A stretch of 64,000 nt of DNA from Luteibacter sp. Sphag1AF (GTDB lineage: Bacteria; Pseudomonadota; Gammaproteobacteria; Xanthomonadales; Rhodanobacteraceae). Both the position numbers and the translations under genes were made by a program. Shown piece by piece: positions 1 to 64,000 of this stretch; the stretch's first letter is position 1; each line of letters begins with the position of its first letter. The notes beneath the pieces are model-generated. The model searched no databases. It was not told where the DNA came from and was given only the letters and a program-made list of their open reading frames with translations. Where the stretch lies: the NCBI RefSeq assembly GCF_014192715.1, contig NZ_JACHYH010000004.1, positions 1 through 64,000 on the forward strand, read 5' to 3'.

Positions 1-250
1 GTCGCCCTCTGAACATTTCGTCCCGAGGTGAGCCGCCCATTCTATATCGTTTTTCGTTTCCGTCAACACCCTCGTGAATCTTTTTTTCGAGGTTGCTGGT
101 GGAGCAGAACCCCTCGTTGGAAGGCGTTTCCGTCGAGGGAGTGAAAGAATAGCCCGGTTTTTAAGATCTGTGAAGAGGTTCTGCACAAAAAGTGTAAAAA
201 AATTTGCGCGCTACACTCGAAACCCTTACCCACACTAATAAGGTGTCCTG
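1..250. other. Gene-free left edge upstream of the DUF192 gene
   Basis: No convincing coding frame is seen in these 250 bases. The stretch is more AT-rich than the rest of the window, as expected for a promoter region, and contains a TACACT hexamer at 212-217 that could be a -10 element for the gene starting at 251, but no good -35 lies at the right distance. The ribosome-binding sequence AAGGTG sits just before 251. A minus-strand promoter for a gene left of the window is possible. Confidence 0.4.
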
Positions 251-694
251 ATGTTGATGCGCGCACTCGCCTTCTGCGCCCTCGGGCTTCCCTTCGCGGC
301 GTTCGGCGCCAACGCTCCGTCAGTAACGCTCCACGGACGTACGTTCTCCACGGAATTTGCCACCGACGACGCCTCGCGCGAGCACGGCTTGATGGACCGG
401 AAGCACCTGGCTCCGGATCACGGCATGCTTTTTGTGTTCCCTGATGATGAGCCGCGCTCGTTCTGGATGAAGAACACGCTCATCCCGCTGGACATCCTGT
501 ACTTCGACGGCAGCCGCCGACTGGTGTCCATGCAGCTGAACGTGCCTCCGTGCCAGGCAGACCCCTGCGCGGTCTATCCCAGCACGGGAAATGCGCGTTA
601 CGTTCTGGAACTGGCGGCAGGTACGGCATCGGGCCTGGCCCTGAAGCCCGGCGATACGTTCACTATCGAGGGCGAGCCCGGTGTCATCCGCTGA
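251..694 (+). CDS. DUF192 family secreted protein
   Basis: 147 residues. An N-terminal hydrophobic stretch (about residues 3-20, ending in FGANA) looks like a cleavable signal peptide, so the product is probably periplasmic. The rest matches the DUF192 family: a GLMDRK segment, GMLFVFPDDEPRSFWMKNT and PLDILYFD follow in the family order and length. The biochemical role of DUF192 proteins is not established. The ATG at 251 is preceded by AAGGTG at good spacing; a second ATG two codons later is also possible. The 3' end overlaps a possible minus-strand ORF. Confidence 0.85.
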   Translation: MLMRALAFCALGLPFAAFGANAPSVTLHGRTFSTEFATDDASREHGLMDRKHLAPDHGMLFVFPDDEPRSFWMKNTLIPLDILYFDGSRRLVSMQLNVPPCQADPCAVYPSTGNARYVLELAAGTASGLALKPGDTFTIEGEPGVIR

Positions 695-837
695 TCGGAC
701 GTTCCAAGACCATGCTCACAGGGCACGCCCACGTGATACGGAACGAGCATCGCCACATCAAGGGCGTCCAGTTCGTTCCACTGGTCTTCAAAGGGGATGA
801 ATTTCTGCATGGCGGCGTATTCCACGAAAGCGCACAT
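598..837 (-). CDS. Possible small hypothetical protein, overlapping DUF192 gene antisense
   Basis: 79 residues from 837, or 70 from a second ATG at 810. I do not recognise a family. Before the overlap the codons look genuinely coding (mostly C or G third positions) and the peptide has a natural composition, for example FIPFEDQWNELDALDVAML followed by VPYHVGVPCEHG. It lies downstream of the rubredoxin gene on the same strand, about 80-100 bases away, so it could share its transcript. The last 97 bases run antisense to the end of the DUF192 gene, which argues for caution. A weak GGTGG or GGAA precedes the two starts. Confidence 0.4.
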   Translation of the reverse strand: MCAFVEYAAMQKFIPFEDQWNELDALDVAMLVPYHVGVPCEHGLGTSDQRMTPGSPSIVNVSPGFRARPDAVPAASSRT

Positions 838-914
838 TGCGTGCGCACCACCATGTAAGCAGGGCGATGAGGCGAAACCATGGCCGCCTCATGCCCGATG
901 ACGGGAAAAACCCG

Positions 915-1112
915 TCAGTCCATCTCTACCATCTCGAAATCGTCTTTCGTGACGCCGCAATCGGGACACGTCCACGTATCGGGGATATCTTCCCACCGCG
1001 TACCTGGCTCCAGTCCTTCTTCAGGCAGGCCCATGGCCTCGTCGTAGATGAAGCCACACACGACGCACATCCATTTGCGAAGGGTGGTGGTATCAGGCGT
1101 GCTCTGGCTCAT
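915..1112 (-). CDS. Rubredoxin
   Basis: 65 residues. Two CxxC knuckles, CVVCG near residue 16 and CPDCG near residue 49, form the Cys4 iron site of rubredoxin; the spacer with YDEAMG and DIPDTWTCP is typical. It is a small cytoplasmic one-electron carrier. A longer reading to 1187 adds 25 residues without rubredoxin character, so the start was placed at the ATG giving MSQSTPD. The gene diverges from thiE, with about 90 bases between starts that must hold both promoters. Its redox partner is not evident here. Confidence 0.93.
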
Positions 1113-1204
1113 GGCTGGCGTATTGTCGCTGTGCTGGAAAGTCTTCCATTCTGTCACCCCCGGGGCACTGGTTAAAGCGCGCCCCATCCACGGATTTGCA
1201 TCTC

Positions 1205-1852
1205 ATGAACCTTGCAACTCAACACCGCCTCGCCGGAAAGGGCGTTTATGCCATCACGGACGGCCCGCGAGACGACCTTTTTGCCGCGGTGGAAGCGGCC
1301 CTGGCCGGGGGCGCCCGCCTGCTGCAATACCGGGACAAGACCAAGGACGCCGCGCGCCGCCTGGCCGAGGCCTCGGAGCTTTCCAGCATCTGCGCGCGCT
1401 ACGACGCCACATTCATCGTCAACGACGACGTCGCGCTGGCCGCGCAGGTAGGCGCGGGAGTTCATCTGGGCCGTGAAGATGGAGATGTGGCAACGGCGCG
1501 CGCCGCGCTGGGCGAGGACGCCGTGATTGGCGTGTCCTGCTACAACTCCATTGAACGCGCGCGCGAACTGGCTTCTGCCGGCGCGGACTATCTTGCATTT
1601 GGCGCCATGTACCCCTCGACCACCAAGCCACACGCACCGCATGCGTCGCTGGATGTTCTGCGGCAAGCCGCCGCACTGGGCCTTCCCATGGTGGCCATTG
1701 GTGGAATCACACCGGAGAATGCCCCACCTGTGCTCGACGCCGGCGCGGATTACCTGGCAGTGGTGTCGGCGATTTTCGCCGCCAGCGACATCCAGACCGC
1801 GACCCGCCGTTTCGCCAACCTCTTTGACGCCACCCACGGATTTTCTGCATGA
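1205..1852 (+). CDS. thiE: Thiamine-phosphate synthase
   Basis: 215 residues, a TIM-barrel enzyme joining HMP-pyrophosphate and thiazole phosphate to thiamine phosphate. Visible family motifs are LLQYRDK near residue 38, the phosphate-binding [27 protein letters not shown], and the C-terminal [11 protein letters not shown]. An in-frame TTG at 1196 would add three residues; ATG at 1205 is preferred. The stop overlaps the hemL start (ATGA), so translation is probably coupled. No TPP riboswitch is visible upstream, unlike thiC at 21-23 kb. Confidence 0.95.
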
Positions 1853-3135
1853 CCACGAACCACGAACTGTTTCAGCGCGCCCAGGCGGTGCTTCCCGGCG
1901 GCGTGAATTCGCCTGTCCGTGCTTTCAAGTCGGTGGGCGGCGAACCGTTTTTCACCGCGCGCGCCGATGGCCCGTACCTGTGGGACGTGGAAGGCAAGCG
2001 TTATATCGACTACGTGGGCTCGTGGGGCCCCATGATCGTTGGCCACAACCATCCGCATGTACGCGCAGCCGTGGAACGTGCCGTGCGCGACGGGCTCTCG
2101 TTCGGCACGCCCTGCCCTGCTGAAGTCACCATGGCCGAATCCATCGTGGGACTCGTGCCCTCGGTGGAAATGGTGCGCATGGTCAATTCGGGCACGGAAG
2201 CCACCATGTCGGCCATCCGCCTCGCACGCGGCGCCACAGGTCGCACGAAGATCGTGAAGTTCGAAGGCTGCTATCACGGCCATGGCGACAGCTTCCTGGT
2301 GAAGGCAGGCTCCGGCGCGCTGACCTTCGGCGTGCCAACCTCGCCGGGCGTGCCCAAGGCATCGGCCGATCTGACCCTTACCCTGCCGTACAACGACATC
2401 GAGGCTGCGCGCACGATGTTTGCCGAACAGGGCCATGACATCGCGGGCCTCATCATTGAGCCGGTCGCCGGCAACATGAACTGCATTCCGCCCAACGAAG
2501 GCTACCTTCAGGCACTGCGCGAGTTGTGCACCCGTCATGGCGTGCTGCTGATCTTCGACGAAGTGATGACCGGCTTCCGCGTGGCGCTCGGTGGCGCGCA
2601 GGCGCATTACGGCATCACGCCGGACATCACCTGCTTCGGCAAGATCATCGGTGGGGGCATGCCCGTCGGTGCTTATGGCGGCCGCCGCGACCTCATGGAG
2701 CAGATTGCGCCATCGGGCCCGATTTATCAGGCAGGTACGCTTTCAGGGAACCCCGTCGCGATGGCCGCAGGCCTTGCGATGCTGGAACTGATCCGCGAAG
2801 ACGGTTTCTATGAGCGCCTCACGGCACGCACGCATCAGCTGACTGATGGCCTTGCAGCGGCGGCGGCCAAAGCAGGCGTTCCTTTCAGCTTCAACCGCGT
2901 GGGCGGCATGTTTGGCCTGTTCTTCAGCAGCGAAACCGTGTCGACCTACGAACAGGCGACGCGTGCCGACGTAGCAGCCTTCAACCGCTTCTTCCACGCG
3001 ATGCTGGATCGCGGTGTGTATCTCGCGCCGTCGGCCTTCGAGGCGGGTTTCGTATCAAGCTCACACGACGATGAAGCCATCGCGCAGACGCTGCACGCAG
3101 CGCAGGAAGCGTTTGTGGTGGCCGCTGGCGGCTGA
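1849..3135 (+). CDS. hemL: Glutamate-1-semialdehyde 2,1-aminomutase
   Basis: 428 residues, full family length. It is a PLP enzyme converting glutamate-1-semialdehyde to 5-aminolevulinate, the first dedicated C5 tetrapyrrole step. The PLP lysine lies in [17 protein letters not shown], and [28 protein letters not shown] and [11 protein letters not shown] are characteristic. It starts inside the end of thiE (ATGA overlap), forming a thiE-hemL operon. A strong hairpin follows the stop and separates it from convergent argD. Confidence 0.97.
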
Positions 3136-3177
3136 GTGGCACGGAGCCTCCGGGCATGCTGCCCGGAGGCTTGCCAC
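3136..3177. terminator. Hairpin between convergent hemL and argD
   Basis: A 12-bp perfect stem (3145-3156 with 3160-3171, loop TGC) is flanked by matching outer arms GTGGCA/TGCCAC at 3136-3141 and 3172-3177. It fills the 45-base gap between two convergent genes. There is no long U tract on either side, so it may act as a bidirectional terminator or 3'-end stabiliser. Confidence 0.6.
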
Positions 3178-3180
3178 GCG

Positions 3181-4422
3181 TTACGCGACTTTCGATTCGC
3201 GCATGAATTCGGCCAGTGTCGCGGCCAAACGCGACAGACCTTCCGCCAACTCTTCATCCGTGATGGTCAGGGGCGGCACAAAACGCAGCACATCCGGACC
3301 CGCCTGCAGCACCAGCAAGCCGTGCGCCGCTGCGATATCCAGAATCTCGCCCGCGCGGCCCTTGTAGGCCGTATCGAGCACCGCGCCGATCATCAGGCCA
3401 CGGCCGCGCACTTCGGCAAACAGATGATGTTCGGCGTTGAGCTTAGCCAGACCCGCACGCATGTCATTGGCCTGGCGCTCCACGTTCAACAGCACTTCGG
3501 GCGATGCCAGCTTGCGCAATGCCACGCGTGCCACCGCCGCTGCCATGGGATTGCCGCCAAATGTGGTGCCGTGCGCACCGAACTGCATCACTTCAGACAC
3601 CTTCGGCCCCACCAGCATCGCGCCGATGGGGAATCCACCACCGAGTGCCTTGGCCAGCGTGACGATATCGGGCGTGACGCCGTCATGGGTGTGCGCGAAC
3701 AGCGTGCCGGTGCGGCCCATGCCGCACTGAATTTCGTCCAGCACCATCAGCGCGTCATGCTGCGTGCACAGCTCCCGGACCTTCGTGAGGAAGCCCGGCG
3801 CGGCAGGCATGACACCACCCTCGCCCTGCACCGGCTCCAGCATCACGGCGGCCACATCACCGTGTGCGAACGCCGCCTCCAGCGCTTCCACGTCGTTGAA
3901 CGCCACGTAGCGGAATCCGCCGGGAAGCGGCTCGTAACCTTCCTGGTATTTCGGTTGTGCGGTAGCCGTCACCGCCGCGAGCGTGCGGCCGTGGAAGGAA
4001 CCGTGGAACGTCACGATCACACGCTTGTCCGCCGCGCGACCTTCAGAGGCCGCCCATTTGCGCACGAGCTTGATGGCGGCCTCGTTGGCTTCCGTGCCCG
4101 AATTGCAGAGGAACACGCGCGATGCGAACGGCGCCGCCTCGACGATTTCTTCCGCCAGCCGCAGCGGCGGCTCGGAATAAAACACATTGCTCGCGTGCCA
4201 CAGCTTGTGCGCCTGATCGACCAGCGCGTTCACCAGATCCGGGTCCTGATGTCCCAACGCGTTCACCGCGATGCCAGCGCCCAGATCAATGTAGTCGCGT
4301 CCCTCGGTATCCCAGACTCGTGCGCCTTTACCGTGGTCAAGCACCACGTCGCGGGGACGATAGACGGACAGCCAGTAACGCTTGCCGAGCCCGAGGAGGT
4401 CGGTGGCTTGGGGATGAGACAT
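3181..4422 (-). CDS. argD: Acetylornithine/succinyldiaminopimelate aminotransferase family
   Basis: 413 residues, class-III PLP aminotransferase. Motifs in order: DLGAGIAVNALGH, the PLP phosphate loop CNSGTEANEAAIKLVRK, FHGSFHGRT, VMLEPVQGEGG, LMVLDEIQCGMGRTG and the Schiff-base lysine in TLAKALGGGFPIGA. This is the ArgD/AstC pattern; the main role is expected in arginine biosynthesis, but a succinylornithine (AstC) or lysine-pathway role cannot be excluded. ATG at 4422 has GGGAG close upstream; the open frame extends to 4653 but that part is not protein-like. No other arginine genes are nearby. Confidence 0.9.
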   Translation of the reverse strand: MSHPQATDLLGLGKRYWLSVYRPRDVVLDHGKGARVWDTEGRDYIDLGAGIAVNALGHQDPDLVNALVDQAHKLWHASNVFYSEPPLRLAEEIVEAAPFASRVFLCNSGTEANEAAIKLVRKWAASEGRAADKRVIVTFHGSFHGRTLAAVTATAQPKYQEGYEPLPGGFRYVAFNDVEALEAAFAHGDVAAVMLEPVQGEGGVMPAAPGFLTKVRELCTQHDALMVLDEIQCGMGRTGTLFAHTHDGVTPDIVTLAKALGGGFPIGAMLVGPKVSEVMQFGAHGTTFGGNPMAAAVARVALRKLASPEVLLNVERQANDMRAGLAKLNAEHHLFAEVRGRGLMIGAVLDTAYKGRAGEILDIAAAHGLLVLQAGPDVLRFVPPLTITDEELAEGLSRLAATLAEFMRESKVA

Positions 4423-4597
4423 GGACAACTCCCGATACCGGCTGCAGCGCCGGCATCTCAACAGGAACAAAAGCGGTCGCACGGTACGCTGCAGTCCGAC
4501 ATCGACCCGTAGGTCCAGCCGAGGGGTCAGGGTTCGATACACCCCTGACGCGCCGAGCTGAATCCGCATCCTATAAGGCTTCGGACCCCCGCGACAA
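4423..4597 (-). promoter_or_regulatory. Predicted argD promoter and leader
   Basis: On the minus strand TTGTCG (4592-4597) and TATAGG (4570-4575) are separated by 16 bases, a plausible sigma-70 promoter. The implied leader is about 140 bases, long for this genome. Within it GTCAGGG and CCCTGAC form a 7-bp hairpin around 4526-4550. The leader contains no recognised riboswitch. Confidence 0.4.
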
Positions 4598-4621
4598 CGC
4601 GGTGTACGTGTAAACCGGGCG

Positions 4622-4698
4622 CTGTAACAGGATTGCGACAGGCGAGAAATCACGTTTCAGCGGGAAATTGCGGGATTTCGTGGCATCGGGTGTAACAG
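4622..4698. promoter_or_regulatory. Two TGTAACAG sites upstream of the sigma-54 promoter
   Basis: CTGTAACAG at 4622-4630 is a perfect inverted repeat around a central A, and GTGTAACAG at 4690-4698 is a near copy. They sit about 145 and 75 bases before the sigma-54 promoter at 4774, the distance range at which enhancer-binding proteins dock. Assignment as upstream activator sites is inference. Confidence 0.35.
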
Positions 4699-4773
4699 GG
4701 GCGCGGACGGGCGGCCTACGCCAAACGGTCTATGCCGTCGCGCACTCTCTTCGTTTTCAATCACTTACCTTTG

Positions 4774-4789
4774 TGGCACGACGATTGCT
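4774..4789 (+). promoter_or_regulatory. Sigma-54 (RpoN) promoter, perfect -24/-12 match
   Basis: TGGCACGACGATTGCT matches the sigma-54 consensus TGGCACG-N4-TTGCW at every defined base, with the correct GG-to-GC spacing. It points rightward into a gene-free stretch that ends in an intrinsic terminator. The adjacent gene at 4935-6272 encodes a sigma-54 activator. Predicted transcription start is about 4800. Confidence 0.85.
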
Positions 4790-4799
4790 CTCTGTTTCG

Positions 4800-4918
4800 G
4801 CAGGTCCGCTTGGGTCCCACCCACCTGACGGCACCTGTGTTCGCCTTCCCGACGACCCTGCCAAGCCGGGCGGGCGGATGGAGGCTCCCGTCCCCGAAAG
4901 GGGCCGGGAGTTTCCTTT
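4800..4918 (+). ncRNA. Candidate sigma-54-dependent small RNA, about 119 nt
   Basis: The segment from the predicted sigma-54 start to an intrinsic terminator is about 119 bases and holds no credible ORF or ribosome-binding site. It is C-rich in its 5' half (CCCACCCACC near 4815-4826), the type of single-stranded tract that can pair with G-rich ribosome-binding sites. The transcript ends 17 bases before the stop codon of the convergent sigma-54 activator gene. The arrangement recalls Vibrio Qrr RNAs beside luxO, but I cannot match this sequence to a named RNA family. Confidence 0.65.
4885..4918 (+). terminator. Intrinsic terminator of the candidate small RNA
   Basis: CTCCCG (4885-4890) pairs with CGGGAG (4905-4910) and CCCC with GGGG across a GAAA tetraloop, with one internal mismatch; TTTCCTTT follows. 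The T-rich tail is only on the plus-strand side, so it serves the rightward transcript and not the leftward activator gene. Confidence 0.8.
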
Positions 4919-4934
4919 GATTCGTCCGACCGGC

Positions 4935-6272
4935 TCAGCGAAGCTGATCCAGTGCGAGCTGGTGTTTCTTGCACAACCGATACACCGTGACCCGCGAGAC
5001 GCGCAGGCGCCTGGCGCACTCGCTCACGTTGAACGCGCTGGCTCGCAGGCAATCCATGATGGCCTCGCGTTCGGCGGAAATGCGCGCGCTTCCCAGGCTG
5101 TCGTTGATGCCGTTGCGTTGATCACCCGTCAATTCCAGATCTTCCGGCGTAATAAGCGCATCGTCCGCGACCACGGCCGCGCGCTGCACGCGGTTCATCA
5201 GCTCGCGCACGTTGCCCGGCCAGGAAAACGTATTCATGGCGCGTCGGGCGCTGGTGCTGAAGGCACGCGCCCGTGTGCCATAGCTCTCGCGGAAGGTTTC
5301 CAGGAACTGCTGCGCCAGCAGTTCGATATCCCCATCGCGTTCGCGCAACGGCGGCATGCGCAGGCGCAGCACATTCAGGCGGTAAAAAAGATCTTCGCGA
5401 AAACGCCCTTGTGCCACGGCCTTTTCCAGATCCACGTGAGTGGCAGCCAGAACGCGCACATCCACATGCAGCGACTGACAGCTGCCAATACGTTCCAGCG
5501 TTCCCTCCTGCAGAAAGCGCAGAAGGTTGGTTTGTGCGTCCAGCGGCAAATCGCCAATTTCATCGAGAAATACGGTGCCGCCGTCGGCAGATTCAAAATG
5601 GCCGATGCGCCGTGACGTTGCACCTGTGAACGAACCACGCTCGTGTCCGAACAGTTCGGACTGCACCAGATTGGCAGGCAAAGCACCGCAATTGATGGCT
5701 GCAAAGGGCTTGTCCCGTCGACGGGAAAGACGATGAAGCGCACGCGCGGCCATCTCTTTGCCCGTACCGGTCTCGCCGGTAATCAGCAGCGGCAGTTCCA
5801 CGGGCGCGAACTTGTGGATATTGCGCGACAGCGCCTGGATGGCCGGACTACTCCCCGTCATCACCGCCAGCCGCTCGTCGTCAGGCAGCGTGGGAGCCCC
5901 TGCCAGACCAATGGCCCGCGCCAATGCCTGATGAAGTGCGGCCATGCCTGCCGCGCCCACGATGATTTCTGCGGCTTCGGCCAACCTTCCGGCGACCAGC
6001 GGATCCTGCCGGCCGCGCGTACCCACCATCGCGATCCACGGCAGCGGCGTGGCCGCCAGTATCTGATCCAGCGAGGTCAATGCGTCGATGGCATGAGTGC
6101 GCAGATCGACCAGCGCCAGTACGGCATCGGACCAACCTTGAGTTTCACCGCTATCACGTCCCGGATCGGCAACCAGCGTTCGCCAGCCAGCCCGTATCAA
6201 GCCGAAATGCTCTTCCGCGGACGGCCTGCCAATCCAGACGACGCAACGCCCCGATACTGAGTGGTGCGACAT
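4935..6272 (-). CDS. Sigma-54 enhancer-binding regulator, VpsR/FleQ-like
   Basis: 445 residues. Residues 1 to about 130 look like a degenerate receiver ([10 protein letters not shown] where the phospho-acceptor strand would be, no clear acidic pocket or conserved lysine). An AAA+ domain follows with Walker A GETGTGKE, the sigma-54 contact loop GSFTGA, Walker [11 protein letters not shown] and WPGNVREL. The last 40 residues form a Fis-type HTH ([18 protein letters not shown]). ATG at 6272 has GAGGAG upstream; the longer frame to 6431 is not protein-like. In VpsR- and FleQ-type relatives such domains respond to c-di-GMP. Its most obvious target is the sigma-54 promoter at 4774 (inference). Confidence 0.88.
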
Positions 6273-6493
6273 GCCTGCTCCTCGCCCGCGAGGCCTGCCG
6301 GCATCACGCGGACACATCCCGAACCTGCCGCCAGCACCCCCTGCAACACCGGCAAGCCCCACCCCGACGCGAATACGCATGTATTCGACGCCATGGGCAG
6401 ACGGTATACCTATCGGCGTGAAGGCAACCATAAGCCAAAAGCGCTAGCCATCAGCCAGCACCGTTCGCCATCAGGCGGTCACAAAGGCGCGGA

Positions 6494-7309
6494 TCAGAGA
6501 AACAGGTCGGGCATCAGGGGCTGGCCGGGTGCCACCGCGTAGGCGTCGAAATTACTTACGCCATTTTCCCGGAGGATCTCTTCGTCGATCACGAAGTTGC
6601 CCGTGAATGAGCGGGAGTCACGCGTCAGGACGGCGTGCGCCGCATCGGCCACGATATCGGGCTTGCGGCAGTTCTCGGCACGCACACCGTCGATCATGGC
6701 GATGGCGGCCGTGGCGATGACCGTGCGGGGCCACAGCGCATTCACGGCGATACCCATCGGAGCAAACTCCGGGCTCATGCCCAGCACGCACAGGCTCATG
6801 CCGAACTTGGCAATCGTGTACGCGGTATGCGGCGCAAACCACTCCGGGTTGAGGCTGGGCGGCGGCGACAACATCAGCACATGCGGATTGGCCGACTTTT
6901 TCAGGTACGGCAGGCAGGCCTGCGTGGTCACGAACGTGCCACGCGTGTTCACCTGCTGCATGAGGTCAAAGCGCTTCATCGGCGTGCCTTCCACGCCGGC
7001 CAGCCAGATCGCGCTGGCATTGTTCACCACGATGTCGATGCCACCGAAACGCTCCGCCGCTTCGGCGGCTGCGCGCTTCACCTCGTCCTCTTCGCGGATA
7101 TCCACCTTCAGTGGAAGCGCCTTGCCGCCTGCCGCTTCGATTTCGGCGGCGGCGGTGTGGATGGTGCCGGGGAGTTTCGGATTGGCGACACTGCTTTTTG
7201 CCGCAATCACGATATTGGCACCATCGCGCGCAGCGCGCAGTGCAATGGCCAGGCCGATGCCACGCGAGGCACCGGTGATGAAAAGAGTCTTGCCGGCCAA
7301 CGACGACAT
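6494..7309 (-). CDS. SDR family oxidoreductase, HSDL2-like
   Basis: 271 residues, classical short-chain dehydrogenase. The cofactor motif TGASRGIG is near residue 12, NNAS near 95, and the catalytic Ser-Tyr-Lys set appears as MLSPPPSLNP followed by YTIAK. The long insert after strand 2 (KSSVANPKLPGTI) and the GMSPEFAP segment resemble HSDL2-type or fatty-acid-linked SDRs; the substrate is unknown. It is first of a minus-strand run with the LON-domain gene 15 bases upstream of its start. Confidence 0.88.
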   Translation of the reverse strand: MSSLAGKTLFITGASRGIGLAIALRAARDGANIVIAAKSSVANPKLPGTIHTAAAEIEAAGGKALPLKVDIREEDEVKRAAAEAAERFGGIDIVVNNASAIWLAGVEGTPMKRFDLMQQVNTRGTFVTTQACLPYLKKSANPHVLMLSPPPSLNPEWFAPHTAYTIAKFGMSLCVLGMSPEFAPMGIAVNALWPRTVIATAAIAMIDGVRAENCRKPDIVADAAHAVLTRDSRSFTGNFVIDEEILRENGVSNFDAYAVAPGQPLMPDLFL

Positions 7310-7324
7310 GATGGAAACCTTTTT

Positions 7325-7927
7325 TCAGGGACGCTGGAAGCGCGGAAGAATATCGCGCAGCTCGGCCAGCCGTTGCAGGGGATCATCCAGCTCAAGCATG
7401 TGCTGGCATTCGTTGGCATCCAAAGGCAGAAGCTCGGACAGACGAAAGCCCACCCAACTGGCGTCGTCGTAGCGATCCCGGTCGGCTTTCTGCCAGGGTG
7501 GCGCCATCTGCTCGGCCAGCCGCTCAAGAATGGTGGTCAGCAGACCGAATTCGGGAGGCACGGGAAGAACCTCTTCTTCCGGCCAGGGCCGTACGTCGCC
7601 GCGCAGCAGGCCATCGGAACGCACGCGCGTGCGGGTCACGCGGAAACGACGGCTGCCATCGGCAACGATGCCCAGGAGGCCGTCTTCACGCGTGTGGAAA
7701 TCCGTGATGGTCGCCAGCGTGCCCACAGCGGCGGGTACCGCCGGAACGCCTGCCTCGCGCCCCTCCAGAATCATGCACACACCGAAACTGCTGTCCGATC
7801 GCGCGCACTCGCGCACGAGGTCGAGATAGCGGGGTTCGAAAATGCGCAGTTGCAGCTGCCCGCCTGGAAACAGGACGCTGGACAGTGGAAACAGCGGAAG
7901 ATCGAGAGCGGGCGTGGTCGCAGCCAT
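7325..7927 (-). CDS. LON N-terminal substrate-binding domain protein
   Basis: 200 residues with the fold signature of the Lon protease N-terminal domain: LPLFPLSSVLFPGG at the start, LRIFEPRYLDLVRE, then FGVCMI and GTLATITDF. There is no AAA+ or protease domain, so this is the stand-alone family; its function is not defined, although substrate or peptide binding is usually assumed. It lies 10 bases downstream of mpl on the same strand and is probably co-transcribed. Confidence 0.9.
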   Translation of the reverse strand: MAATTPALDLPLFPLSSVLFPGGQLQLRIFEPRYLDLVRECARSDSSFGVCMILEGREAGVPAVPAAVGTLATITDFHTREDGLLGIVADGSRRFRVTRTRVRSDGLLRGDVRPWPEEEVLPVPPEFGLLTTILERLAEQMAPPWQKADRDRYDDASWVGFRLSELLPLDANECQHMLELDDPLQRLAELRDILPRFQRP

Positions 7928-7937
7928 GCCCGTCAGT

Positions 7938-9296
7938 CTAACTCGCGTTCAGTGCTTCGAAGAAGCGCCGCGGTGCACCTTCAAAGCCGCCGTTGGACAT
8001 GAAGACCACGTGATCACCCGCGCGCACGGTGTCCACCAGGCGCGCAATGAGTTGATCCACAGAAGACACCGCCGCCCCGCGCCCGCTGAGCGCGCCAGTG
8101 ACCTTGCCAGCGTCCCAGGCGAGCTCGGGCCGGTGCAGGAACACCACCGCATCCGCATCGGCCAGAGAAGGCGCCAGCGCGTCAGCATGGGCGCCCAGAC
8201 GCATGGAGTTTGAACGCGGTTCCAGCGCTACAACGATGCGCCCGTCGCCCACGCGGGCGCGCAGCCCGGCCAGGGTGGTGGCAATGGCGGTCGGATGGTG
8301 TGCGAAGTCGTCAAACACGGTGATGCCCGCGTGCTCACCAATGAACTCCATGCGGCGCTTCGCGCTCAGGAAGGTGGCAAAGGCGGGAAGCAACGCCACC
8401 GGATCGGCGCCTGCTGCGGTGGCTGCGGCGAGCGCCGCCAGCGCGTTCATCATGTTGTGCCGGCCAAGCGACGACCAGCGGATGTCGCCGATCAGCTCGT
8501 CACCACGACGGACGCGGAAATGCGAGCCGTCTGCCTCGATGGGTTCCGCGCGCCAGTGGCCTGCGTCGATGCCGAAGGTGTCTACCGGCGTCCACGCGCC
8601 CATGGCCAGCACTTCGGCCAGCAGAGGATCTTCCGCGTTGACGATCAGGCGTCCCTCACCCGGCACCGTGCGCACGAGGTGATGGAACTGGCGCTGGATG
8701 GCGGCCACGTCGGGGAAAATGTCCGCGTGGTCGTATTCCAGGTTGTTGAGGATGGCGATGCGCGGCCGGTAGTGAACGAACTTGGAGCGTTTGTCGAAGA
8801 ACGCCGAATCGTATTCGTCCGCTTCGATCACGAAGGCCTTGCCGGCCCCCATCCGCGCCGAGACGCCAAAATTGCCGGGCACGCCACCGATCAGGAATCC
8901 GGGTTCAAGGCCCGCGCTTTCCATCAGATGCGCCAGCAGGCTCGTGGTGGTGGTTTTCCCGTGCGTGCCGGCCACGGCCAGCACCTGACGACCACCCAGC
9001 AGCGTCTCGCCCAGCCACTGCGGGCCAGATACGTACGCCAGTCCTTCGTTGAGCATGTACTCGATGGCCGGATTGCCACGCACCATCGCATTGCCCACCA
9101 CGATCAGGTCGGGGGCAGGCTTCAGGTGTTCTGCGCTGTAGCCCTGCATCAGGCCGATACCCAGCGCCTCAAGTTGATCGCTCATGGGCGGGTATACGTT
9201 GGCATCAGAGCCTTCGACGGTCAGCCCAAGCTCGCGCGCAAGCGCCGCAACGCCGCCCATGAACGTGCCGCAGATACCAAGGATGTGCAGGCGCAT
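7938..9296 (-). CDS. mpl: UDP-N-acetylmuramate:L-Ala-gamma-D-Glu-meso-DAP ligase
   Basis: 452 residues, murein tripeptide recycling ligase that reattaches recovered tripeptide to UDP-MurNAc. It begins LHILGICGTFMGGVAALA, with the Mur-ligase ATP loop GTHGKTTTTSLLAHLM near residue 107, EADEYDSAFFDKRSKF, and the DDFAHHPTAI motif. These features separate Mpl from MurC. It is downstream of adk with a 75-base gap that includes a GC-rich hairpin. Confidence 0.95.
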   Translation of the reverse strand: MRLHILGICGTFMGGVAALARELGLTVEGSDANVYPPMSDQLEALGIGLMQGYSAEHLKPAPDLIVVGNAMVRGNPAIEYMLNEGLAYVSGPQWLGETLLGGRQVLAVAGTHGKTTTTSLLAHLMESAGLEPGFLIGGVPGNFGVSARMGAGKAFVIEADEYDSAFFDKRSKFVHYRPRIAILNNLEYDHADIFPDVAAIQRQFHHLVRTVPGEGRLIVNAEDPLLAEVLAMGAWTPVDTFGIDAGHWRAEPIEADGSHFRVRRGDELIGDIRWSSLGRHNMMNALAALAAATAAGADPVALLPAFATFLSAKRRMEFIGEHAGITVFDDFAHHPTAIATTLAGLRARVGDGRIVVALEPRSNSMRLGAHADALAPSLADADAVVFLHRPELAWDAGKVTGALSGRGAAVSSVDQLIARLVDTVRAGDHVVFMSNGGFEGAPRRFFEALNAS

Positions 9297-9371
9297 GTCG
9301 ATTCCGTAAGGTCCGGTCGCGGAACGCGTGCCGGAAAGCGGCCCGCCGCCGTGAGGCGGCAGGCCTTGCGA

Positions 9372-9956
9372 TCAGCCGTTGATGGCTGCGCTGGTGCCCG
9401 GGAGCACGGCCAGGATGCGGTCGGTGACCTCGTCCAGCTCGCCCACCCCGTTCACGATTTTCAGCTCGCCCTTCTGGGCGTAGAAGTTCGCCACCGGCGC
9501 GGTCTGCTCGGCGTAAATCTCAAGACGCTTCTTCACCGTCTCGGGATTATCGTCGGCGCGGTGTTCCTTCGCGAAGCGGATTTCGCAGCGCCCGATGATG
9601 GTTTCGCCCGGCACTTCGAGCTTGACCACGGCATCCAGTGGCTGGCCAATACGCTGAAGCAGGCTGGCCAGCGCATCGGCCTGAACCAGATTGCGCGGGT
9701 AACCATCGAGGATGAAGCCGCGCGCGGCATCCGGCTGCGCGAGACGCGCTTCCAGCATGCCCAGCAGGATGTCGTCCGCCACGAGGTTGCCGGCATCCAT
9801 CACGGCCTTGGCCTTCAGACCCAGCTCCGTACCCGCTTTCACCTCGGCACGCAGCAGGTCGCCGGTGGAGATGTGCAGAATGCCGAACCTGTCTTTCAGG
9901 CGCGCGGCCTGAGTGCCCTTGCCCGAACCGGGTGCACCGAGTAGCACGAGTCGCAT
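9372..9956 (-). CDS. adk: Adenylate kinase (short-LID form)
   Basis: 194 residues. P-loop GAPGSGKGTQ near residue 7, STGDLLRAEV, DGYPRN and the RADDNPETVKKRL segment identify AMP kinase. The LID region (GRCEIRFAKEHRADDN) is the short type and lacks a four-cysteine zinc site. It converts ATP + AMP to 2 ADP. It diverges from the pfk gene at 10089. Confidence 0.97.
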   Translation of the reverse strand: MRLVLLGAPGSGKGTQAARLKDRFGILHISTGDLLRAEVKAGTELGLKAKAVMDAGNLVADDILLGMLEARLAQPDAARGFILDGYPRNLVQADALASLLQRIGQPLDAVVKLEVPGETIIGRCEIRFAKEHRADDNPETVKKRLEIYAEQTAPVANFYAQKGELKIVNGVGELDEVTDRILAVLPGTSAAING

Positions 9957-10088
9957 AAATGCTCGAACCCTAGAAAATGGCTGCCAAAGTAACGGCAGCG
10001 GCCTCCCCCCGTCAAACCATTGTCTTAAAGGCGTGCTGTCGCGCTACCCTCCCCGGGGCATACCGCACCGTTCAAGAGGAACCGACGC

Positions 10089-11345
10089 ATGGCTCAGGGA
10101 AAACTCCTTTACGCCCAGTCTGGCGGCGTTTCTGCCGTGATCAACGCCACGGCGGCAGGCGTCATAGAAACGGCCCGGGACAAGGGCATCAAGGTCTACG
10201 CAGCCCGCAACGGCATCCTGGGCGCGCTGCGCGAGGACCTGATCGATACCACGAAAGAGGCAAAGGCGAATATCGCGGCACTTCGCCACACCCCCGGTGG
10301 CGCCTTCGGGTCCTGCCGCTACAAGCTGAAGTCGTTCGAGGAAAACAGGGCCGAGTACGAGCGCCTGATCGACGTATTCCGCGCCCATGACATCCGCACG
10401 TTCCTTTACAACGGCGGCAACGACTCGGCAGACACCGCCTATAAGGTGTCTCAGGTGGGCCATGCGCTGGGTTACGAGGTCAACTGCATTGGCGTGCCGA
10501 AGACCATCGACAACGATCTGGTCGTTACCGACACCTGCCCCGGTTTCGGGTCAGTGGCCAAGTACACCGCCATCGCCGTGCGTGAGGCCAGTCTGGACGT
10601 TGCCTCGATGGCAGACACCTCGACCAAGGTCTTCATCATCGAGGTCATGGGTCGCCACGCCGGCTGGATCGCGGCAGCGGCGGGTCTCGCCGGCCAGGGC
10701 GCCGATCAGGCACCGCACGTGATCCTGTTTCCGGAGAACGTGTTCGACGAAGCGACCTTCCTGGCCAAGGTCAAAGCCACTGTCGAACGGGTGGGCTATT
10801 GCACCGTGGTGGTGTCGGAGGGTGTGAAGGGACCGGACGGCGCCTTTCTTGCCGAATCCGGCGCGCGAGACGCATTTGGCCACGCGCAGCTGGGCGGAGC
10901 CGCGCCCGTGCTTGCCGCGCTGGTGCGCGAAAAGCTGGGCTACAAATATCACTGGGCCCTCCCCGATTACCTGCAGCGCTCCGCGCGCCACATCGCGTCG
11001 AAGACCGATGCCGACCAAGCCTATGCCGTGGGCAAGGCGGCGGTGGAATTTGCTGCCGATGGGCTCAACGCGGTGATGCCGGTGATCGTGCGTCTGTCCG
11101 ACGAGCCGTACAAATGGAAGATCGAAGCAGCACCGCTGCAGAAAATCGCCAACCACGAAAAGAAAATGCCGAAGAACTTCATGTCCAAGGATGGCTACGG
11201 CATCACCGCCGCCGCCCGCCGCTACCTGGCTCCCCTGATTCAGGGCGAAACGCCGCCACCTTACGGCCCCGACGGCTTGCCGGTATACGTCACGCTGCGC
11301 AACACGCCAGTGCCGAAGAAACTCAACGCGTTCAAGGCAGGCTGA
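10089..11345 (+). CDS. Pyrophosphate-dependent 6-phosphofructokinase
   Basis: 418 residues. The phosphate-donor loop reads NGGNDSADTA, with Asp at the position where ATP enzymes have Gly, and the next motif is PKTIDNDL with the Lys typical of PPi enzymes; both point to PPi as phosphoryl donor. MGRHAGWIAA binds fructose-6-phosphate. The reaction is reversible, so it can serve glycolysis and gluconeogenesis. A possible promoter is TTGTCT ... TACCCT near 10021-10052. AAGAGGAA precedes the start. See hppA and ppa downstream for the other PPi enzymes. Confidence 0.92.
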   Translation: MAQGKLLYAQSGGVSAVINATAAGVIETARDKGIKVYAARNGILGALREDLIDTTKEAKANIAALRHTPGGAFGSCRYKLKSFEENRAEYERLIDVFRAHDIRTFLYNGGNDSADTAYKVSQVGHALGYEVNCIGVPKTIDNDLVVTDTCPGFGSVAKYTAIAVREASLDVASMADTSTKVFIIEVMGRHAGWIAAAAGLAGQGADQAPHVILFPENVFDEATFLAKVKATVERVGYCTVVVSEGVKGPDGAFLAESGARDAFGHAQLGGAAPVLAALVREKLGYKYHWALPDYLQRSARHIASKTDADQAYAVGKAAVEFAADGLNAVMPVIVRLSDEPYKWKIEAAPLQKIANHEKKMPKNFMSKDGYGITAAARRYLAPLIQGETPPPYGPDGLPVYVTLRNTPVPKKLNAFKAG

Positions 11346-11352
11346 GTCGCCC

Positions 11353-12645
11353 GTGTCCATGGATCTCATTCTTCGTAACGCCCGCCTTCCCGATGGTCAG
11401 CAGGGCGTCGACATCGGTATTCGCGGTGATCGCATTGTCGCCGTTCAACCGGCGCTGGACGCCACCGCGACGGAAGTGATCGACGTCGCGGGCCGGCTGG
11501 TCAGCCCGCCCTTCGTCGATGCCCACTTCCACATGGATGCCACGCTGTCACTGGGGCTGCCCCGGCTCAACGAGTCCGGCACGTTGCTCGAAGGCATCGC
11601 GCTGTGGGGCGAGCTGAAACCCGACCTCACGGTCGAAGCCATCGCGAAGCGCGCCATGGCGTATTGCGACATGGCCGTGGCGCAGGGCCTGCTGTCCATT
11701 CGTAGTCACGTGGATGTGTGCGACGACCGCCTGCTGGCGGTAGACGCGCTGCTGGACGTGAAGCAGCGCGTTGCACCCTACCTGGACCTGCAACTGGTCG
11801 CTTTCCCGCAGGACGGCCTGCTTCGCTCGCCCACCGCAAAGCGCAACCTGGTCCGCGCGCTGGATGCAGGCGTCGATGTGGTGGGCGGCATTCCGCATTT
11901 TGAACGCACGATGGCCGATGGCGCGGAGTCGATCCGCTGGTTGTGCGAACTGGCGGCCGAACGCGGACTGCGCGTCGACATGCATTGCGATGAGTCGGAC
12001 GATCCGCTGTCGCGCCACATCGAAACCCTGGCAGCGGAAACGGTGCGTACCGGTTTGCAGGGCCGCGTCACCGGCTCACACCTCACGTCCATGCACTCGA
12101 TGGACAATTACTATGTCTCCAAACTGCTGCCGCTGATCGCCGAGGCAGGCGTTCACGCCATCGCCAATCCGCTGATCAACATCACGCTGCAGGGCCGTCA
12201 CGACACGTACCCGAAGCGTCGCGGCATGACGCGCGTGCCCGAACTGATGGATGCGGGCGTCAACGTGGCCTTCGGCCACGACTGCGTGATGGACCCGTGG
12301 TATGGCATGGGTTCGGGCGACATGCTGGAAGTGGCCTCCATGGGCCTGCACGTGGCACAGATGACCAGCGCCACGGGCGTGCAGCGAGCGTTTGATGCAG
12401 TCACGGTCAATGCGGCACGCGTTCTGGGCCTGGACGACTATGGCATCGCTCCCGGTCGGCGGGCTGATCTGGTCGTGCTCCAGGCGGCCGATCCGTTTGA
12501 GGCCATTCGCCTGAAAGCCACGCGCCTTGCCGTCATCCGCAGCGGCAAAGTCATTGCCAGCACGCCGGAAAAACAAACGGCGTTGCGGCTTCCGGGGCGT
12601 CCCGATCACGTATCGCTGGAGTTCACTCCGGGCTCGCTCGCCTGA
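11353..12645 (+). CDS. Amidohydrolase, cytosine deaminase family
   Basis: 430 residues. Metal ligands appear as DAHFHMD near residue 58, MHCDESDDP near 212, GSHLTSMHS, and FGHDCVMDPWYGMGSGDMLE, which closely parallels the CodA-type deaminase active site. Cytosine or a related amino-azine such as isocytosine is the likely substrate; exact specificity cannot be read. The start is GTG at 11353 (ATG two codons later is the alternative), 8 bases after the pfk stop, with AAGGCAGG inside the pfk end as ribosome site, so the two genes are probably co-transcribed. Confidence 0.8.
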   Translation: MSMDLILRNARLPDGQQGVDIGIRGDRIVAVQPALDATATEVIDVAGRLVSPPFVDAHFHMDATLSLGLPRLNESGTLLEGIALWGELKPDLTVEAIAKRAMAYCDMAVAQGLLSIRSHVDVCDDRLLAVDALLDVKQRVAPYLDLQLVAFPQDGLLRSPTAKRNLVRALDAGVDVVGGIPHFERTMADGAESIRWLCELAAERGLRVDMHCDESDDPLSRHIETLAAETVRTGLQGRVTGSHLTSMHSMDNYYVSKLLPLIAEAGVHAIANPLINITLQGRHDTYPKRRGMTRVPELMDAGVNVAFGHDCVMDPWYGMGSGDMLEVASMGLHVAQMTSATGVQRAFDAVTVNAARVLGLDDYGIAPGRRADLVVLQAADPFEAIRLKATRLAVIRSGKVIASTPEKQTALRLPGRPDHVSLEFTPGSLA

Positions 12646-12776
12646 ACGGGCAGACGGATACCTGACGCGACAGTAAATCCTTTCACCAACCTTTCGGGCC
12701 ATCCGGTATCTCGTTCAGGTTCGCAAGTTCACGATGCGAATCGCCGGTTATTGCAGCCGGGCAGAGGAGAGACCGG

Positions 12777-13184
12777 ATGACCCTTGTTCGTAGCACCCTT
12801 GCCACCCTGGCCCTGTGTGTCGCCGCTGTTTCCGTGGCGCACGCGGCCCCGGATCGCGACGACCACGGCCGCGATCGTCACGGCTACGATCATCGCAATG
12901 ATCACCGTGACAACCGCCGCTACGATGATCGTCGCGGATACCACGACGGCTACGCCCATCGTCCGCCTCCGGGCTACTACCATCGCCCGCCGCCGCCCCC
13001 GCGTTACTACGGACACTGGGAACGTGGTCACCGTTATTACGGCCCGACGTACGTGGTGAATGACTATCGCGGTTACCGCCTGCGTCCGCCGCCGCGCGGG
13101 TACCACTGGGTACGCTCGGACAACAGCAACTTCCTGCTGGTCGCCGTCGCCACCGGCGTCATTCTCGACATTGCCACACGCTGA
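12777..13184 (+). CDS. RcnB-like secreted protein, copy 1
   Basis: 135 residues with a clear signal peptide ending AHA (about residue 22). Mature protein starts with a His/Asp/Arg-rich stretch (many HD, DR and DH pairs), then a Pro/Tyr-rich segment and the RcnB-type C-terminus GYHWVRSDNSNFLLVAVATG. In E. coli RcnB is a periplasmic factor in nickel/cobalt homeostasis; here metal binding is only suggested by the His-rich region. A paralogue lies 30 bases downstream. No RcnA exporter gene is in the window. Confidence 0.8.
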   Translation: MTLVRSTLATLALCVAAVSVAHAAPDRDDHGRDRHGYDHRNDHRDNRRYDDRRGYHDGYAHRPPPGYYHRPPPPPRYYGHWERGHRYYGPTYVVNDYRGYRLRPPPRGYHWVRSDNSNFLLVAVATGVILDIATR

Positions 13185-13214
13185 TCGCGGCGTCCCGGAT
13201 AAAGAGAGGCCTTC

Positions 13215-13610
13215 ATGAAAATCATTGCACGCACTCTGCTTTGCATCGCCGTTGCCGCCACTGCGGCACCCGCCTTCGCCTTCCAGCCGCCGCCCTACCC
13301 ACCGGGCCAGGATCATCGTGACGACCATCGCGATGACCGCAACAACAACCACCCGGGCCCCGGCGACCGTCACGACGATCATCGTGACAACTACGCCGGC
13401 CGCCGTGGTCCGCCGCCGCCGCGTGGTGGCCATTGGGAGCGTGGTCACCGCGCACCGGACATCTACCGTCGCAACGACTATGTGGTGAACGACTACCGCA
13501 CGTATCGCTTGCGCGAACCGCCGCGTGGCTATCACTGGGTGCGTGCCGACAATGATTTCCTGCTGGTGGCCATCACCACCGGAATCATCGCGGACATCAT
13601 CAGTCACTAA
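13215..13610 (+). CDS. RcnB-like secreted protein, copy 2
   Basis: 131 residues, tandem paralogue of the preceding gene with the same plan: signal peptide ending AFA, a DH/RD/NN-rich low-complexity region, GGHWERGHR, YVVNDYRTYRLREPPRGYHWV and a C-terminal FLLVAITTGIIADI. The shared C-terminal half is far more conserved than the N-terminal charged region, consistent with an old tandem duplication. GAGAGG precedes the ATG. Likely co-transcribed with copy 1. Confidence 0.8.
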   Translation: MKIIARTLLCIAVAATAAPAFAFQPPPYPPGQDHRDDHRDDRNNNHPGPGDRHDDHRDNYAGRRGPPPPRGGHWERGHRAPDIYRRNDYVVNDYRTYRLREPPRGYHWVRADNDFLLVAITTGIIADIISH

Positions 13611-13726
13611 GGCGTTCGTGCAACGCACAACACCTCGCAAGCCATCCCCTGCCTATACTCGGCCCAGCCGCGTCATCACGAGCGGCTTCGGGCCGATGAC
13701 GGCTCATACAATCCGGGGAGGCTTCG

Positions 13727-15775
13727 ATGCTGCAGCAGTACGGTTTATGGATCGCGCTGGCATGTTCGATCGTCGCGATTGCCTATGGCGCATGGTCAGT
13801 GCGCTGGGTGCTCGCCAAGTCCGCAGGCAATGCACGGATGCAGGAGATCGCCGCGGCGATCCAGGAAGGCGCATCGGCTTACCTCAACCGCCAGTACGGC
13901 ACCATCGGCGCCGTGGGCGTCGTTCTATTCATACTCATCGGCCTATTCCTCGAGTGGGGCACCGCCATCGGCTTTGCGCTGGGGGCCGTTCTCTCCGGAG
14001 CGGCCGGCTACATCGGCATGAACGTTTCCGTCCGTGCCAACGTTCGAACCGCAGAGGCCGCCCGCAGCGGCCTTTCTTCTGCCCTGGCGGTCGCCTTCCG
14101 CGGTGGTGCCGTCACCGGCATGCTGGTGGTGGGACTCGGCTTGCTGGGTGTCGCAGGCTATTACGGCGTGCTGCGCCACATGGGCTACGAACAGACACAT
14201 GCACTGCATGCCCTCGTCGGCCTGGCCTTCGGCTCGTCGCTGATTTCGATCTTCGCGCGCCTGGGTGGCGGCATCTTCACCAAGGGTGCAGACGTCGGCG
14301 CCGACCTGGTCGGCAAAGTGGAAGCAGGTATTCCCGAGGACGATCCACGCAATCCCGCCGTCATCGCCGACAACGTGGGCGACAATGTGGGTGATTGCGC
14401 CGGCATGGCCGCCGATCTGTTCGAGACCTACGCGGTGACGCTCATCGCCACCATGCTGCTCGGCGGCATCATGGCCGAGCAGACCGGGCCCTCCGGCGTA
14501 CTGTTCCCGCTGGTGCTTGGCGGCGCCTCGATTGTCGCCTCCGTCATCGGCACGTTCTTCGTGAAGACCCGGGGCGGCAAGATCATGAACGCGCTGTACG
14601 CCGGCGTGTTCGTCTCTGCCCTGCTGGCGGCCATCGCGTTCTGGCCCATCACCAAGGCATTGATGAGCGACTCCGCCTACGGCGTGGGACACCTGTATGG
14701 GTGCGCCATCATCGGCCTGGTGCTGACCGGTGCGATGGTCGTCATCACCGAGTACTACACCGCCACCGAGTACAGCCCGGTGCAGCACGTGGCCCGCTCG
14801 TCCACCACCGGACATGCAACCAACATCATTGCGGGCCTGGGTGTTTCCATGAAGTCCACAGCGCTGCCCGTGCTGGCGGTATGCGCGGCCATCTGGGGTG
14901 CTTTCGACCTCGCCGGGCTGTATGGCATTGCCATTGCCGCCACCGCGATGCTGAGCATGACCGGCATGATCGTCGCACTGGATGCCTATGGCCCGATTAC
15001 CGACAACGCGGGTGGCATCGCCGAAATGGCGGAATTGCCGGCTGACGTGCGCGGTGTCACCGATCCGCTGGATGCCGTGGGCAACACCACCAAGGCAGTG
15101 ACCAAGGGTTACGCCATCGGTTCGGCGGGGCTTGCCGCGCTCGTGCTGTTCGCCGACTACACGCACAACCTCAGCCAGCACTTCGGTGGCGCGGACATCC
15201 GTTTTGATCTGTCCAACCACTACGTGATCATCGGCCTGCTCATCGGCGGACTCATCCCGTACCTGTTCGCGGCCATGGCGATGGAAGCCGTGGGGCGCGC
15301 AGCCGGTGCCGTCGTGGAAGAAGTGCGCCGACAGTTCCGCGAAATCGCCGGCATCATGGAAGGCACCACGCGGCCGGACTATTCCCGCGCCGTCGACATG
15401 CTGACCCGCTCGGCCATCCGCGAAATGCTTGTGCCCTCATTGCTGCCCGTCCTGGTGCCGGTCGTGGTGATGTTCGGCTTCAAGATGCTGGGAGGCGCCG
15501 AAGCGGGCGCGCAGGCGCTGGGTGGCGTGCTGATCGGCACCATCGTCACCGGCCTGTTCGTCGCCATCTCCATGACCACCGGTGGCGGTGCGTGGGACAA
15601 CGCGAAAAAATACATCGAGGACGGTCATTTCGGCGGCAAGGGCTCGGACGCGCACAAGGCGGCCGTCACTGGCGATACCGTGGGCGACCCGTACAAGGAC
15701 ACGGCCGGCCCGGCGGTGAATCCCCTGATCAAGATCATCAATATCGTGGCACTGCTGCTGGTCCCCCTTATGTAA
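13727..15775 (+). CDS. hppA: Membrane H+-translocating pyrophosphatase
   Basis: 682 residues, about 16 predicted membrane segments. PPi-binding motifs: [20 protein letters not shown] near residue 190 and [16 protein letters not shown]. The loop [11 protein letters not shown] carries Lys at the position that marks K+-independent H+-pumping enzymes (Ala in K+-dependent ones). The C-terminal [21 protein letters not shown] is intact. It hydrolyses PPi at the inner membrane to pump protons. A TATACT hexamer at about 13652 may be part of its promoter. PPi-PFK lies 2.4 kb upstream. Confidence 0.96.
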
Positions 15776-15788
15776 GAAACAGGCCTCT

Positions 15789-15816
15789 GGCCGTGGCCCC
15801 CCGAGGGGTCACGGCC
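15789..15816. terminator. Hairpin between convergent hppA and small secreted gene
   Basis: GGCCGTG (15789-15795) pairs with CACGGCC (15810-15816), with a G-T wobble and an inner CCCC/GGGG around a CCGA loop. It lies in the 65-base gap between two convergent stops. No long U tract follows on the plus strand, whereas the minus strand continues into a short T-rich run, so it may end both transcripts. Confidence 0.55.
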
Positions 15817-15840
15817 GCCTGGCTTCGTGCTGGCTGGCGA

Positions 15841-16155
15841 TCAGCCGCCCGGCGTATCGCAGGTGACCGTGGCCACCACACGCTGCTTGCCCGAGCTCGC
15901 GTCCAGCCCATACCGGTATGCAACCACGGGAATGATGCCGCCACGCTGATGGCACTGGCCCGGCACACGGGGCTGTACCGCCTCGAACGCGCCCGCATTG
16001 GTCGAGGCTTCGGCGGTGACGGCATAGGTCATGCCACAGACGGCGTCGCCCTCCGCCCCGCACGGAGCACTGACGCCGGACAGGTCAATGGCAACGACCG
16101 ATGTGCTGAAGGCCAGCGTGACTAACACCAGCGGGATGATCCGGAGCTTGTTCAT
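15841..16155 (-). CDS. Small secreted protein of unknown function
   Basis: 104 residues. A hydrophobic signal peptide (IIPLVLVTLAFSTSVVA) is followed by a mature part with four cysteines (CGAEGDAVC, CHQRGG, TCDTPGG) that could form two disulfides in the periplasm. No family was recognised. The start was set at the ATG giving MNKLR because AGAGGA lies six bases upstream; the ATG two codons earlier would be too close to that site. Confidence 0.65.
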   Translation of the reverse strand: MNKLRIIPLVLVTLAFSTSVVAIDLSGVSAPCGAEGDAVCGMTYAVTAEASTNAGAFEAVQPRVPGQCHQRGGIIPVVAYRYGLDASSGKQRVVATVTCDTPGG

Positions 16156-16398
16156 GCGCATTCCTCTTCGATGATGGATGGCTTGCTGACGGACGTCGCC
16201 TCAAGCCATGCCCGACGCTACGCCGCAGCTTTTCGGCTAAGAATCAGAAGATTCTGAAATGTCGCCCCGAATTCGCTGCATGGCGTCCGGGCGTGCCGGT
16301 CGGTCTGTCGGCGATTTTTCGCATCTGGCCCAGAAGTCACGGCTGCGTACGGGCGCGGGTCGGCTATGGTTGGTTTTTCAACCGCAACGGAATCGACC

Positions 16399-18525
16399 AT
16401 GCACCGACGCTGGATTGCACTGGCCGTCGCCCTTACCTTGGGTGGCATGACGCACGCACAGAACGCACCTACCCCGCCCGCTTCGCCGGCCACCACGCCC
16501 GCCAGCGACGACCCTTACCTCTGGCTGGACAACATCGACGGCGCGAAGCAGCTGGACTGGGTCAAGGCCCGCAACGCGCAGACGGCCAGCAAGTACGCAC
16601 AGGGCCCGGAGTTCACGGCCTTGCAGGGTCGCCTGCTGGAAATGCTCGATTCGGACGCGAAGATTCCGATGGTCAGCAAGATCGGCGACCACTTCTACAA
16701 TTTCTGGCGCGACAAGCAGCACCCGAAAGGCGTGTGGCGCCGCACGACGCTGGCCGAGTACCGCAAGGACAAGCCCGCGTGGGAAACGGTCATCGACCTG
16801 GACGCCCTGGCCGCCGCCGAGAAGGAAAACTGGGTTTGGCACAGCGCCCAGTGCCTGAAGCCGGACTATCGCCGCTGCCTGGTGTCGCTGTCGCGTGGCG
16901 GCGCAGACGCTGACGTCATCCGCGAATTCGACCTTGGCACCAAGACGTTCATCGCGGATGGCTTCACGCTTCCGGAAGCCAAGAGCCAGGTCGCCTGGAT
17001 CGACGATGACCACATCTACGTGGCCACCGATTTCGGCCCCGGCTCCATGACCACGTCCAGCTACCCGCGCATCGTCAAGGAGTGGAAGCGCGGCACGCCG
17101 CTCACCTCCGCCACCACGGTGTATGAGGGCAAGCCTACCGACATGTCGATTTCGGCCTACCGTGATCGCACACCCGGCTTCGAGCGCGACTTCGTGCAGC
17201 GCGCGCTGGAGTTCTACAGCAGCGAAACCTATGTGCGCGGCAAGGACGGCAAGCTCACCCGCGTGGACGTGCCCACCGACGCCAGCACCGACGTCGAGCG
17301 CGAATGGATGACCATCGAGCCGCGCACCGCGTGGACGGTCAACGGCAAGACCTATCCGTCCGGCTCCCTGCTGGCCGTGAATTTCGACGATTTCATGGCA
17401 GGCAAGCGCGATATCACGGTGTTGTTCCAGCCCGATGAACACAGTTCGCTGGCAGGCTATTCGTGGACCCGCCACCACCTCGTGCTGAACGTGATGCGCG
17501 ACGTGGTCAGCAGCATCCAGGTGCTGACCCCCACGGCCAGCGGCCCCTGGAAATCCGAGGCGCTGAGCGGTGCTCCCGCACTCAGCACCGTCCAGGCCAG
17601 CGCCATCGACCCGGACAACAGCGACGAATACTTCCTGACCGTCAGCGGCTTCCTTCAGCCCACCACGCTTTATTACGGCGTGCTTGGCAAGGGTGAACGC
17701 GAAGCGCTGAAGCACAGCCCGGCCTTCTTCGACGCCTCGAAGTTTGTGGTGACCCAGCACTTCGTCACCTCGAAGGACGGCACGCGCGTGCCCTACTTTG
17801 AAATCGCGCCGAAGACGCTGAAGGCCGACGGCACCAATCCGACGCTGGTCTACGGCTACGGCGGCTTTGAGATCTCCCTGCAGCCGGCCTATGCGGCGGG
17901 TGCGGGCCGCGCGTGGCTGGAGAAGGGTGGCGTGTACGTCATCGCCAACATCCGCGGCGGTGGCGAGTACGGCCCGCGCTGGCATCAGGCGGCCCTCAAG
18001 GCCAACCGTCCGCGCGCCTATGAGGACTTCGCGGCCGTCTCCCAGGATCTCATCAACCGCAAGATCACCTCGCCCAGGCACATGGGCATGATGGGCGGCA
18101 GCAACGGCGGCCTGCTGGCCGGCAACATGCTGACGCAGTACCCGCAACTGTACGGCGCGGTGGTGAGCCAGGTGGCCCTGCTGGACATGAAGCGCTACAC
18201 CCACATGTCGGCCGGCGCATCGTGGATGGCCGAATACGGCGATCCGGACAAGGCGGACGAATGGGCATACATCAAGACATTCTCCCCCTACGAGAACGTG
18301 AAGGCCGGGGTGAAATACCCGCCGGTGCTGTTCACGACCTCGACCCGCGATGACCGTGTGGGCCCGGTCCACGCCCGCAAAATGGCGGCAAAGATGCAGG
18401 CCATGGGCTTTGACGCCAGCCTGTACGAGAACATCGAGGGCGGCCACGGCGCGGCCGCAGACAACAAGCAGGCCGCCTTCATGTCGGCGCTGGCTTATAC
18501 CTATCTGTGGGACCACCTGAAATAA
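16399..18525 (+). CDS. Prolyl oligopeptidase family serine peptidase (S9)
   Basis: 708 residues after trimming to the ATG at 16399, which gives a signal peptide (RRWIALAVALTLGGMTHAQ); the frame extends 33 bases upstream without it. An N-terminal beta-propeller begins at DDPYLWLDNIDG. The alpha/beta-hydrolase domain holds the nucleophile in MMGGSNGGLLAGN, Asp in TSTRDDRVGPVHA and His in EGGHGAAADNKQ. The product should cleave proline-containing peptides in the periplasm. Its upstream 240-base gap contains a TCAGAA-GA-TTCTGA palindrome (16244-16257) of unknown role and no other gene. A hairpin follows. Confidence 0.93.
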   Translation: MHRRWIALAVALTLGGMTHAQNAPTPPASPATTPASDDPYLWLDNIDGAKQLDWVKARNAQTASKYAQGPEFTALQGRLLEMLDSDAKIPMVSKIGDHFYNFWRDKQHPKGVWRRTTLAEYRKDKPAWETVIDLDALAAAEKENWVWHSAQCLKPDYRRCLVSLSRGGADADVIREFDLGTKTFIADGFTLPEAKSQVAWIDDDHIYVATDFGPGSMTTSSYPRIVKEWKRGTPLTSATTVYEGKPTDMSISAYRDRTPGFERDFVQRALEFYSSETYVRGKDGKLTRVDVPTDASTDVEREWMTIEPRTAWTVNGKTYPSGSLLAVNFDDFMAGKRDITVLFQPDEHSSLAGYSWTRHHLVLNVMRDVVSSIQVLTPTASGPWKSEALSGAPALSTVQASAIDPDNSDEYFLTVSGFLQPTTLYYGVLGKGEREALKHSPAFFDASKFVVTQHFVTSKDGTRVPYFEIAPKTLKADGTNPTLVYGYGGFEISLQPAYAAGAGRAWLEKGGVYVIANIRGGGEYGPRWHQAALKANRPRAYEDFAAVSQDLINRKITSPRHMGMMGGSNGGLLAGNMLTQYPQLYGAVVSQVALLDMKRYTHMSAGASWMAEYGDPDKADEWAYIKTFSPYENVKAGVKYPPVLFTTSTRDDRVGPVHARKMAAKMQAMGFDASLYENIEGGHGAAADNKQAAFMSALAYTYLWDHLK

Positions 18526-18531
18526 GGTGCA

Positions 18532-18558
18532 GCGGGGGTGGGCTCGTCCCGCCCCCGC
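18532..18558 (+). terminator. Hairpin after S9 peptidase gene
   Basis: GCGGGGG and GCCCCCGC arms with an inner GGG/CCC pair and CTCGT loop form a very stable stem just after the peptidase stop; only TCTTGG follows, so the U tract is weak. It separates the peptidase gene from ppa. Confidence 0.6.
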
Positions 18559-18605
18559 TCTTGGTATCCTAGGCGGCCATTTATCAGCCACCCTCAAGGA
18601 TCCCC

Positions 18606-19142
18606 ATGGGCCTCCACCTCGTTCCCGCCGGCCGTGACGTGCCGAACGAAATCAACGTCATCATCGAGATTCCGAAAGACGCCGAGCCGGTCAAGTACGA
18701 AGTGGACAAGGAAAGCGGCGCGATTTTCGTCGACCGCATCCTCTCCACCCCGATGCGCTACCCCTGCAACTACGGCTACGTGCCGGGCACGCTGGGCGGC
18801 GACGGCGATCCGCTGGACGCCCTGGTCATTCTGCCGCTGCCGCTGGTTCCCGGCTCGGTTATCCGTTGCCATCCGGTCGGCATGCTGAAGATGACCGACG
18901 AGGCCGGCGCTGATGAGAAGCTGGTTGTGGTGCCGGTTTCCAAGGTGTTCGCGGGCTACTCGCACATCAAGGACATCGAGCAGGTGTCCGGACACTGGCT
19001 GGAGCGCATCGGCCACTTCTTCGAGCACTACAAGGATCTGGAGAAGGGCAAGTGGGTCAAAGTCGACGGCTGGGTCGGCGCCGCCGAGGCCAAGGCTGAG
19101 ATCGAAGCCGGCATGGCTCGCTACAACGCCGAAAACAAGTAA
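18606..19142 (+). CDS. ppa: Inorganic pyrophosphatase (family I)
   Basis: 178 residues, the usual size. Motifs: [37 protein letters not shown], the metal signature DGDPLDALV near residue 66, and [15 protein letters not shown]. It hydrolyses cytosolic PPi, driving biosynthetic reactions. CAAGGA precedes the ATG. A near-perfect terminator follows. It is the third PPi-using enzyme encoded within 9.1 kb. Confidence 0.97.
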
Positions 19143-19165
19143 TCAGCAGATCCAGAGCTGACCTC

Positions 19166-19203
19166 ACACCCCGGAAACGGTACCGTTCCCGGGGTGTTTT
19201 TTT
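19166..19203 (+). terminator. Intrinsic terminator of ppa
   Basis: ACACCCCGGAAACGGT pairs with the following ACCGTTCCCGGGGTGT with a single mismatch, then a run of seven or more T. This is a textbook rho-independent terminator for the rightward transcript. Confidence 0.92.
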
Positions 19204-19209
19204 GTCCGG

Positions 19210-20229
19210 TCAGCCCCGGCCCAGCAGCGTTCGCAGGTCGATGATGGCCGCATTGGCGCGGGAAATGTAGTTGGCCATCACCAGGGAGTGATTGGCGAAG
19301 AAACCAAACGGCGAGCCATTCAACACCACCGGGCTGCTGAGCGCCTTCTGCGACTCTTCCAGCTCCCGGATCACCTGCTGAAGCCCCGCATCAGCATTCT
19401 TGCTGCGCAGGATGGGCGCGAAGTCGTGGCGGATGGCCTTCAGCTGCTCCAGCAGCGCCCACGTGTAGCCGCGTGCCTCGTAGAAGTTGTCGTCGATCTT
19501 GTTCCAGGGCGTGCGCACTATCTGCCCGGCGCCTGTCGACGCGTTGCCAGACGCGTCTGCATTGGGCGCTGCATCCACTTTCAGCTGACCCACGCTCGCA
19601 GACAGTCGCTGCGACAGCGAGCCCAGACGCGTGGACACAATTTGCAGATAGTCGGCCAGGTTGTCCGCGCGAGCATAGAAGTGCGCGTTGCCATCGTCCG
19701 TGTCACTCAATCGCGACAGATAGCCTTCCATGTGATCCACAGCCTTGCGGTACTGGGACTCGGAACTGGGCAACAACCAGCGATCATTCGGACTGGACAG
19801 CAGCGGATCGGCTTCAGCCAGATCCTTGTCTTCGGTGGATTGGGTCTGCGAGCGGCTGAAGTCGTTGCGCAATGCGCGAATCAGGTCCCGCGAGGCGGTC
19901 AGCGAGCCGAATTCCCAGTTGGGCATGTTGTCCAGAAACACGCCCGGCGGAAACTTGTCGTTGCTGATGTAGCCGCCGCGCTTGTCCAGCAGCGTTTCCA
20001 CCGAATGAACCAGCGTGTACGTCGTGACCGCGCCCGTGCTCATGGGACGGTTGATCGACGTCATGTACGCCGTGGTGCTGGTCACCGGATCGAACTGCGG
20101 CGGCTCACGGTCCCACCACCACATCAGGGCAAGCACGATGATGGCCAGTAAGGCCACCACCGCGAGAATCAGTTGCGCTAACGGATGCCGCCGGCGCCGG
20201 TAAGGAGGGTTCACGGTAGAGGCTTCCAT
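19210..20229 (-). CDS. DUF2333 family membrane-anchored protein
   Basis: 339 residues. One N-terminal membrane segment (LILAVVALLAIIVLALMWWW, residues 19-38) is followed by a soluble part matching DUF2333: INRPMSTGAVTTYTLVHSV, YISNDKFPPGVFLDNMPNWE and a helical C-terminus. The function of this family is not known; the topology suggests a periplasmic domain tethered to the inner membrane. It is downstream of the ferritin-like gene on the same strand. Confidence 0.85.
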   Translation of the reverse strand: MEASTVNPPYRRRRHPLAQLILAVVALLAIIVLALMWWWDREPPQFDPVTSTTAYMTSINRPMSTGAVTTYTLVHSVETLLDKRGGYISNDKFPPGVFLDNMPNWEFGSLTASRDLIRALRNDFSRSQTQSTEDKDLAEADPLLSSPNDRWLLPSSESQYRKAVDHMEGYLSRLSDTDDGNAHFYARADNLADYLQIVSTRLGSLSQRLSASVGQLKVDAAPNADASGNASTGAGQIVRTPWNKIDDNFYEARGYTWALLEQLKAIRHDFAPILRSKNADAGLQQVIRELEESQKALSSPVVLNGSPFGFFANHSLVMANYISRANAAIIDLRTLLGRG

Positions 20230-20293
20230 CGGTCGTTCCTTCGCGGTCAGGTCGACCCAAGCTTATACCGCGAACCCCGGCGGCGCCTGAAGA

Positions 20294-20866
20294 TCAGGCC
20301 ACGGCGGGTTTTGCCGGCTCGCCCTTCTTGCCCAGATTCTCCAGAAGCGTGGCCATGTCCTCGGCGTGCTCCTCTTCCTGCGCCAGAATCTCCTCCATCA
20401 TGCGGCGCGTGGTCGGATCGTCCTCCCCCAGATACGTCACGATCTCCCGGTAACTGTCCACGGCGATGCGCTCGGCCACCAGGTCTTCCTTGATCATGTC
20501 CACCAGATCGTCGCCGGGCACATAATCCGCATGGCTGCGGCTCAGCAGCCCTTCGGGATTGAAATTGGGCGTGCCATTGAGCTGGGTGATGCGCTCCGCG
20601 ATGCGATCGGCGTGTACCTGCTCTTCGTTGGCGTGCTCCAGAAACTCGGACTTGACGCTTTGCGAGTGAATGCCCGGCGCCATGTAGTAATGGTATTTGT
20701 AGCGAAGCACACACACGATTTCCGTGGCCAGCGCCTCGTTGAGAAGCTTGATGACCGTCTCGCGGTCAGCCTTGTAGCCGCTGGTAACAGCGCCTTTGTC
20801 GATGTGCTCGCGGGCGCGCTTGCGGATGTTTTCTATATCTGTCTGAAACGGCTTTTTCACGGCCAT
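20294..20866 (-). CDS. Ferritin-like di-iron protein (bacterioferritin/Dps-like)
   Basis: 190 residues forming a four-helix bundle. Di-iron ligands are visible in EALATEIVCVLRYKYHYY, EHANEEQVHADRI, LVAERIAVDSY and ILAQEEEHAEDM, two of them ExxH. It resembles ferritin-like proteins annotated as bacterioferritin rather than true Dps. Iron storage or peroxide protection is the likely role. ATG at 20866 has GAGGAGG upstream; the longer open frame to 21133 is rejected. Confidence 0.87.
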   Translation of the reverse strand: MAVKKPFQTDIENIRKRAREHIDKGAVTSGYKADRETVIKLLNEALATEIVCVLRYKYHYYMAPGIHSQSVKSEFLEHANEEQVHADRIAERITQLNGTPNFNPEGLLSRSHADYVPGDDLVDMIKEDLVAERIAVDSYREIVTYLGEDDPTTRRMMEEILAQEEEHAEDMATLLENLGKKGEPAKPAVA

Positions 20867-20976
20867 GACCTGCCTCCTCGTGAAGAGTGGGTTGGGTTGG
20901 ATGAGCTGACCGGACCCAAGGTAGGCGGGCCACCGGGAAGGTCGGGTGAAGACGCTCCCCTCCCGGCGTGACGCCA

Positions 20977-23010
<2,034 letters not shown>

Positions 23011-23052
23011 TTGCCGGCTATTCAAGCACGAAGCGGGACGTGGCGCGAGCGA

Positions 23053-23712
23053 TCAGTTCGCGCGGGGAGCGTAAGCGCGCAGGAACATGTCCACGGCGGC
23101 CAGGGCGTTGTTGGTGACTTCGTCGGCAAACTGCACGACGCAGTCTTCGCAGCCAAACAGGCGACGCAGCACCAGATCGCCCTTGAGCAGGGCCAGAAAC
23201 TGCGTGGTGGCGCGCGGAACGTCGTCGATTTCCAGCTGGCCGGCCTGCACGGCGTCTTCAATCAGACGCTGCAGGAGCGTGTGCATGCGCACCGGACCTT
23301 CTTCCCACAAAAGACGGCCAAAGCGCGGATTTCCGCCCTGCTGGCAATCCGACAGGATGGCGCGGAAGGTGCCCACCGACTCCGAGTTGGTTTCCATCGC
23401 CGAATGGCGGCGCGCGATGCTGGTGAGCGTGGCACGGATATCGGTGCCCGGAGGCGCCGAGAAAAGGTCGTCCGGCAGACGGTCCTGCACGTGCGAGCGG
23501 ATCACTTCGCGGAACAGGTTGTCCTTGTCGCCAAAGTGGCTGTAAACGGTGAGCTTGGACACGCTGGCCGCTGCGGCCACGGCATCCATGCTGGTCCCGG
23601 CGAATCCGCCCTGCGTGAAAAGCTGTTTGGCCGCTTCCAGAATGGCCGCGCGCTTCTCCATATCCTTTGGACGCCCGGGACCCTGGGTCTTCACTTTCGG
23701 GTTGGCGTTCAT
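23053..23712 (-). CDS. TetR/AcrR family repressor, AefR-like C-terminus
   Basis: 219 residues. The N-terminal HTH reads RAAILEAAKQLFTQGGF, TSMDAVAAAASVSKLTVYSHF and DKDNLFREVI, classic TetR. The C-terminal half (GTFRAILSDCQ, FLALLKGDLVLRRLFG) resembles the AefR-type ligand domain often tied to efflux control. Start at 23712, with GAAGGTG upstream. A TATAAT on the minus strand at 23746-23751 lies within a candidate operator. Possible targets are itself, the divergent small gene, or tolC 1.4 kb away; none is proven. Confidence 0.88.
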   Translation of the reverse strand: MNANPKVKTQGPGRPKDMEKRAAILEAAKQLFTQGGFAGTSMDAVAAAASVSKLTVYSHFGDKDNLFREVIRSHVQDRLPDDLFSAPPGTDIRATLTSIARRHSAMETNSESVGTFRAILSDCQQGGNPRFGRLLWEEGPVRMHTLLQRLIEDAVQAGQLEIDDVPRATTQFLALLKGDLVLRRLFGCEDCVVQFADEVTNNALAAVDMFLRAYAPRAN

Positions 23713-23739
23713 GGTCGCACCTTCACAAACAGGAAACAT

Positions 23740-23770
23740 GGTTTTATTATACGCGTCGGTTTAGTTATTT
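23740..23770. promoter_or_regulatory. tetR promoter with candidate operator
   Basis: TATAAT (minus strand, 23746-23751) is 34 bases before the tetR start codon; the -35 region is weak. The box is flanked by GGTTTTATTAT (23740-23750) and GGTTTAGTTAT (23758-23768), near-direct repeats 18 bases apart around CGCGTCGG. TetR proteins of this type often bind such AT/CG-mixed half-sites over their own promoter. Autorepression is inference. Confidence 0.35.
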
Positions 23771-23808
23771 CCATAACACCAGCCAAACAGCCTGGCACCC
23801 TTAATCCT

Positions 23809-24141
23809 ATGTCCAACACCAGCCCGGAACTGCTTCTGAGCCCCGCTTACCGTCAGGCGCAACGCGCCCTGTCGGCGTGGATCGAACAGACCGGCACCGG
23901 GGCCCGGCAGCACGCGTTTATTGTTCGCGCCAGCCTCGGTGCGTTGTCCGCCACGGAACGGGGAAGCCTGGCCAGATGGGTGGCCTGGCTGTGCGTAGCG
24001 GGTGAATCCCGCGGCGATCTGTCGCTGTTCACCCGGATACGGCGACTCGATACGTCCATCCAGACAAGCGTGGATGAGGCACTGAGTCGTCTGCCCGGAG
24101 CGGCAACCCGGCTGGCCGGTCGTGTCCGGCAGAGTGCCTGA
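23809..24141 (+). CDS. Small hypothetical protein
   Basis: 110 residues, predicted soluble and rich in Ala, Arg, Ser and Leu; no family recognised. It starts at the ATG giving MSNTSPELLLSPAYR, about 100 bases from the divergent tetR start, so the two genes share a control region. The upstream frame belonging to the riboswitch region is not coding. It has normal high-GC codon use. Divergent placement beside a TetR gene hints at shared control but not function. Confidence 0.6.
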   Translation: MSNTSPELLLSPAYRQAQRALSAWIEQTGTGARQHAFIVRASLGALSATERGSLARWVAWLCVAGESRGDLSLFTRIRRLDTSIQTSVDEALSRLPGAATRLAGRVRQSA

Positions 24142-24384
24142 TTACCTTATCATTAGTGGGGTCGGACCATGTCCGATTCCATGAGCCGGTTTTCCGGCCA
24201 GCCATTTCGTTCAGGTGAATGCGATGGATCACAAAAACGAGGCATGACTTCCGTCAGGCTGAGTCGATGACTTCCGGCACTTCGTCGGACAGGTCGCAGG
24301 CCGCAGCCTTGACGCTATAGGAACTCGTGCCCTAAGCGCTTATCCTTTCAGCCCTTTTTTCCGATTTCGCAAGGCACTGACATC
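24142..24384. other. Intergenic region before PIMT-like gene
   Basis: Within these 243 bases I see no gene. There is a perfect inverted repeat TCGGAC-CAT-GTCCGA at 24162-24176 about 20 bases after the small hypothetical gene, and a GCCGG-TTTT-CCGGC hairpin near 24183-24197 that could be a weak transcript end. TTGACG near 24315 may belong to the promoter of the next gene. Confidence 0.35.
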
Positions 24385-25044
24385 ATGGCGATGAATTTCG
24401 AGCAGGCCCGGCAGAACATGGTGGAAAACCAGGTTCGTCCGTGGGAAGTACTGGATTTCCGCGTGCTCGACGCGCTCTCTCACGTACGTCGCGAAGACTA
24501 CGTGGCATCCGAACATCGCAACATGGCGTTTGCTGATCTCACGCTGCCGCTGGGTCATGGCGAAGTCATGATGAAGCCGGTGATCGAAGGTCGCCTGCTT
24601 CAGGCGCTTGAGCTTCAGCCCACCGACACCGTGCTGGAAATTGGCACCGGCTCGGGCTTCCTCACGGCCTGCATGGCGTATCTGTCGCAGCGGGTGACCT
24701 CCGTCGATGTACATGCCGACTTCGTGGAAGCCGCACGCACGCGTCTTGGCAAGGCGGGTTTCGCCAACGTGCAGGTTGATGTGGCCGAGGCAGTCAACGG
24801 CTACGAGCCCGCTGGCGTTTTCGACGCCGTAGTGGTCACCGGTGCGGTGGCGGCCATTCCGGAGAAGTTCGTGCGCTGGCTCAAAGTGGGCGGTCGCATG
24901 TTCGTCGTACACGGGGAATCCCCGGCGCAGACCGCCGTTCTGATTACGCACGAAGGTGACGGTCGCTTCCGCGAGGAATCTCTTTTTGAAACGGACCTTC
25001 CCTACCTGGCGCATGCTGCGCCGGTGAAGCGCTTCGTGCTTTGA
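24385..25044 (+). CDS. Protein-L-isoaspartate O-methyltransferase family
   Basis: 219 residues. SAM-binding motif I reads VLEIGTGSGFLTACMAYL near residue 82, followed by VTSVDVHADFVEAA and GVFDAVVVTGAVAAIP. The N-terminal MVENQVRPW and GHGEVMMKP match the PIMT-like group found just before tolC in Xanthomonadales. The canonical repair activity on isoaspartate is uncertain for this divergent branch. It is 37 bases upstream of tolC, probably one transcript. Confidence 0.85.
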   Translation: MAMNFEQARQNMVENQVRPWEVLDFRVLDALSHVRREDYVASEHRNMAFADLTLPLGHGEVMMKPVIEGRLLQALELQPTDTVLEIGTGSGFLTACMAYLSQRVTSVDVHADFVEAARTRLGKAGFANVQVDVAEAVNGYEPAGVFDAVVVTGAVAAIPEKFVRWLKVGGRMFVVHGESPAQTAVLITHEGDGRFREESLFETDLPYLAHAAPVKRFVL

Positions 25045-25081
25045 CCCACAGATTTCCCTACACCATTCACGAGGCGACCCC

Positions 25082-26437
25082 ATGCGTTTGAAGCTCCTTA
25101 CCGTCGCACTGGCACTGGCTGCATGCCCGATGCTGGTCCAAGCGGAAGACCTGCTGGACGCCTACCGTCAGGCCCGGGCCAACGATCCGGTGCTGTCGCA
25201 GGCCGACTCCACCCGACTGTCGATTGGCGAGAACGTCGTGCAGTCGCGCGCCCTTCTGCTTCCGCAGGTGAGTGCTCAGCTCAGCCTGAGCCAGACGCAG
25301 GTCGCCGGTCCCACGCCGACCGTGGATACCAATGGCAACGTGATCACGCCAGATACCGGCTATGGCCGCACGCGTGATCTCAATGCCACGGTCTCGCAGA
25401 GCGTGCTCGATTTCAGCAAGTACGCCAATCTGAAGGCTGCACACTCCGCTGCCGATTCGCAGACGGCGACGTATGAAGCCGCGCTGCAACAGTTGGCCTC
25501 CCGCGTTGCCACGGCTTACTTTGGCGTGCTGACCAGCGACGACGCCCTGACCTTCGCCAAGGCCAACGAGCAGGCGCTTGCCCGTCAGCTGGAACAGGCG
25601 CAGCAGCGCTTCGACGTGGGCCTTTCGGCCATCACGGACGTACAGGACGCGAAGGCTCAGCACGACTCCTCCGTCGCTGCCGTCATCACGGCTGAGAACA
25701 CGCTGTCCGACGCCCGCGAAGCGCTGACTCAGATTACCGGCAAGCCGGCAGACAACCTGAAGAAGCTGCGCGAGCAGCTGCCGATGGACGCTCCCGCGCC
25801 GAACGATGCGAAGGCATGGGTCGAAGAGGCTGTGCAGAAGAACCCGACGATCCTCGCGTCGCAGTTCAACGTGGAATCGGCCGAGCACACCATTGATTCG
25901 GCGCGCGCCGGTCACCTTCCGACCATCGACGCCACGGCCCAGTACGGCCGTTCCAGCAGCTGGAACGAGCGCGGCGGCCTCACGGCTGCCACGCGTGCAG
26001 CCAATGGCCGCGGCGCTACCACGGTTGGCCTGACGCTGTCGGTGCCCATCTTCTCCGGCGGCGCCACCCAATCGCGCGTTCGCCAGAGCATCTACGAGCG
26101 TGACGCCGCGCAGGATTCACTGGAAGCCTCGCGTCGCCAGGTAGTGCGTGACACGCTGAACTACTTCCGCTCCGTGGTCGCCGGCATCAGCCAGGTGGAA
26201 GCCACGAAGGCTGCTGTCGAGTCGTCCGAAAGCGCACGCGATGCAACGCAGGCCGGCTTTGAAGTGGGCACGCGCACCATCGTCGACGTACTGATCGCTC
26301 AGCAGAACCTGACCCAGGCGCTCAGCAACTACTCGCAGGCCCGTCACCAGTTCATCCTCAACAAGCTGCTGCTCAAGCAGACGGCTGGCACGGTGGACAT
26401 CAAGGACCTGGAAGCCATCAACTCGCTGCTTCAGTAA
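25082..26437 (+). CDS. tolC: TolC family outer-membrane efflux channel
   Basis: 451 residues. A signal peptide ends LVQAEDLLDAYRQA, then two outer-membrane efflux repeats of long helices follow, including LFDVGLSAITDVQDAKAQ-like segment near residue 177 and the matching EVGTRTIVDVLIAQQNL near 390, which shows the internal duplication typical of TolC. The trimer forms the exit duct for RND, MFS and type I exporters. No inner-membrane pump genes adjoin it. GAGGCGACCCC precedes the ATG; a strong terminator follows. Confidence 0.93.
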   Translation: MRLKLLTVALALAACPMLVQAEDLLDAYRQARANDPVLSQADSTRLSIGENVVQSRALLLPQVSAQLSLSQTQVAGPTPTVDTNGNVITPDTGYGRTRDLNATVSQSVLDFSKYANLKAAHSAADSQTATYEAALQQLASRVATAYFGVLTSDDALTFAKANEQALARQLEQAQQRFDVGLSAITDVQDAKAQHDSSVAAVITAENTLSDAREALTQITGKPADNLKKLREQLPMDAPAPNDAKAWVEEAVQKNPTILASQFNVESAEHTIDSARAGHLPTIDATAQYGRSSSWNERGGLTAATRAANGRGATTVGLTLSVPIFSGGATQSRVRQSIYERDAAQDSLEASRRQVVRDTLNYFRSVVAGISQVEATKAAVESSESARDATQAGFEVGTRTIVDVLIAQQNLTQALSNYSQARHQFILNKLLLKQTAGTVDIKDLEAINSLLQ

Positions 26438-26462
26438 TCAGAGAGTCAAACGGCTCCAAAGA

Positions 26463-26490
26463 GAAACGGCGCGAAAGCGCCGTTTTTTTT
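26463..26490 (+). terminator. Intrinsic terminator of tolC
   Basis: AAACGGCGC and GCGCCGTTT pair around a GAAA tetraloop and run into eight T. It ends the tolC transcript 23 bases before the convergent waaA stop. Confidence 0.95.
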
Positions 26491-26512
26491 ATGTCCGGGA
26501 TGCGTGCCAGCC

Positions 26513-27778
26513 CTACTCCTGAAGCAGGTTGTCCACCAGCTTCATCACCCGCTGCACGGAACCGCGCTCGCTGTCGAATACCTTGCGCGCTTCTTTGCCC
26601 ATGTGGTCGCGACGCTTCTCATCGCGCAACAGGTGCAGCACATCCTCGCCCAGCGACTCAGCCGCAGCCACCCGGGCGCCAGCCCCGGCATCCAGCAGCG
26701 CCTGGGTGATTTCCTCGAAATTGTGGGTGAACGGGCCGACCAGCACGGGCTTGCCCAGGGCGGCGGGCTCCAGCACGTTGTGACCACCGATGGGCACGAG
26801 ACTGCCCCCCACGAAGGCGACATCAGAGGCCGCGAAGAAGCGCAGCAGCTCACCCATGGCATCAATGACGAAGCACTGCGTGTGCGCGGACGGCAGACGG
26901 TCGCCACTGCGCGTGGCCGTCTGGAAACCCAGGCTGCGCACCGAGGCCTCTACCGCACGGAAACGCTCCGGATGGCGGGGTGCAATAAGCAGCAATGCAT
27001 CCGGCACGCGACGCAGCACTTCCAGGTGCGCCTGCAAGACCGCCAGCTCTTCGCCTTCGTGCGTGCTGGCTGCAATCCATACCGGTCGCCCCGCGCCCCA
27101 CGTGGCGCGCATGCTGATGCCTTCGGCAAGCGCATCGCACGGAACGGGCATATCGAACTTGAGGTTGCCGCATACCGTGAGCTGGCTGGGCTCCGCACCC
27201 AGCAGGCGATAACGCGCCGCGTCGGTGCGCGACTGTGCCGCAATATGGCTGACGCAACGCAGCGCCTTGCGCACCAGCGAACGCATGCGGGCGTAACCGC
27301 GCAGCGAGCGCTCGGACAGGCGCGCATTGGCAATCAGCAGCGGAATGCCATGACGGCGGCAGGCGAAATAAAGGTTCGGCCAGATTTCCGTTTCCACGAT
27401 AATGGCAAGACGCGGACGCACACTGCGCAGGAAGCGCTTCACGGCAAACGGCAGGTCATACGGCAGGTACACGCTGTAGACCGAATCGCCAAACAGCTGA
27501 CGCACACGCTCAGAGCCGGTCGGCGTCACGGTGGTCACCAGCAGCGGCGCCTGCGGATAAGCCTCCATCAGCGCCTTCACCAGCGGCTCTGCGGCATTCA
27601 CTTCACCCACCGACACGGCGTGCACCCAAAGACAACCATTGAGTCGTGGCGATGCGAAGGTGCCGAAGCGTTCGCGCCAACGCAGGTGGTAGTCGCCGTA
27701 GCGCATGCCGCGCGCCATCAGCCGCAACATGACCAGCGGCGTGAACAGATACATGGCGAAGTTATAGAGAAGGCGCAA
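26513..27778 (-). CDS. waaA: 3-deoxy-D-manno-octulosonic acid transferase (Kdo transferase)
   Basis: 421 residues, GT30 family, inner-membrane anchored by the N-terminal segment. It adds Kdo from CMP-Kdo to lipid IVA. Motifs: GCLWVHAVSVGEVNAAEPLV near residue 47, VTTVTPTGSERVRQLFG, YLPYDLPFAVKRFL, IVETEIWPNLY, and GGHNVLEPAALGKPVLVGP. A minus-strand TATAAT at 27805-27810 is a plausible -10. It diverges from lpxL across 87 bases, pairing two lipid A/Kdo genes. Confidence 0.95.
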   Translation of the reverse strand: MRLLYNFAMYLFTPLVMLRLMARGMRYGDYHLRWRERFGTFASPRLNGCLWVHAVSVGEVNAAEPLVKALMEAYPQAPLLVTTVTPTGSERVRQLFGDSVYSVYLPYDLPFAVKRFLRSVRPRLAIIVETEIWPNLYFACRRHGIPLLIANARLSERSLRGYARMRSLVRKALRCVSHIAAQSRTDAARYRLLGAEPSQLTVCGNLKFDMPVPCDALAEGISMRATWGAGRPVWIAASTHEGEELAVLQAHLEVLRRVPDALLLIAPRHPERFRAVEASVRSLGFQTATRSGDRLPSAHTQCFVIDAMGELLRFFAASDVAFVGGSLVPIGGHNVLEPAALGKPVLVGPFTHNFEEITQALLDAGAGARVAAAESLGEDVLHLLRDEKRRDHMGKEARKVFDSERGSVQRVMKLVDNLLQE

Positions 27779-27865
27779 AATTCGATTCCGCGTCAGGGCT
27801 GGCGATTATAGCCGTCAAACTCCCGCTGGCCGGACGGCGGCACCAGCACGTTACAATCCCCGACC

Positions 27866-28792
27866 ATGCCAGGTACACCACGCCCCTCGTTCTCCCGCTC
27901 GCTGCTGATGCCGCGCCACTGGCCCGCCTGGATAGGCGTGGGCGTCATCTGGCTGATCGCCCGGCTGCCGTTTCGCGTCCTGATGGGCCTCGGCCGGCTG
28001 CTGGGCGGCCTCGCGCTTCACCTCAATTCCGGCCGTCGCCGTATCGCGGCGATCAACATCGGCCTGTGCTTTCCGCATCTGTCGCCCGATGAGCAGAAGG
28101 CGCTGGTCACCGCGAACCTGCGCGACGTGGGCATGATGCTTGTGGAGTTCGCTCTGGGCTGGCTCGGCACCAACCACGCCATTGCGCGCGTGCCCATCGA
28201 CATCGAAGGGCTGGAGCATCTGGAATCCGCGCGCGCGGCAGGCCGTGGCGTGCTGCTGGTGGGCGGTCACTTCTCGCATCTGGAGCTGTGCGCGCGACTG
28301 GTGTCGCAGCGCATCCGCATCTCCGGCATGTACCGGCGCATGGACTCGGACGTATTCGAATGGATCGTGCTGCGCGCGCGCCTGGGCTACGCCGAGGCGA
28401 TGTTCGACAAGGACGACCTGCGCGGCACGGTGAAGTACCTGCGTGCAGGCGGCACACTCTGGTACGCACCCGATCAGGACATGCGCAGCAAGGACAACGT
28501 GTTCGCGCCCTTCTTCGGCGTGCCAGCGGCCACCATCACGGCGACCCATCACCTGGCCCGCCTTTCCAACGCCGTGGTCATTCCTTTCTTTCATCGTCGT
28601 CGCGCGGATGCCACGGGTTACGTATTACGCCTGGGAGCACCGCTTGAGGGTTTCCCCAGCAAGGATGCCGCGGGCGATACCGAGCGAGTCAACCTCGCCA
28701 TCGAGCAGATGGTTCGCGAAGCGCCCGAGCAGTACCTGTGGGTGCACAAACGCTTCAAGACCCGGCCGCCGGGCGAGCCGCCGATTTACTGA
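27866..28792 (+). CDS. lpxL: Lipid A late acyltransferase (LpxL/HtrB type)
   Basis: 308 residues. An N-terminal hydrophobic region is followed by GRRRIAAINIGLCFP and the catalytic H-x4-E in LLVGGHFSHLELCARLV near residue 131; YRRMDSDVFEW, WYAPDQDMRSKDNVFAPFFG and YLWVHKRFKTRPP complete the family pattern. It transfers an acyl chain to Kdo2-lipid IVA at the inner membrane. A TACAAT lies only eight bases before the ATG and there is no Shine-Dalgarno, so the mRNA may be almost leaderless. A terminator follows. Confidence 0.92.
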   Translation: MPGTPRPSFSRSLLMPRHWPAWIGVGVIWLIARLPFRVLMGLGRLLGGLALHLNSGRRRIAAINIGLCFPHLSPDEQKALVTANLRDVGMMLVEFALGWLGTNHAIARVPIDIEGLEHLESARAAGRGVLLVGGHFSHLELCARLVSQRIRISGMYRRMDSDVFEWIVLRARLGYAEAMFDKDDLRGTVKYLRAGGTLWYAPDQDMRSKDNVFAPFFGVPAATITATHHLARLSNAVVIPFFHRRRADATGYVLRLGAPLEGFPSKDAAGDTERVNLAIEQMVREAPEQYLWVHKRFKTRPPGEPPIY

Positions 28793-28820
28793 ATGGCTCG
28801 CTGAACGACTTGCTGAACCG

Positions 28821-28839
28821 CCTGCCGAAGCAGGTTTTT
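28821..28839 (+). terminator. Intrinsic terminator of lpxL
   Basis: CCTGC-CGAA-GCAGG followed by five T, 28 bases after the lpxL stop. Just beyond it, AAGTTTCGCGAAAACTT (28846-28862) is a near palindrome in front of the DUF535 gene and may be part of its control region. Confidence 0.75.
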
Positions 28840-28904
28840 CGTGAAAGTTTCGCGAAAACTTGCGGGCGTAGAACCTCTACTGTCCCCACAGTCCAAGGTT
28901 CCAG

Positions 28905-29822
28905 ATGTCATCGCTCGCGCGATTCATTCGTTCGCTTTCCGGCCGGAGTGAATGGCACCGCTCGCGTGCGAGTGGGGCCGTGTCCACGCTGAAATATGCC
29001 GTGCGCAGCGCTGTCGAGTGGAAGGGCCACAATCGCTGGCTCACGTTCCTTGAACAGACCCCGGGCATGCCTGCCGTGGCAGCGAAAGACCGGACGCTGG
29101 TCGAACGTTACCAGCACCGCTTCATCCATCTGGGCCTCAGCCGGGCACAGAAGCTGGAGATCCTGTACGCGCATTATCTCTTCGCGTCGCAGAGCTTTCC
29201 TTCGCACCTTTTCAGCAAGCTGTATCACGAGCGCACGGCGAACCTCGGTGCGGTGATCCTGCGCGACGGCAGCGAGCTGAATCTTGTGCTCAAGGCGCCG
29301 GAACTTCGCGGCCATGAGGGGGAGTTGTCGATCTATCTGCAGAATGCGCAGGGCCAGCGACTCTCTTTTGCCACCGTGACCTTCGCCGATGGTGGCAAGA
29401 CGCTCCTTATTGGCTGCATCCAGGGTGCGACGTCGGGCGCCGGGCGTGAAGCCATCCGCGAACTGACCAAACAGTGCCACGGCCTGCGCCCGAAGAACCT
29501 GCTGCTTTCGGCCATCCATGCGCTGGCCGAAGGCTTCGGCGTCCAGCGCATTCGCGCGGTGGGCAACGCGAACCATCCGTTCGCGCGCATCGCCAACAAG
29601 ATCAAGGCCGACTACGACGGCTTCTGGACGGAAAGCGGCGGAATCGCCGCCCCCGATGGCTTCTTCGACCTTCCGCTGTACGAGGAAAAACGCCTGGAAG
29701 CCGATGTCGAAAGCAAGCACCGCAGTGCCTTCCGCAAGCGCGAGGCGCTGCGTCAGCAGGCATGCGCCCTGGTGACGGATGCCTTCGGCATCACCTCGCA
29801 CACGACGTCAATGGCGGCCTGA
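28905..29822 (+). CDS. VirK/YbjX family protein (DUF535)
   Basis: 305 residues, no signal peptide or clear membrane span. DUF535 traits include HRFIHLGLSRAQKLEILYAH, VTFADGGKTLLIGCIQGA, LRPKNLLLSAIHALAEGFG and YDGFWTESGG. VirK/YbjX proteins have been linked to envelope or antimicrobial-peptide phenotypes in enterics, but the biochemical activity is unknown. It sits between lpxL and LPS glycosyltransferase genes. Its last 15 bases overlap the convergent GT2 gene. Confidence 0.88.
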   Translation: MSSLARFIRSLSGRSEWHRSRASGAVSTLKYAVRSAVEWKGHNRWLTFLEQTPGMPAVAAKDRTLVERYQHRFIHLGLSRAQKLEILYAHYLFASQSFPSHLFSKLYHERTANLGAVILRDGSELNLVLKAPELRGHEGELSIYLQNAQGQRLSFATVTFADGGKTLLIGCIQGATSGAGREAIRELTKQCHGLRPKNLLLSAIHALAEGFGVQRIRAVGNANHPFARIANKIKADYDGFWTESGGIAAPDGFFDLPLYEEKRLEADVESKHRSAFRKREALRQQACALVTDAFGITSHTTSMAA

Positions 29823-30602
29823 ATCCCGCTCGCGGCGACGTTTCTCGTAGAGCTTGGCGTACTTCAGAAACGCATAGAACGCATGGACACGGGCCGCGAT
29901 GAATCCGGCCCAGCCCGCGCGGTAATGCCCGCGCACAAAGTAGTAACGGGTGAAGGCCACACCCGAATAAAAAACCATGCGCAACCGCAGCGCTCTCGGC
30001 GCGCGGGTATGACGGTCGTCTACCTGTAGCGTGGAATAGCGGTTGGCCTTGTCCACCCGACCGGCGATATCGCGCTCGCCGTAGTGGTCGATCACGGCGG
30101 CAAGCTGCTGGACCGGCCCGTCCACTTCGATGCTTTCGTGTACCTCGTGGCCGCTCATGCGCGCGCGCTCGCGGTCAAACAGCCGCACGTAGTGATTGAG
30201 CCGCGTGCGGTTTGCCTGCCACCGCCAGAACACCCACTCCCGGCGCCAGAGCTTGAACCCTGCCACCTGCGGCGCGACCAGAGCCTCGCGCACGACATCC
30301 GCTGCCAGGGCCGGCAGCGCCTCGTCGGAATCCAGCAATAGCACCCAACGATGCGTGGCCAGATCAATGGCCGCCTGTTTCTGGGCGCTGTATCCCGCGA
30401 ACGGCTGCACGCGGAATACGGCACCGTAGCTCCGGGCAATCGACTCCGTGCGATCGGTTGAGCCCGAATCCAGCACCACAATTTCGTCGGCCCAGCGTAC
30501 GGAGGCCAGGCACGCGTCCAGCGTGTCTTCGTTGTCCAACGTGGTCACGACCACCGACAACGGCTCACGCACGCACGGGCTCCCCATCGCTGAGGTCCGC
30601 AT
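29808..30602 (-). CDS. Family 2 glycosyltransferase, WaaE/KdtX-like
   Basis: 264 residues. GT-A fold with LSVVVTTLDNEDTLDACL near residue 14, EIVVLDSGSTDRT, GYSAQKQAAIDLA and the DxD-type LLLDSDEALP. GFKLWRREWVFWRW and the HEVHESIEVDG segment resemble core-LPS beta-glucosyltransferases of the WaaE/KdtX group. It likely acts on the cytoplasmic face during core assembly. It overlaps the upstream O-antigen ligase-like gene by 38 bases and DUF535 tail-to-tail by 15. Confidence 0.88.
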   Translation of the reverse strand: MRTSAMGSPCVREPLSVVVTTLDNEDTLDACLASVRWADEIVVLDSGSTDRTESIARSYGAVFRVQPFAGYSAQKQAAIDLATHRWVLLLDSDEALPALAADVVREALVAPQVAGFKLWRREWVFWRWQANRTRLNHYVRLFDRERARMSGHEVHESIEVDGPVQQLAAVIDHYGERDIAGRVDKANRYSTLQVDDRHTRAPRALRLRMVFYSGVAFTRYYFVRGHYRAGWAGFIAARVHAFYAFLKYAKLYEKRRRERDSGRH

Positions 30603-31821
30603 ACAGCGCGGCCGCCCACACCGCGAGCAGCCACCAGAACACCAGGCCCCACCATGCGGAATAGAAGGCCATGTGCGTGTTCAGCGGAAACAGCATCGCG
30701 GCCAGCGCCACGGTGGCCGGGAAGGCTCGCGCGCGGCCCTCGGGCCCGGCACGACGCCACGCACGCCATGCGATCACCAGCCCCGCCGCCCAGCACAGCA
30801 ATCCAAGCACGCCGGTTTCAGTCGCGATCTCCAGCAGCAGCTGGTGGGCGTGACAGGCGCCCTCGCCCACCGCGCAGCGCTCGATGCCAACGAAGCGGTC
30901 GTCGGTGGTGGTGTAGGAGGGGTAAGCATTGCGGAAGCCGCGCACGCCAACGCCATTGATCGGGTGATCGGCAAACATGCGAAGAGCGGTCTTCCAGATT
31001 TCCAGGCGGCCAGTCAGCGCCGTGTTCAGCGATGCCTCCGACCCCTGCGTCACGACCAGCGTATGCGCGATGCGGTCATGCATGCGCGGCGACACCTTCC
31101 AGCCGATACCCAGCGCAGCGACCAGCGCGAGAGCGCCCGCCGCGCAGAACGCCGCGAATCGCAAAGGCGTGCGGCTTTCACGCCACAGGAAAGCCAGGCC
31201 CACCAGCCCGTAGCAGATCCATGCCGCGCGCGCGCCCGACAGCAGCACCGGGCCTAGCACCAGCAGATAGGCGAGCAGCAGACCCCGCCAGCCCCAGCGC
31301 TCGCGCGCGGCCCACAACGCAAAGGGCGCGAATGCGGCCAGTGCGGGGCCAAGCTTCAGATTGTCGGCCCCGAACAAACCCGAAAGACGTTCGGGATTGG
31401 ACATGCCGCGCAGCCCCCACCCCGTAAGAGCCTGCACCCAGGCATCTGCCACCCACAGCGCCACGACCACACCCGTCCACAGGTACAGCGCGCGGACCTT
31501 GCCCGGGCGACGCATCGCAAAGCACGTGTACACCCCCAAAGGCGCAAAACGCAGGATGCCAGCCACTGTTCCCAGTGTGCGGCCGGGAGCCACGGCATCC
31601 ACGGCAGAAATGAGTGCGGCCAGTGCGTAGGCCGCAAAAAGCATCAGGAAAAGGCGCGCTCCCGGATGGCTTTCCAGCGCGCGCGGCTCGCGCGCAATCA
31701 GCAGCAGAGCGCCGATCAGCGAGAGGACCACGCCAAGCTCCGCACTGCGCCCGAACGGCAGAAGTGCCGGGACCAGCCATATCGGCAAAAGGGGCGAACG
31801 GAGCGCGGCTTTCAGCGACAT
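30565..31821 (-). CDS. O-antigen ligase/polymerase family membrane protein
   Basis: 418 residues from the ATG at 31821 (upstream codons to 31902 are not hydrophobic or conserved in style). Ten or more membrane segments are visible, with a large periplasmic loop containing GSEASLNTALTGRLEIWKTA and HPINGVGVRGFRNAYP, followed by ACHAHQLLLEIATETGVLG, the Wzy_C/WaaL signature. It either ligates O-antigen to core or polymerises a glycan; sequence alone does not separate these. It lies between GT4 and GT2 genes in a same-strand run. Confidence 0.88.
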   Translation of the reverse strand: MSLKAALRSPLLPIWLVPALLPFGRSAELGVVLSLIGALLLIAREPRALESHPGARLFLMLFAAYALAALISAVDAVAPGRTLGTVAGILRFAPLGVYTCFAMRRPGKVRALYLWTGVVVALWVADAWVQALTGWGLRGMSNPERLSGLFGADNLKLGPALAAFAPFALWAARERWGWRGLLLAYLLVLGPVLLSGARAAWICYGLVGLAFLWRESRTPLRFAAFCAAGALALVAALGIGWKVSPRMHDRIAHTLVVTQGSEASLNTALTGRLEIWKTALRMFADHPINGVGVRGFRNAYPSYTTTDDRFVGIERCAVGEGACHAHQLLLEIATETGVLGLLCWAAGLVIAWRAWRRAGPEGRARAFPATVALAAMLFPLNTHMAFYSAWWGLVFWWLLAVWAAALYADLSDGEPVRA

Positions 31822-31888
31822 GGAATGACCATAGAAGGAGACCGACGCGATTATAGACGTGCGTGCCTCCCCACCGGGCGCGGACGGG

Positions 31889-33022
31889 TCAGGTGCCGGC
31901 AACTACTTCGGCGTACAGCGAAAGCGTGGCGTTCTGCATGTCCACGAGGCGATAGCTGCGCGGCGGCGGAATGGACGGCGCGAAGCGAAGCAACTCCGCC
32001 GCACGCTCCACCAGCTTCTCGCGATCCCCCAGCGGAACGCGTCCCGCCGGATAAAGCTCGGCCAGAAGCTCGCCGACGCCGCCATGGGCATACCCCATGA
32101 CCGGACGGCACATGGCCAGCGCTTCCACCACCGTGCGCCCGAACGACTCCGGACGGGTGGACAGCTGGAGCACCAGCGCGGACATCGCGTAGACATCCCG
32201 CACGTCCGGACGGGTGGGAGAAATCACCACCTTGTCGTCCAGGTTGCGCTCGTGAATCAACTGGCGCAGCTCGGCGACATAGGCCTCGCGCCCGGGCTCG
32301 TCGGCGCCCAGCAGCAGCAGGCGCGCGTCGATGGCGCGGTGATCCAGATCGGCCAGCAACTCGATGGCGTCACGATGGCCTTTCAGGCGCGTGCCGCGTC
32401 CGGGCAGCGTCAGCAGCGGCGCACCGGCCAACTGCGGATACTGTTCAAAAAAGGCCTGCTGCCAGCTGTCGTCCGGACGATAGCCATAAGGAAAGGCATC
32501 CGTATCAATGCCACGCGGCACGACGGCGATGCGTGCGGTGTCCAGGCTGGGATAGTGGCGCAGCACGTAATCACGCAGGGTCTGCGACACCACAATGACC
32601 CGCTCGCCGCGCATCAGCACCGCACTGTAACGGCCCGGGCTGTTCAACCCGTGCACCGTAGTGACGAAATGCGGGCGCGGCTTCACACCCCGCATGGCCC
32701 ACCAGCCAATCCACGCCGGCAGGCGCGAACGGGCGTGAACCACGTCAGGCTTCAGTTCGCGAAACAGCTTGCGCAGCTTGCCAACGGTGAACAACGTGGA
32801 CAACGACTTGCGTCCGATGGGCAACGTGACGTGCCGGCTGCCTTCGGCTTCCAGCTGCGCCACGAGCCCACCGCCGGCCGATACCACGACCGACGTATGA
32901 CCTGCGGCCACGAGGGCGCGCGCAATCTCAAGCGTCGACCGCTCAGCTCCACCGGCATGCAACGCGGGGATCAGCTGTACGACCGTCATCGCCTTGGGGC
33001 TCTGGGTGATTTCGGCGGCCAT
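31889..33022 (-). CDS. Family 4 glycosyltransferase
   Basis: 377 residues, GT-B fold. The N-terminal half has LIPALHAGGAERSTLEIARAL and DVVHARSRLPAWIGW; the C-terminal donor site has LLTLPGRGTRLKGHRDAIEL and the E-x7-E motif in RPESFGRTVVEALAM. LPS core or exopolysaccharide sugar transfer is likely. The start is ATG 33022; an internal ATG at 32989 (MTVVQLIPAL) is an alternative that matches family starts equally well. It is 67 bases upstream of the O-antigen ligase-like gene. Confidence 0.9.
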   Translation of the reverse strand: MAAEITQSPKAMTVVQLIPALHAGGAERSTLEIARALVAAGHTSVVVSAGGGLVAQLEAEGSRHVTLPIGRKSLSTLFTVGKLRKLFRELKPDVVHARSRLPAWIGWWAMRGVKPRPHFVTTVHGLNSPGRYSAVLMRGERVIVVSQTLRDYVLRHYPSLDTARIAVVPRGIDTDAFPYGYRPDDSWQQAFFEQYPQLAGAPLLTLPGRGTRLKGHRDAIELLADLDHRAIDARLLLLGADEPGREAYVAELRQLIHERNLDDKVVISPTRPDVRDVYAMSALVLQLSTRPESFGRTVVEALAMCRPVMGYAHGGVGELLAELYPAGRVPLGDREKLVERAAELLRFAPSIPPPRSYRLVDMQNATLSLYAEVVAGT

Positions 33023-33083
33023 GGTGGTTATCCGGAATGGTCTGCCGAATCGGCAATCAGGTTACGTACCGGCTTGCGCCGAA

Positions 33084-33290
33084 TCAGTCGCGCAGGATGT
33101 AGCGGGCACCGCAATAGGAACACACCGACTCACCACCTTCCGTCTCGATAGGCAGATACACCCGCGGATGTGAATTCCACAGATGCATGCCCGGCATCGG
33201 GCATGACAGGGGCAGATCCGCACGGGTGACCTCGTAACGGTTTTCTGCGTTGGCGGGCTTCAGCGGCAGCGCCGCGTCGGTAACAGTCAT
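33084..33290 (-). CDS. Small zinc-finger (CHCC) protein
   Basis: 68 residues, start chosen at MTVTDAALPL. The core LPLSCPMPGMHLWNSHPRV then VCSYCGARYIL holds the C-x-H-x-C-C pattern of the zinc-finger domain related to the NDUFS6 complex I subunit. In proteobacteria these small proteins are widespread next to envelope or respiratory genes; function is undefined. Upstream frame to 33365 is not protein-like. Confidence 0.85.
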   Translation of the reverse strand: MTVTDAALPLKPANAENRYEVTRADLPLSCPMPGMHLWNSHPRVYLPIETEGGESVCSYCGARYILRD

Positions 33291-33363
33291 GATGGTGCTC
33301 CGAAAGTACGTCGATTCGGTCGAAGAGGGCATGTTAACAGGAGATAGCCGAAGGAAGATGAGC

Positions 33364-33394
33364 AAAAAAAAACCCGCGCCGTCACCGGCGCGGG
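33364..33394 (-). terminator. Intrinsic terminator of yceI-like gene
   Basis: CCCGCGCCG-TCAC-CGGCGCGGG (33373-33394) is a perfect 9-bp stem; on the minus strand it is followed by nine T (A run at 33364-33372). It ends the leftward transcript from the YceI gene. Confidence 0.93.
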
Positions 33395-33425
33395 CTCTGA
33401 ACGCGGGCCCGGAGGGCGCTGGCTC

Positions 33426-34028
33426 TTACTTGCCGCCCATCTTGGCCTTATAGGCTTCCGATTCGATGGCTTCGGTCGTGATGCGGATCTTGATCTCGTC
33501 CGACACGTTGGGCACATAAGCGCCCATGCCAAAGTCCGAACGCTTGATCGAGGCGACAGCGTCGAAGCCGGCCGCCTGAGCCTTCAGCATCGGGTGCTCA
33601 CCCACCTTGTTGATCGTGACGGCAAGCGTCACCGGCTTGGTGACACCGTGGACCGTGAGGTCGCCGGTGACATTCAGCTTGCCCTTGCCAGCGGCAGCGA
33701 CCTTCGTGCTCTTGAAGGTGATGTCCGGGTACTTGGCGGCATCGAAGAAGTCCGGCTTCTTCAGGTGATCGTCAAGCGCAGGCACATGGGTGTCCAGAGC
33801 CGACAGCGGCAGGGTCACTTCCACGCTGGACTTCGTCGGGGCGGCTTCGTCATAGACGAGCGTGCCCTGCACGCCGCCGAGGTTGGCGGTCGGGTTGGAG
33901 AAGCCCATGTGGTTCCAGCTGAACAGGACCATGGTATGGCCAGCGTCCAGGGTGTAGTTGACCGGGGCGGCCTGGGCCGAACCGGCGGCGATCAGACCGG
34001 CGAGAGCGAGGTAACGGATTGCGCGCAT
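33426..34028 (-). CDS. YceI family periplasmic protein
   Basis: 200 residues. A signal peptide (YLALAGLIAAGSAQA) is followed by the YceI lipocalin-like barrel: NYTLDAGHTMVLFSWNHMG, DTHVPALDDHLKKPDFFDAAKYP, FKSTKV and GDLTVHGVTKPVTL. Members bind polyprenoid or fatty lipids in the periplasm. GAGATAACC precedes the ATG. It is 68 bases downstream of the nitroreductase gene. Confidence 0.94.
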   Translation of the reverse strand: MRAIRYLALAGLIAAGSAQAAPVNYTLDAGHTMVLFSWNHMGFSNPTANLGGVQGTLVYDEAAPTKSSVEVTLPLSALDTHVPALDDHLKKPDFFDAAKYPDITFKSTKVAAAGKGKLNVTGDLTVHGVTKPVTLAVTINKVGEHPMLKAQAAGFDAVASIKRSDFGMGAYVPNVSDEIKIRITTEAIESEAYKAKMGGK

Positions 34029-34096
34029 GGTTATCTCCAGCTGCGGGGTGGGTACTGCAAGGGGCGGACGGCAGTACGAGGCTGCCGCCCTTGGAA

Positions 34097-34690
34097 TCAG
34101 GCGATGGTCGCCGCTTCGTCGAAATCCAGGCGCGGCAGGCGGCCGAACAGGTTGGTATTCGCGTCACCGTAACCGATGTTCACGATGAAATTGGACTTGA
34201 TGGCGGTGCCGGCGAAGAACGCCGCATCGACTGCCGCGTTGTCGAAGCCGGACATCGGACCACAGTCCAGGCCCAGAGCGCGGGCCGCCATCATCAGATA
34301 GGCGCCCTGCAGCGAGCCGTTGCGGAAGCCGGTGGCCTGGATGTTGGGCTCGTTGCCCACGAACCAGGCGCGCGCATCAGCATGGGGGAACAACTTGGGA
34401 AGCTTTTCGTAGAACTCGAAATCCGTCGCCACGATGGCAGTGACCGGGGCAGCCATCGTCTTGGCCACGTTATTTTCCGAAAGTGCAGGCTTCAACTTTT
34501 CCTTGGCCTGGGCCGACTTCACAAACACCACGCGCATCGGCGAGGAGTTGGCGGCCGTCGGGCCGAACTTCGCCAGCTCATACAGGCGATGCAGTTGCTC
34601 GTCGGTCACTTCCTTCTCAAGCCACGCGTTATAGGTGCGGGCGGTCAGGAACAGCTGGTCGAGGGCGGCATCGTTCAGCGGAGCAGTCAT
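34097..34690 (-). CDS. Malonic semialdehyde reductase, RutE-like nitroreductase
   Basis: 197 residues, FMN nitroreductase fold. [34 protein letters not shown] near residue 44, [19 protein letters not shown] and [14 protein letters not shown] are the HadB/RutE pattern. RutE reduces malonic semialdehyde from pyrimidine breakdown, but no other rut genes are here, so a general aldehyde or quinone reductase role is as likely. GGATAACC precedes the start; it diverges from the ELM1 gene. Confidence 0.9.
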
Positions 34691-34831
34691 GGTTATCCTT
34701 TATGGGTCAGTCGGGCCGGCACTGTCGGCATCCACACAGTGTAAGCGGGACAATGGTGCCGTGAACCGACGCAATGAGGAACGTAGTGTGCGAAATACGA
34801 CAACAATCGACCTGACGAGGGTTCCCACCGC

Positions 34832-35794
34832 GTGACCACCACGGGCGAATGCTGGGTTGTGACCGATGGCGCGGCGGGCAACCGGCGCCAGGCCCTGGCG
34901 CTGGCCGAGGCACTGGGCATGCCGGTGCGCGAGTTCATCCTCTCGCTCCGGGCCCCCTGGTCGTGGCTGGCCCCCCGGATGTTGCCGGGCGTCGATCGTG
35001 CCTGCCGCCGCGATGGTGCCTGCTTTTCGCCGCCGTGGCCCCGCATTGCCATTGGCTGCGGACGGGCCGCTGCCCTGCTCACGCGGCGGCTGCGGGTGCG
35101 CTCGGGCGGCGCCACGCTCGTTGTGCAGATTCTTGACCCACGGGTTTCACCCAAGCACTGGGACGTGGTGATTGCCCCCCGGCACGACGGCCTCGCGGGG
35201 CCGAATGTCATCACAACCGCAGGATCACTCAACCCGGTCGACGATCAATGGCTGGGCGATGGGCGCGATGCGTTTGCCTCGCTGTCCGACCTGAAGGGCC
35301 CCCGGCTTGCCGTGTTGGTGGGAGGGCCGCGCCGGGACATGCCCTTTGACGCGAAGGCCGTCGGCCACCTCATCGACGCCATCGCGGCGCGCCACATCCT
35401 GGATGGCGGCAGCGTCATGACCGTGGTGTCACGCCGTACGCCCGCCCCCGCCGTGTCCGCATTGCGCGCAACCTTACGGGATCTGCCCGGATTCATCTGG
35501 GCCAGCGATGAGGACGGTCCCAATCCGTATCCGGGCGTACTGGGCTGGGCTGACCGTTTCCTGGTCACACCCGATTCGGTGAACATGATCTCCGAAGCCT
35601 GCGCCACGGGCCGCCCGGTGCACACCTTCGCCGCCAACGCCCTGCCCCCGCGCATCGCCCGGTTCCATGCCAGCCTTCGCGCCAGTGGAAGATTGCACGA
35701 CACCACAGCCATCACGCCCCCAGAGCAGATCCCGCTGCGCGAAACCGAGAGCATCGCCGCCACGCTGAAAGCCCGGCTTCGCGCACGAACCTGA
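34832..35794 (+). CDS. ELM1/DUF1022 family protein (GT-B-like)
   Basis: 320 residues from a GTG at 34832 with GACGAGG upstream. Hallmarks: WVVTDGAAGNRRQALALAEAL at the start, VVQILDPRVSPKHWDVVIAP near residue 95, LVGGPRRDMPFD and LVTPDSVNMISEACATGRPV near residue 248, which is the sugar-nucleotide-like site of this family named after plant mitochondrial ELM1. In bacteria these occur with LPS genes and are suspected glycosyltransferases. The tail-to-tail GT4 gene, three bases away, supports an envelope role. Confidence 0.85.
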   Translation: MTTTGECWVVTDGAAGNRRQALALAEALGMPVREFILSLRAPWSWLAPRMLPGVDRACRRDGACFSPPWPRIAIGCGRAAALLTRRLRVRSGGATLVVQILDPRVSPKHWDVVIAPRHDGLAGPNVITTAGSLNPVDDQWLGDGRDAFASLSDLKGPRLAVLVGGPRRDMPFDAKAVGHLIDAIAARHILDGGSVMTVVSRRTPAPAVSALRATLRDLPGFIWASDEDGPNPYPGVLGWADRFLVTPDSVNMISEACATGRPVHTFAANALPPRIARFHASLRASGRLHDTTAITPPEQIPLRETESIAATLKARLRART

Positions 35795-35797
35795 TCG

Positions 35798-36874
35798 CTA
35801 TCTGCGAAGCACGTGTGCGAACTCCGCCGCGATCAGCGCATTGCTGAAAGAGCGCTGCACGAAAGGACGCGCTGCCTCGGCCATCGGCGCCCTGCGGCCT
35901 GGATCACACATCGCGAGAATGGCATCGCGCCAGGCAGCGGCATCATCCGGAGGCAACAGCAGGCCCGTCACACCGGGCACCAGGGTTTCCGGCAAACCGC
36001 CCAGTTCGCTGGCAAGCACCGGCACACCCGCTGCCTGCGCCTCAGCCGACGACCGCCCGAACGTCTCCGGCTCGGTAGACGGAAAAGCCAGCATCGAAAA
36101 CACGTGGTAATAGGGCGACGGGTCGTTGACCCATCCGAGCATGTGATGGCGCGCGGCAAATGAGTCGGCGGCAATGCTCGCCGTGAGGCGCGGCGTGTCG
36201 ATGCCGCTGCCAAGCCACACGCAATGCAGTCTCGGCTCGGCCGCCATCGCCTCGCGCAATGCGTCAAGCAGGACGTAGACACCCTTCCCTTCGTGCAGAC
36301 GCCCCACGTAGCCGACCACGATGGCGTGCTCGTCCAGCCCCAACTCATTCAACAATTTATGCCGCTGTCTGGGACAGGTTTTTCCGAGCGCACGCACGTC
36401 CATGGGGTTGTACAGCACGCGCACCCGCGCAGACGGAATGCCCTCATCCACGGCGCGACGTCGTGCGTACTCCGATACGACAAAAAAATAGTCTGCGAGC
36501 CACGGCACCAACCGTCGCGACAAGGGCTTCATGGGCCGGACCCGATGCCGGAACAGCGCGACGCGCACGCCATACAGCCAGCCCAGAAGGATGAGCGGCC
36601 AGTACTCCTTGCCGAAGTTGCTGACGAGCACATCAGGCCGCAGATCGCGCATGGCACGGACAATCGCGGCGTAGCCCCGGATATCCAGCACGTTGCGCAA
36701 CGCGGCTGGATACATGCGCACGTCCGTGGCGACGAACTCGCTGGCCATAAGGCTTAAGGGATCCACGGCAGCACCCACGCTGTGCCCGGCCTCTGCCATC
36801 GCCGTGGCAAGCGCCACCATGTGCTTTTCAGCCCCGCCACCCCCGCGGGACGAACCGACAAACAGAAGCCTCAT
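35798..36874 (-). CDS. Family 4 glycosyltransferase
   Basis: 358 residues. The start at 36874 gives MRLLFVGSSRGGGGAEKHMV, a standard GT4 N-terminus; about 95 upstream in-frame codons are rejected. Donor-site features are VVGYVGRLHEGKGVYVLLDAL, HCVWLGSGID and TEPETFGRSSAEAQAAGVPV with the E-x7-E motif. The start overlaps the deacetylase stop by four bases (ATGA), so the two are coupled. Probably acts in LPS or capsule assembly. Confidence 0.9.
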   Translation of the reverse strand: MRLLFVGSSRGGGGAEKHMVALATAMAEAGHSVGAAVDPLSLMASEFVATDVRMYPAALRNVLDIRGYAAIVRAMRDLRPDVLVSNFGKEYWPLILLGWLYGVRVALFRHRVRPMKPLSRRLVPWLADYFFVVSEYARRRAVDEGIPSARVRVLYNPMDVRALGKTCPRQRHKLLNELGLDEHAIVVGYVGRLHEGKGVYVLLDALREAMAAEPRLHCVWLGSGIDTPRLTASIAADSFAARHHMLGWVNDPSPYYHVFSMLAFPSTEPETFGRSSAEAQAAGVPVLASELGGLPETLVPGVTGLLLPPDDAAAWRDAILAMCDPGRRAPMAEAARPFVQRSFSNALIAAEFAHVLRR

Positions 36875-37647
36875 GCGCGCCTGTCCTCGTAGCGGGTGAA
36901 AGCACGCATCGCGAACTGCGGCAGGATGTGCCGATAAGACACCGCCACCCTGGGCAACCGCAGCAGGTCCGATCCAGGCACCGCGCGGCCCCGCTGCACC
37001 GTGGTCGCGCCTTCGTACCCAGCCTCGCGGGTGGCTTCCACCACTGCGTCGTTTACGTCGCCATACGGGTAGCAGAACTGGGTAACCGGCGCGCTGATCA
37101 CGTCTTCCAGATCCGCTTTGCTGCCGCGCACTTCGTCTTTCATGACCCAGGGACTGCACCGGCTCAATCGTGCGTGCGTACGGGAGTGCGCACCGACCTC
37201 CATGCCTGCCGCGTGCCAGGCACGAAGCTGATCGGCATTCATCAGGGGCTTTCGCAAACCCAGACGTTCAGAGTCCCATTCGTTGTACCGACCGACTGCA
37301 CCACTGACCACGTAGCAGGTAGCGGTGAAGCCGTAGTGCTGCAACAGCGCCAGTGCGTTGTCGACGTTGTCGGCGTAACCGTCATCCAGTGTGATGACGA
37401 CAACGCGCCCGTGCTCGTCACCGCGCAGATAGGGCATCGCATCGGACATGGACAATGCGCGATAACCCAGCGCATGCAACAGGCCAAGCTGATGGGCAAA
37501 CGCGCGGGGTTTGACGTAAAGCCCACGGTAGCGCGTGACCCCTCGCGGCAACGGCGCGATGTTGTGATACATGAAAATCGGGATAGGCGAGGAAGTCCTG
37601 AGCCCGTGGGGTACCGCCTTCGTTGAACCATGTTCGCGACTTGCCAT
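36871..37647 (-). CDS. Polysaccharide deacetylase family protein (CE4)
   Basis: 258 residues, start set by AGGGAG before the ATG at 37647. NodB-type motif 1 reads VITLDDGYADN near residue 85, motif 2 GAHSRTHARLSR with the metal-binding His pair, and FCYPYGDVNDAVVEATREAGY follows. There is no obvious signal peptide, so a cytoplasmic or membrane-face role on a lipid-linked sugar is likely. Coupled to the GT4 gene. Its 320-base upstream region carries three inverted repeats. Confidence 0.9.
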   Translation of the reverse strand: MASREHGSTKAVPHGLRTSSPIPIFMYHNIAPLPRGVTRYRGLYVKPRAFAHQLGLLHALGYRALSMSDAMPYLRGDEHGRVVVITLDDGYADNVDNALALLQHYGFTATCYVVSGAVGRYNEWDSERLGLRKPLMNADQLRAWHAAGMEVGAHSRTHARLSRCSPWVMKDEVRGSKADLEDVISAPVTQFCYPYGDVNDAVVEATREAGYEGATTVQRGRAVPGSDLLRLPRVAVSYRHILPQFAMRAFTRYEDRRA

Positions 37648-37969
37648 GAACTCCCTGCGCCTCGTCAGATGGCAGATCACTTCCTGTGACCCGCAGCGTG
37701 TGCCTTCCCCATGTTACGACCGAAGGCGGCCCGGCCTGACGGCGAAGATATGCCGCGCATTTTTCGTCCGTTCATATTCGGACGTCTTTTCGCAATTGAG
37801 AATTGGCAAAAGAAAAAGTAAGCACTGACAGCACGCGCATTCTTGCGGCGCGCGCAAGAACATGACGAACGCCTACAACTAGCGGTCTATTGATGTGTTA
37901 CCGATGCCGCGCGCCTGGTGCATGCACACGCGTTACGTGGCAATGGCATGATCCACACGAAAGCCGCCG
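37648..37969. other. Intergenic region with three inverted repeats
   Basis: 322 bases without a credible gene, upstream of the deacetylase gene and downstream of recG. It holds CGTCCG-N8-CGGACG (37765-37784), CAATT-GAG-AATTG (37793-37805) and TTCTTGCG-N5-CGCAAGAA (37840-37860), all inside an unusually AT-rich patch. The deacetylase-GT4 promoter should lie here, and one or more repeats may be regulator sites. recG could end at the rightmost part, but no U-tailed terminator is seen. Confidence 0.45.
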
Positions 37970-40072
<2,103 letters not shown>

Positions 40073-40089
40073 GTGAGGCCGCGATGGAA

Positions 40090-40473
40090 TCAGGGCAGGA
40101 CGAGGATCGCGTCCACTTCCACCTGCGCCGCCTTGGGCAGGCCGGACACTTCAATGGTGGAACGCGCCGGATACGGCTGCTGGAAGTAGTCGGCCATCAC
40201 GGCGTTGACCGCTGCGAAGTTGCCCAGGTCGGTGACGTAGATGCCCACGCGCACGATATCGGCCAGCGAACCGCCAGCGGCTTCAGCCACGGCCTTCAGG
40301 TTGTCGAACACGCGACGCGTCTGCGCGGTGATGTCGCCGGCCACCATTTCGCCAGTTGCCGGGTCAAGCGGAATCTGACCGGAGAAGAACACCGTCTGCC
40401 CTGCACGCACAGCCTGCGAGTAGGGACCAATGGCGGACGGAGCCTTGTCGGTGGAGATGGTGCTGCGGGTCAT
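40090..40473 (-). CDS. ridA: RidA family reactive imine deaminase
   Basis: 127 residues. It has the full RidA set: [16 protein letters not shown] near residue 9, [33 protein letters not shown] with the substrate Arg, and the C-terminal [20 protein letters not shown]. The trimeric cytosolic enzyme hydrolyses 2-aminoacrylate-type imines from PLP enzymes. Placed between spoT and recG, the arrangement common in gammaproteobacteria. Confidence 0.95.
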
Positions 40474-40546
40474 GTCAAATTCTCAGGGTCGATACGAACC
40501 CTGAGTTTAAAGGAGTCTGAGCTCACGCGGCGCGACACTGTGCTGG

Positions 40547-42712
40547 CTACAGCGGGTGCCTGTATACGCCACTGACCACACCGGTGCGGCGCACGCGGCG
40601 CATCACGTCGGCCAGATGCTTGCGGTTCCTCACCTCGATGGCGAACAGCAGCGTGGCAGCGGTGCTGTCGCGCTCGATGTATTCCACGTTCTCGATATTC
40701 GATTCGGCATCCGCGATTGCCGCCGCGACCGTGGCAAGCACGCCGGGGCGATTGAGCACTTCGATACGCAACTCGGCGCGATAGTCACCCGCGACGTCGC
40801 GATCCCATTCGATGGCCACGCAGCGCTCGGGCGACTTGCGGAATTCGACCACGTTGGGGCATTCCACGCGATGCACGACGATGCCCTTGCCCGAGGACAG
40901 ATAGCCGATGATTTCGTCGCCAGGCAGCGGATGGCAGCAGTTGCCGAAGCTGAGCACGCCGCGCTCTGCGCCACTGATGCGGATTTTCTCCGCGTTGTGC
41001 ACGTGCGTGGTGATTTCGTCACGCGGACCCAGCAGCGCCATGAGCTGCGCCGCCACCTGGTCAGGCATGCGGTTGCCCAGCGCGATGTCCGACAGCAGTT
41101 CTTCCAGCCGCTTGAGCTTGGCTTCTTCGAGGAAACGGTCCAGTGCTTTCGCCGGTACGGCATCGAGGTTCATGCCGCGCGCATCCAGAGCGCGATCCAG
41201 CATGCGGTGACCGAAATCAACCGCATCCTCGTGCTGGAGATGCTTCAGGTACTGACGGATCGCCGTGCGCGCCTTGCCGGTGACCACGGCTTCCAGCCAT
41301 GCCGGGTTGGGCACGGCAGAGGGCGCGGTGATGATCTCGACCTGCTGACCGGAGGTCAGGCGTGTGCGCAGCGGCACCAGCTTCTTGTCGACGCGCGCAG
41401 CCACGGCGTGGTCGCCCACATCGGTGTGCACCGCGTACGCGAAATCGAGCGCGGTGGCGTTACGCGGCAGCGAGAAAATTTCTCCGCGCGGCGTGAACAG
41501 GTACACCTCGTCCGGGAACAGGTCGATCTTCACGTTCTCAAGGAACTCGGAAGCCGACGGCGTGTGCGCCTGGCTGTCTGCCAACGCGGAAAGCCATTCG
41601 CGTGCGCGCGCCTGCGCGCTGTTGGCCGGACCCGAATCGCTCTTGTAGGCCCAGTGGGCCGCCACGCCACGCTCGGCCACCGACTCCATTTCCGAAGTGC
41701 GGATCTGGATTTCGATGGGCGCGCCAAACGGCCCCAGCAGCACGGTGTGCAGCGACTGGTAACCATTGGCCTTCGGAATGGCGATGAAATCCTTGAAACG
41801 GCCATCCACCGGCTTGTACAGGCCATGCACGGTGCCGAGCGCCTGATAGCAGTGCATCGCCGAATCGGTGATGACGCGGAAGCCGTACACGTCCATCAGC
41901 TGCGCAAACGTCTTGTGCTCATTGCGCATCTTGGAATAGATGCTCCACGCGGACTTGATGCGGCTGACCGCGCGCCCGGGAATCTTCTCGGCCGCCATGC
42001 GCGCTTCCAGGGCCATTTCGATCTTGGCCATGGCTTCGCGGCGGTTGCCCAACGCAGCACGGATGCGCTCGCCGATGACCCGGTGACGATCCGGATACAG
42101 CGCGCGGAAGCCAAGATCCTGCAACTCGGCCTTGAACTTGTTCATGCCCAGGCGCTGCGCAATCGGCGCGTAAATTTCCAGCGTTTCGCGCGCGATGCGG
42201 CGACGCGAGGTGCCGTCTTTCGCGCCCAGCGTGCGCATGTTGTGCAGCCGATCGGACAGCTTGATCAGAATGACGCGCAGGTCACGCGCCATGGCCAGCA
42301 GCATTTTGCGGAAACTCTCCGCATCCGCTTCCTGGCGGCTGCTGAAGCTCATCTTGTCGAGCTTGGTCACACCGTCGACCAGCTCTGCCACCACCGGGCC
42401 GAACTCGGCTTCCAGTTGCTCGCGACCCAGCTGCGTATCTTCCAGCGTGTCGTGGAGGATCGCGGCGATGATCGTTTCGGCATCCAGACCGAGCTCGGCC
42501 AGGATGTACGCCACCGCAACCGGATGGGTGATGTAAGGCTCACCGGATTTGCGCGTCTGCCCGGCATGCGCTTCGGCACCCACGATATAGGCGCGACGGA
42601 TGCGCATGACCTGCGGCTGCGGCAGGTAAGCGGACACGCGCTCTTCCAGCGCCTGCACATACGGCGGGACGGGCGTGTTTTCCAACGACGGAGTAACGGG
42701 GATAACTTCCAT
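40547..42712 (-). CDS. spoT: Bifunctional (p)ppGpp synthetase/hydrolase
   Basis: 721 residues. The HD hydrolase site is at YITHPVAVAYILAELGL and AAILHDTLEDTQ (about residues 55-80), the synthetase domain at RVITDSAMHCYQALGTVHGLY, FKDFIAIPKANGYQSLHTVL and EIQIRTSEMESVAERG (about 270-370), then TGS (YLFTPRGEIFSLPRNATALD), and a C-terminal ACT domain. It sets ppGpp in response to stress and starvation. Start at MEVIPVTP; a longer frame to 42751 adds an Arg-rich tail and is less likely. Downstream of rpoZ by about 150 bases. Confidence 0.96.
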   Translation of the reverse strand: MEVIPVTPSLENTPVPPYVQALEERVSAYLPQPQVMRIRRAYIVGAEAHAGQTRKSGEPYITHPVAVAYILAELGLDAETIIAAILHDTLEDTQLGREQLEAEFGPVVAELVDGVTKLDKMSFSSRQEADAESFRKMLLAMARDLRVILIKLSDRLHNMRTLGAKDGTSRRRIARETLEIYAPIAQRLGMNKFKAELQDLGFRALYPDRHRVIGERIRAALGNRREAMAKIEMALEARMAAEKIPGRAVSRIKSAWSIYSKMRNEHKTFAQLMDVYGFRVITDSAMHCYQALGTVHGLYKPVDGRFKDFIAIPKANGYQSLHTVLLGPFGAPIEIQIRTSEMESVAERGVAAHWAYKSDSGPANSAQARAREWLSALADSQAHTPSASEFLENVKIDLFPDEVYLFTPRGEIFSLPRNATALDFAYAVHTDVGDHAVAARVDKKLVPLRTRLTSGQQVEIITAPSAVPNPAWLEAVVTGKARTAIRQYLKHLQHEDAVDFGHRMLDRALDARGMNLDAVPAKALDRFLEEAKLKRLEELLSDIALGNRMPDQVAAQLMALLGPRDEITTHVHNAEKIRISGAERGVLSFGNCCHPLPGDEIIGYLSSGKGIVVHRVECPNVVEFRKSPERCVAIEWDRDVAGDYRAELRIEVLNRPGVLATVAAAIADAESNIENVEYIERDSTAATLLFAIEVRNRKHLADVMRRVRRTGVVSGVYRHPL

Positions 42713-42863
42713 GGAGGCGTCACGTCGCGTCAGGCGACGGCCTCCATGCAACCGCGTGTCAGAACGCGCGGCGCATAATCCGGCAAGCGCGACAGAACGC
42801 GCCGCGTGCCGGAGGGATACGCGGGATCAGATGACGTGCGGGGTCGACAGCGACCCGGCGTCA

Positions 42864-43154
42864 TTAGTCATCTCCGCCCTTCGAGAGGTCGTCGTCCACT
42901 TCGGTCGCGGCCCACTCAAGCGCCTCGCGCTCGGCACGCTCACGCGCGGCCTTGTCGATCTCGTCGATCATCTGGTTGGTAACGCGACCTTCGGCGATTT
43001 CGCGCAGCGAAAGCACGGTGGGCTTGTCGTTGTTCGGATCGATGGTCGGCTCGGCACCCTTGGAGAGCTGGCGGGCGCGCTTCGTCGCCATGAGCACGAG
43101 CTCGAAGCGGTTGTCGACTACCTCAAGGCAGTCTTCGACAGTAATACGGGCCAT
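42864..43154 (-). CDS. rpoZ: RNA polymerase omega subunit
   Basis: 96 residues: [34 protein letters not shown] and the acidic C-terminus are the RpoZ pattern. Omega helps assemble beta-prime and forms part of a ppGpp site on RNA polymerase, so its place beside spoT is functionally sensible. In many gammaproteobacteria gmk is directly upstream; here gmk lies 4.7 kb away beyond the Mla genes. Confidence 0.97.
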
Positions 43155-43191
43155 TTCAAATCCTTGACAATAAAGATACTTCTGGTTGTGC

Positions 43192-43221
43192 AGTTTAGCG
43201 GTCCAGGCCGTTGGCTGGCAA
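43192..43221 (-). promoter_or_regulatory. Predicted rpoZ promoter
   Basis: On the minus strand TTGCCA (43216-43221) and TAAACT (43192-43197) are 18 bases apart, giving a start near 43185 and a leader of about 30 bases with AAGGA before the rpoZ ATG. A sequence-based guess only. Confidence 0.4.
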
Positions 43222-43290
43222 TTGGCCCGGGCGTATGATGCGCGGTTACCGGTCGCCAGGAAGGCTCAAGTGCAAATTAAAGAACCACGC

Positions 43291-43309
43291 GGTACAATAA
43301 AGCGGTACC
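43291..43309 (+). promoter_or_regulatory. Predicted mlaA -10 region within GGTAC repeat
   Basis: TACAAT (43293-43298) is a good -10; the -35 (GTGCAA, 43270-43275) is weak. The -10 overlaps a short inverted repeat GGTAC-N9-GTACC (43291-43309) that could be a regulator site. Predicted leader is about 28 bases. Confidence 0.35.
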
Positions 43310-43332
43310 CCTTCCCCCACCAAGCCGCCAGA

Positions 43333-44163
43333 ATGCCAGCCAACGCCATATTCAAAGTATTTCGCCGCGCCTTGCCGCTGCTGGCGATTGCCCTGCTGGC
43401 CGCCTGCACCGTTGCCAAGCCGCGCACGGATGACCCGGCCCAGAAATTCAATCGCAAGATGTACGCGTTCAACGACTCGCTGGACAAGGCGATCATCCGC
43501 CCGGTCGCCGTGGGTTACCGGAAGGTCACCAATCCGCCCGTCCGCCGTGCGTTCAGCGACTTCTACACCAATATCCGCCTGCCCATCACGGTAGCCAACG
43601 ACCTGCTCCAGGCCCGTCCGAAACAGGCGCTGCAGTCCACGGGCCGTTTCGTGGTGAACCTCACCATCGGCGCGCTGGGCTTCATGGACCCGGCGAGCCA
43701 GCTCGGTATCCCGCTGGAAGATAACGATTTTGGCGTGACCCTGGCCCGCTGGGGCGTGCCCGAAGGCGACTACCTGGTGCTGCCGTTCGTCGGTCCCACC
43801 ACGGTACGCGACGTCTGGAGGCTCCCGGTCGACAGCTACTTCTTCGATCCGCTCAGCATTTACGCCCGCAACCACGACTACAAGTACAGCCAGCAATACC
43901 TGCCGCAGCTGCTCTATCTCGTGACCCTGCGTGCCCGCGCCATTGATGCGGAAAGCTTCCTGGCCTCCGCTTACGACCCGTACGTGTTCATGCGTGACGC
44001 CTACCGCCAGCAGCGCCTGTACCAGATTTACGACGGCAACCCGCCGGCAGACGTCATCGAGCAGATGCAGGGTCTGGATGAAAAGGGCTTTGACCCGGAC
44101 GAACTGCTCGAAGAGCAGCACAAGTGGGAACACCAGAACGACAAGCCGGCCGAAAAGCAGTAA
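43333..44163 (+). CDS. mlaA: MlaA (VacJ) outer-membrane lipoprotein
   Basis: 276 residues. The lipobox LLAAC is near residue 22. MlaA signatures are FNRKMYAFNDSLDKAIIRPV, FYTNIRLPITVANDLLQ, LGIPLEDNDFGVTLARWGV and YLVLPFVGPTTVRDVW. It removes misplaced phospholipid from the outer leaflet of the outer membrane and passes it to MlaC. The start at MPANAIF is chosen over a longer reading to 43186. It faces the mlaFEDCB genes tail-to-tail, rather than being in that operon. Confidence 0.95.
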   Translation: MPANAIFKVFRRALPLLAIALLAACTVAKPRTDDPAQKFNRKMYAFNDSLDKAIIRPVAVGYRKVTNPPVRRAFSDFYTNIRLPITVANDLLQARPKQALQSTGRFVVNLTIGALGFMDPASQLGIPLEDNDFGVTLARWGVPEGDYLVLPFVGPTTVRDVWRLPVDSYFFDPLSIYARNHDYKYSQQYLPQLLYLVTLRARAIDAESFLASAYDPYVFMRDAYRQQRLYQIYDGNPPADVIEQMQGLDEKGFDPDELLEEQHKWEHQNDKPAEKQ

Positions 44164-44195
44164 GCCAGCCCTCCCACTCGTTCCGCCCGCCCATG

Positions 44196-44232
44196 AAAAA
44201 GCCGCCGACCCTCCCGGGTCGGCGGCTTTTTT
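44196..44232. terminator. Bidirectional terminator between mlaA and mlaB
   Basis: AAAAAGCCGCCGACC and GGTCGGCGGCTTTTTT pair almost perfectly, with A and T runs on either side, so the hairpin has a U tail whichever strand is transcribed. It ends both convergent Mla transcripts. Confidence 0.93.
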
Positions 44233-44249
44233 CGTACCCGAGGATGCGA

Positions 44250-44546
44250 TCAGACCAGCTGATCGACCCCCGATACCTGCGCCAGCGCATGCAAACCCGC
44301 CGGGACATGCACAACATTCAGTGCGCGCCCCTCGCTGCGATGAGCCGCCAGCACCGCCAACAGGCAGGCAAGGCCCGCGCTGTCAGCATGGGTGACACCG
44401 GAAAGATCCAGCACCGTCTGGCCACCACGCGCCAGTTCGGCGTTGGTAGCCTCCAGTGCAGCCGCCGCCGTCGAGAACGACAGCGCACCGGCCACCTTGA
44501 GGGTGCCGGGCGTCGCGGTCGTCAGCGTGAAGGCGTCGTTGCTCAC
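44250..44546 (-). CDS. mlaB: STAS-domain protein, MlaB-like
   Basis: 98 residues. The STAS fold is visible in LKVAGALSFSTAAAALEATN, TVLDLSGVTHADSAGLACLL and LNVVHVPAGLHALAQVSGV. MlaB binds the MlaF ATPase in the inner-membrane MlaFEDB complex and is needed for its activity. It is last in the minus-strand run and its start overlaps mlaC by four bases. Confidence 0.88.
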   Translation of the reverse strand: MSNDAFTLTTATPGTLKVAGALSFSTAAAALEATNAELARGGQTVLDLSGVTHADSAGLACLLAVLAAHRSEGRALNVVHVPAGLHALAQVSGVDQLV

Positions 44547-45220
44547 TTCTTCGCCTGACCGCTCTGGTTGGCCATGTCGTCGATAGCCTTCGAGCCCTGG
44601 GTTTCCAGGTCCAGGGTCAGCTTGTCGAGGCCTTCCTTCTTGATCTGCGCATCCACCTGGTTGCGGTAGTTGGTCACATACGAGATGCCCTCGATGATCA
44701 CGTCGTACGCCTTCCAGTCGCCCGAGCTGCTCTTGCGGAAAGCGTAGTCGACCGACACCGACTTGCCGTCGTCCAGCTTGACCTGCGTGCGGACCAGCGT
44801 GCGCTTGTCGTTCGTCTCGCCCGTACCCGGAAGCACCTGCACGCGACCGCGCGTGTAGTTGACCAGGCCTTCGGCATAGCGATGGGTGATGGAGTTGTAG
44901 AACGCCTTGGCAAAGCGCTCGCGCTGCTGCGGGGAGGCACTCCTTGCGTTCTGGCCAAGCACCAGGATCGAGGCGTAGTCGATGTCGAAATGCGGCAGGA
45001 AGACGTCGTCAATGACGGCGATCATCTTCTCCGGGTCTTTCTTCAGTTCTGCCTGATGACCTTCAATGGCCTTGGACAGTTCGTCGGCGATGGTCTGCAC
45101 GATAGCTGTGGGCGACTGATTGACGCCGGCCGCCGGAGCAGCAGCGTCCTGCGCGAAAGCCGGGGTGGCGACCACGCCGCCGAGGGCAAGCGCGAGAGCC
45201 AGAGTGAGTTTGCGAACCAT
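44543..45220 (-). CDS. mlaC: MlaC periplasmic phospholipid carrier
   Basis: 225 residues. A signal peptide ends TPAFAQDAA. The Tol-Ttg2/MlaC domain shows IAVIDDVFLPHFDIDYAS, LVLGQNARSASPQQRERFAK, FYNSITHRYAEGLVNYTRGR and VIIEGISYVTNYRNQVD. It shuttles phospholipid between MlaA and MlaD. It is slightly longer than the E. coli protein because of a Gln/Asp/Lys-rich C-terminal tail. Confidence 0.94.
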   Translation of the reverse strand: MVRKLTLALALALGGVVATPAFAQDAAAPAAGVNQSPTAIVQTIADELSKAIEGHQAELKKDPEKMIAVIDDVFLPHFDIDYASILVLGQNARSASPQQRERFAKAFYNSITHRYAEGLVNYTRGRVQVLPGTGETNDKRTLVRTQVKLDDGKSVSVDYAFRKSSSGDWKAYDVIIEGISYVTNYRNQVDAQIKKEGLDKLTLDLETQGSKAIDDMANQSGQAKK

Positions 45221-45241
45221 GAGTCGTCTCCTGATACCGGC

Positions 45242-46120
45242 TTATTTTTTACCGGAGGATGCATCGGGCTGGCCGCCAGAATTGCCGGCGCCATTCTTGT
45301 TGTCGCTCGGCGAACCGTTCACAAGGAACTTGCCGATCAGATCCTCCAGTTGCAGTGCAGACTGGGTCAGGACCATCTCGTCGCCGTCCTTCAGGTACTC
45401 CGGCGAGCCGCCAGGCTGGATCGCAACATACTGGCTGCCGATCAAACCGCTGGTGAACACCGCCGCCGCCGAGTCATCCGGTATCTGGGAGTAGTTCTTG
45501 TCGATAGCAAGGGTGACGAACGCATCAAGATGACCCGGCTGGATCACCACGCTGTCCACGCTGCCGATGGGTACGCCGGACATCTTCACCGCGGCGCCGG
45601 TCTGCAGTGAGCCGACGTTGGTGAAATGGCCCGTGACCTTATAGGTGCCGCCCAGACGATCCGCAGCACTGCCGCCGCCGAAGAACTTGCCGATCATCTC
45701 TTCCAGCTGCTGGGCCGGACGGGTGAACCCGATGGTGCCACCTTCGGCCAGGGTCTTCTTCGACTGGCCAAACTGGATGCCCACATACTGGTCGCCCAGC
45801 AAGCCGCTGGTGAAGATCGTGGCCACCGAGTCATCGGGGATATCTTCGTGTGCCTTGTCGATCGACAGCGTGACCTTCGCCTCTTCCTTGCCGGGCACCA
45901 GATCAATGGCCTGCACGGAACCCACGCGGACACCGGCAATCTTCACCGGAGCACGTGCCTTGAGCTGGCCGACGTTGGCGAAATGGGTTTCGACCGTATA
46001 GCTGTCGCCCTGGCGGGAGTTGGCCACCGAGGTGGTCTGGGTGGCGAGGTACGCCAGTGCGGCAAAGCCAAGCACGATGAACAGGCCCGTGCCCACGGCA
46101 TAGGAACGTCTCTGGGTCAC
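45242..46120 (-). CDS. mlaD: MlaD with two tandem MCE domains
   Basis: 292 residues. A membrane anchor (about residues 10-28) is followed by two MCE-domain repeats, residues 41-147 and 160-266. I aligned them without gaps: 55 of 107 positions are identical, with shared blocks IPDDS, FTSGL, GSVxxxxxxPG and IGKF. A 12-residue Gly/Ser linker joins them; the tail (about 26 residues) is Gly/Asn/Ser/Lys-rich. E. coli MlaD has one MCE domain in about 183 residues. The ring-forming subunit here should therefore carry two stacked MCE units. Confidence 0.92.
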   Translation of the reverse strand: MTQRRSYAVGTGLFIVLGFAALAYLATQTTSVANSRQGDSYTVETHFANVGQLKARAPVKIAGVRVGSVQAIDLVPGKEEAKVTLSIDKAHEDIPDDSVATIFTSGLLGDQYVGIQFGQSKKTLAEGGTIGFTRPAQQLEEMIGKFFGGGSAADRLGGTYKVTGHFTNVGSLQTGAAVKMSGVPIGSVDSVVIQPGHLDAFVTLAIDKNYSQIPDDSAAAVFTSGLIGSQYVAIQPGGSPEYLKDGDEMVLTQSALQLEDLIGKFLVNGSPSDNKNGAGNSGGQPDASSGKK

Positions 46121-46178
46121 GGTGCAATCCTCGAAATAATGGGCGAAAGAATGGGAGTCGTCATGGCGGGTCGGCCCC

Positions 46179-46952
46179 TCAGATCAGGAACGAGGTGAGG
46201 ACGAAATCCAGCGCCAGGATGGCAATGGACGAGGCGACCACGGTGCGCGTGGTGGCGTAAGCCACCCCTTCGCTCGTGGGGGGCGTGGTGTAACCCTGAT
46301 ACACCGCGATCAGCGAGACCACGATGCCGAACGCGATGCTTTTCAGCAGTACGCCATTGATGATGTCTTTGTGCACGTCCACCGTCGCGGTCATGTTCGA
46401 CCAGAAGGTGCCGTTGTCGATGCCAAGCCAGGTAACGCCGACCAGATGGCCGCCAAACACACCCATGGCGCAGAACACCACACCCAGCAGCGGCAATGCC
46501 ACCACACCCGCGAGGAAGCGCGGCGCCGCTACATAGGCGATGGGGTCGACCGCCATCATTTCCATGGCGTCGAGCTGATCGGTAGCACGCATCAGGCCGA
46601 TTTCAGCCGTGATGGAGGTGCCGGCACGACCGGCGAAAAGAAGCGCAGTGACCACAGGGCCCAGCTCGCGATAAATCGCGATGGCCACCACCGTGCCCGT
46701 GGCCGACGTGCCGCCGAAGATCGACAACACATCGTAAAGCTGCAGGCCAAGCACCATGCCCACGAACAGGCCGCAGGTCATCACGATGGTGAGGCTCATG
46801 GCACCCACGAACCAGATCTGGCGCAGCGTTTCGCGGAAATAGCGGAAGCTGCGCGGCACCGCCGCCAGCAGGGTCAGCAGGAACAGGCCGCACGCGCCAA
46901 TCTGCGCGAGGCTCTGGGTGACCACGCCACCACGATCCATGCGGGCGTTCAT
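46179..46952 (-). CDS. mlaE: MlaE ABC permease
   Basis: 257 residues with about five to six membrane segments. The MlaE family signature is MTCGLFVGMVLGLQLYDVLS, ELGPVVTALLFAGRAGTSIT, AEIGLMRATDQLDAMEMMAV and PRFLAGVVALPLLGV. It is the membrane channel of the MlaFEDB complex. Start overlaps the mlaF stop by four bases. Confidence 0.95.
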   Translation of the reverse strand: MNARMDRGGVVTQSLAQIGACGLFLLTLLAAVPRSFRYFRETLRQIWFVGAMSLTIVMTCGLFVGMVLGLQLYDVLSIFGGTSATGTVVAIAIYRELGPVVTALLFAGRAGTSITAEIGLMRATDQLDAMEMMAVDPIAYVAAPRFLAGVVALPLLGVVFCAMGVFGGHLVGVTWLGIDNGTFWSNMTATVDVHKDIINGVLLKSIAFGIVVSLIAVYQGYTTPPTSEGVAYATTRTVVASSIAILALDFVLTSFLI

Positions 46953-47782
46953 AGGGAACCTCCGGGAAAACCGAGCGCCGTGGCGTAATCGCCGGCCGGG
47001 TACTGAAACGGTACGGGACCATCCGCTTCGCCGCCGAAGAACTGGCGCGTCCAGGGCGAGCCATCGGTGGCCAGCGTGGCAGCATCCCCCTGCGCCACGA
47101 CCTTGCCGTTGGCGATGAGGAACACGTGGTCTGCAATGTGCTGCACGGCTGCCAGCTCATGCGCCACCAGAATGCTGGTGATGCCCAGCGTCTGGTTGAG
47201 CGTGCGGATGAGCTTCAGCACCTGATTCAGTGCAATGGGGTCAAGGCCGACAAACGGCTCGTCATAAAGAATGAGTGCCGGATCGAACACGATGGCCCGG
47301 GCCAGCGCCACACGACGGGCCATGCCACCGGAAAGCTCGGTCGGCATCAGGCGCGCGGCACCACGCAGGCCCACGGCCTGCAGTTTGGTCAGCACGATAT
47401 TGCGGATGAGGACTTCCGGCAGCTTCGTGTGCTGACGCAGCGGGAAGGCCACGTTCTCGAACACGTCGAAATCGGTAAGCAGTGCGGAATTCTGAAACAG
47501 GTATCCCACCCGCTCGCGCAGGCGGAACAGGTGCTCGCGCGACAGATCGGGCACGTTTTCGCCATCTACGCGCACTTCCCCGCGATCACCGCGCATCTGC
47601 CCGGTGATGTGCTTCAGCAACGTGGTTTTGCCGGTGCCACTGGGGCCCATGATCGCGGTGATCTTGCCGCGGGGGATGTCCAGGTCCAGCGAATCGAAAA
47701 TGGTCTTGCCGTTCAGGACCGTGGTAAGGCCGCGCACGCGGACGATCGTGTCGTCGGACCCGGAGCTGGCTGTGTCGGTCAT
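46949..47782 (-). CDS. mlaF: MlaF ABC transporter ATPase
   Basis: 277 residues. Walker A MGPSGTGKTTLL near residue 44, signature LSGGMARRVALARAI, Walker B ALILYDEPFVGLDP, and H-loop LVAHEL. It powers phospholipid transport by MlaFEDB. The start is the ATG giving MTDTASSGSDD; a longer frame to 47842 is not supported by a better site, and there is no strong Shine-Dalgarno. The C-terminal extension after residue 250 is in line with MlaF, where it contacts MlaB. Confidence 0.94.
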   Translation of the reverse strand: MTDTASSGSDDTIVRVRGLTTVLNGKTIFDSLDLDIPRGKITAIMGPSGTGKTTLLKHITGQMRGDRGEVRVDGENVPDLSREHLFRLRERVGYLFQNSALLTDFDVFENVAFPLRQHTKLPEVLIRNIVLTKLQAVGLRGAARLMPTELSGGMARRVALARAIVFDPALILYDEPFVGLDPIALNQVLKLIRTLNQTLGITSILVAHELAAVQHIADHVFLIANGKVVAQGDAATLATDGSPWTRQFFGGEADGPVPFQYPAGDYATALGFPGGSL

Positions 47783-47850
47783 GAGCAAATCATTCGCCAA
47801 GTGAAGTGGGACAAAGTAGCGGAAGCCATCGCAGCACGCCATGGGACAGG

Positions 47851-48468
47851 TCAGGGCGCGAGCAGTTCCTCAATGAGCGTCTCGTGGCGGCGCCACTGCA
47901 ATGACGTGCGCTGACGCACGGCATGCACGATGGCCCGCAGATCAGCCAGCGCGTCCTCGAAGCGGTCGTTGACCACGATGTAATCGAACTCGTGGGCGTG
48001 CGAGATTTCCTCGCGCGAGTTGAAGAGGCGGCGCTCGATGACCTCCGGCGCATCCGAGCCCCGGCCGCGCAGGCGGCGCTCAAGCTCCGGCCGCGAAGGC
48101 GGCAGGATGAACACGCTGACGCAATCCGGTTTGCGCGAACGGATCTGGCGGGCGCCCTGCCAGTCGATTTCCAGCAGCACGTCGGAGCCGGATTTCAGCT
48201 TGTCGTTGACCACGTTGCGCGAGGTGCCATAGAGGTTGCCGTGCACCACGGCGTGCTCAAGAAAGATGTCCTCGGCGATCTCGCGTTCGAAATCCGGGCG
48301 CTCCACAAAGTAGTAGTGCCGGCCGTATTCCTCCCCCACACGCGGCGGACGCGTTGTATGGGAAATGGACAGCGAAATGCCCGGCTCGCATTCGAGCAGC
48401 GCATTGACCAGCGTGGATTTGCCAGCGCCCGAAGGGGCGGCGACCACGAAAAGGGTGCCTTCGATCAT
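47851..48468 (-). CDS. gmk: Guanylate kinase
   Basis: 205 residues. P-loop VVAAPSGAGKSTLVNALL, SHTTRPPRVGEEYGRHYYFV, VLLEIDWQGARQIR and VFILPPSRPELERRLRGRG are canonical. It converts GMP to GDP, supplying GTP and linking to ppGpp levels. Start at MIEGTLFVV; the frame continues to 48546 but without family similarity. It is 86 bases downstream of yicC. Confidence 0.97.
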   Translation of the reverse strand: MIEGTLFVVAAPSGAGKSTLVNALLECEPGISLSISHTTRPPRVGEEYGRHYYFVERPDFEREIAEDIFLEHAVVHGNLYGTSRNVVNDKLKSGSDVLLEIDWQGARQIRSRKPDCVSVFILPPSRPELERRLRGRGSDAPEVIERRLFNSREEISHAHEFDYIVVNDRFEDALADLRAIVHAVRQRTSLQWRRHETLIEELLAP

Positions 48469-48554
48469 TCGGTAATCCGCACTATCCGGGGTCGGGTTTC
48501 GTCGGTGGCAGGCGATTATAGCGCCTGCCTGCCCCAACCCGCCCATTGTGGCGG

Positions 48555-49418
48555 TTACTCGATATTCTGCACCTGCTCGCGCATCTGCTCGATCAGCACT
48601 TTCAGCTCGACGGCGGCGTTGGTGGTACGCGAATCCACCGACTTGGAGCCGAGGGTGTTCGCCTCGCGGTTGAATTCCTGCATCAGGAAATCAAGGCGGC
48701 GACCCACCGGCTCCTTCAGCGCCAGCACGCGGCGGGCCTCGGCGATGTGCGTTTTCAGGCGATCCAGCTCTTCATCCACGTCCACGCGGGTGATCTGCAG
48801 CACCAGTTCCTGCTCCAGACGGCCCGGCTCCACCGGCTGGCGGATATCGGCAAGACGGGTTTCCAGGCGAACGCGCAGGGCGGCCTGGATCTCCGGCAGC
48901 CAGCCGCGCACATCGCCCACGATGCGCTCGATCTGGTCCAGGCGCTCGGAAATCATCTCGCCCAGCTTCGTGCCTTCACGGCCGCGCGTGTCGGCCAGGG
49001 CCACCAGCGCGCGGTCCAGTACGTCCAGAAGGGCGGCCTGAAGCGCGTCCGCGTCCGTTTCGGCCTGCTGGAGCACGCCAGGAAAACGCAGCAACTCGGT
49101 GAAATCGACCGTCATGCCGGTGAAGCGGCCCCGCATGTTCTCAGCCAGCTGGGACAGGCGCCCCAGCACCGCATCATTGACCACCAGGGTGTCTGCCGAG
49201 GCGCCGTCGCTGCGCAGGCGCACGGTCACATCCACTTTGCCACGCGACAGCTTGCCGGCGATCCGCTCGCGCAACGCACCCTCGAAATTGCGCATATCCT
49301 CGGGCAGCCGGGGGCTGATTTCGAGGTAGCGATGGTTCACCGTGCGCAGCTCGCAGGTCAGTAAACCGGAGGGGCCTGCGTGCTCCGCAGAGGCGTAGGC
49401 GGTCATGCTGCGGATCAT
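48555..49418 (-). CDS. yicC: YicC/YloC family endoribonuclease
   Basis: 287 residues. The start MIRSMTAYA is typical of the family; [32 protein letters not shown] and [19 protein letters not shown] follow. YicC-type proteins are recently recognised RNases acting on small RNAs or mRNAs. It diverges from rph across 79 bases. Upstream in-frame codons to 49454 lack similarity. Confidence 0.94.
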
Positions 49419-49497
49419 AGGGAGGACCTGTTTGCGCGAAGGGAAAGGAGGCAATGGTAAACTTTCCCACCCGCCGCCCCCAAATCAAGCCAACCCT

Positions 49498-50226
49498 ATG
49501 ACCGTCATCCGACCCAGCGGTCGCGCCGCCGACCAGCTGCGCGCCGTCTCCATCGAACGCCACTTCACCCGCCACGCGGAGGGTTCGGTGCTCGTTTCCT
49601 TCGGCGACACCCGCGTTCTGTGCACGGCCAGCATTGAAGAGCGCGTGCCGCCCTGGCTTCGCGGCAAGGGTGAGGGCTGGGTCACGGCCGAGTACGGCAT
49701 GCTGCCGCGCGCCACTTCCGACCGCACGCAGCGCGAAGCCGCGCGCGGCGGCCAGGGTGGCCGCACCATGGAAATCCAGCGACTCATCGGCCGCTCGCTG
49801 CGTGCCTGCGTGGACCGTGCCGCCCTCGGCGAGCGCGTCATCACGCTGGATTGCGACGTGATCCAGGCCGATGGCGGCACGCGTACTGCTGCCATCACCG
49901 GCGCGTACGTTGCCCTGGTGGATGCCGTCGCCACGCTGACCAAACGCGGTGCCATCAAGCGCAACCCGATCCTGGGCGCCATCGCCGCCGTATCGGTGGG
50001 TGTGTACCAGGGCATGCCGGTGCTGGATCTGGACTACGCCGAAGATGCCAACTGCGATACCGACATGAATGTCGTCATGAATGATGGCGGCGGTTTCATT
50101 GAAGTGCAGGGCACGGCCGAAGGCCACGCTTTCCGCCGCGATGAACTGAACAACCTGCTCGATCTGGCCAGCAAGGGCATCACCGAACTGGTCGCCGCAC
50201 AGCGTGCTGCCCTGGAGCTGCCGTAA
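49498..50226 (+). CDS. rph: Ribonuclease PH
   Basis: 242 residues. [19 protein letters not shown] near the start, [31 protein letters not shown], and [16 protein letters not shown] are diagnostic. It trims tRNA 3' ends phosphorolytically. The start is taken at MTVIRPS; the frame to 49405 is shadow of yicC. Its stop TAA overlaps the next ATG by one base, starting a compact rph-GNAT-rdgB-hemW operon. Confidence 0.96.
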
Positions 50227-50735
50227 TGGCCGATATCCGCCCCGCCACCCTGGATGATCTGGACGCCATTGCCGCCGTGCACCGCGCGGCCTTTGGCCGT
50301 GAAACCGAAGCCAACCTGACGATCGCGCTGCACAAGGCCGGTCGCGCCCCCATCTCGCTGGTCGCCGAAGACGACGGTACGGTGGTTGCGCACGTGCTGT
50401 TTTCGCCGGTCACGATTGAACAGGGTGACGACGGCAAGGCCCTGGGCCTGGCACCCGTCGCCGTGCTCCCGGACTACCAGCGCCAGGGCATTGGCCATGC
50501 GCTGATCGAAGAAGGCATCGGTGCGTGCTTCGTGGCCGATGCACGTGCCATCTTCGTGCTGGGCTCGCCGGTGTATTACTCCCGCTTTGGTTTCAGCAAG
50601 GCATCCGCGCACGCTCTGCACGACGCCTACGAAAGCGGCAACGCGTTTCAGGTGCTGCCGCTGACCGTGGACGGCCTGGGTGACTATCGCGGGCGTGTGG
50701 ATTACGCGCCCGAGTTTGCAGCGGCAGGAACCTGA
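50226..50735 (+). CDS. GNAT family N-acetyltransferase
   Basis: 169 residues. The acetyl-CoA motif is VAVLPDYQRQGIGHALIEEG (about residues 78-97); FVLGSPVYYSRFGF and the APEF end resemble YhbS-type acetyltransferases. The substrate is unknown. It is inserted between rph and rdgB in a one-base-overlap operon and is probably translationally coupled. Confidence 0.87.
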   Translation: MADIRPATLDDLDAIAAVHRAAFGRETEANLTIALHKAGRAPISLVAEDDGTVVAHVLFSPVTIEQGDDGKALGLAPVAVLPDYQRQGIGHALIEEGIGACFVADARAIFVLGSPVYYSRFGFSKASAHALHDAYESGNAFQVLPLTVDGLGDYRGRVDYAPEFAAAGT

Positions 50736-50739
50736 TCGC

Positions 50740-51330
50740 ATGCGTATCGTTCTGGGCTCCAGCAATGCCGGCAAGGTTGCCGAACTCAACCAGCTGCTGG
50801 AAGGCAGCGGCATCGACCTGGTGACCCAGACGTCGCTCGGCGTCACCGACGCGGACGAAACAGGCCTCACCTTTGTCGAGAACGCGCTAATCAAGGCGCG
50901 TCACGCAGCGCGCATCACCGGCCTGCCTGCACTCGCGGACGATTCAGGCATCTGCGTTGATGCCCTGGGCGGCGCGCCGGGCCTGTATGCGGCGCGCTAC
51001 GCGGGCACGCATGGCGACAGCGCGGCAAACAACGCCAGGCTTTTGCGCGAACTCAACGGCGTGCAGCCGCCCTGCCGTCGTGCATATTTCATCGCGGTGC
51101 TCGTGCTGCTTCGCCATGCGGATGATCCGGCACCGCTGATCGCCGAAGGCCGCTGGTACGGGCAGATCCTCGACGCGCCGCGCGGTGAGAAAGGTTTCGG
51201 CTATGACCCGCTGTTCCTGCCCGATGGCCAGGACGTCAGCGCAGCCGAGCTCGATCCGGCCACCAAGAACCGCCTCAGCCATCGCGGTATCGCGCTGGAC
51301 ATCCTTCGCGCGCGTTTCGCGGAATTCTGA
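50740..51330 (+). CDS. rdgB: XTP/dITP pyrophosphatase (HAM1)
   Basis: 196 residues. IVLGSSNAGKVAELNQLL, DETGLTFVENALIKARHAA, LADDSGICVDALGGAPGLY and EKGFGYDPLFLP are diagnostic. It removes non-canonical purine nucleotides to protect DNA and RNA. ATG at 50740 is 5 bases after the GNAT stop; its own stop overlaps hemW by one base. Confidence 0.97.
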   Translation: MRIVLGSSNAGKVAELNQLLEGSGIDLVTQTSLGVTDADETGLTFVENALIKARHAARITGLPALADDSGICVDALGGAPGLYAARYAGTHGDSAANNARLLRELNGVQPPCRRAYFIAVLVLLRHADDPAPLIAEGRWYGQILDAPRGEKGFGYDPLFLPDGQDVSAAELDPATKNRLSHRGIALDILRARFAEF

Positions 51331-52487
51331 TGTTGCTGACGCCGCCACCGCTGTCGCTGTACGTGCACATGCCGTGGTGTGTGAAGAAGTGTCCTTACTG
51401 CGATTTCAACTCGCACGGCGTGCGCGGTGCGCCGCCGTACGAGGCATACATCGACGTACTGCTGGCTGACCTCGATGCAGACCTTCGCGACTTTGCGCAG
51501 GCGCTGCACGGTCGTCCGGTGGAAACCGTGTTTTTCGGGGGCGGCACGCCCAGCCTGTTTGCACCCGAACTGGTCGGCCGCTTCCTGGACGGCGCGCGCG
51601 AGCGGCTGCCGTTCGCAGCGGATGCCGAGGTTACCCTGGAGACCAATCCGGGCACCGTCGAGCACGGCCGTTTCGACGGCTATCTGGCGGCCGGGGTCAA
51701 CCGCATCTCCTTTGGCGTGCAGAGTTTCGACGACGACAAGCTGCGCCGCCTGGGCCGCATCCATTCGGCCGGCGAAGCCGAAGAGGCCGTGCGTCAGGCT
51801 CAGGATGCCGGGTACAGCAATATCAATCTGGACCTGATGTACGCCCTCCCCCAGCAGACCCTTGAAGGTGCGCTGGAGGACGTGGAACGAGCCATCGCGC
51901 TCGGCCCCACCCACATCTCGCATTACCAGCTCACGCTGGAACCGAACACTGTCTTTGCCGCCAATCCACCGCCCCTGCCCGATGACGATGCGGCATGGGC
52001 CATCCAGGAAGCGTGCGAAGCGCGGCTGGCCGCTGCGGGATATGGCCAGTACGAGATTTCTGCGTACGCCCAGCCGGGTCGCCGGTGCGCTCATAACCTC
52101 AACTACTGGCGCTTTGGCGACTACCTCGGCATTGGCGCGGGCGCGCACGGCAAGATCAGCGATGCGTCGGGCGTGCACCGGCGCTGGAAGTCCCGCCATC
52201 CAAACGCCTATATGGATGCCCCCGGGCTTCCGGCGCGCATCGGCGGCGACAGTCTGATCGAGGCAGCCGACCTCCCCTTCGAGTACATGCTCAACGCGCT
52301 GCGCCTCATCGACGGCGTGCCCGCTGCCGATTTTGCACAGCGGACAGGCCTGCCTGCCGCCGCGATTGCCGCCGACCGTGCCGCCTGCATTGCCCGTGGC
52401 TGGCTGCACGACGAGCCTGACCGCCTGAAGACGACCGAGCTGGGCCAACGCTTCCTCAACGACGTCATCGGCGCCTTCATGCACTGA
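51330..52487 (+). CDS. hemW: HemW, radical-SAM heme chaperone
   Basis: 385 residues. The [4Fe-4S] motif CVKKCPYCDFNSHG lies near residue 18; GGGTPSLFAPE, GVNRISFGVQSFDD, NINLDLMYALPQQT and the C-terminal HemN domain are visible. Such proteins were once called oxygen-independent coproporphyrinogen oxidase; the CxxxCxxC form without the extra N-terminal Cys is now regarded as heme chaperone HemW. Palindromes follow directly after the stop. Confidence 0.94.
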   Translation: MLLTPPPLSLYVHMPWCVKKCPYCDFNSHGVRGAPPYEAYIDVLLADLDADLRDFAQALHGRPVETVFFGGGTPSLFAPELVGRFLDGARERLPFAADAEVTLETNPGTVEHGRFDGYLAAGVNRISFGVQSFDDDKLRRLGRIHSAGEAEEAVRQAQDAGYSNINLDLMYALPQQTLEGALEDVERAIALGPTHISHYQLTLEPNTVFAANPPPLPDDDAAWAIQEACEARLAAAGYGQYEISAYAQPGRRCAHNLNYWRFGDYLGIGAGAHGKISDASGVHRRWKSRHPNAYMDAPGLPARIGGDSLIEAADLPFEYMLNALRLIDGVPAADFAQRTGLPAAAIAADRAACIARGWLHDEPDRLKTTELGQRFLNDVIGAFMH

Positions 52488-52526
52488 CTGGCCATATGGC
52501 CAGTCCATATGGCGCGCTGGCGCCAT
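52487..52526. promoter_or_regulatory. Nested palindromes between hemW and DUF1631
   Basis: ACTGGCCATATGGCCAGT (52487-52504) is an 18-bp perfect palindrome starting on the last base of the hemW stop. CCATATGG follows (52505-52512), and ATGGCGC-GCTG-GCGCCAT (52509-52526) is a third symmetric unit. No U tract follows. Loop-free palindromes suit a dimeric DNA-binding protein controlling the DUF1631-PilZ genes; a terminator role is less likely. Confidence 0.5.
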
Positions 52527-52574
52527 GCGCGGGGCACACCTAAACTAGGGCGAAGGTCGGGGAGGCCTTAACCC

Positions 52575-54800
52575 ATGAGCGCAGAGCCGCAGGTCCCGTC
52601 GCCCAAGCCACGGGCGACCCGAGTCGCCCTTTCTGCGCGCGCCGTCCGCGAGGCTGGCGATGGACTGGAGATGTGCATCACCTGGATGCGCGTGCCGCTC
52701 CGTGATGCACTGCGCGAGTTTGATCAGCGCCTGTTTGCGCAAGCCGAACACACGCCCAATCATCTGGAGCAACAGGCGTGCTTTGAAAGTCGCGCCGCCA
52801 TCCAGCGCGAAGGCGAAGCATTCCAGGAGCGCTTCATGGCGCACATCGTCCAGCGCTTCAGGCACCTGGGCGACATCGCCGAAGAACGCCCGACAACGCT
52901 CGATCACCTGACCCTGACCCTCGTCGACCCGGTAGAGCAGGAGCAGGACGACGCGCTGGCCAACATGAGCGCCCGCGCCGAAGCACGCAATGCCAGCACC
53001 CTGTTCGAGCTGGGTTACCGGATGGCCGTCCTCACTGGAACACCGCCGCTCGAAGGCACGTCCCTCCCCGTGGGACCGCGCGTGCTGACGGCTGCCCTGC
53101 GCGCTGCCGCCACACCCATCGTGCTTTCCCCGGCCCACCGGATACTGCTTTTTCAAGCCGTGGAACAGCGCCTGATCGGCCCTGCCGACGCGTTGTACGG
53201 TGCGATGAACGAACACTACAAAACGCGCGGCATCCTTCCGGGCTTTCGCGTGTTCCCGCATGCTCGCGTCCCCGCTCACGCGCATGCCGAACGACGTGCG
53301 CGACCGTCCGATGCGGTCCCGCCCTCCCTCGAAACGGCCGCCGCATCGTCCGGTGCAACGGCCGCAAGCCCCAACATCGGCGTGCTGGAAAGCCTTCGCG
53401 ATCTGCTCGCTCAGCGCGTGCATCAGGCGCAGGCGACCCAGGCCGTGCAGAGCAGCCTTGCCACTGACGCCGAGCTGCAAACCGCGCTCTCCGCGCTGCA
53501 AGGCCACCTGTCTGAAGTGGCCGACAAGGCGTCGCGGGAAATCCGCAGCGCACAGCGCCTTCGTGAAGAACTGCTGGCTCAGCTGGATCTCCACCGCCCT
53601 GCCGGCTCGGGGCCCGCCGAACTCACTCCCGAGCACGGCGACACCGTCGAACTGACGGCGATGCTGTTTGAAAACCTGGCCCGGGAACTGCAAACGCACG
53701 GTGCAGGGCGCTCTGTGCTCGGTGGCCTGCAATGGCCGATTCTCCGCGCGGCAGTGAAGGACAAGGGTTTCTTCGACCAGCGCGAACATCCTGCACGACA
53801 GTTGCTCGACACCGTCGCTGAAGCCGCGCACGACTGGCTTGAGCCGTCCGATGGCGAAGCCGATCACGCGCTGGTCGCGCGCCTGGACAAGCTGGTGGAA
53901 GACGCCGGCCATGCGGACGCCATCGACCCTGCGTGGCGCGCAGACATCGAACAGCAGATCGCCCACCTGAGGCGCAAGGCACATGTTGCCGAGCGCCGCC
54001 AGATCGAGACGATGGAGGGGCGCGACCGTCTTGATCGCGCGCGCCGTCGTGCTGCCGAACTGATGCGCGAGCGCCTGGGTTTCGGCCCGAACGCGCCGCG
54101 TGGTGTCCTGCGCATCCTGCTCGAACGCACCTGGGCCGATGTGCTGTCGCTGCATATCCTTCGTGGCGGCGAGTCCAGTGAAGCCTTCGTTGCCTGTCTG
54201 GATGTGACCGATCAGCTGCTGGGGCGGCACCCGGTCACCGATCCCACGCGCCTGCGCTCGGATGTGGAAGACGGCCTTGAGCATCTGGGCATGCATCCGG
54301 ATGAGGCCTCGCAGGTCGCACGTGGCCTGCTGGATGTGCCTTCGCGCGAAACGTATCCGGACGGCACAGCAAAAGAACGTCTCTCGCCCACCGACGTCGC
54401 CATGCGCCTCAAGCAGCGTCCACGTCTGGGCGACCACGGCCAGGATGCGCTGCCGGAACCCGAGCCCGCGCCACTGGATAGCCGTTCGCGCCGCATCTAC
54501 GACGGATTTTCCGAGCTGCGCTTTGGCACATGGTTTGAATTCATCCACGCCGACGGAACACGCGCACACCGCAAACTCGCCTGGTTCTCGCCCGCCACCG
54601 GCCGCTGCCTGTTCGTGAATGCGCGTGGCATACGCTGCGACGATATCGACCTCACCCGCCTTGCCCGTCTGGTGTCCACGGGGGAAGCACGCGAGTGGTC
54701 GGAACAGCGATCCTCCTTCATCGACCGCGCCTGGTCAGCCGTGGCGCGCAATCTGCGCCGGGCAGGCCAGCGTCCTGATTCCATGGCGGACTCCGCATGA
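52575..54800 (+). CDS. DUF1631 family protein
   Basis: 741 residues, no signal peptide or membrane span; largely helical and charged. It matches DUF1631 by its ISACLRKP-free N-terminus MCITWMRVPLRDALREFDQR, HILFQAVEQRLIG-like segment and the C-terminal LRFGTWFEFIHADGTRAHRKL and FVNARGIRCDD, a beta-rich tail reminiscent of PilZ folds. Function is not established. The stop overlaps the PilZ gene start by four bases, so partnership is likely. Palindromes lie in its promoter. Confidence 0.82.
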   Translation: MSAEPQVPSPKPRATRVALSARAVREAGDGLEMCITWMRVPLRDALREFDQRLFAQAEHTPNHLEQQACFESRAAIQREGEAFQERFMAHIVQRFRHLGDIAEERPTTLDHLTLTLVDPVEQEQDDALANMSARAEARNASTLFELGYRMAVLTGTPPLEGTSLPVGPRVLTAALRAAATPIVLSPAHRILLFQAVEQRLIGPADALYGAMNEHYKTRGILPGFRVFPHARVPAHAHAERRARPSDAVPPSLETAAASSGATAASPNIGVLESLRDLLAQRVHQAQATQAVQSSLATDAELQTALSALQGHLSEVADKASREIRSAQRLREELLAQLDLHRPAGSGPAELTPEHGDTVELTAMLFENLARELQTHGAGRSVLGGLQWPILRAAVKDKGFFDQREHPARQLLDTVAEAAHDWLEPSDGEADHALVARLDKLVEDAGHADAIDPAWRADIEQQIAHLRRKAHVAERRQIETMEGRDRLDRARRRAAELMRERLGFGPNAPRGVLRILLERTWADVLSLHILRGGESSEAFVACLDVTDQLLGRHPVTDPTRLRSDVEDGLEHLGMHPDEASQVARGLLDVPSRETYPDGTAKERLSPTDVAMRLKQRPRLGDHGQDALPEPEPAPLDSRSRRIYDGFSELRFGTWFEFIHADGTRAHRKLAWFSPATGRCLFVNARGIRCDDIDLTRLARLVSTGEAREWSEQRSSFIDRAWSAVARNLRRAGQRPDSMADSA

Positions 54801-55138
54801 GCGACATCGAACAGCGCCGCGCACCGCGCAAGCGCGCCACCCAGCGAATGCCCGTGGTCGATGTCATGACCGAGCAGGTCATCGGCCAGCTGGGCAACCT
54901 GTCTGCCACCGGCCTGATGCTGATCGGACACGCGCCCCGTGCCGGTGGCGTGTATCAGGTGGCATTTGCGTTGCGCGATGCTCAACAGCGTGAGCATCAC
55001 GTCCAGATCGGCATCCAGGAGCAGTGGCAGGAACCGGCCGCCACGCAGGGACAGACCTGGTCCGGCTACCGCATTGTGGCGGCCACCGATAAAGATGTAC
55101 GCGCCATCGACGAGTGGATTGGCCCCGCAGCAGACTAG
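54797..55138 (+). CDS. PilZ-domain protein, candidate c-di-GMP receptor
   Basis: 113 residues. The c-di-GMP-binding motifs are both present: RRAPRKR (RxxxR) at residues 7-13 and NLSATGLML (D/N-x-S-x-x-G) near residue 35. It is a single-domain PilZ. ATGA coupling to DUF1631 argues that the pair form a c-di-GMP-responsive effector. The output is unknown; motility, type IV pili or exopolysaccharide are reasonable candidates. Confidence 0.88.
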   Translation: MSDIEQRRAPRKRATQRMPVVDVMTEQVIGQLGNLSATGLMLIGHAPRAGGVYQVAFALRDAQQREHHVQIGIQEQWQEPAATQGQTWSGYRIVAATDKDVRAIDEWIGPAAD

Positions 55139-55193
55139 ACCGCGATGCCTCCGGGCGCGCACCATGTCGCGCCAGAGGTTGTAAGCGGAAACG

Positions 55194-55802
55194 ATGAATC
55201 ACGACACCACGATCCTTGTGGACACCCAGCTCGAACGCGACGATGCAGCCGCGGCCGCGATGGATATCTACCTGCGTCTGGCCGGCGAAGGCATGCTTTC
55301 CCCGCAGCTGGAAAATGCCGAAACGCCGAGGTTCCGCTTGCTGGACACGCGCCTGGCCGGCCCCGGGATCCACGCAGTCACTCTGCACGCCACGGGTCAC
55401 AAATGGGTGCACGACGGCATGGCGGCACGGCTGGTCGAAGGAGGCAGGGAAAACGGCATCTTCTGCCGTTACGACGGCATCTTCGTGGTGCAGTGCCCTG
55501 ATTGCCGGCACGAGCTGTCGTTGGGCGACGAAGGCAGCGAAGCGCTGGAGGAAGCGCTCTCGGTGTGGTGCGAGGCGCCCGATTCGGCGTATGTCGCTTG
55601 CCCCGCGTGCGCCACATGGACACCACTGCCTGCCTGGCGCTCGCCCCGTCGTGATTTCGCGGTGGGCCACTTTGCCATTTCGTTGCACGGCACGCAGTTG
55701 CATGAGCTTTCGCGCGGCGGCGGCAGCCATGCGGCACTGGCCCTGCGTCATCGACTGGGGGATCTGGCCGGCGAATTCACCGTGGTTTACGGCCGGAGTT
55801 AG
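55194..55802 (+). CDS. Hypothetical protein with paired CxxC zinc ribbon
   Basis: 202 residues, soluble and acidic. Two CPxC knuckles about 37 residues apart (VVQCPDCRHEL and YVACPACATW) suggest a structural zinc ribbon in the second half; the N-terminal half (DAAAAAMDIYLRLAGEG) is unrecognised. AAGCGGAAACG precedes the start. It follows the PilZ gene by 55 bases and may be in the same transcript, but no function can be assigned. Confidence 0.65.
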   Translation: MNHDTTILVDTQLERDDAAAAAMDIYLRLAGEGMLSPQLENAETPRFRLLDTRLAGPGIHAVTLHATGHKWVHDGMAARLVEGGRENGIFCRYDGIFVVQCPDCRHELSLGDEGSEALEEALSVWCEAPDSAYVACPACATWTPLPAWRSPRRDFAVGHFAISLHGTQLHELSRGGGSHAALALRHRLGDLAGEFTVVYGRS

Positions 55803-55882
55803 CTCGCAAGGGTTGGCTCGGGGCGCCCAGAAGCGCACCATTGGGGTTTGCCGTTTCAAGCCCACTTCCCCCGGAGTCAGCC

Positions 55883-57205
55883 ATGACAGATACGCTCGCC
55901 GCGCTTTATCCCCAGCACCTCGCCACGCTGCGCGAGCGCACCGACACTGCGCTTGCGCGCGGTGGCTTCGACACCCTGGTGGTGCCGGCCGGCCGACCGA
56001 TCACCAAGTTCCTGGACGACCAGGACTATCCGTTCATCGTCAATCCGCATTTCAAGCACTGGCTGCCGCTCACCGATGCGCCGGGCAGCTGGCTGGTCTA
56101 CACGCCGGGCAACAAGCCGAAGCTCATTTTCCTGCAGCCGCGCGACTACTGGCACGTGGTGCCGGAAGCTCCGTCCGGCTACTGGGTGGACCATTTCGAC
56201 ATCGTGATCGTGCGCAAGCCCGCCGACGCCATTGCCGAACTTCCCGCCGCCACCGCCCGGTGCGCCATCATCGGCGACGATCACTGCTCGCTGCAGGACG
56301 TGCGCCCGAACAATCCGCAGGTCGTCATCGACCACCTGCACTATCACCGCGCCTATAAGACGCCGTACGAACTGGAACTGATGCGCGAAGCCAGCCGTCG
56401 CGGCACGCGCGGCCATCGCGCCGCAGAGCAGGCCTTCCGCGCCGGTGAAAGCGAATTCGGCATCCACATGGCCTACCTCAAGGCTGTGGGCCAGATCGAC
56501 GCCGAACTGCCGTACGCCAGCATCGTGGGCCTCAACGAACACGGCGCGGTGTTGCACTACACGAACTTCGACCGCTCGGCGCCCGCCGCGCTGCGTTCGT
56601 TCCTCATCGACGCCGGTGCCAGCGCCAGCGGTTACGCCAGCGATATCACGCGCACCTACGCCAGCGCGGATGCCGGCGAGTTCCAGGCGCTCATCGACTC
56701 CGTCGACGCGGCCGAACGCGGCTTCGTGGCCAAAGTTCGCCACGGCCAGAGCTACCCGGACCTGCACGTCCACGCCCACCACGTGCTGGCTGGCGTGCTG
56801 CGCGAGCACGGCTTCATCCGCATGAGCCCGGAAAGCGCCGTGGAATCGGGCGTCTCCGCCGCCTTCTTCCCGCATGGCCTCGGCCATGGCATCGGCATGC
56901 AGGTACATGACGTCGCTGGCTTCCAGGCGTCGGAAACCGGCGGCACCATCGCCAGGCCCGAAGGTCATCCGTATCTGCGCCTCACCCGTGAGCTGGGCGC
57001 CGGCATGGTAGTCACCATCGAGCCGGGCATCTACTTCATCGACATGCTCCTTGCCGAACTGAAGAACAAGCCCGTCGCCAGCGACATCGACTGGGCAAAG
57101 GTTGATCGCTTCCGCCAGTACGGTGGCATCCGCATCGAAGACGACGTGGTGTGCACCACCGGCGAGCCGGAAAATCTCACGCGCGACGCTTTCGCAGCGC
57201 TGTAA
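55883..57205 (+). CDS. pepQ: Xaa-Pro dipeptidase
   Basis: 440 residues from ATG at 55883. Pita-bread metallopeptidase ligands: IDAGASASGYASDITRTY (two Asp), FPHGLGHGIGMQVHDV (His), TIEPGIY (Glu) and GIRIEDDVV (Glu). It cleaves dipeptides with C-terminal proline. The N-terminal ALYPQHLATLRERTD fits PepQ rather than PepP, which is at 61.6 kb. A strong hairpin follows. Confidence 0.95.
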   Translation: MTDTLAALYPQHLATLRERTDTALARGGFDTLVVPAGRPITKFLDDQDYPFIVNPHFKHWLPLTDAPGSWLVYTPGNKPKLIFLQPRDYWHVVPEAPSGYWVDHFDIVIVRKPADAIAELPAATARCAIIGDDHCSLQDVRPNNPQVVIDHLHYHRAYKTPYELELMREASRRGTRGHRAAEQAFRAGESEFGIHMAYLKAVGQIDAELPYASIVGLNEHGAVLHYTNFDRSAPAALRSFLIDAGASASGYASDITRTYASADAGEFQALIDSVDAAERGFVAKVRHGQSYPDLHVHAHHVLAGVLREHGFIRMSPESAVESGVSAAFFPHGLGHGIGMQVHDVAGFQASETGGTIARPEGHPYLRLTRELGAGMVVTIEPGIYFIDMLLAELKNKPVASDIDWAKVDRFRQYGGIRIEDDVVCTTGEPENLTRDAFAAL

Positions 57206-57212
57206 GCAGACA

Positions 57213-57252
57213 CGGCAGGAGCAGTCCGCCGCGATGCGGACTGCTCCTGCCG
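57213..57252. repeat. 17-bp perfect inverted repeat, REP-like
   Basis: CGGCAGGAGCAGTCCGC (57213-57229) is exactly complementary to 57236-57252 around the loop CGCGAT. It lies eight bases after the pepQ stop between convergent genes; no U tract follows. The GGAGC-rich arms resemble REP elements of Xanthomonadales/Pseudomonas. A second small hairpin GGCGA-ACG-TCGCC follows near 57282-57294. I see no second copy in this window. Confidence 0.6.
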
Positions 57253-57299
57253 AACTTGCTGCCAGCCCAGGCGTGCCGCGACGGCGAACGTCGCCGCCG

Positions 57300-58373
57300 C
57301 TACACCTTGAGATAGATGCGGCGTGCGTCCATCCGCTTCACGACCAGCCACCACACCAGCACGAACACCAGGCCATAGGCCAGCGACGGTACGTATGGCC
57401 CGAACAGCGGCGTCATCCAGCCGGCGAAACCATGCTGATAAAGCGGGCCGGCCACCCCGAGTCCGATCAGCAGGTAAACCATCAGACCCGAACCCGCATA
57501 GGCCGCGATGGCGTTGACGCCAAAGGCGCGACCCAGCGCGGGCCAGCCGCGCCGGTCAATCAGATAGTGGGCAGTCGCCAGAGCCAGCATGGCCCAGCCT
57601 GCGGTCCACAGTACATACGACGGCGTCCACAGATTCTTGTTGAGCGGCTGCCACAGCGACAGCAGCGCCCCCGCCACCCCACTCACCACGGCGGCAGCCA
57701 GCAACGCCCTGAGGTTGCCTCGACGCAGCCAGTCGCCTGCCCGCATGCCAAGAATCGTGGTGGCCAGCGATGGGAGCGTGCTGAGGAGCCCCTCCGGGTC
57801 GTGCCCCCGGCCGGTGGCCGGATCAAGCGCATACACAAACGACCCCAGCACGGCGCTGTCGAAACGGCTGGCGATATTGGTCCACGGCTCGAGAGAACCG
57901 CCAGCCTGAAGCAGCAGCGCGTAACCGACCAGCAGCACCGCCATGAGCGTCCATTGCATGCGCGGTGGCGCGTGAATGGCCAGAAGCGCGGCGGCGGCAA
58001 AACACAGGCCGATGCGCTGGAGCACCCCGGGAAGGCGCAGATGCGCATCGGGTACCACCAACCACGCCAGCAGGTTAAGTAGAAACCCCAGTGCGACGAT
58101 GCGAACCGCCCGCCACAATGCAGCACGCTGGACAGGAGCAGCCGGCGCGCCCGCTTCCATTTTCGGCACGATGGCAAGGGTGATCGACACACCGACGATG
58201 AAGAGAAACAGCGGGAAAATGAGGTCGGTGGGCGTGCAGCCATGCCACGAGGAATGCTCCAGCGGCCAGTACACATGCCCCCAGTCACCGGGATCGTTGA
58301 CCAGCAACATCGCCGCCACGGTCAGACCGCGGAGGGCGTCGACCGAGGCGTAGCGCACAGCTCGTGATGACAT
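57300..58373 (-). CDS. HGSNAT/DUF5009-like membrane acyltransferase
   Basis: 357 residues and about ten membrane segments. The N-terminal YASVDALRGLTVAAMLLVN and HSSWHGCTPTDLIFPLFLFI are the signatures of the heparan-alpha-glucosaminide N-acetyltransferase family, with the conserved His of the membrane acetyl-transfer site. Bacterial members probably acetylate a cell-wall or envelope sugar. A GTG two codons upstream is the alternative start. No partner gene is adjacent. Confidence 0.85.
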   Translation of the reverse strand: MSSRAVRYASVDALRGLTVAAMLLVNDPGDWGHVYWPLEHSSWHGCTPTDLIFPLFLFIVGVSITLAIVPKMEAGAPAAPVQRAALWRAVRIVALGFLLNLLAWLVVPDAHLRLPGVLQRIGLCFAAAALLAIHAPPRMQWTLMAVLLVGYALLLQAGGSLEPWTNIASRFDSAVLGSFVYALDPATGRGHDPEGLLSTLPSLATTILGMRAGDWLRRGNLRALLAAAVVSGVAGALLSLWQPLNKNLWTPSYVLWTAGWAMLALATAHYLIDRRGWPALGRAFGVNAIAAYAGSGLMVYLLIGLGVAGPLYQHGFAGWMTPLFGPYVPSLAYGLVFVLVWWLVVKRMDARRIYLKV

Positions 58374-58498
58374 GGACACGTATCGTGGACCCTGAAGGAC
58401 GCTAGCCTAACGCGCCATGGCTTACTTGCCATCCCTGTTGCACAGAGCCTGCACCGACGCGCTAGGATGCAGGTCAGGGTCAAAACCGGAGCCGTTCA

Positions 58499-58732
58499 AT
58501 GGACGCAATGGTTCGACGACGGGCACCACGCTGGCGTGATCGGCGCCCTCTCCCACGGCTAGCCCTTGAGCTGACGGGCATCGTTGTCATCAAGCTCGCC
58601 GTGCTGATGCTCATCTGGTACGTAGCCATCCGGCCCCTGCCCCGTGCAGACACCTCGCCCGATGCCGTGGGCAAGCTGCTTGGTCCCGCTTCCTCAGCCA
58701 CCGTCACTCCAGCCAGGGAACACCAGCCATGA
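58499..58732 (+). CDS. cydP: CydP, putative small subunit of cytochrome bd oxidase
   Basis: 77 residues with one membrane helix (LELTGIVVIKLAVLMLIWYV, about residues 23-42), then IRPLPRADTSPDAVG. It precedes cydA with a four-base overlap, the position and form of the CydP family found in Xanthomonadales-type bd operons. An auxiliary or assembly role is assumed. An Arg-rich N-terminus faces the cytoplasm. Confidence 0.85.
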   Translation: MDAMVRRRAPRWRDRRPLPRLALELTGIVVIKLAVLMLIWYVAIRPLPRADTSPDAVGKLLGPASSATVTPAREHQP

Positions 58733-60300
58733 TCGTCGATCCCGATGTTGTCGGGTTGTCACGCCTGCAATTCGCACTGACTGCGCTGTATCACTTCCTG
58801 TTCGTTCCACTGACGCTGGGCATGGCCTTCATGCTGGCGATCATGGAAAGCGTCTATGTGATGACGGGGCGCGAAGTCTGGAAACGCATGACGCAGTTCT
58901 GGGGCGTGCTCTTTGGCATCAACTTCGCCATGGGCGTGGCCACCGGCGTCACCATGGAATTCCAGTTCGGTACCAACTGGGCGTACTACTCCCACTACGT
59001 TGGTGACATCTTCGGCGCGCCGCTGGCCATCGAAGGCATGATGGCCTTCTTCCTGGAAGGCACGCTGGTGGGCCTGTTCTTCTTCGGCTGGGATCGCATC
59101 TCCCGCGTGAAACATCTGCTGGTCACCTGGTTTCTGGCGCTGGCCACCAGCCTGTCCGCGCTGTGGATTCTGATCGCGAATGCCTGGATGCAGAATCCCG
59201 TGGGCGCGGCATTCAACCCGCAGACCATGCGCATGGAAGTCACCTCGTTCAAGGACGTGATCTTCAATCCCGTGGCCCAGTCGAAGTTCGTGCACACGGT
59301 AAGCGCCGGCTACACGATGGGAGCGATGTTCGTGCTGTCCATCAGCGCCTGGTATCTGCTTCGCGGTCGCAATATCGATTTCGCCAAGCGATCCATGACC
59401 GTTGCTGCCAGCTTCGGACTGGCGGCCGCCCTGTCTGTCGTCGTGCTGGGTGACGAGTCCGGATACACCGTTTCGGAAAACCAGAAAATGAAGATGGCGG
59501 CCATCGAGGCCATGTGGGAAACCGAGCCCGCACCGGCATCGTTCACTCTGTTTGGCCTTCCAGACGTAAAAAACCACGAAACCCGCCTGGCTGTTCGCGT
59601 TCCCTGGGTCATGGGCCTGATCGGCACGCGATCCATCGACACGCCGATCCCGGGTATCCGCAACCTGGTGGACGATGCGAAGGTACGCATCAGCCATGGC
59701 ATCGAAGCCTACGATGCCATGCTGATCCTACGTGAGAACAAGAACGACGCACAGGCCAGCGCCATCCTTGCGATGCACGACAAGGACATGGGTTATGCGC
59801 TGCTGCTGAAGCGCTTCATCGACGATCCCCGCAAGGCAACTCCCGCCGATATCGAGAAAGCAGCCGACAGCACCATTCCCAATGTGCCCGTGCTGTTCTG
59901 GGCCTTCCGCATCATGGTGGCCTGCGGCCTCTACTTCATCGCACTCTTTGGCTATGCGTTCTGGCGCGCCAGCAAACGACGTCTGGACGGAAGGGGATTC
60001 CTGCGCGTGGCACTGTGGAGCCTGCCGCTACCCTGGGTGGCCGCCGAGCTTGGCTGGATCGTGGCCGAGTACGGCCGCCAGCCGTGGGCCATCGAGGGTG
60101 TGCTGCCCACCGCACTGGGAGCCTCGTCGCTGACCAGCGGGCAAGTGTGGATATCACTGGGTGGCTTTGTGCTCTTCTACACCGCGCTGGCGGTGGTGGA
60201 CGGTTATCTGATGTTGAAGTTCGCGCGTAAAGGACCGGACGGCCTCGGACTCTGGCCCAAGCGCCCGGATGCCATTCCTCCCACTGCCGCCACGGCCTGA
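58729..60300 (+). CDS. cydA: Cytochrome bd ubiquinol oxidase subunit I
   Basis: 523 residues. Heme b595/d and b558 regions appear in [21 protein letters not shown] (His19-type ligand) and [19 protein letters not shown]-type Q-loop start; the long Q-loop ([14 protein letters not shown] to the next helix) is of the E. coli bd-I kind. [20 protein letters not shown] holds the catalytic Glu pair region. It oxidises quinol and reduces O2 with high affinity. Overlaps cydP by four bases. Confidence 0.97.
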
Positions 60301-60311
60301 AGGAGAACGCC

Positions 60312-61442
60312 ATGTTCGACTACGACGTGCTGAGGGTGATCTGGTGGGCGCTGATCGGTGTGCTGCTTGCCGGCTTCGCCATCATGGACGGCTTCGATTT
60401 CGGCGTGGCCGCGCTGCTGCGCGTGCTGGGGCGCACGGAGGAAGAACGCATCGTCCTGCTCGAAACGATCGAACCTACCTGGGAAGGCAACCAGGTGTGG
60501 TTCATCCTGGGCGGCGGCGCGGTGTTTGCCGCGTGGCCGCTGCTGTACGCAGCATCGTTTTCGGGCCTGTACGTCGCGATGTTCGTGCTGCTTCTCGCGT
60601 TTATCGTGCGCCCGGTCGGCTTCAACTTTCGCGAGAAAGTGGAGAATCCGCGCTCGAAACTCATCTGGGACAGCGGACTGATCGCATCGGGCGTCATCGT
60701 GATGCTGGTGTGCGGCGTCGCGTTCGGCAATCTCTTCCTCGGATTGCCTTTCCGCTTCGACGGCGACCTGCGCATGAGCTGGGACGGCAGCTTCTTCGCA
60801 CTGTTTCGTCCGTTCGCCTTGTTGGGCGGACTGGTGAGCCTCAGCATGCTGACGGCACACGGCGCCACGTGGGCGGCGATGAAGGCGGATCACAGCATCG
60901 CCGTGCGCGCCGCCAACATCGCGCGCATCGCATCGGCGTTGCACGTGGTGCTCTACGTGCTTGCCGGCATCTGGCTGGCCTATGGCATTCCCGGTTACGC
61001 GATCTCCGGCCCGGTGGTCACCGATGCCGTCTCCAACCCGATGTTCAAGCAGGTCGCCATTGGCGGCAGCTGGTTCGCCAGCTATCTGATCCACCCGTGG
61101 TTCTGGGCGGCGCCGGTCATTGCCATCGTGGGTGCGCTGGGCGTGCAGATCTTCGTGGGCAGACGCGGATTCGCGGGCTTCGGGTGCAGTGCACTGGCTG
61201 TCGGAGGCACCATCGCCTCGGCGGGCTTCGCGCTGTTCCCCTTCCTGATGCCTTCGGCGCTGGACCCGGTGTCCAGCCTTACCGTGTGGGACGCTTCATC
61301 CAGCCGCGGCACGCTTCTGACGATGCTGTTCGTCACCGCCGTGTTCATGCCGGTCATCATCCTCTACACCGCCTGGGTGTACCGGGTGATGCGCGGCCGG
61401 GTCACGCTTGAGCACGTGCGCAAATCGCACGGCATGTACTGA
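60312..61442 (+). CDS. cydB: Cytochrome bd ubiquinol oxidase subunit II
   Basis: 376 residues, eight to nine membrane segments. [20 protein letters not shown] at the start, [19 protein letters not shown] and [21 protein letters not shown] are CydB hallmarks. It pairs with CydA in the bd oxidase. AAGGAGA precedes the ATG, 12 bases after cydA. cydX follows 15 bases later. Confidence 0.97.
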
Positions 61443-61457
61443 AGGAGGAGCAGGACG

Positions 61458-61595
61458 ATGTGGTATTTCGCCTGGATTCTGGGTCTTGGACTCGCCTGCA
61501 CGTTCGCCATTCTGAACGCAATGTGGTTCGAGGTGCATGCAGACGATGAGGCGCACGCGAAGAAGGAGGCGACGCCGTTGTCCGAAGGCACCTGA
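61458..61595 (+). CDS. cydX: CydX, small subunit of cytochrome bd oxidase
   Basis: 45 residues, below the usual ORF threshold. The sequence begins MWYFAWILGLGLACTFAILN, nearly the same as E. coli CydX, with one membrane helix followed by a charged cytoplasmic tail. CydX stabilises heme d and is needed for bd-I activity. GGAGGAG upstream is a strong ribosome site. The stop is three bases from the convergent pepP stop. Confidence 0.93.
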   Translation: MWYFAWILGLGLACTFAILNAMWFEVHADDEAHAKKEATPLSEGT

Positions 61596-61598
61596 GCG

Positions 61599-62897
61599 TC
61601 AGTCAGCCCACTCCAGCGCGTCCATGCCCCGGGGTACGGACGCCGTCAGGATATCGGGCGCGGCGCGCGTCACCGCCACATCGTCTTCGATACGGATGCC
61701 GATGCCGCGCCAGCGCTCTGCCACACCCGTTTCGCCGGGCGGCACGTAAATGCCCGGCTCGACCGTGACCACCATGCCTTCTTCCAGCACGCGCGGCTCG
61801 CCGTCGATGCGGTAGTCGCCCACGTCGTGCACATCCAGTCCGAGCCAGTGACCGGTCTTGCTGGGGAAGAACGTGCGGTAGCTGCCATCGGCAATGGCCT
61901 GATCGGCGCCACCCCGGATGAGGCCCAGCGCACACAGGCCCTCGGTAATCACGCGCACGGCAGCATCGTGGGCCGCGCCAAAGGATCGGCCGGGGCGCAC
62001 CTGTTCAATGGCGGCGTGCTGGGCTTCCAGCACGATGTCGTACAACGCGCGCTGTTCGTTCGAGAAACGCCCGTTGACCGGAAATGTTCGCGTAATGTCG
62101 GACGCATAGCACTCGACTTCCGCGCCCGCGTCGATCAGCAACAGGTCCCCCGCGCGCAAGGTGGCCCGGTTGGCCTGATAGTGCATGACGCAGGCGTTGA
62201 CGCCGCCGGCTACCGTGGGCGGAAACGCTGGTACGGCACCGCGGCTGCGCATCACACGCAGCATTTCGCCTTCCACTTCGTATTCGGCGACGCCTGGCCG
62301 GGCCATGGCCATGGCCGCCATGTGTGCCGCCGACGCGACATCCGCTGCCTGGCGCATCAGTGCCAGTTCGTCGCGCGACTTGAACAGGCGCATGTCGTGC
62401 AGGAGATGCCCCAGAGCCACCAGGTCCTTCGGCACCACACCACCACCGCGCGCGGTGCGCAGACGGCGCATCCAGCCCAGCAGGCGCGCGTCGAAATCCG
62501 GTTCGCGCCCAAAGTGACAGTACACGCGTGCCCTGCCCTCGATCATGCCGGGCAGGATGTCGTCGATATCGTCGATGGGAAACGCGTCGTCGACGCGAAA
62601 TTCCTTCACGGCCCGGTCGGTACCGATGCGCTCGCCATCCCAGCGCTCCCGTTCGACGTCCCGTTCGCGGCAAAACAGCACCACTTCACCGTGAGCGCGA
62701 CCGGGCAAGAGGGCCAGTACGGCTTCGGGCTCGGGAAAGCCGGTGAGGTAGTGGAAGTCGGAATCCTGCCGGTACGGCCAGGGGGCATCGGCATTGCGCA
62801 TGCGCTCGGGTGCGGCGGACACCAGAAGAACGGCGTCTTCGCCGGCCATGTGCATGAGTTCCCGGCGACGCCGGGCGAATTCCGCCGTGGAGATCAA
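61599..62897 (-). CDS. pepP: Xaa-Pro aminopeptidase
   Basis: 432 residues. The N-terminal RRRELMHMAGEDAVLLVSAAP matches PepP; ligands appear in LLIDAGAEVECYASDITRTF, GHWLGLDVHDVGDYR, TVEPGIYVP and GIRIEDDV. It removes an N-terminal residue before proline. Its start overlaps ygfB by four bases. Confidence 0.95.
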   Translation of the reverse strand: MISTAEFARRRRELMHMAGEDAVLLVSAAPERMRNADAPWPYRQDSDFHYLTGFPEPEAVLALLPGRAHGEVVLFCRERDVERERWDGERIGTDRAVKEFRVDDAFPIDDIDDILPGMIEGRARVYCHFGREPDFDARLLGWMRRLRTARGGGVVPKDLVALGHLLHDMRLFKSRDELALMRQAADVASAAHMAAMAMARPGVAEYEVEGEMLRVMRSRGAVPAFPPTVAGGVNACVMHYQANRATLRAGDLLLIDAGAEVECYASDITRTFPVNGRFSNEQRALYDIVLEAQHAAIEQVRPGRSFGAAHDAAVRVITEGLCALGLIRGGADQAIADGSYRTFFPSKTGHWLGLDVHDVGDYRIDGEPRVLEEGMVVTVEPGIYVPPGETGVAERWRGIGIRIEDDVAVTRAAPDILTASVPRGMDALEWAD

Positions 62898-63463
62898 TGC
62901 AGGGTATCGCTGGCCGGCCGTTCCTGATTGCTGAGTTCAGCGTGCAGCAGCAGGGCACCGACGCGGACAAATTCGATGATCTCGATCAGGGCGTCCTCGT
63001 CTTCTTCTGAGTCTTCAGCGAATTCAAACTCCGTAACGGCGATGGTCGCCATGTCGCTGAGCAGTTCCTTCGCCTCGTCTGTGAGGCCGTCCTTCGCGCG
63101 ATTGGCGCCGCCGCCAAGACCCAGGCCGCCAAGAAAGCCACGGGTCCAGTCGGACAGGGCTTCGGCACGTTCGGCCAGCGTGGAATCGTCATCCGGCAGC
63201 CAGGGCTGGAAGCCGAGGTCCGAATCCGCCAGTTCGCGGTCGGTCTGGTCGCGCAGGCGGACCAGGATGCGCAGTTCGTCCGGGGTGGGCGCTTCGCCGG
63301 GCTCGAAATGCAGTGCTTCAAGCACCGCACCGCCCTGAAAACGGCCGCCGCCACTGATGAACCCGGCAAGCGAGCCGTGCAGTTCGCTGACCGACGCGGA
63401 GAGCTTCACGCGGTTGACGAGATCGAAGATGTCGTCAGGTTCGACGATGGGATTGGCCGTCAT
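62894..63463 (-). CDS. ygfB: UPF0149 family protein YgfB
   Basis: 189 residues, acidic and helical. SVSELHGSLAGFISGG, DLGFQPWLPDDDSTLAERAEALSDW and TRGFLGGLGLG are the UPF0149 pattern. In Pseudomonas aeruginosa YgfB has been tied to beta-lactamase regulation; a general role is unclear. It is the first gene of ygfB-pepP and diverges from the ZapB-like gene across 105 bases. Confidence 0.93.
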   Translation of the reverse strand: MTANPIVEPDDIFDLVNRVKLSASVSELHGSLAGFISGGGRFQGGAVLEALHFEPGEAPTPDELRILVRLRDQTDRELADSDLGFQPWLPDDDSTLAERAEALSDWTRGFLGGLGLGGGANRAKDGLTDEAKELLSDMATIAVTEFEFAEDSEEDEDALIEIIEFVRVGALLLHAELSNQERPASDTLH

Positions 63464-63533
63464 GACGCGGCTCCTGGCAAGGACTGGATAAGACAGTTTA
63501 ATCCACTGTAAAACCCTGTGCCTTCACCGCCTG

Positions 63534-63561
63534 CTGACAAGCCCATGGGTCCTGTTATAGT
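63534..63561 (+). promoter_or_regulatory. Predicted promoter giving a leaderless transcript
   Basis: CTGACA (63534-63539) and TATAGT (63556-63561) are 16 bases apart. The expected transcription start coincides with the ATG at 63569 or the base before it, and no Shine-Dalgarno precedes that ATG, so the mRNA may lack a leader. Confidence 0.45.
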
Positions 63562-63568
63562 TCGCCGC

Positions 63569-63793
63569 ATGAGCACTCCGGAAGCGGTCAAGACCGAAAT
63601 TGAAGCCTTGAGCCAGTCCCTGGACCGGCTCGTGGAGACTGTGCGGCGTCTCACCGAGGAAAACCGCAGCCTGCGGCATAGCCAGGAACAACTGGCCAAC
63701 GAACGTGCGGGCCTCATGGCGCGCAATGAACAGGCGCGCAGTCGCGTCGAAGCGATGATTCAGCGCCTCAAGGCGCTGGAAAACACCGGCTGA
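63569..63793 (+). CDS. TIGR02449/ZapB-like coiled-coil protein
   Basis: 74 residues, one continuous predicted coiled coil (IEALSQSLDRLVETVRRL, then RSLRHSQEQLANERAGL). It resembles the TIGR02449 group found just before zapA in gammaproteobacteria and thought to be ZapB-like. It should act at the division ring. The start at MSTPEAV follows a -10 hexamer by seven bases; a longer frame to 63518 would include the promoter. Confidence 0.82.
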   Translation: MSTPEAVKTEIEALSQSLDRLVETVRRLTEENRSLRHSQEQLANERAGLMARNEQARSRVEAMIQRLKALENTG

Positions 63794-63800
63794 GAAACCC

Positions 63801-64000
63801 ATGAGCACCGTATCCAACGCCAGCGAGCCTGTTGCACTGCGCCTGCTCGACCGCGAGTTTCACATTGCCTGCGCGCCGGATGAACGCGCGGGACTCGTTG
63901 CTGCTGCCCAGTTCCTGGACGGCAAGATGCGCGATCTCAAGTCCCATGCCAAAGCGCCCGGGTTTGATCGCATTGCCGTGCTGGCCGCAGTCAGCATCGC
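63801..64000 (+). CDS. zapA: Cell division protein ZapA, partial
   Basis: The first 66 complete codons are present; the gene runs off the right edge. LRLLDREFHIACAPDERAGL and AAQFLDGKMRDL are the ZapA N-terminus, which binds FtsZ and bundles protofilaments. It starts eight bases after the ZapB-like stop and is co-transcribed. In relatives 6S RNA often follows zapA, but that would lie outside the window. Confidence 0.9.
   Translation, partial: MSTVSNASEPVALRLLDREFHIACAPDERAGLVAAAQFLDGKMRDLKSHAKAPGFDRIAVLAAVSI

Follow-up and report, generated by a model that had tools for sequence, protein, structure and literature searches.

Gene structure of the locus

The window, i.e., the whole 64-kb stretch of DNA analyzed here, carries a sigma-54-type box, a stretch of about 119 nt with no credible ORF and a terminator hairpin between argD and the convergent gene of a sigma-54 activator, and these elements stand in register at 4774-4918 (Table 1). 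A preliminary description made from the nucleotide sequence had already named a perfect RpoN promoter, a gene-free transcript and a terminator at this place, as well as a sigma-54 activator as the convergent neighbor; promoter sequence, gene-free stretch, terminator and activator gene were all seen again, the activator being recognized by its AAA+ and Fis-type HTH domains.

Table 1. Features of the locus and their positions in the window.
Feature	Position	Strand	Remarks
argD	3181-4422	-	Syntenic neighbor; context
Distal enhancer half-sites TGTAAAC (4609), TGTAACA (4623) and TGT-N12-ACA (4623-4640)	4609-4640		About 150 bp upstream of the box
Proximal enhancer half-site TGTAACA	4691-4697		83 bp upstream of the box
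Sigma-54 (-24/-12) promoter TGGCACGACGATTGCT	4774-4789	+	Full match to TGGCACGNNNNTTGCW
Putative sRNA, about 119 nt	4800-4918	+	Predicted start about 11-12 nt past the GC of the box; end at the T-rich tail
Conserved core hairpin	4840-4878	+	Structure counts over 17 loci
Conserved loop ACGACCCTGCCAAGC	4852-4866	+	99% pairwise identity in the genus; pairing tests
Proposed seed CCTGCCA within the conserved loop	4857-4863	+	
Terminator hairpin and T-rich tail	4883-4918	+	G+C-rich hairpin, tail TTTCCTTT, ends at 4918
BrfA-like sigma-54 activator, 445 aa	4935-6272	-	AAA+, Fis-type HTH; synteny with Fap operons

The perfect sigma-54 pattern was found five times in the 4.18-Mb genome and the reversed pattern once; a second site was detected on neither strand of the window, even with a slightly relaxed pattern. 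Another perfect box of this genome lies near position 226573 of G000:C1 (L001), where the downstream product resembles the flagellar protein FlgB by eye. The predicted fold of the RNA (4801-4921) has a free energy of -65 kcal/mol (z = -3.7), and none of 200 shuffled sequences was equally stable. The hairpin ending at 4918 was absent from the list returned by a consensus terminator scan of the window. Rfam yielded nothing at 4774-4918 at its own thresholds and two weak, chance-level matches (E-values of 0.47 and 1.3) at relaxed ones, in agreement with the former statement that no named RNA family matches. The only Rfam match listed in the window is a TPP riboswitch (RF00059, 64.7 bits) on the minus strand at 22926-23015.

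A hidden small protein within the RNA was rejected, as only short TTG or GTG frames without a clear ribosome site are present. A mechanical ORF list contains a 315-codon TTG frame (4668-5615, plus strand), which crosses the RNA, overlaps the activator gene in antisense and was taken for a chance frame. Nor does the element, as it stands in the window, belong to the 3′UTR-derived sRNAs, because there is no gene between box and hairpin; by its position, the homologous element between fapC and fapD of relatives does fit that class. Judged by its sequence, the reading as a sigma-54-type sRNA gene holds, the RNA being predicted to be non-coding, with an intrinsic terminator and a -24/-12 box directly upstream. 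Transcription of the RNA and its dependence on RpoN and on the activator are predicted.

Conservation within the genus

Using BLASTN and a covariance model (R1), the RNA was found in 22 of the 23 available genomes of the genus to which the window belongs. BLASTN recovered it in 17 genus genomes, including that of the window, among 197 genomes of the family; an 18th match in another genus (L023) lies inside apparent coding DNA and was dismissed as a chance match. R1, built from the 17 cores, detected the RNA in 20 of the 21 genus genomes of the order sample and, in addition, in G477 and G478. All 22 genus loci with the RNA have a sigma-54 box at the same place. Retention of promoter plus terminator in relatives had been put forward beforehand as a test, and the co-recurrence of box, hairpin and terminator in 22 of the 23 genomes lifts the observation beyond chance.

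Pairwise identities within the genus, calculated from 17 of 19 loci (L041 and L043 were left out), amount to 87% for the box, 80% for the core hairpin, 81% for the terminator, 74% for the coding end of the activator gene and 39% for the post-terminator region. The lowest conservation within the RNA is seen in the spacer between box and core (45%, compared with 99% for the hairpin loop), which speaks against the C-rich 5′ half being the pairing region, as had been supposed. In genus g13, the element is 95% identical as compared with 86% for the activator coding end.

The exception is G133, in which the whole block is gone, including the activator gene (no activator match). In this genome, an SDR gene, which in the window lies beyond the activator, precedes argD at a distance of less than 200 nt, and the gap between argD and the SDR gene contains neither a box nor a TGTWACA motif. 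Several draft contigs, among them that of the window at its start, break about 5 kb off the locus on the argD side; these coordinates suggest a long repeat at the breaks.

Probable origin from a fap operon

In many relatives, argD and the activator gene are separated by 5.5-6 kb, an interval occupied by a six-gene Fap amyloid operon (fap1) with one sigma-54 box. Its genes encode, in this order, a secreted protein, two repeat proteins, FapD (a C39 peptidase), a FapE-like protein and FapF, and the FapF of one relative matches the solved FapF structure 5o65 at 5.9e-82. A hairpin-terminator element homologous to that of the window lies between fapC and fapD in full operons. In this fapC-fapD element, 93.4% of the cells are paired and 58 cells carry double changes, compared with a mean of 19 in shuffles, indicating compensating changes. 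Alignment A3 comprises 36 of 59 rows, several of the 59 being chance matches in coding DNA and others near-copies. Other relatives have lost the genes of the operon and kept box and element, some of them together with broken remnants of fapA, fapC, fapD or the end of fapF.

The activator was detected at E ≤ 1e-95 in 127 of 398 genomes of the order, 20 of which belong to the window's genus; 87 of the other 107 loci were taken. The resulting 107 loci were classified by regular expressions and tblastn into 55 RNA-only, 37 full, 7 with neither box nor element and 8 "other", the last being dropped before tree construction. The RNA-only class includes the 20 genus loci, the loci with broken fap genes (L123, L138, L142 and L146) and one locus with a small ORF (L148). 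Hence, 55 of the 62 classified loci without a full operon keep box and hairpin-terminator, 20 of them in the window's genus. At the remaining seven, the activator is kept and box and element are both absent, so some lineages can do without the RNA. On the activator tree, a quick LG+G4 reconstruction with several long-branch warnings, the split between full and lost operons needs 12 changes, of which at least 6 are forced by well-supported branches. All seven rows of the outgroup, which come from the other family sampled in the order, have the full operon.

A covariance model of the element trained without the window's genus (R2) gave 71 matches in 69 of the 398 genomes, and 68 of the 71 are no more than 6 kb away from the activator, including 8 sRNA loci of the genus. 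R2 thereby recovers 8 of the 21 genus genomes and misses 13. Outside the genus, 19 of 50 rows of R1 fall at a fap/activator locus; this comparison covers 50 of 52 rows, as two opposite-strand rows of the same places in G016 were left out.

Broken fap pieces at several loci, together with the loss of box and element at seven, are also what a decaying relic would leave behind, i.e., the functionless promoter and terminator of a dead operon. Against it stand flanks of 34-54% identity next to an element of 95% and a loop of 99%, as well as retention in 22 of 23 genus genomes, and we regard this explanation as very improbable. From the comparison of loci, the sRNA gene looks like the survivor of a deleted biofilm-amyloid operon, a descent which the preliminary description did not contain.

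Three further motifs were observed. In the order's other family (L171-L177, L180, L184), the gap between fapC and fapD has a different recurrent motif, AACAAxCCCGGxCATCCGCCAATGxCCGGG, before the terminator, and R2 weakly matches some of these loci. At the g13 loci L104-L118 and L121, the gap between terminator and activator contains a long inverted repeat of the type GTGAGCGGCGGGTGCTTGC...GCGAGCATCCGCCGCTCAC, and the same loci share a conserved 5′ RNA part with CCAGCTGCGA...TCGCAGCTGG.

Activator and enhancer

In Pseudomonas fluorescens PF07, brfA is reported as the convergent gene after fapA-F, encoding an RpoN-dependent regulator that transcription of fap requires, and a -24/-12 element is described upstream of the mapped start of fapA (passages in PMC9207406); BrfA of P. 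fluorescens is also reported as a c-di-GMP sensor (passage in PMC13101488). The activator of the window shares the position of BrfA-type regulators, being the convergent neighbor of fapA-F or, here, of its remains. We found the same activator/fap neighborhood at named loci in other Pseudomonas as well as in Shewanella, Burkholderiales and Stenotrophomonas. By comparison, activator and putative sRNA gene belong to one unit. At L148 (genus g11), the activator is without its N-terminal domain (match from residue 125, frame of 343 aa), and the small ORF between box and hairpin at this locus is the only such case.

The motif TGTWACA occurs in the 64-kb window only at 4623 and 4691, 151 and 83 bp upstream of the box, and upstream of homologous boxes it is enriched approximately 29- to 130-fold over dinucleotide shuffles. 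The spaced form TGT-N12-ACA was found upstream of 23 of 28 full operons (those of the 37 loci with a box found near fapA) and 28 of 35 other RNA-only loci, mostly near -165 in both, and in all 21 regions long enough to inspect upstream of a second Fap operon, fap2, described below. Unlike the fap2 promoters, the sRNA promoters of the genus mostly have TGT-N1-ACA and TGT-N11-ACA, with TGT-N12-ACA in 2 of 22. From these motifs we infer that 4609-4640 is the activator site.

A second Fap operon with a leader complementary to the loop

The genome of the window contains a second, diverged Fap operon at about 91.2-95.5 kb of G000:C3 (L195), encoding a glycine-rich first product, a C39 peptidase and a FapF-like porin; this FapF is 29% identical to the fap1-type query. 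A FapF related to that of fap2 is present in 80 of 197 family genomes, and fap2 itself in 22 of 23 genus genomes, the sole absentee again being G133. The operon has its own sigma-54-type box, mostly AGGCACGC-N3-TTGCT, with AGGC and GGGC variants besides TGGC. Among the family genomes that occur in both samples, fap2 was found in 50 of 52 RNA-only genomes, in all 6 that lack box and element alike, in 9 of 21 whose fap1 operon is full and in none of the 20 activator-less genomes among those listed, all counts being uncorrected for phylogeny.

The fap2 leaders of the genus contain GGCAGG (22 of 22) and TTGGCAGG (19 of 22), which are complementary to the sRNA loop. In 21 of 22 genomes, the genome's own loop pairs better with its own leader than with mononucleotide-shuffled leaders (p ≤ 0.05), and against 230 other leaders the own leader ranks within the best 5% in all 22. 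Among 95 leaders of the window and L195, one pairs as well as the fap2 leader, in a pool which may include the fap2 leader itself. G472 provides a single case of matched changes (loop CCCCUGCC, leader GGCAGGGG). When longer leaders were used in three genomes, one result was not significant (34 of 300 shuffles). Over stretches of 91 nt, the loop is predicted to pair at -18.9 kcal/mol with the fap2 leader; the 5′ ends of the activator gene (-16.8 kcal/mol) and argD (-10.6 kcal/mol) pair more weakly and were rejected as partners. With the longer fap2 leader, the value is -21.3 kcal/mol. The exact 11-mer CTTGGCAGGGT is rare in nine genus genomes, with 1-5 places each, mostly the sRNA's own complement, in a search stricter than the seed.

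In other genera, CAGGGGG, which is complementary to the terminator loop CCCCUG of the element, is found near the first ATG in 20 of 20 fap2 leaders, 5 of which were located by the CAGGGGG search itself after the promoter regular expression had missed them. CCCCUG is invariant in the 39 element genomes with fap2 and equally in the 12 without it; consequently, termination or another target explains part of its conservation. CCUGU in the other loop is more common with fap2 (28 of 39) than without it (4 of 12; p = 0.037, uncorrected for phylogeny).

An invariant terminator position and loop in all 12 genomes lacking fap2, and a transcript aimed at the 3′ end of the activator gene, fit a role confined to cis, in which the hairpin-terminator just stops sigma-54 transcription and the RNA, having no trans target, is a by-product; the element would be a fapC/fapD attenuator in fap operons and, in the window, a shield for the convergent activator gene. 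We consider this role rather unlikely, as a by-product does not need promoter and enhancer to be kept through repeated operon loss, and a 99% identical loop matching a conserved leader site is left unexplained. Since fap1 genomes that lack fap2 have the element and its loop, a conserved sRNA of fap origin might also bind a protein or have its main target elsewhere, such as fapA leaders or other G-rich leaders. The leader complementarity and the co-occurrence with fap2 argue against this reading, which appears distinctly unlikely to us.

The fap2 leader site itself is predicted to be mostly paired (25% unpaired on average), in several genomes with coding sequence; conservation of the site might instead stem from this folding. 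The idea that pairing opens up the ribosome site of fap2 is unsupported, as in the predicted folds release of the leader site alters neither the ribosome site nor the AUG. Ribosome-binding sites had been proposed as general targets, but the pairing site with the best support lies upstream, in the leader of a single operon, and this link to fap2 is likewise a new point. Taken as a whole, the complementarity suggests that the sRNA probably regulates fap2 via loop-leader pairing; pairing in the cell, its sign and its mechanism are inferences.

A model for the sRNA gene

Conservation, synteny, origin, the shared half-site, complementarity and co-occurrence all emerge from genome comparison. On this basis, we hold it to be fairly probable that the window contains a stand-alone sigma-54-dependent sRNA gene, derived from a fap operon, under the adjacent BrfA-like activator and with a loop that pairs with the fap2 leader. 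The ancestral state would have been an RpoN-driven fapA-F amyloid operon in the interval between argD and the activator gene, of which the protein genes were deleted and enhancer, promoter and the intercistronic fapC-fapD hairpin-terminator retained. With promoter and hairpin-terminator kept and the fap genes deleted, the promoter would now make an RNA of about 119 nt. The adjacent activator would control the sRNA promoter, and the conserved hairpin loop would pair with the 5′ leader of fap2. As fap2 has a sigma-54-type promoter with a related enhancer motif, one activator would make both an amyloid mRNA and its pairing RNA. Our committed guess for the sign is that fap2 translation or mRNA stability would be damped (incoherent feed-forward).

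Extended to the whole family, the amyloid operon would embed a fapC-fapD RNA controlling a second operon in trans, with repeated erosion to enhancer, promoter and RNA because the RNA's duty outlasts the proteins. If true, this would be a reproducible route from an mRNA to a free-standing sRNA gene; we see the case for and against this extension as evenly balanced.

The locus is likely a new sRNA gene of the sigma-54 type and unusual in its origin, namely an orphaned RNA of an amyloid operon with a second amyloid operon as its partner. In the literature searched, which left most subscription papers outside, no prior description of a fap-derived sRNA locus was found. The origin of new sRNA genes is an open question, and here intact, decaying, RNA-only and RNA-less loci are all preserved in living relatives. 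Added to these are the repeated losses on one tree, a candidate target and, in G133, a natural co-loss.

Comparison with known systems

The Qrr sRNAs of Vibrio have a sigma-54 promoter, an RNA of about 100 nt and the sigma-54 activator gene luxO next door. The likeness to qrr1/luxO drawn in the preliminary description stands for the layout and fails for sequence and family: the element has no Qrr match in Rfam, and the activator reaches 258 bits compared with a LuxO cut-off of 800, so membership in the Qrr family was rejected. The activator is instead of the BrfA/Fap type, and the likely target is a Fap leader. In Xanthomonas, the C-rich loops of sX13 are said to pair with G-rich leader motifs; sX13 is not known to be linked to fap, and it was compared with the RNA of the window through Rfam scans.

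NrsZ (passage in PMC9731577) and GlmY (passage in PMC3162934) are reported as sigma-54-dependent sRNAs near or under sigma-54 activators; they lie at other loci, and the window has no Rfam sequence match to those of these families present in that database. At the PF07 locus, a sigma-54 fap promoter and a convergent enhancer-binding protein gene after the operon are described as in the relatives studied here, whereas the window has no fap genes between promoter and activator and, by prediction, an RNA instead; the PF07 passages in PMC9207406 and PMC13101488 describe no RNA at the fap locus. GlnZ, as presented in passages of PMC9731577, derives from the glnA 3′UTR and is cut from a living mRNA. 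Like the RNA of the window, it ends where a sigma-54-promoted mRNA terminates, and it combines a conserved seed with a divergent rest. In the window, by contrast, locus and activator are others, the coding genes have been lost, and the RNA alone would be made from the promoter.
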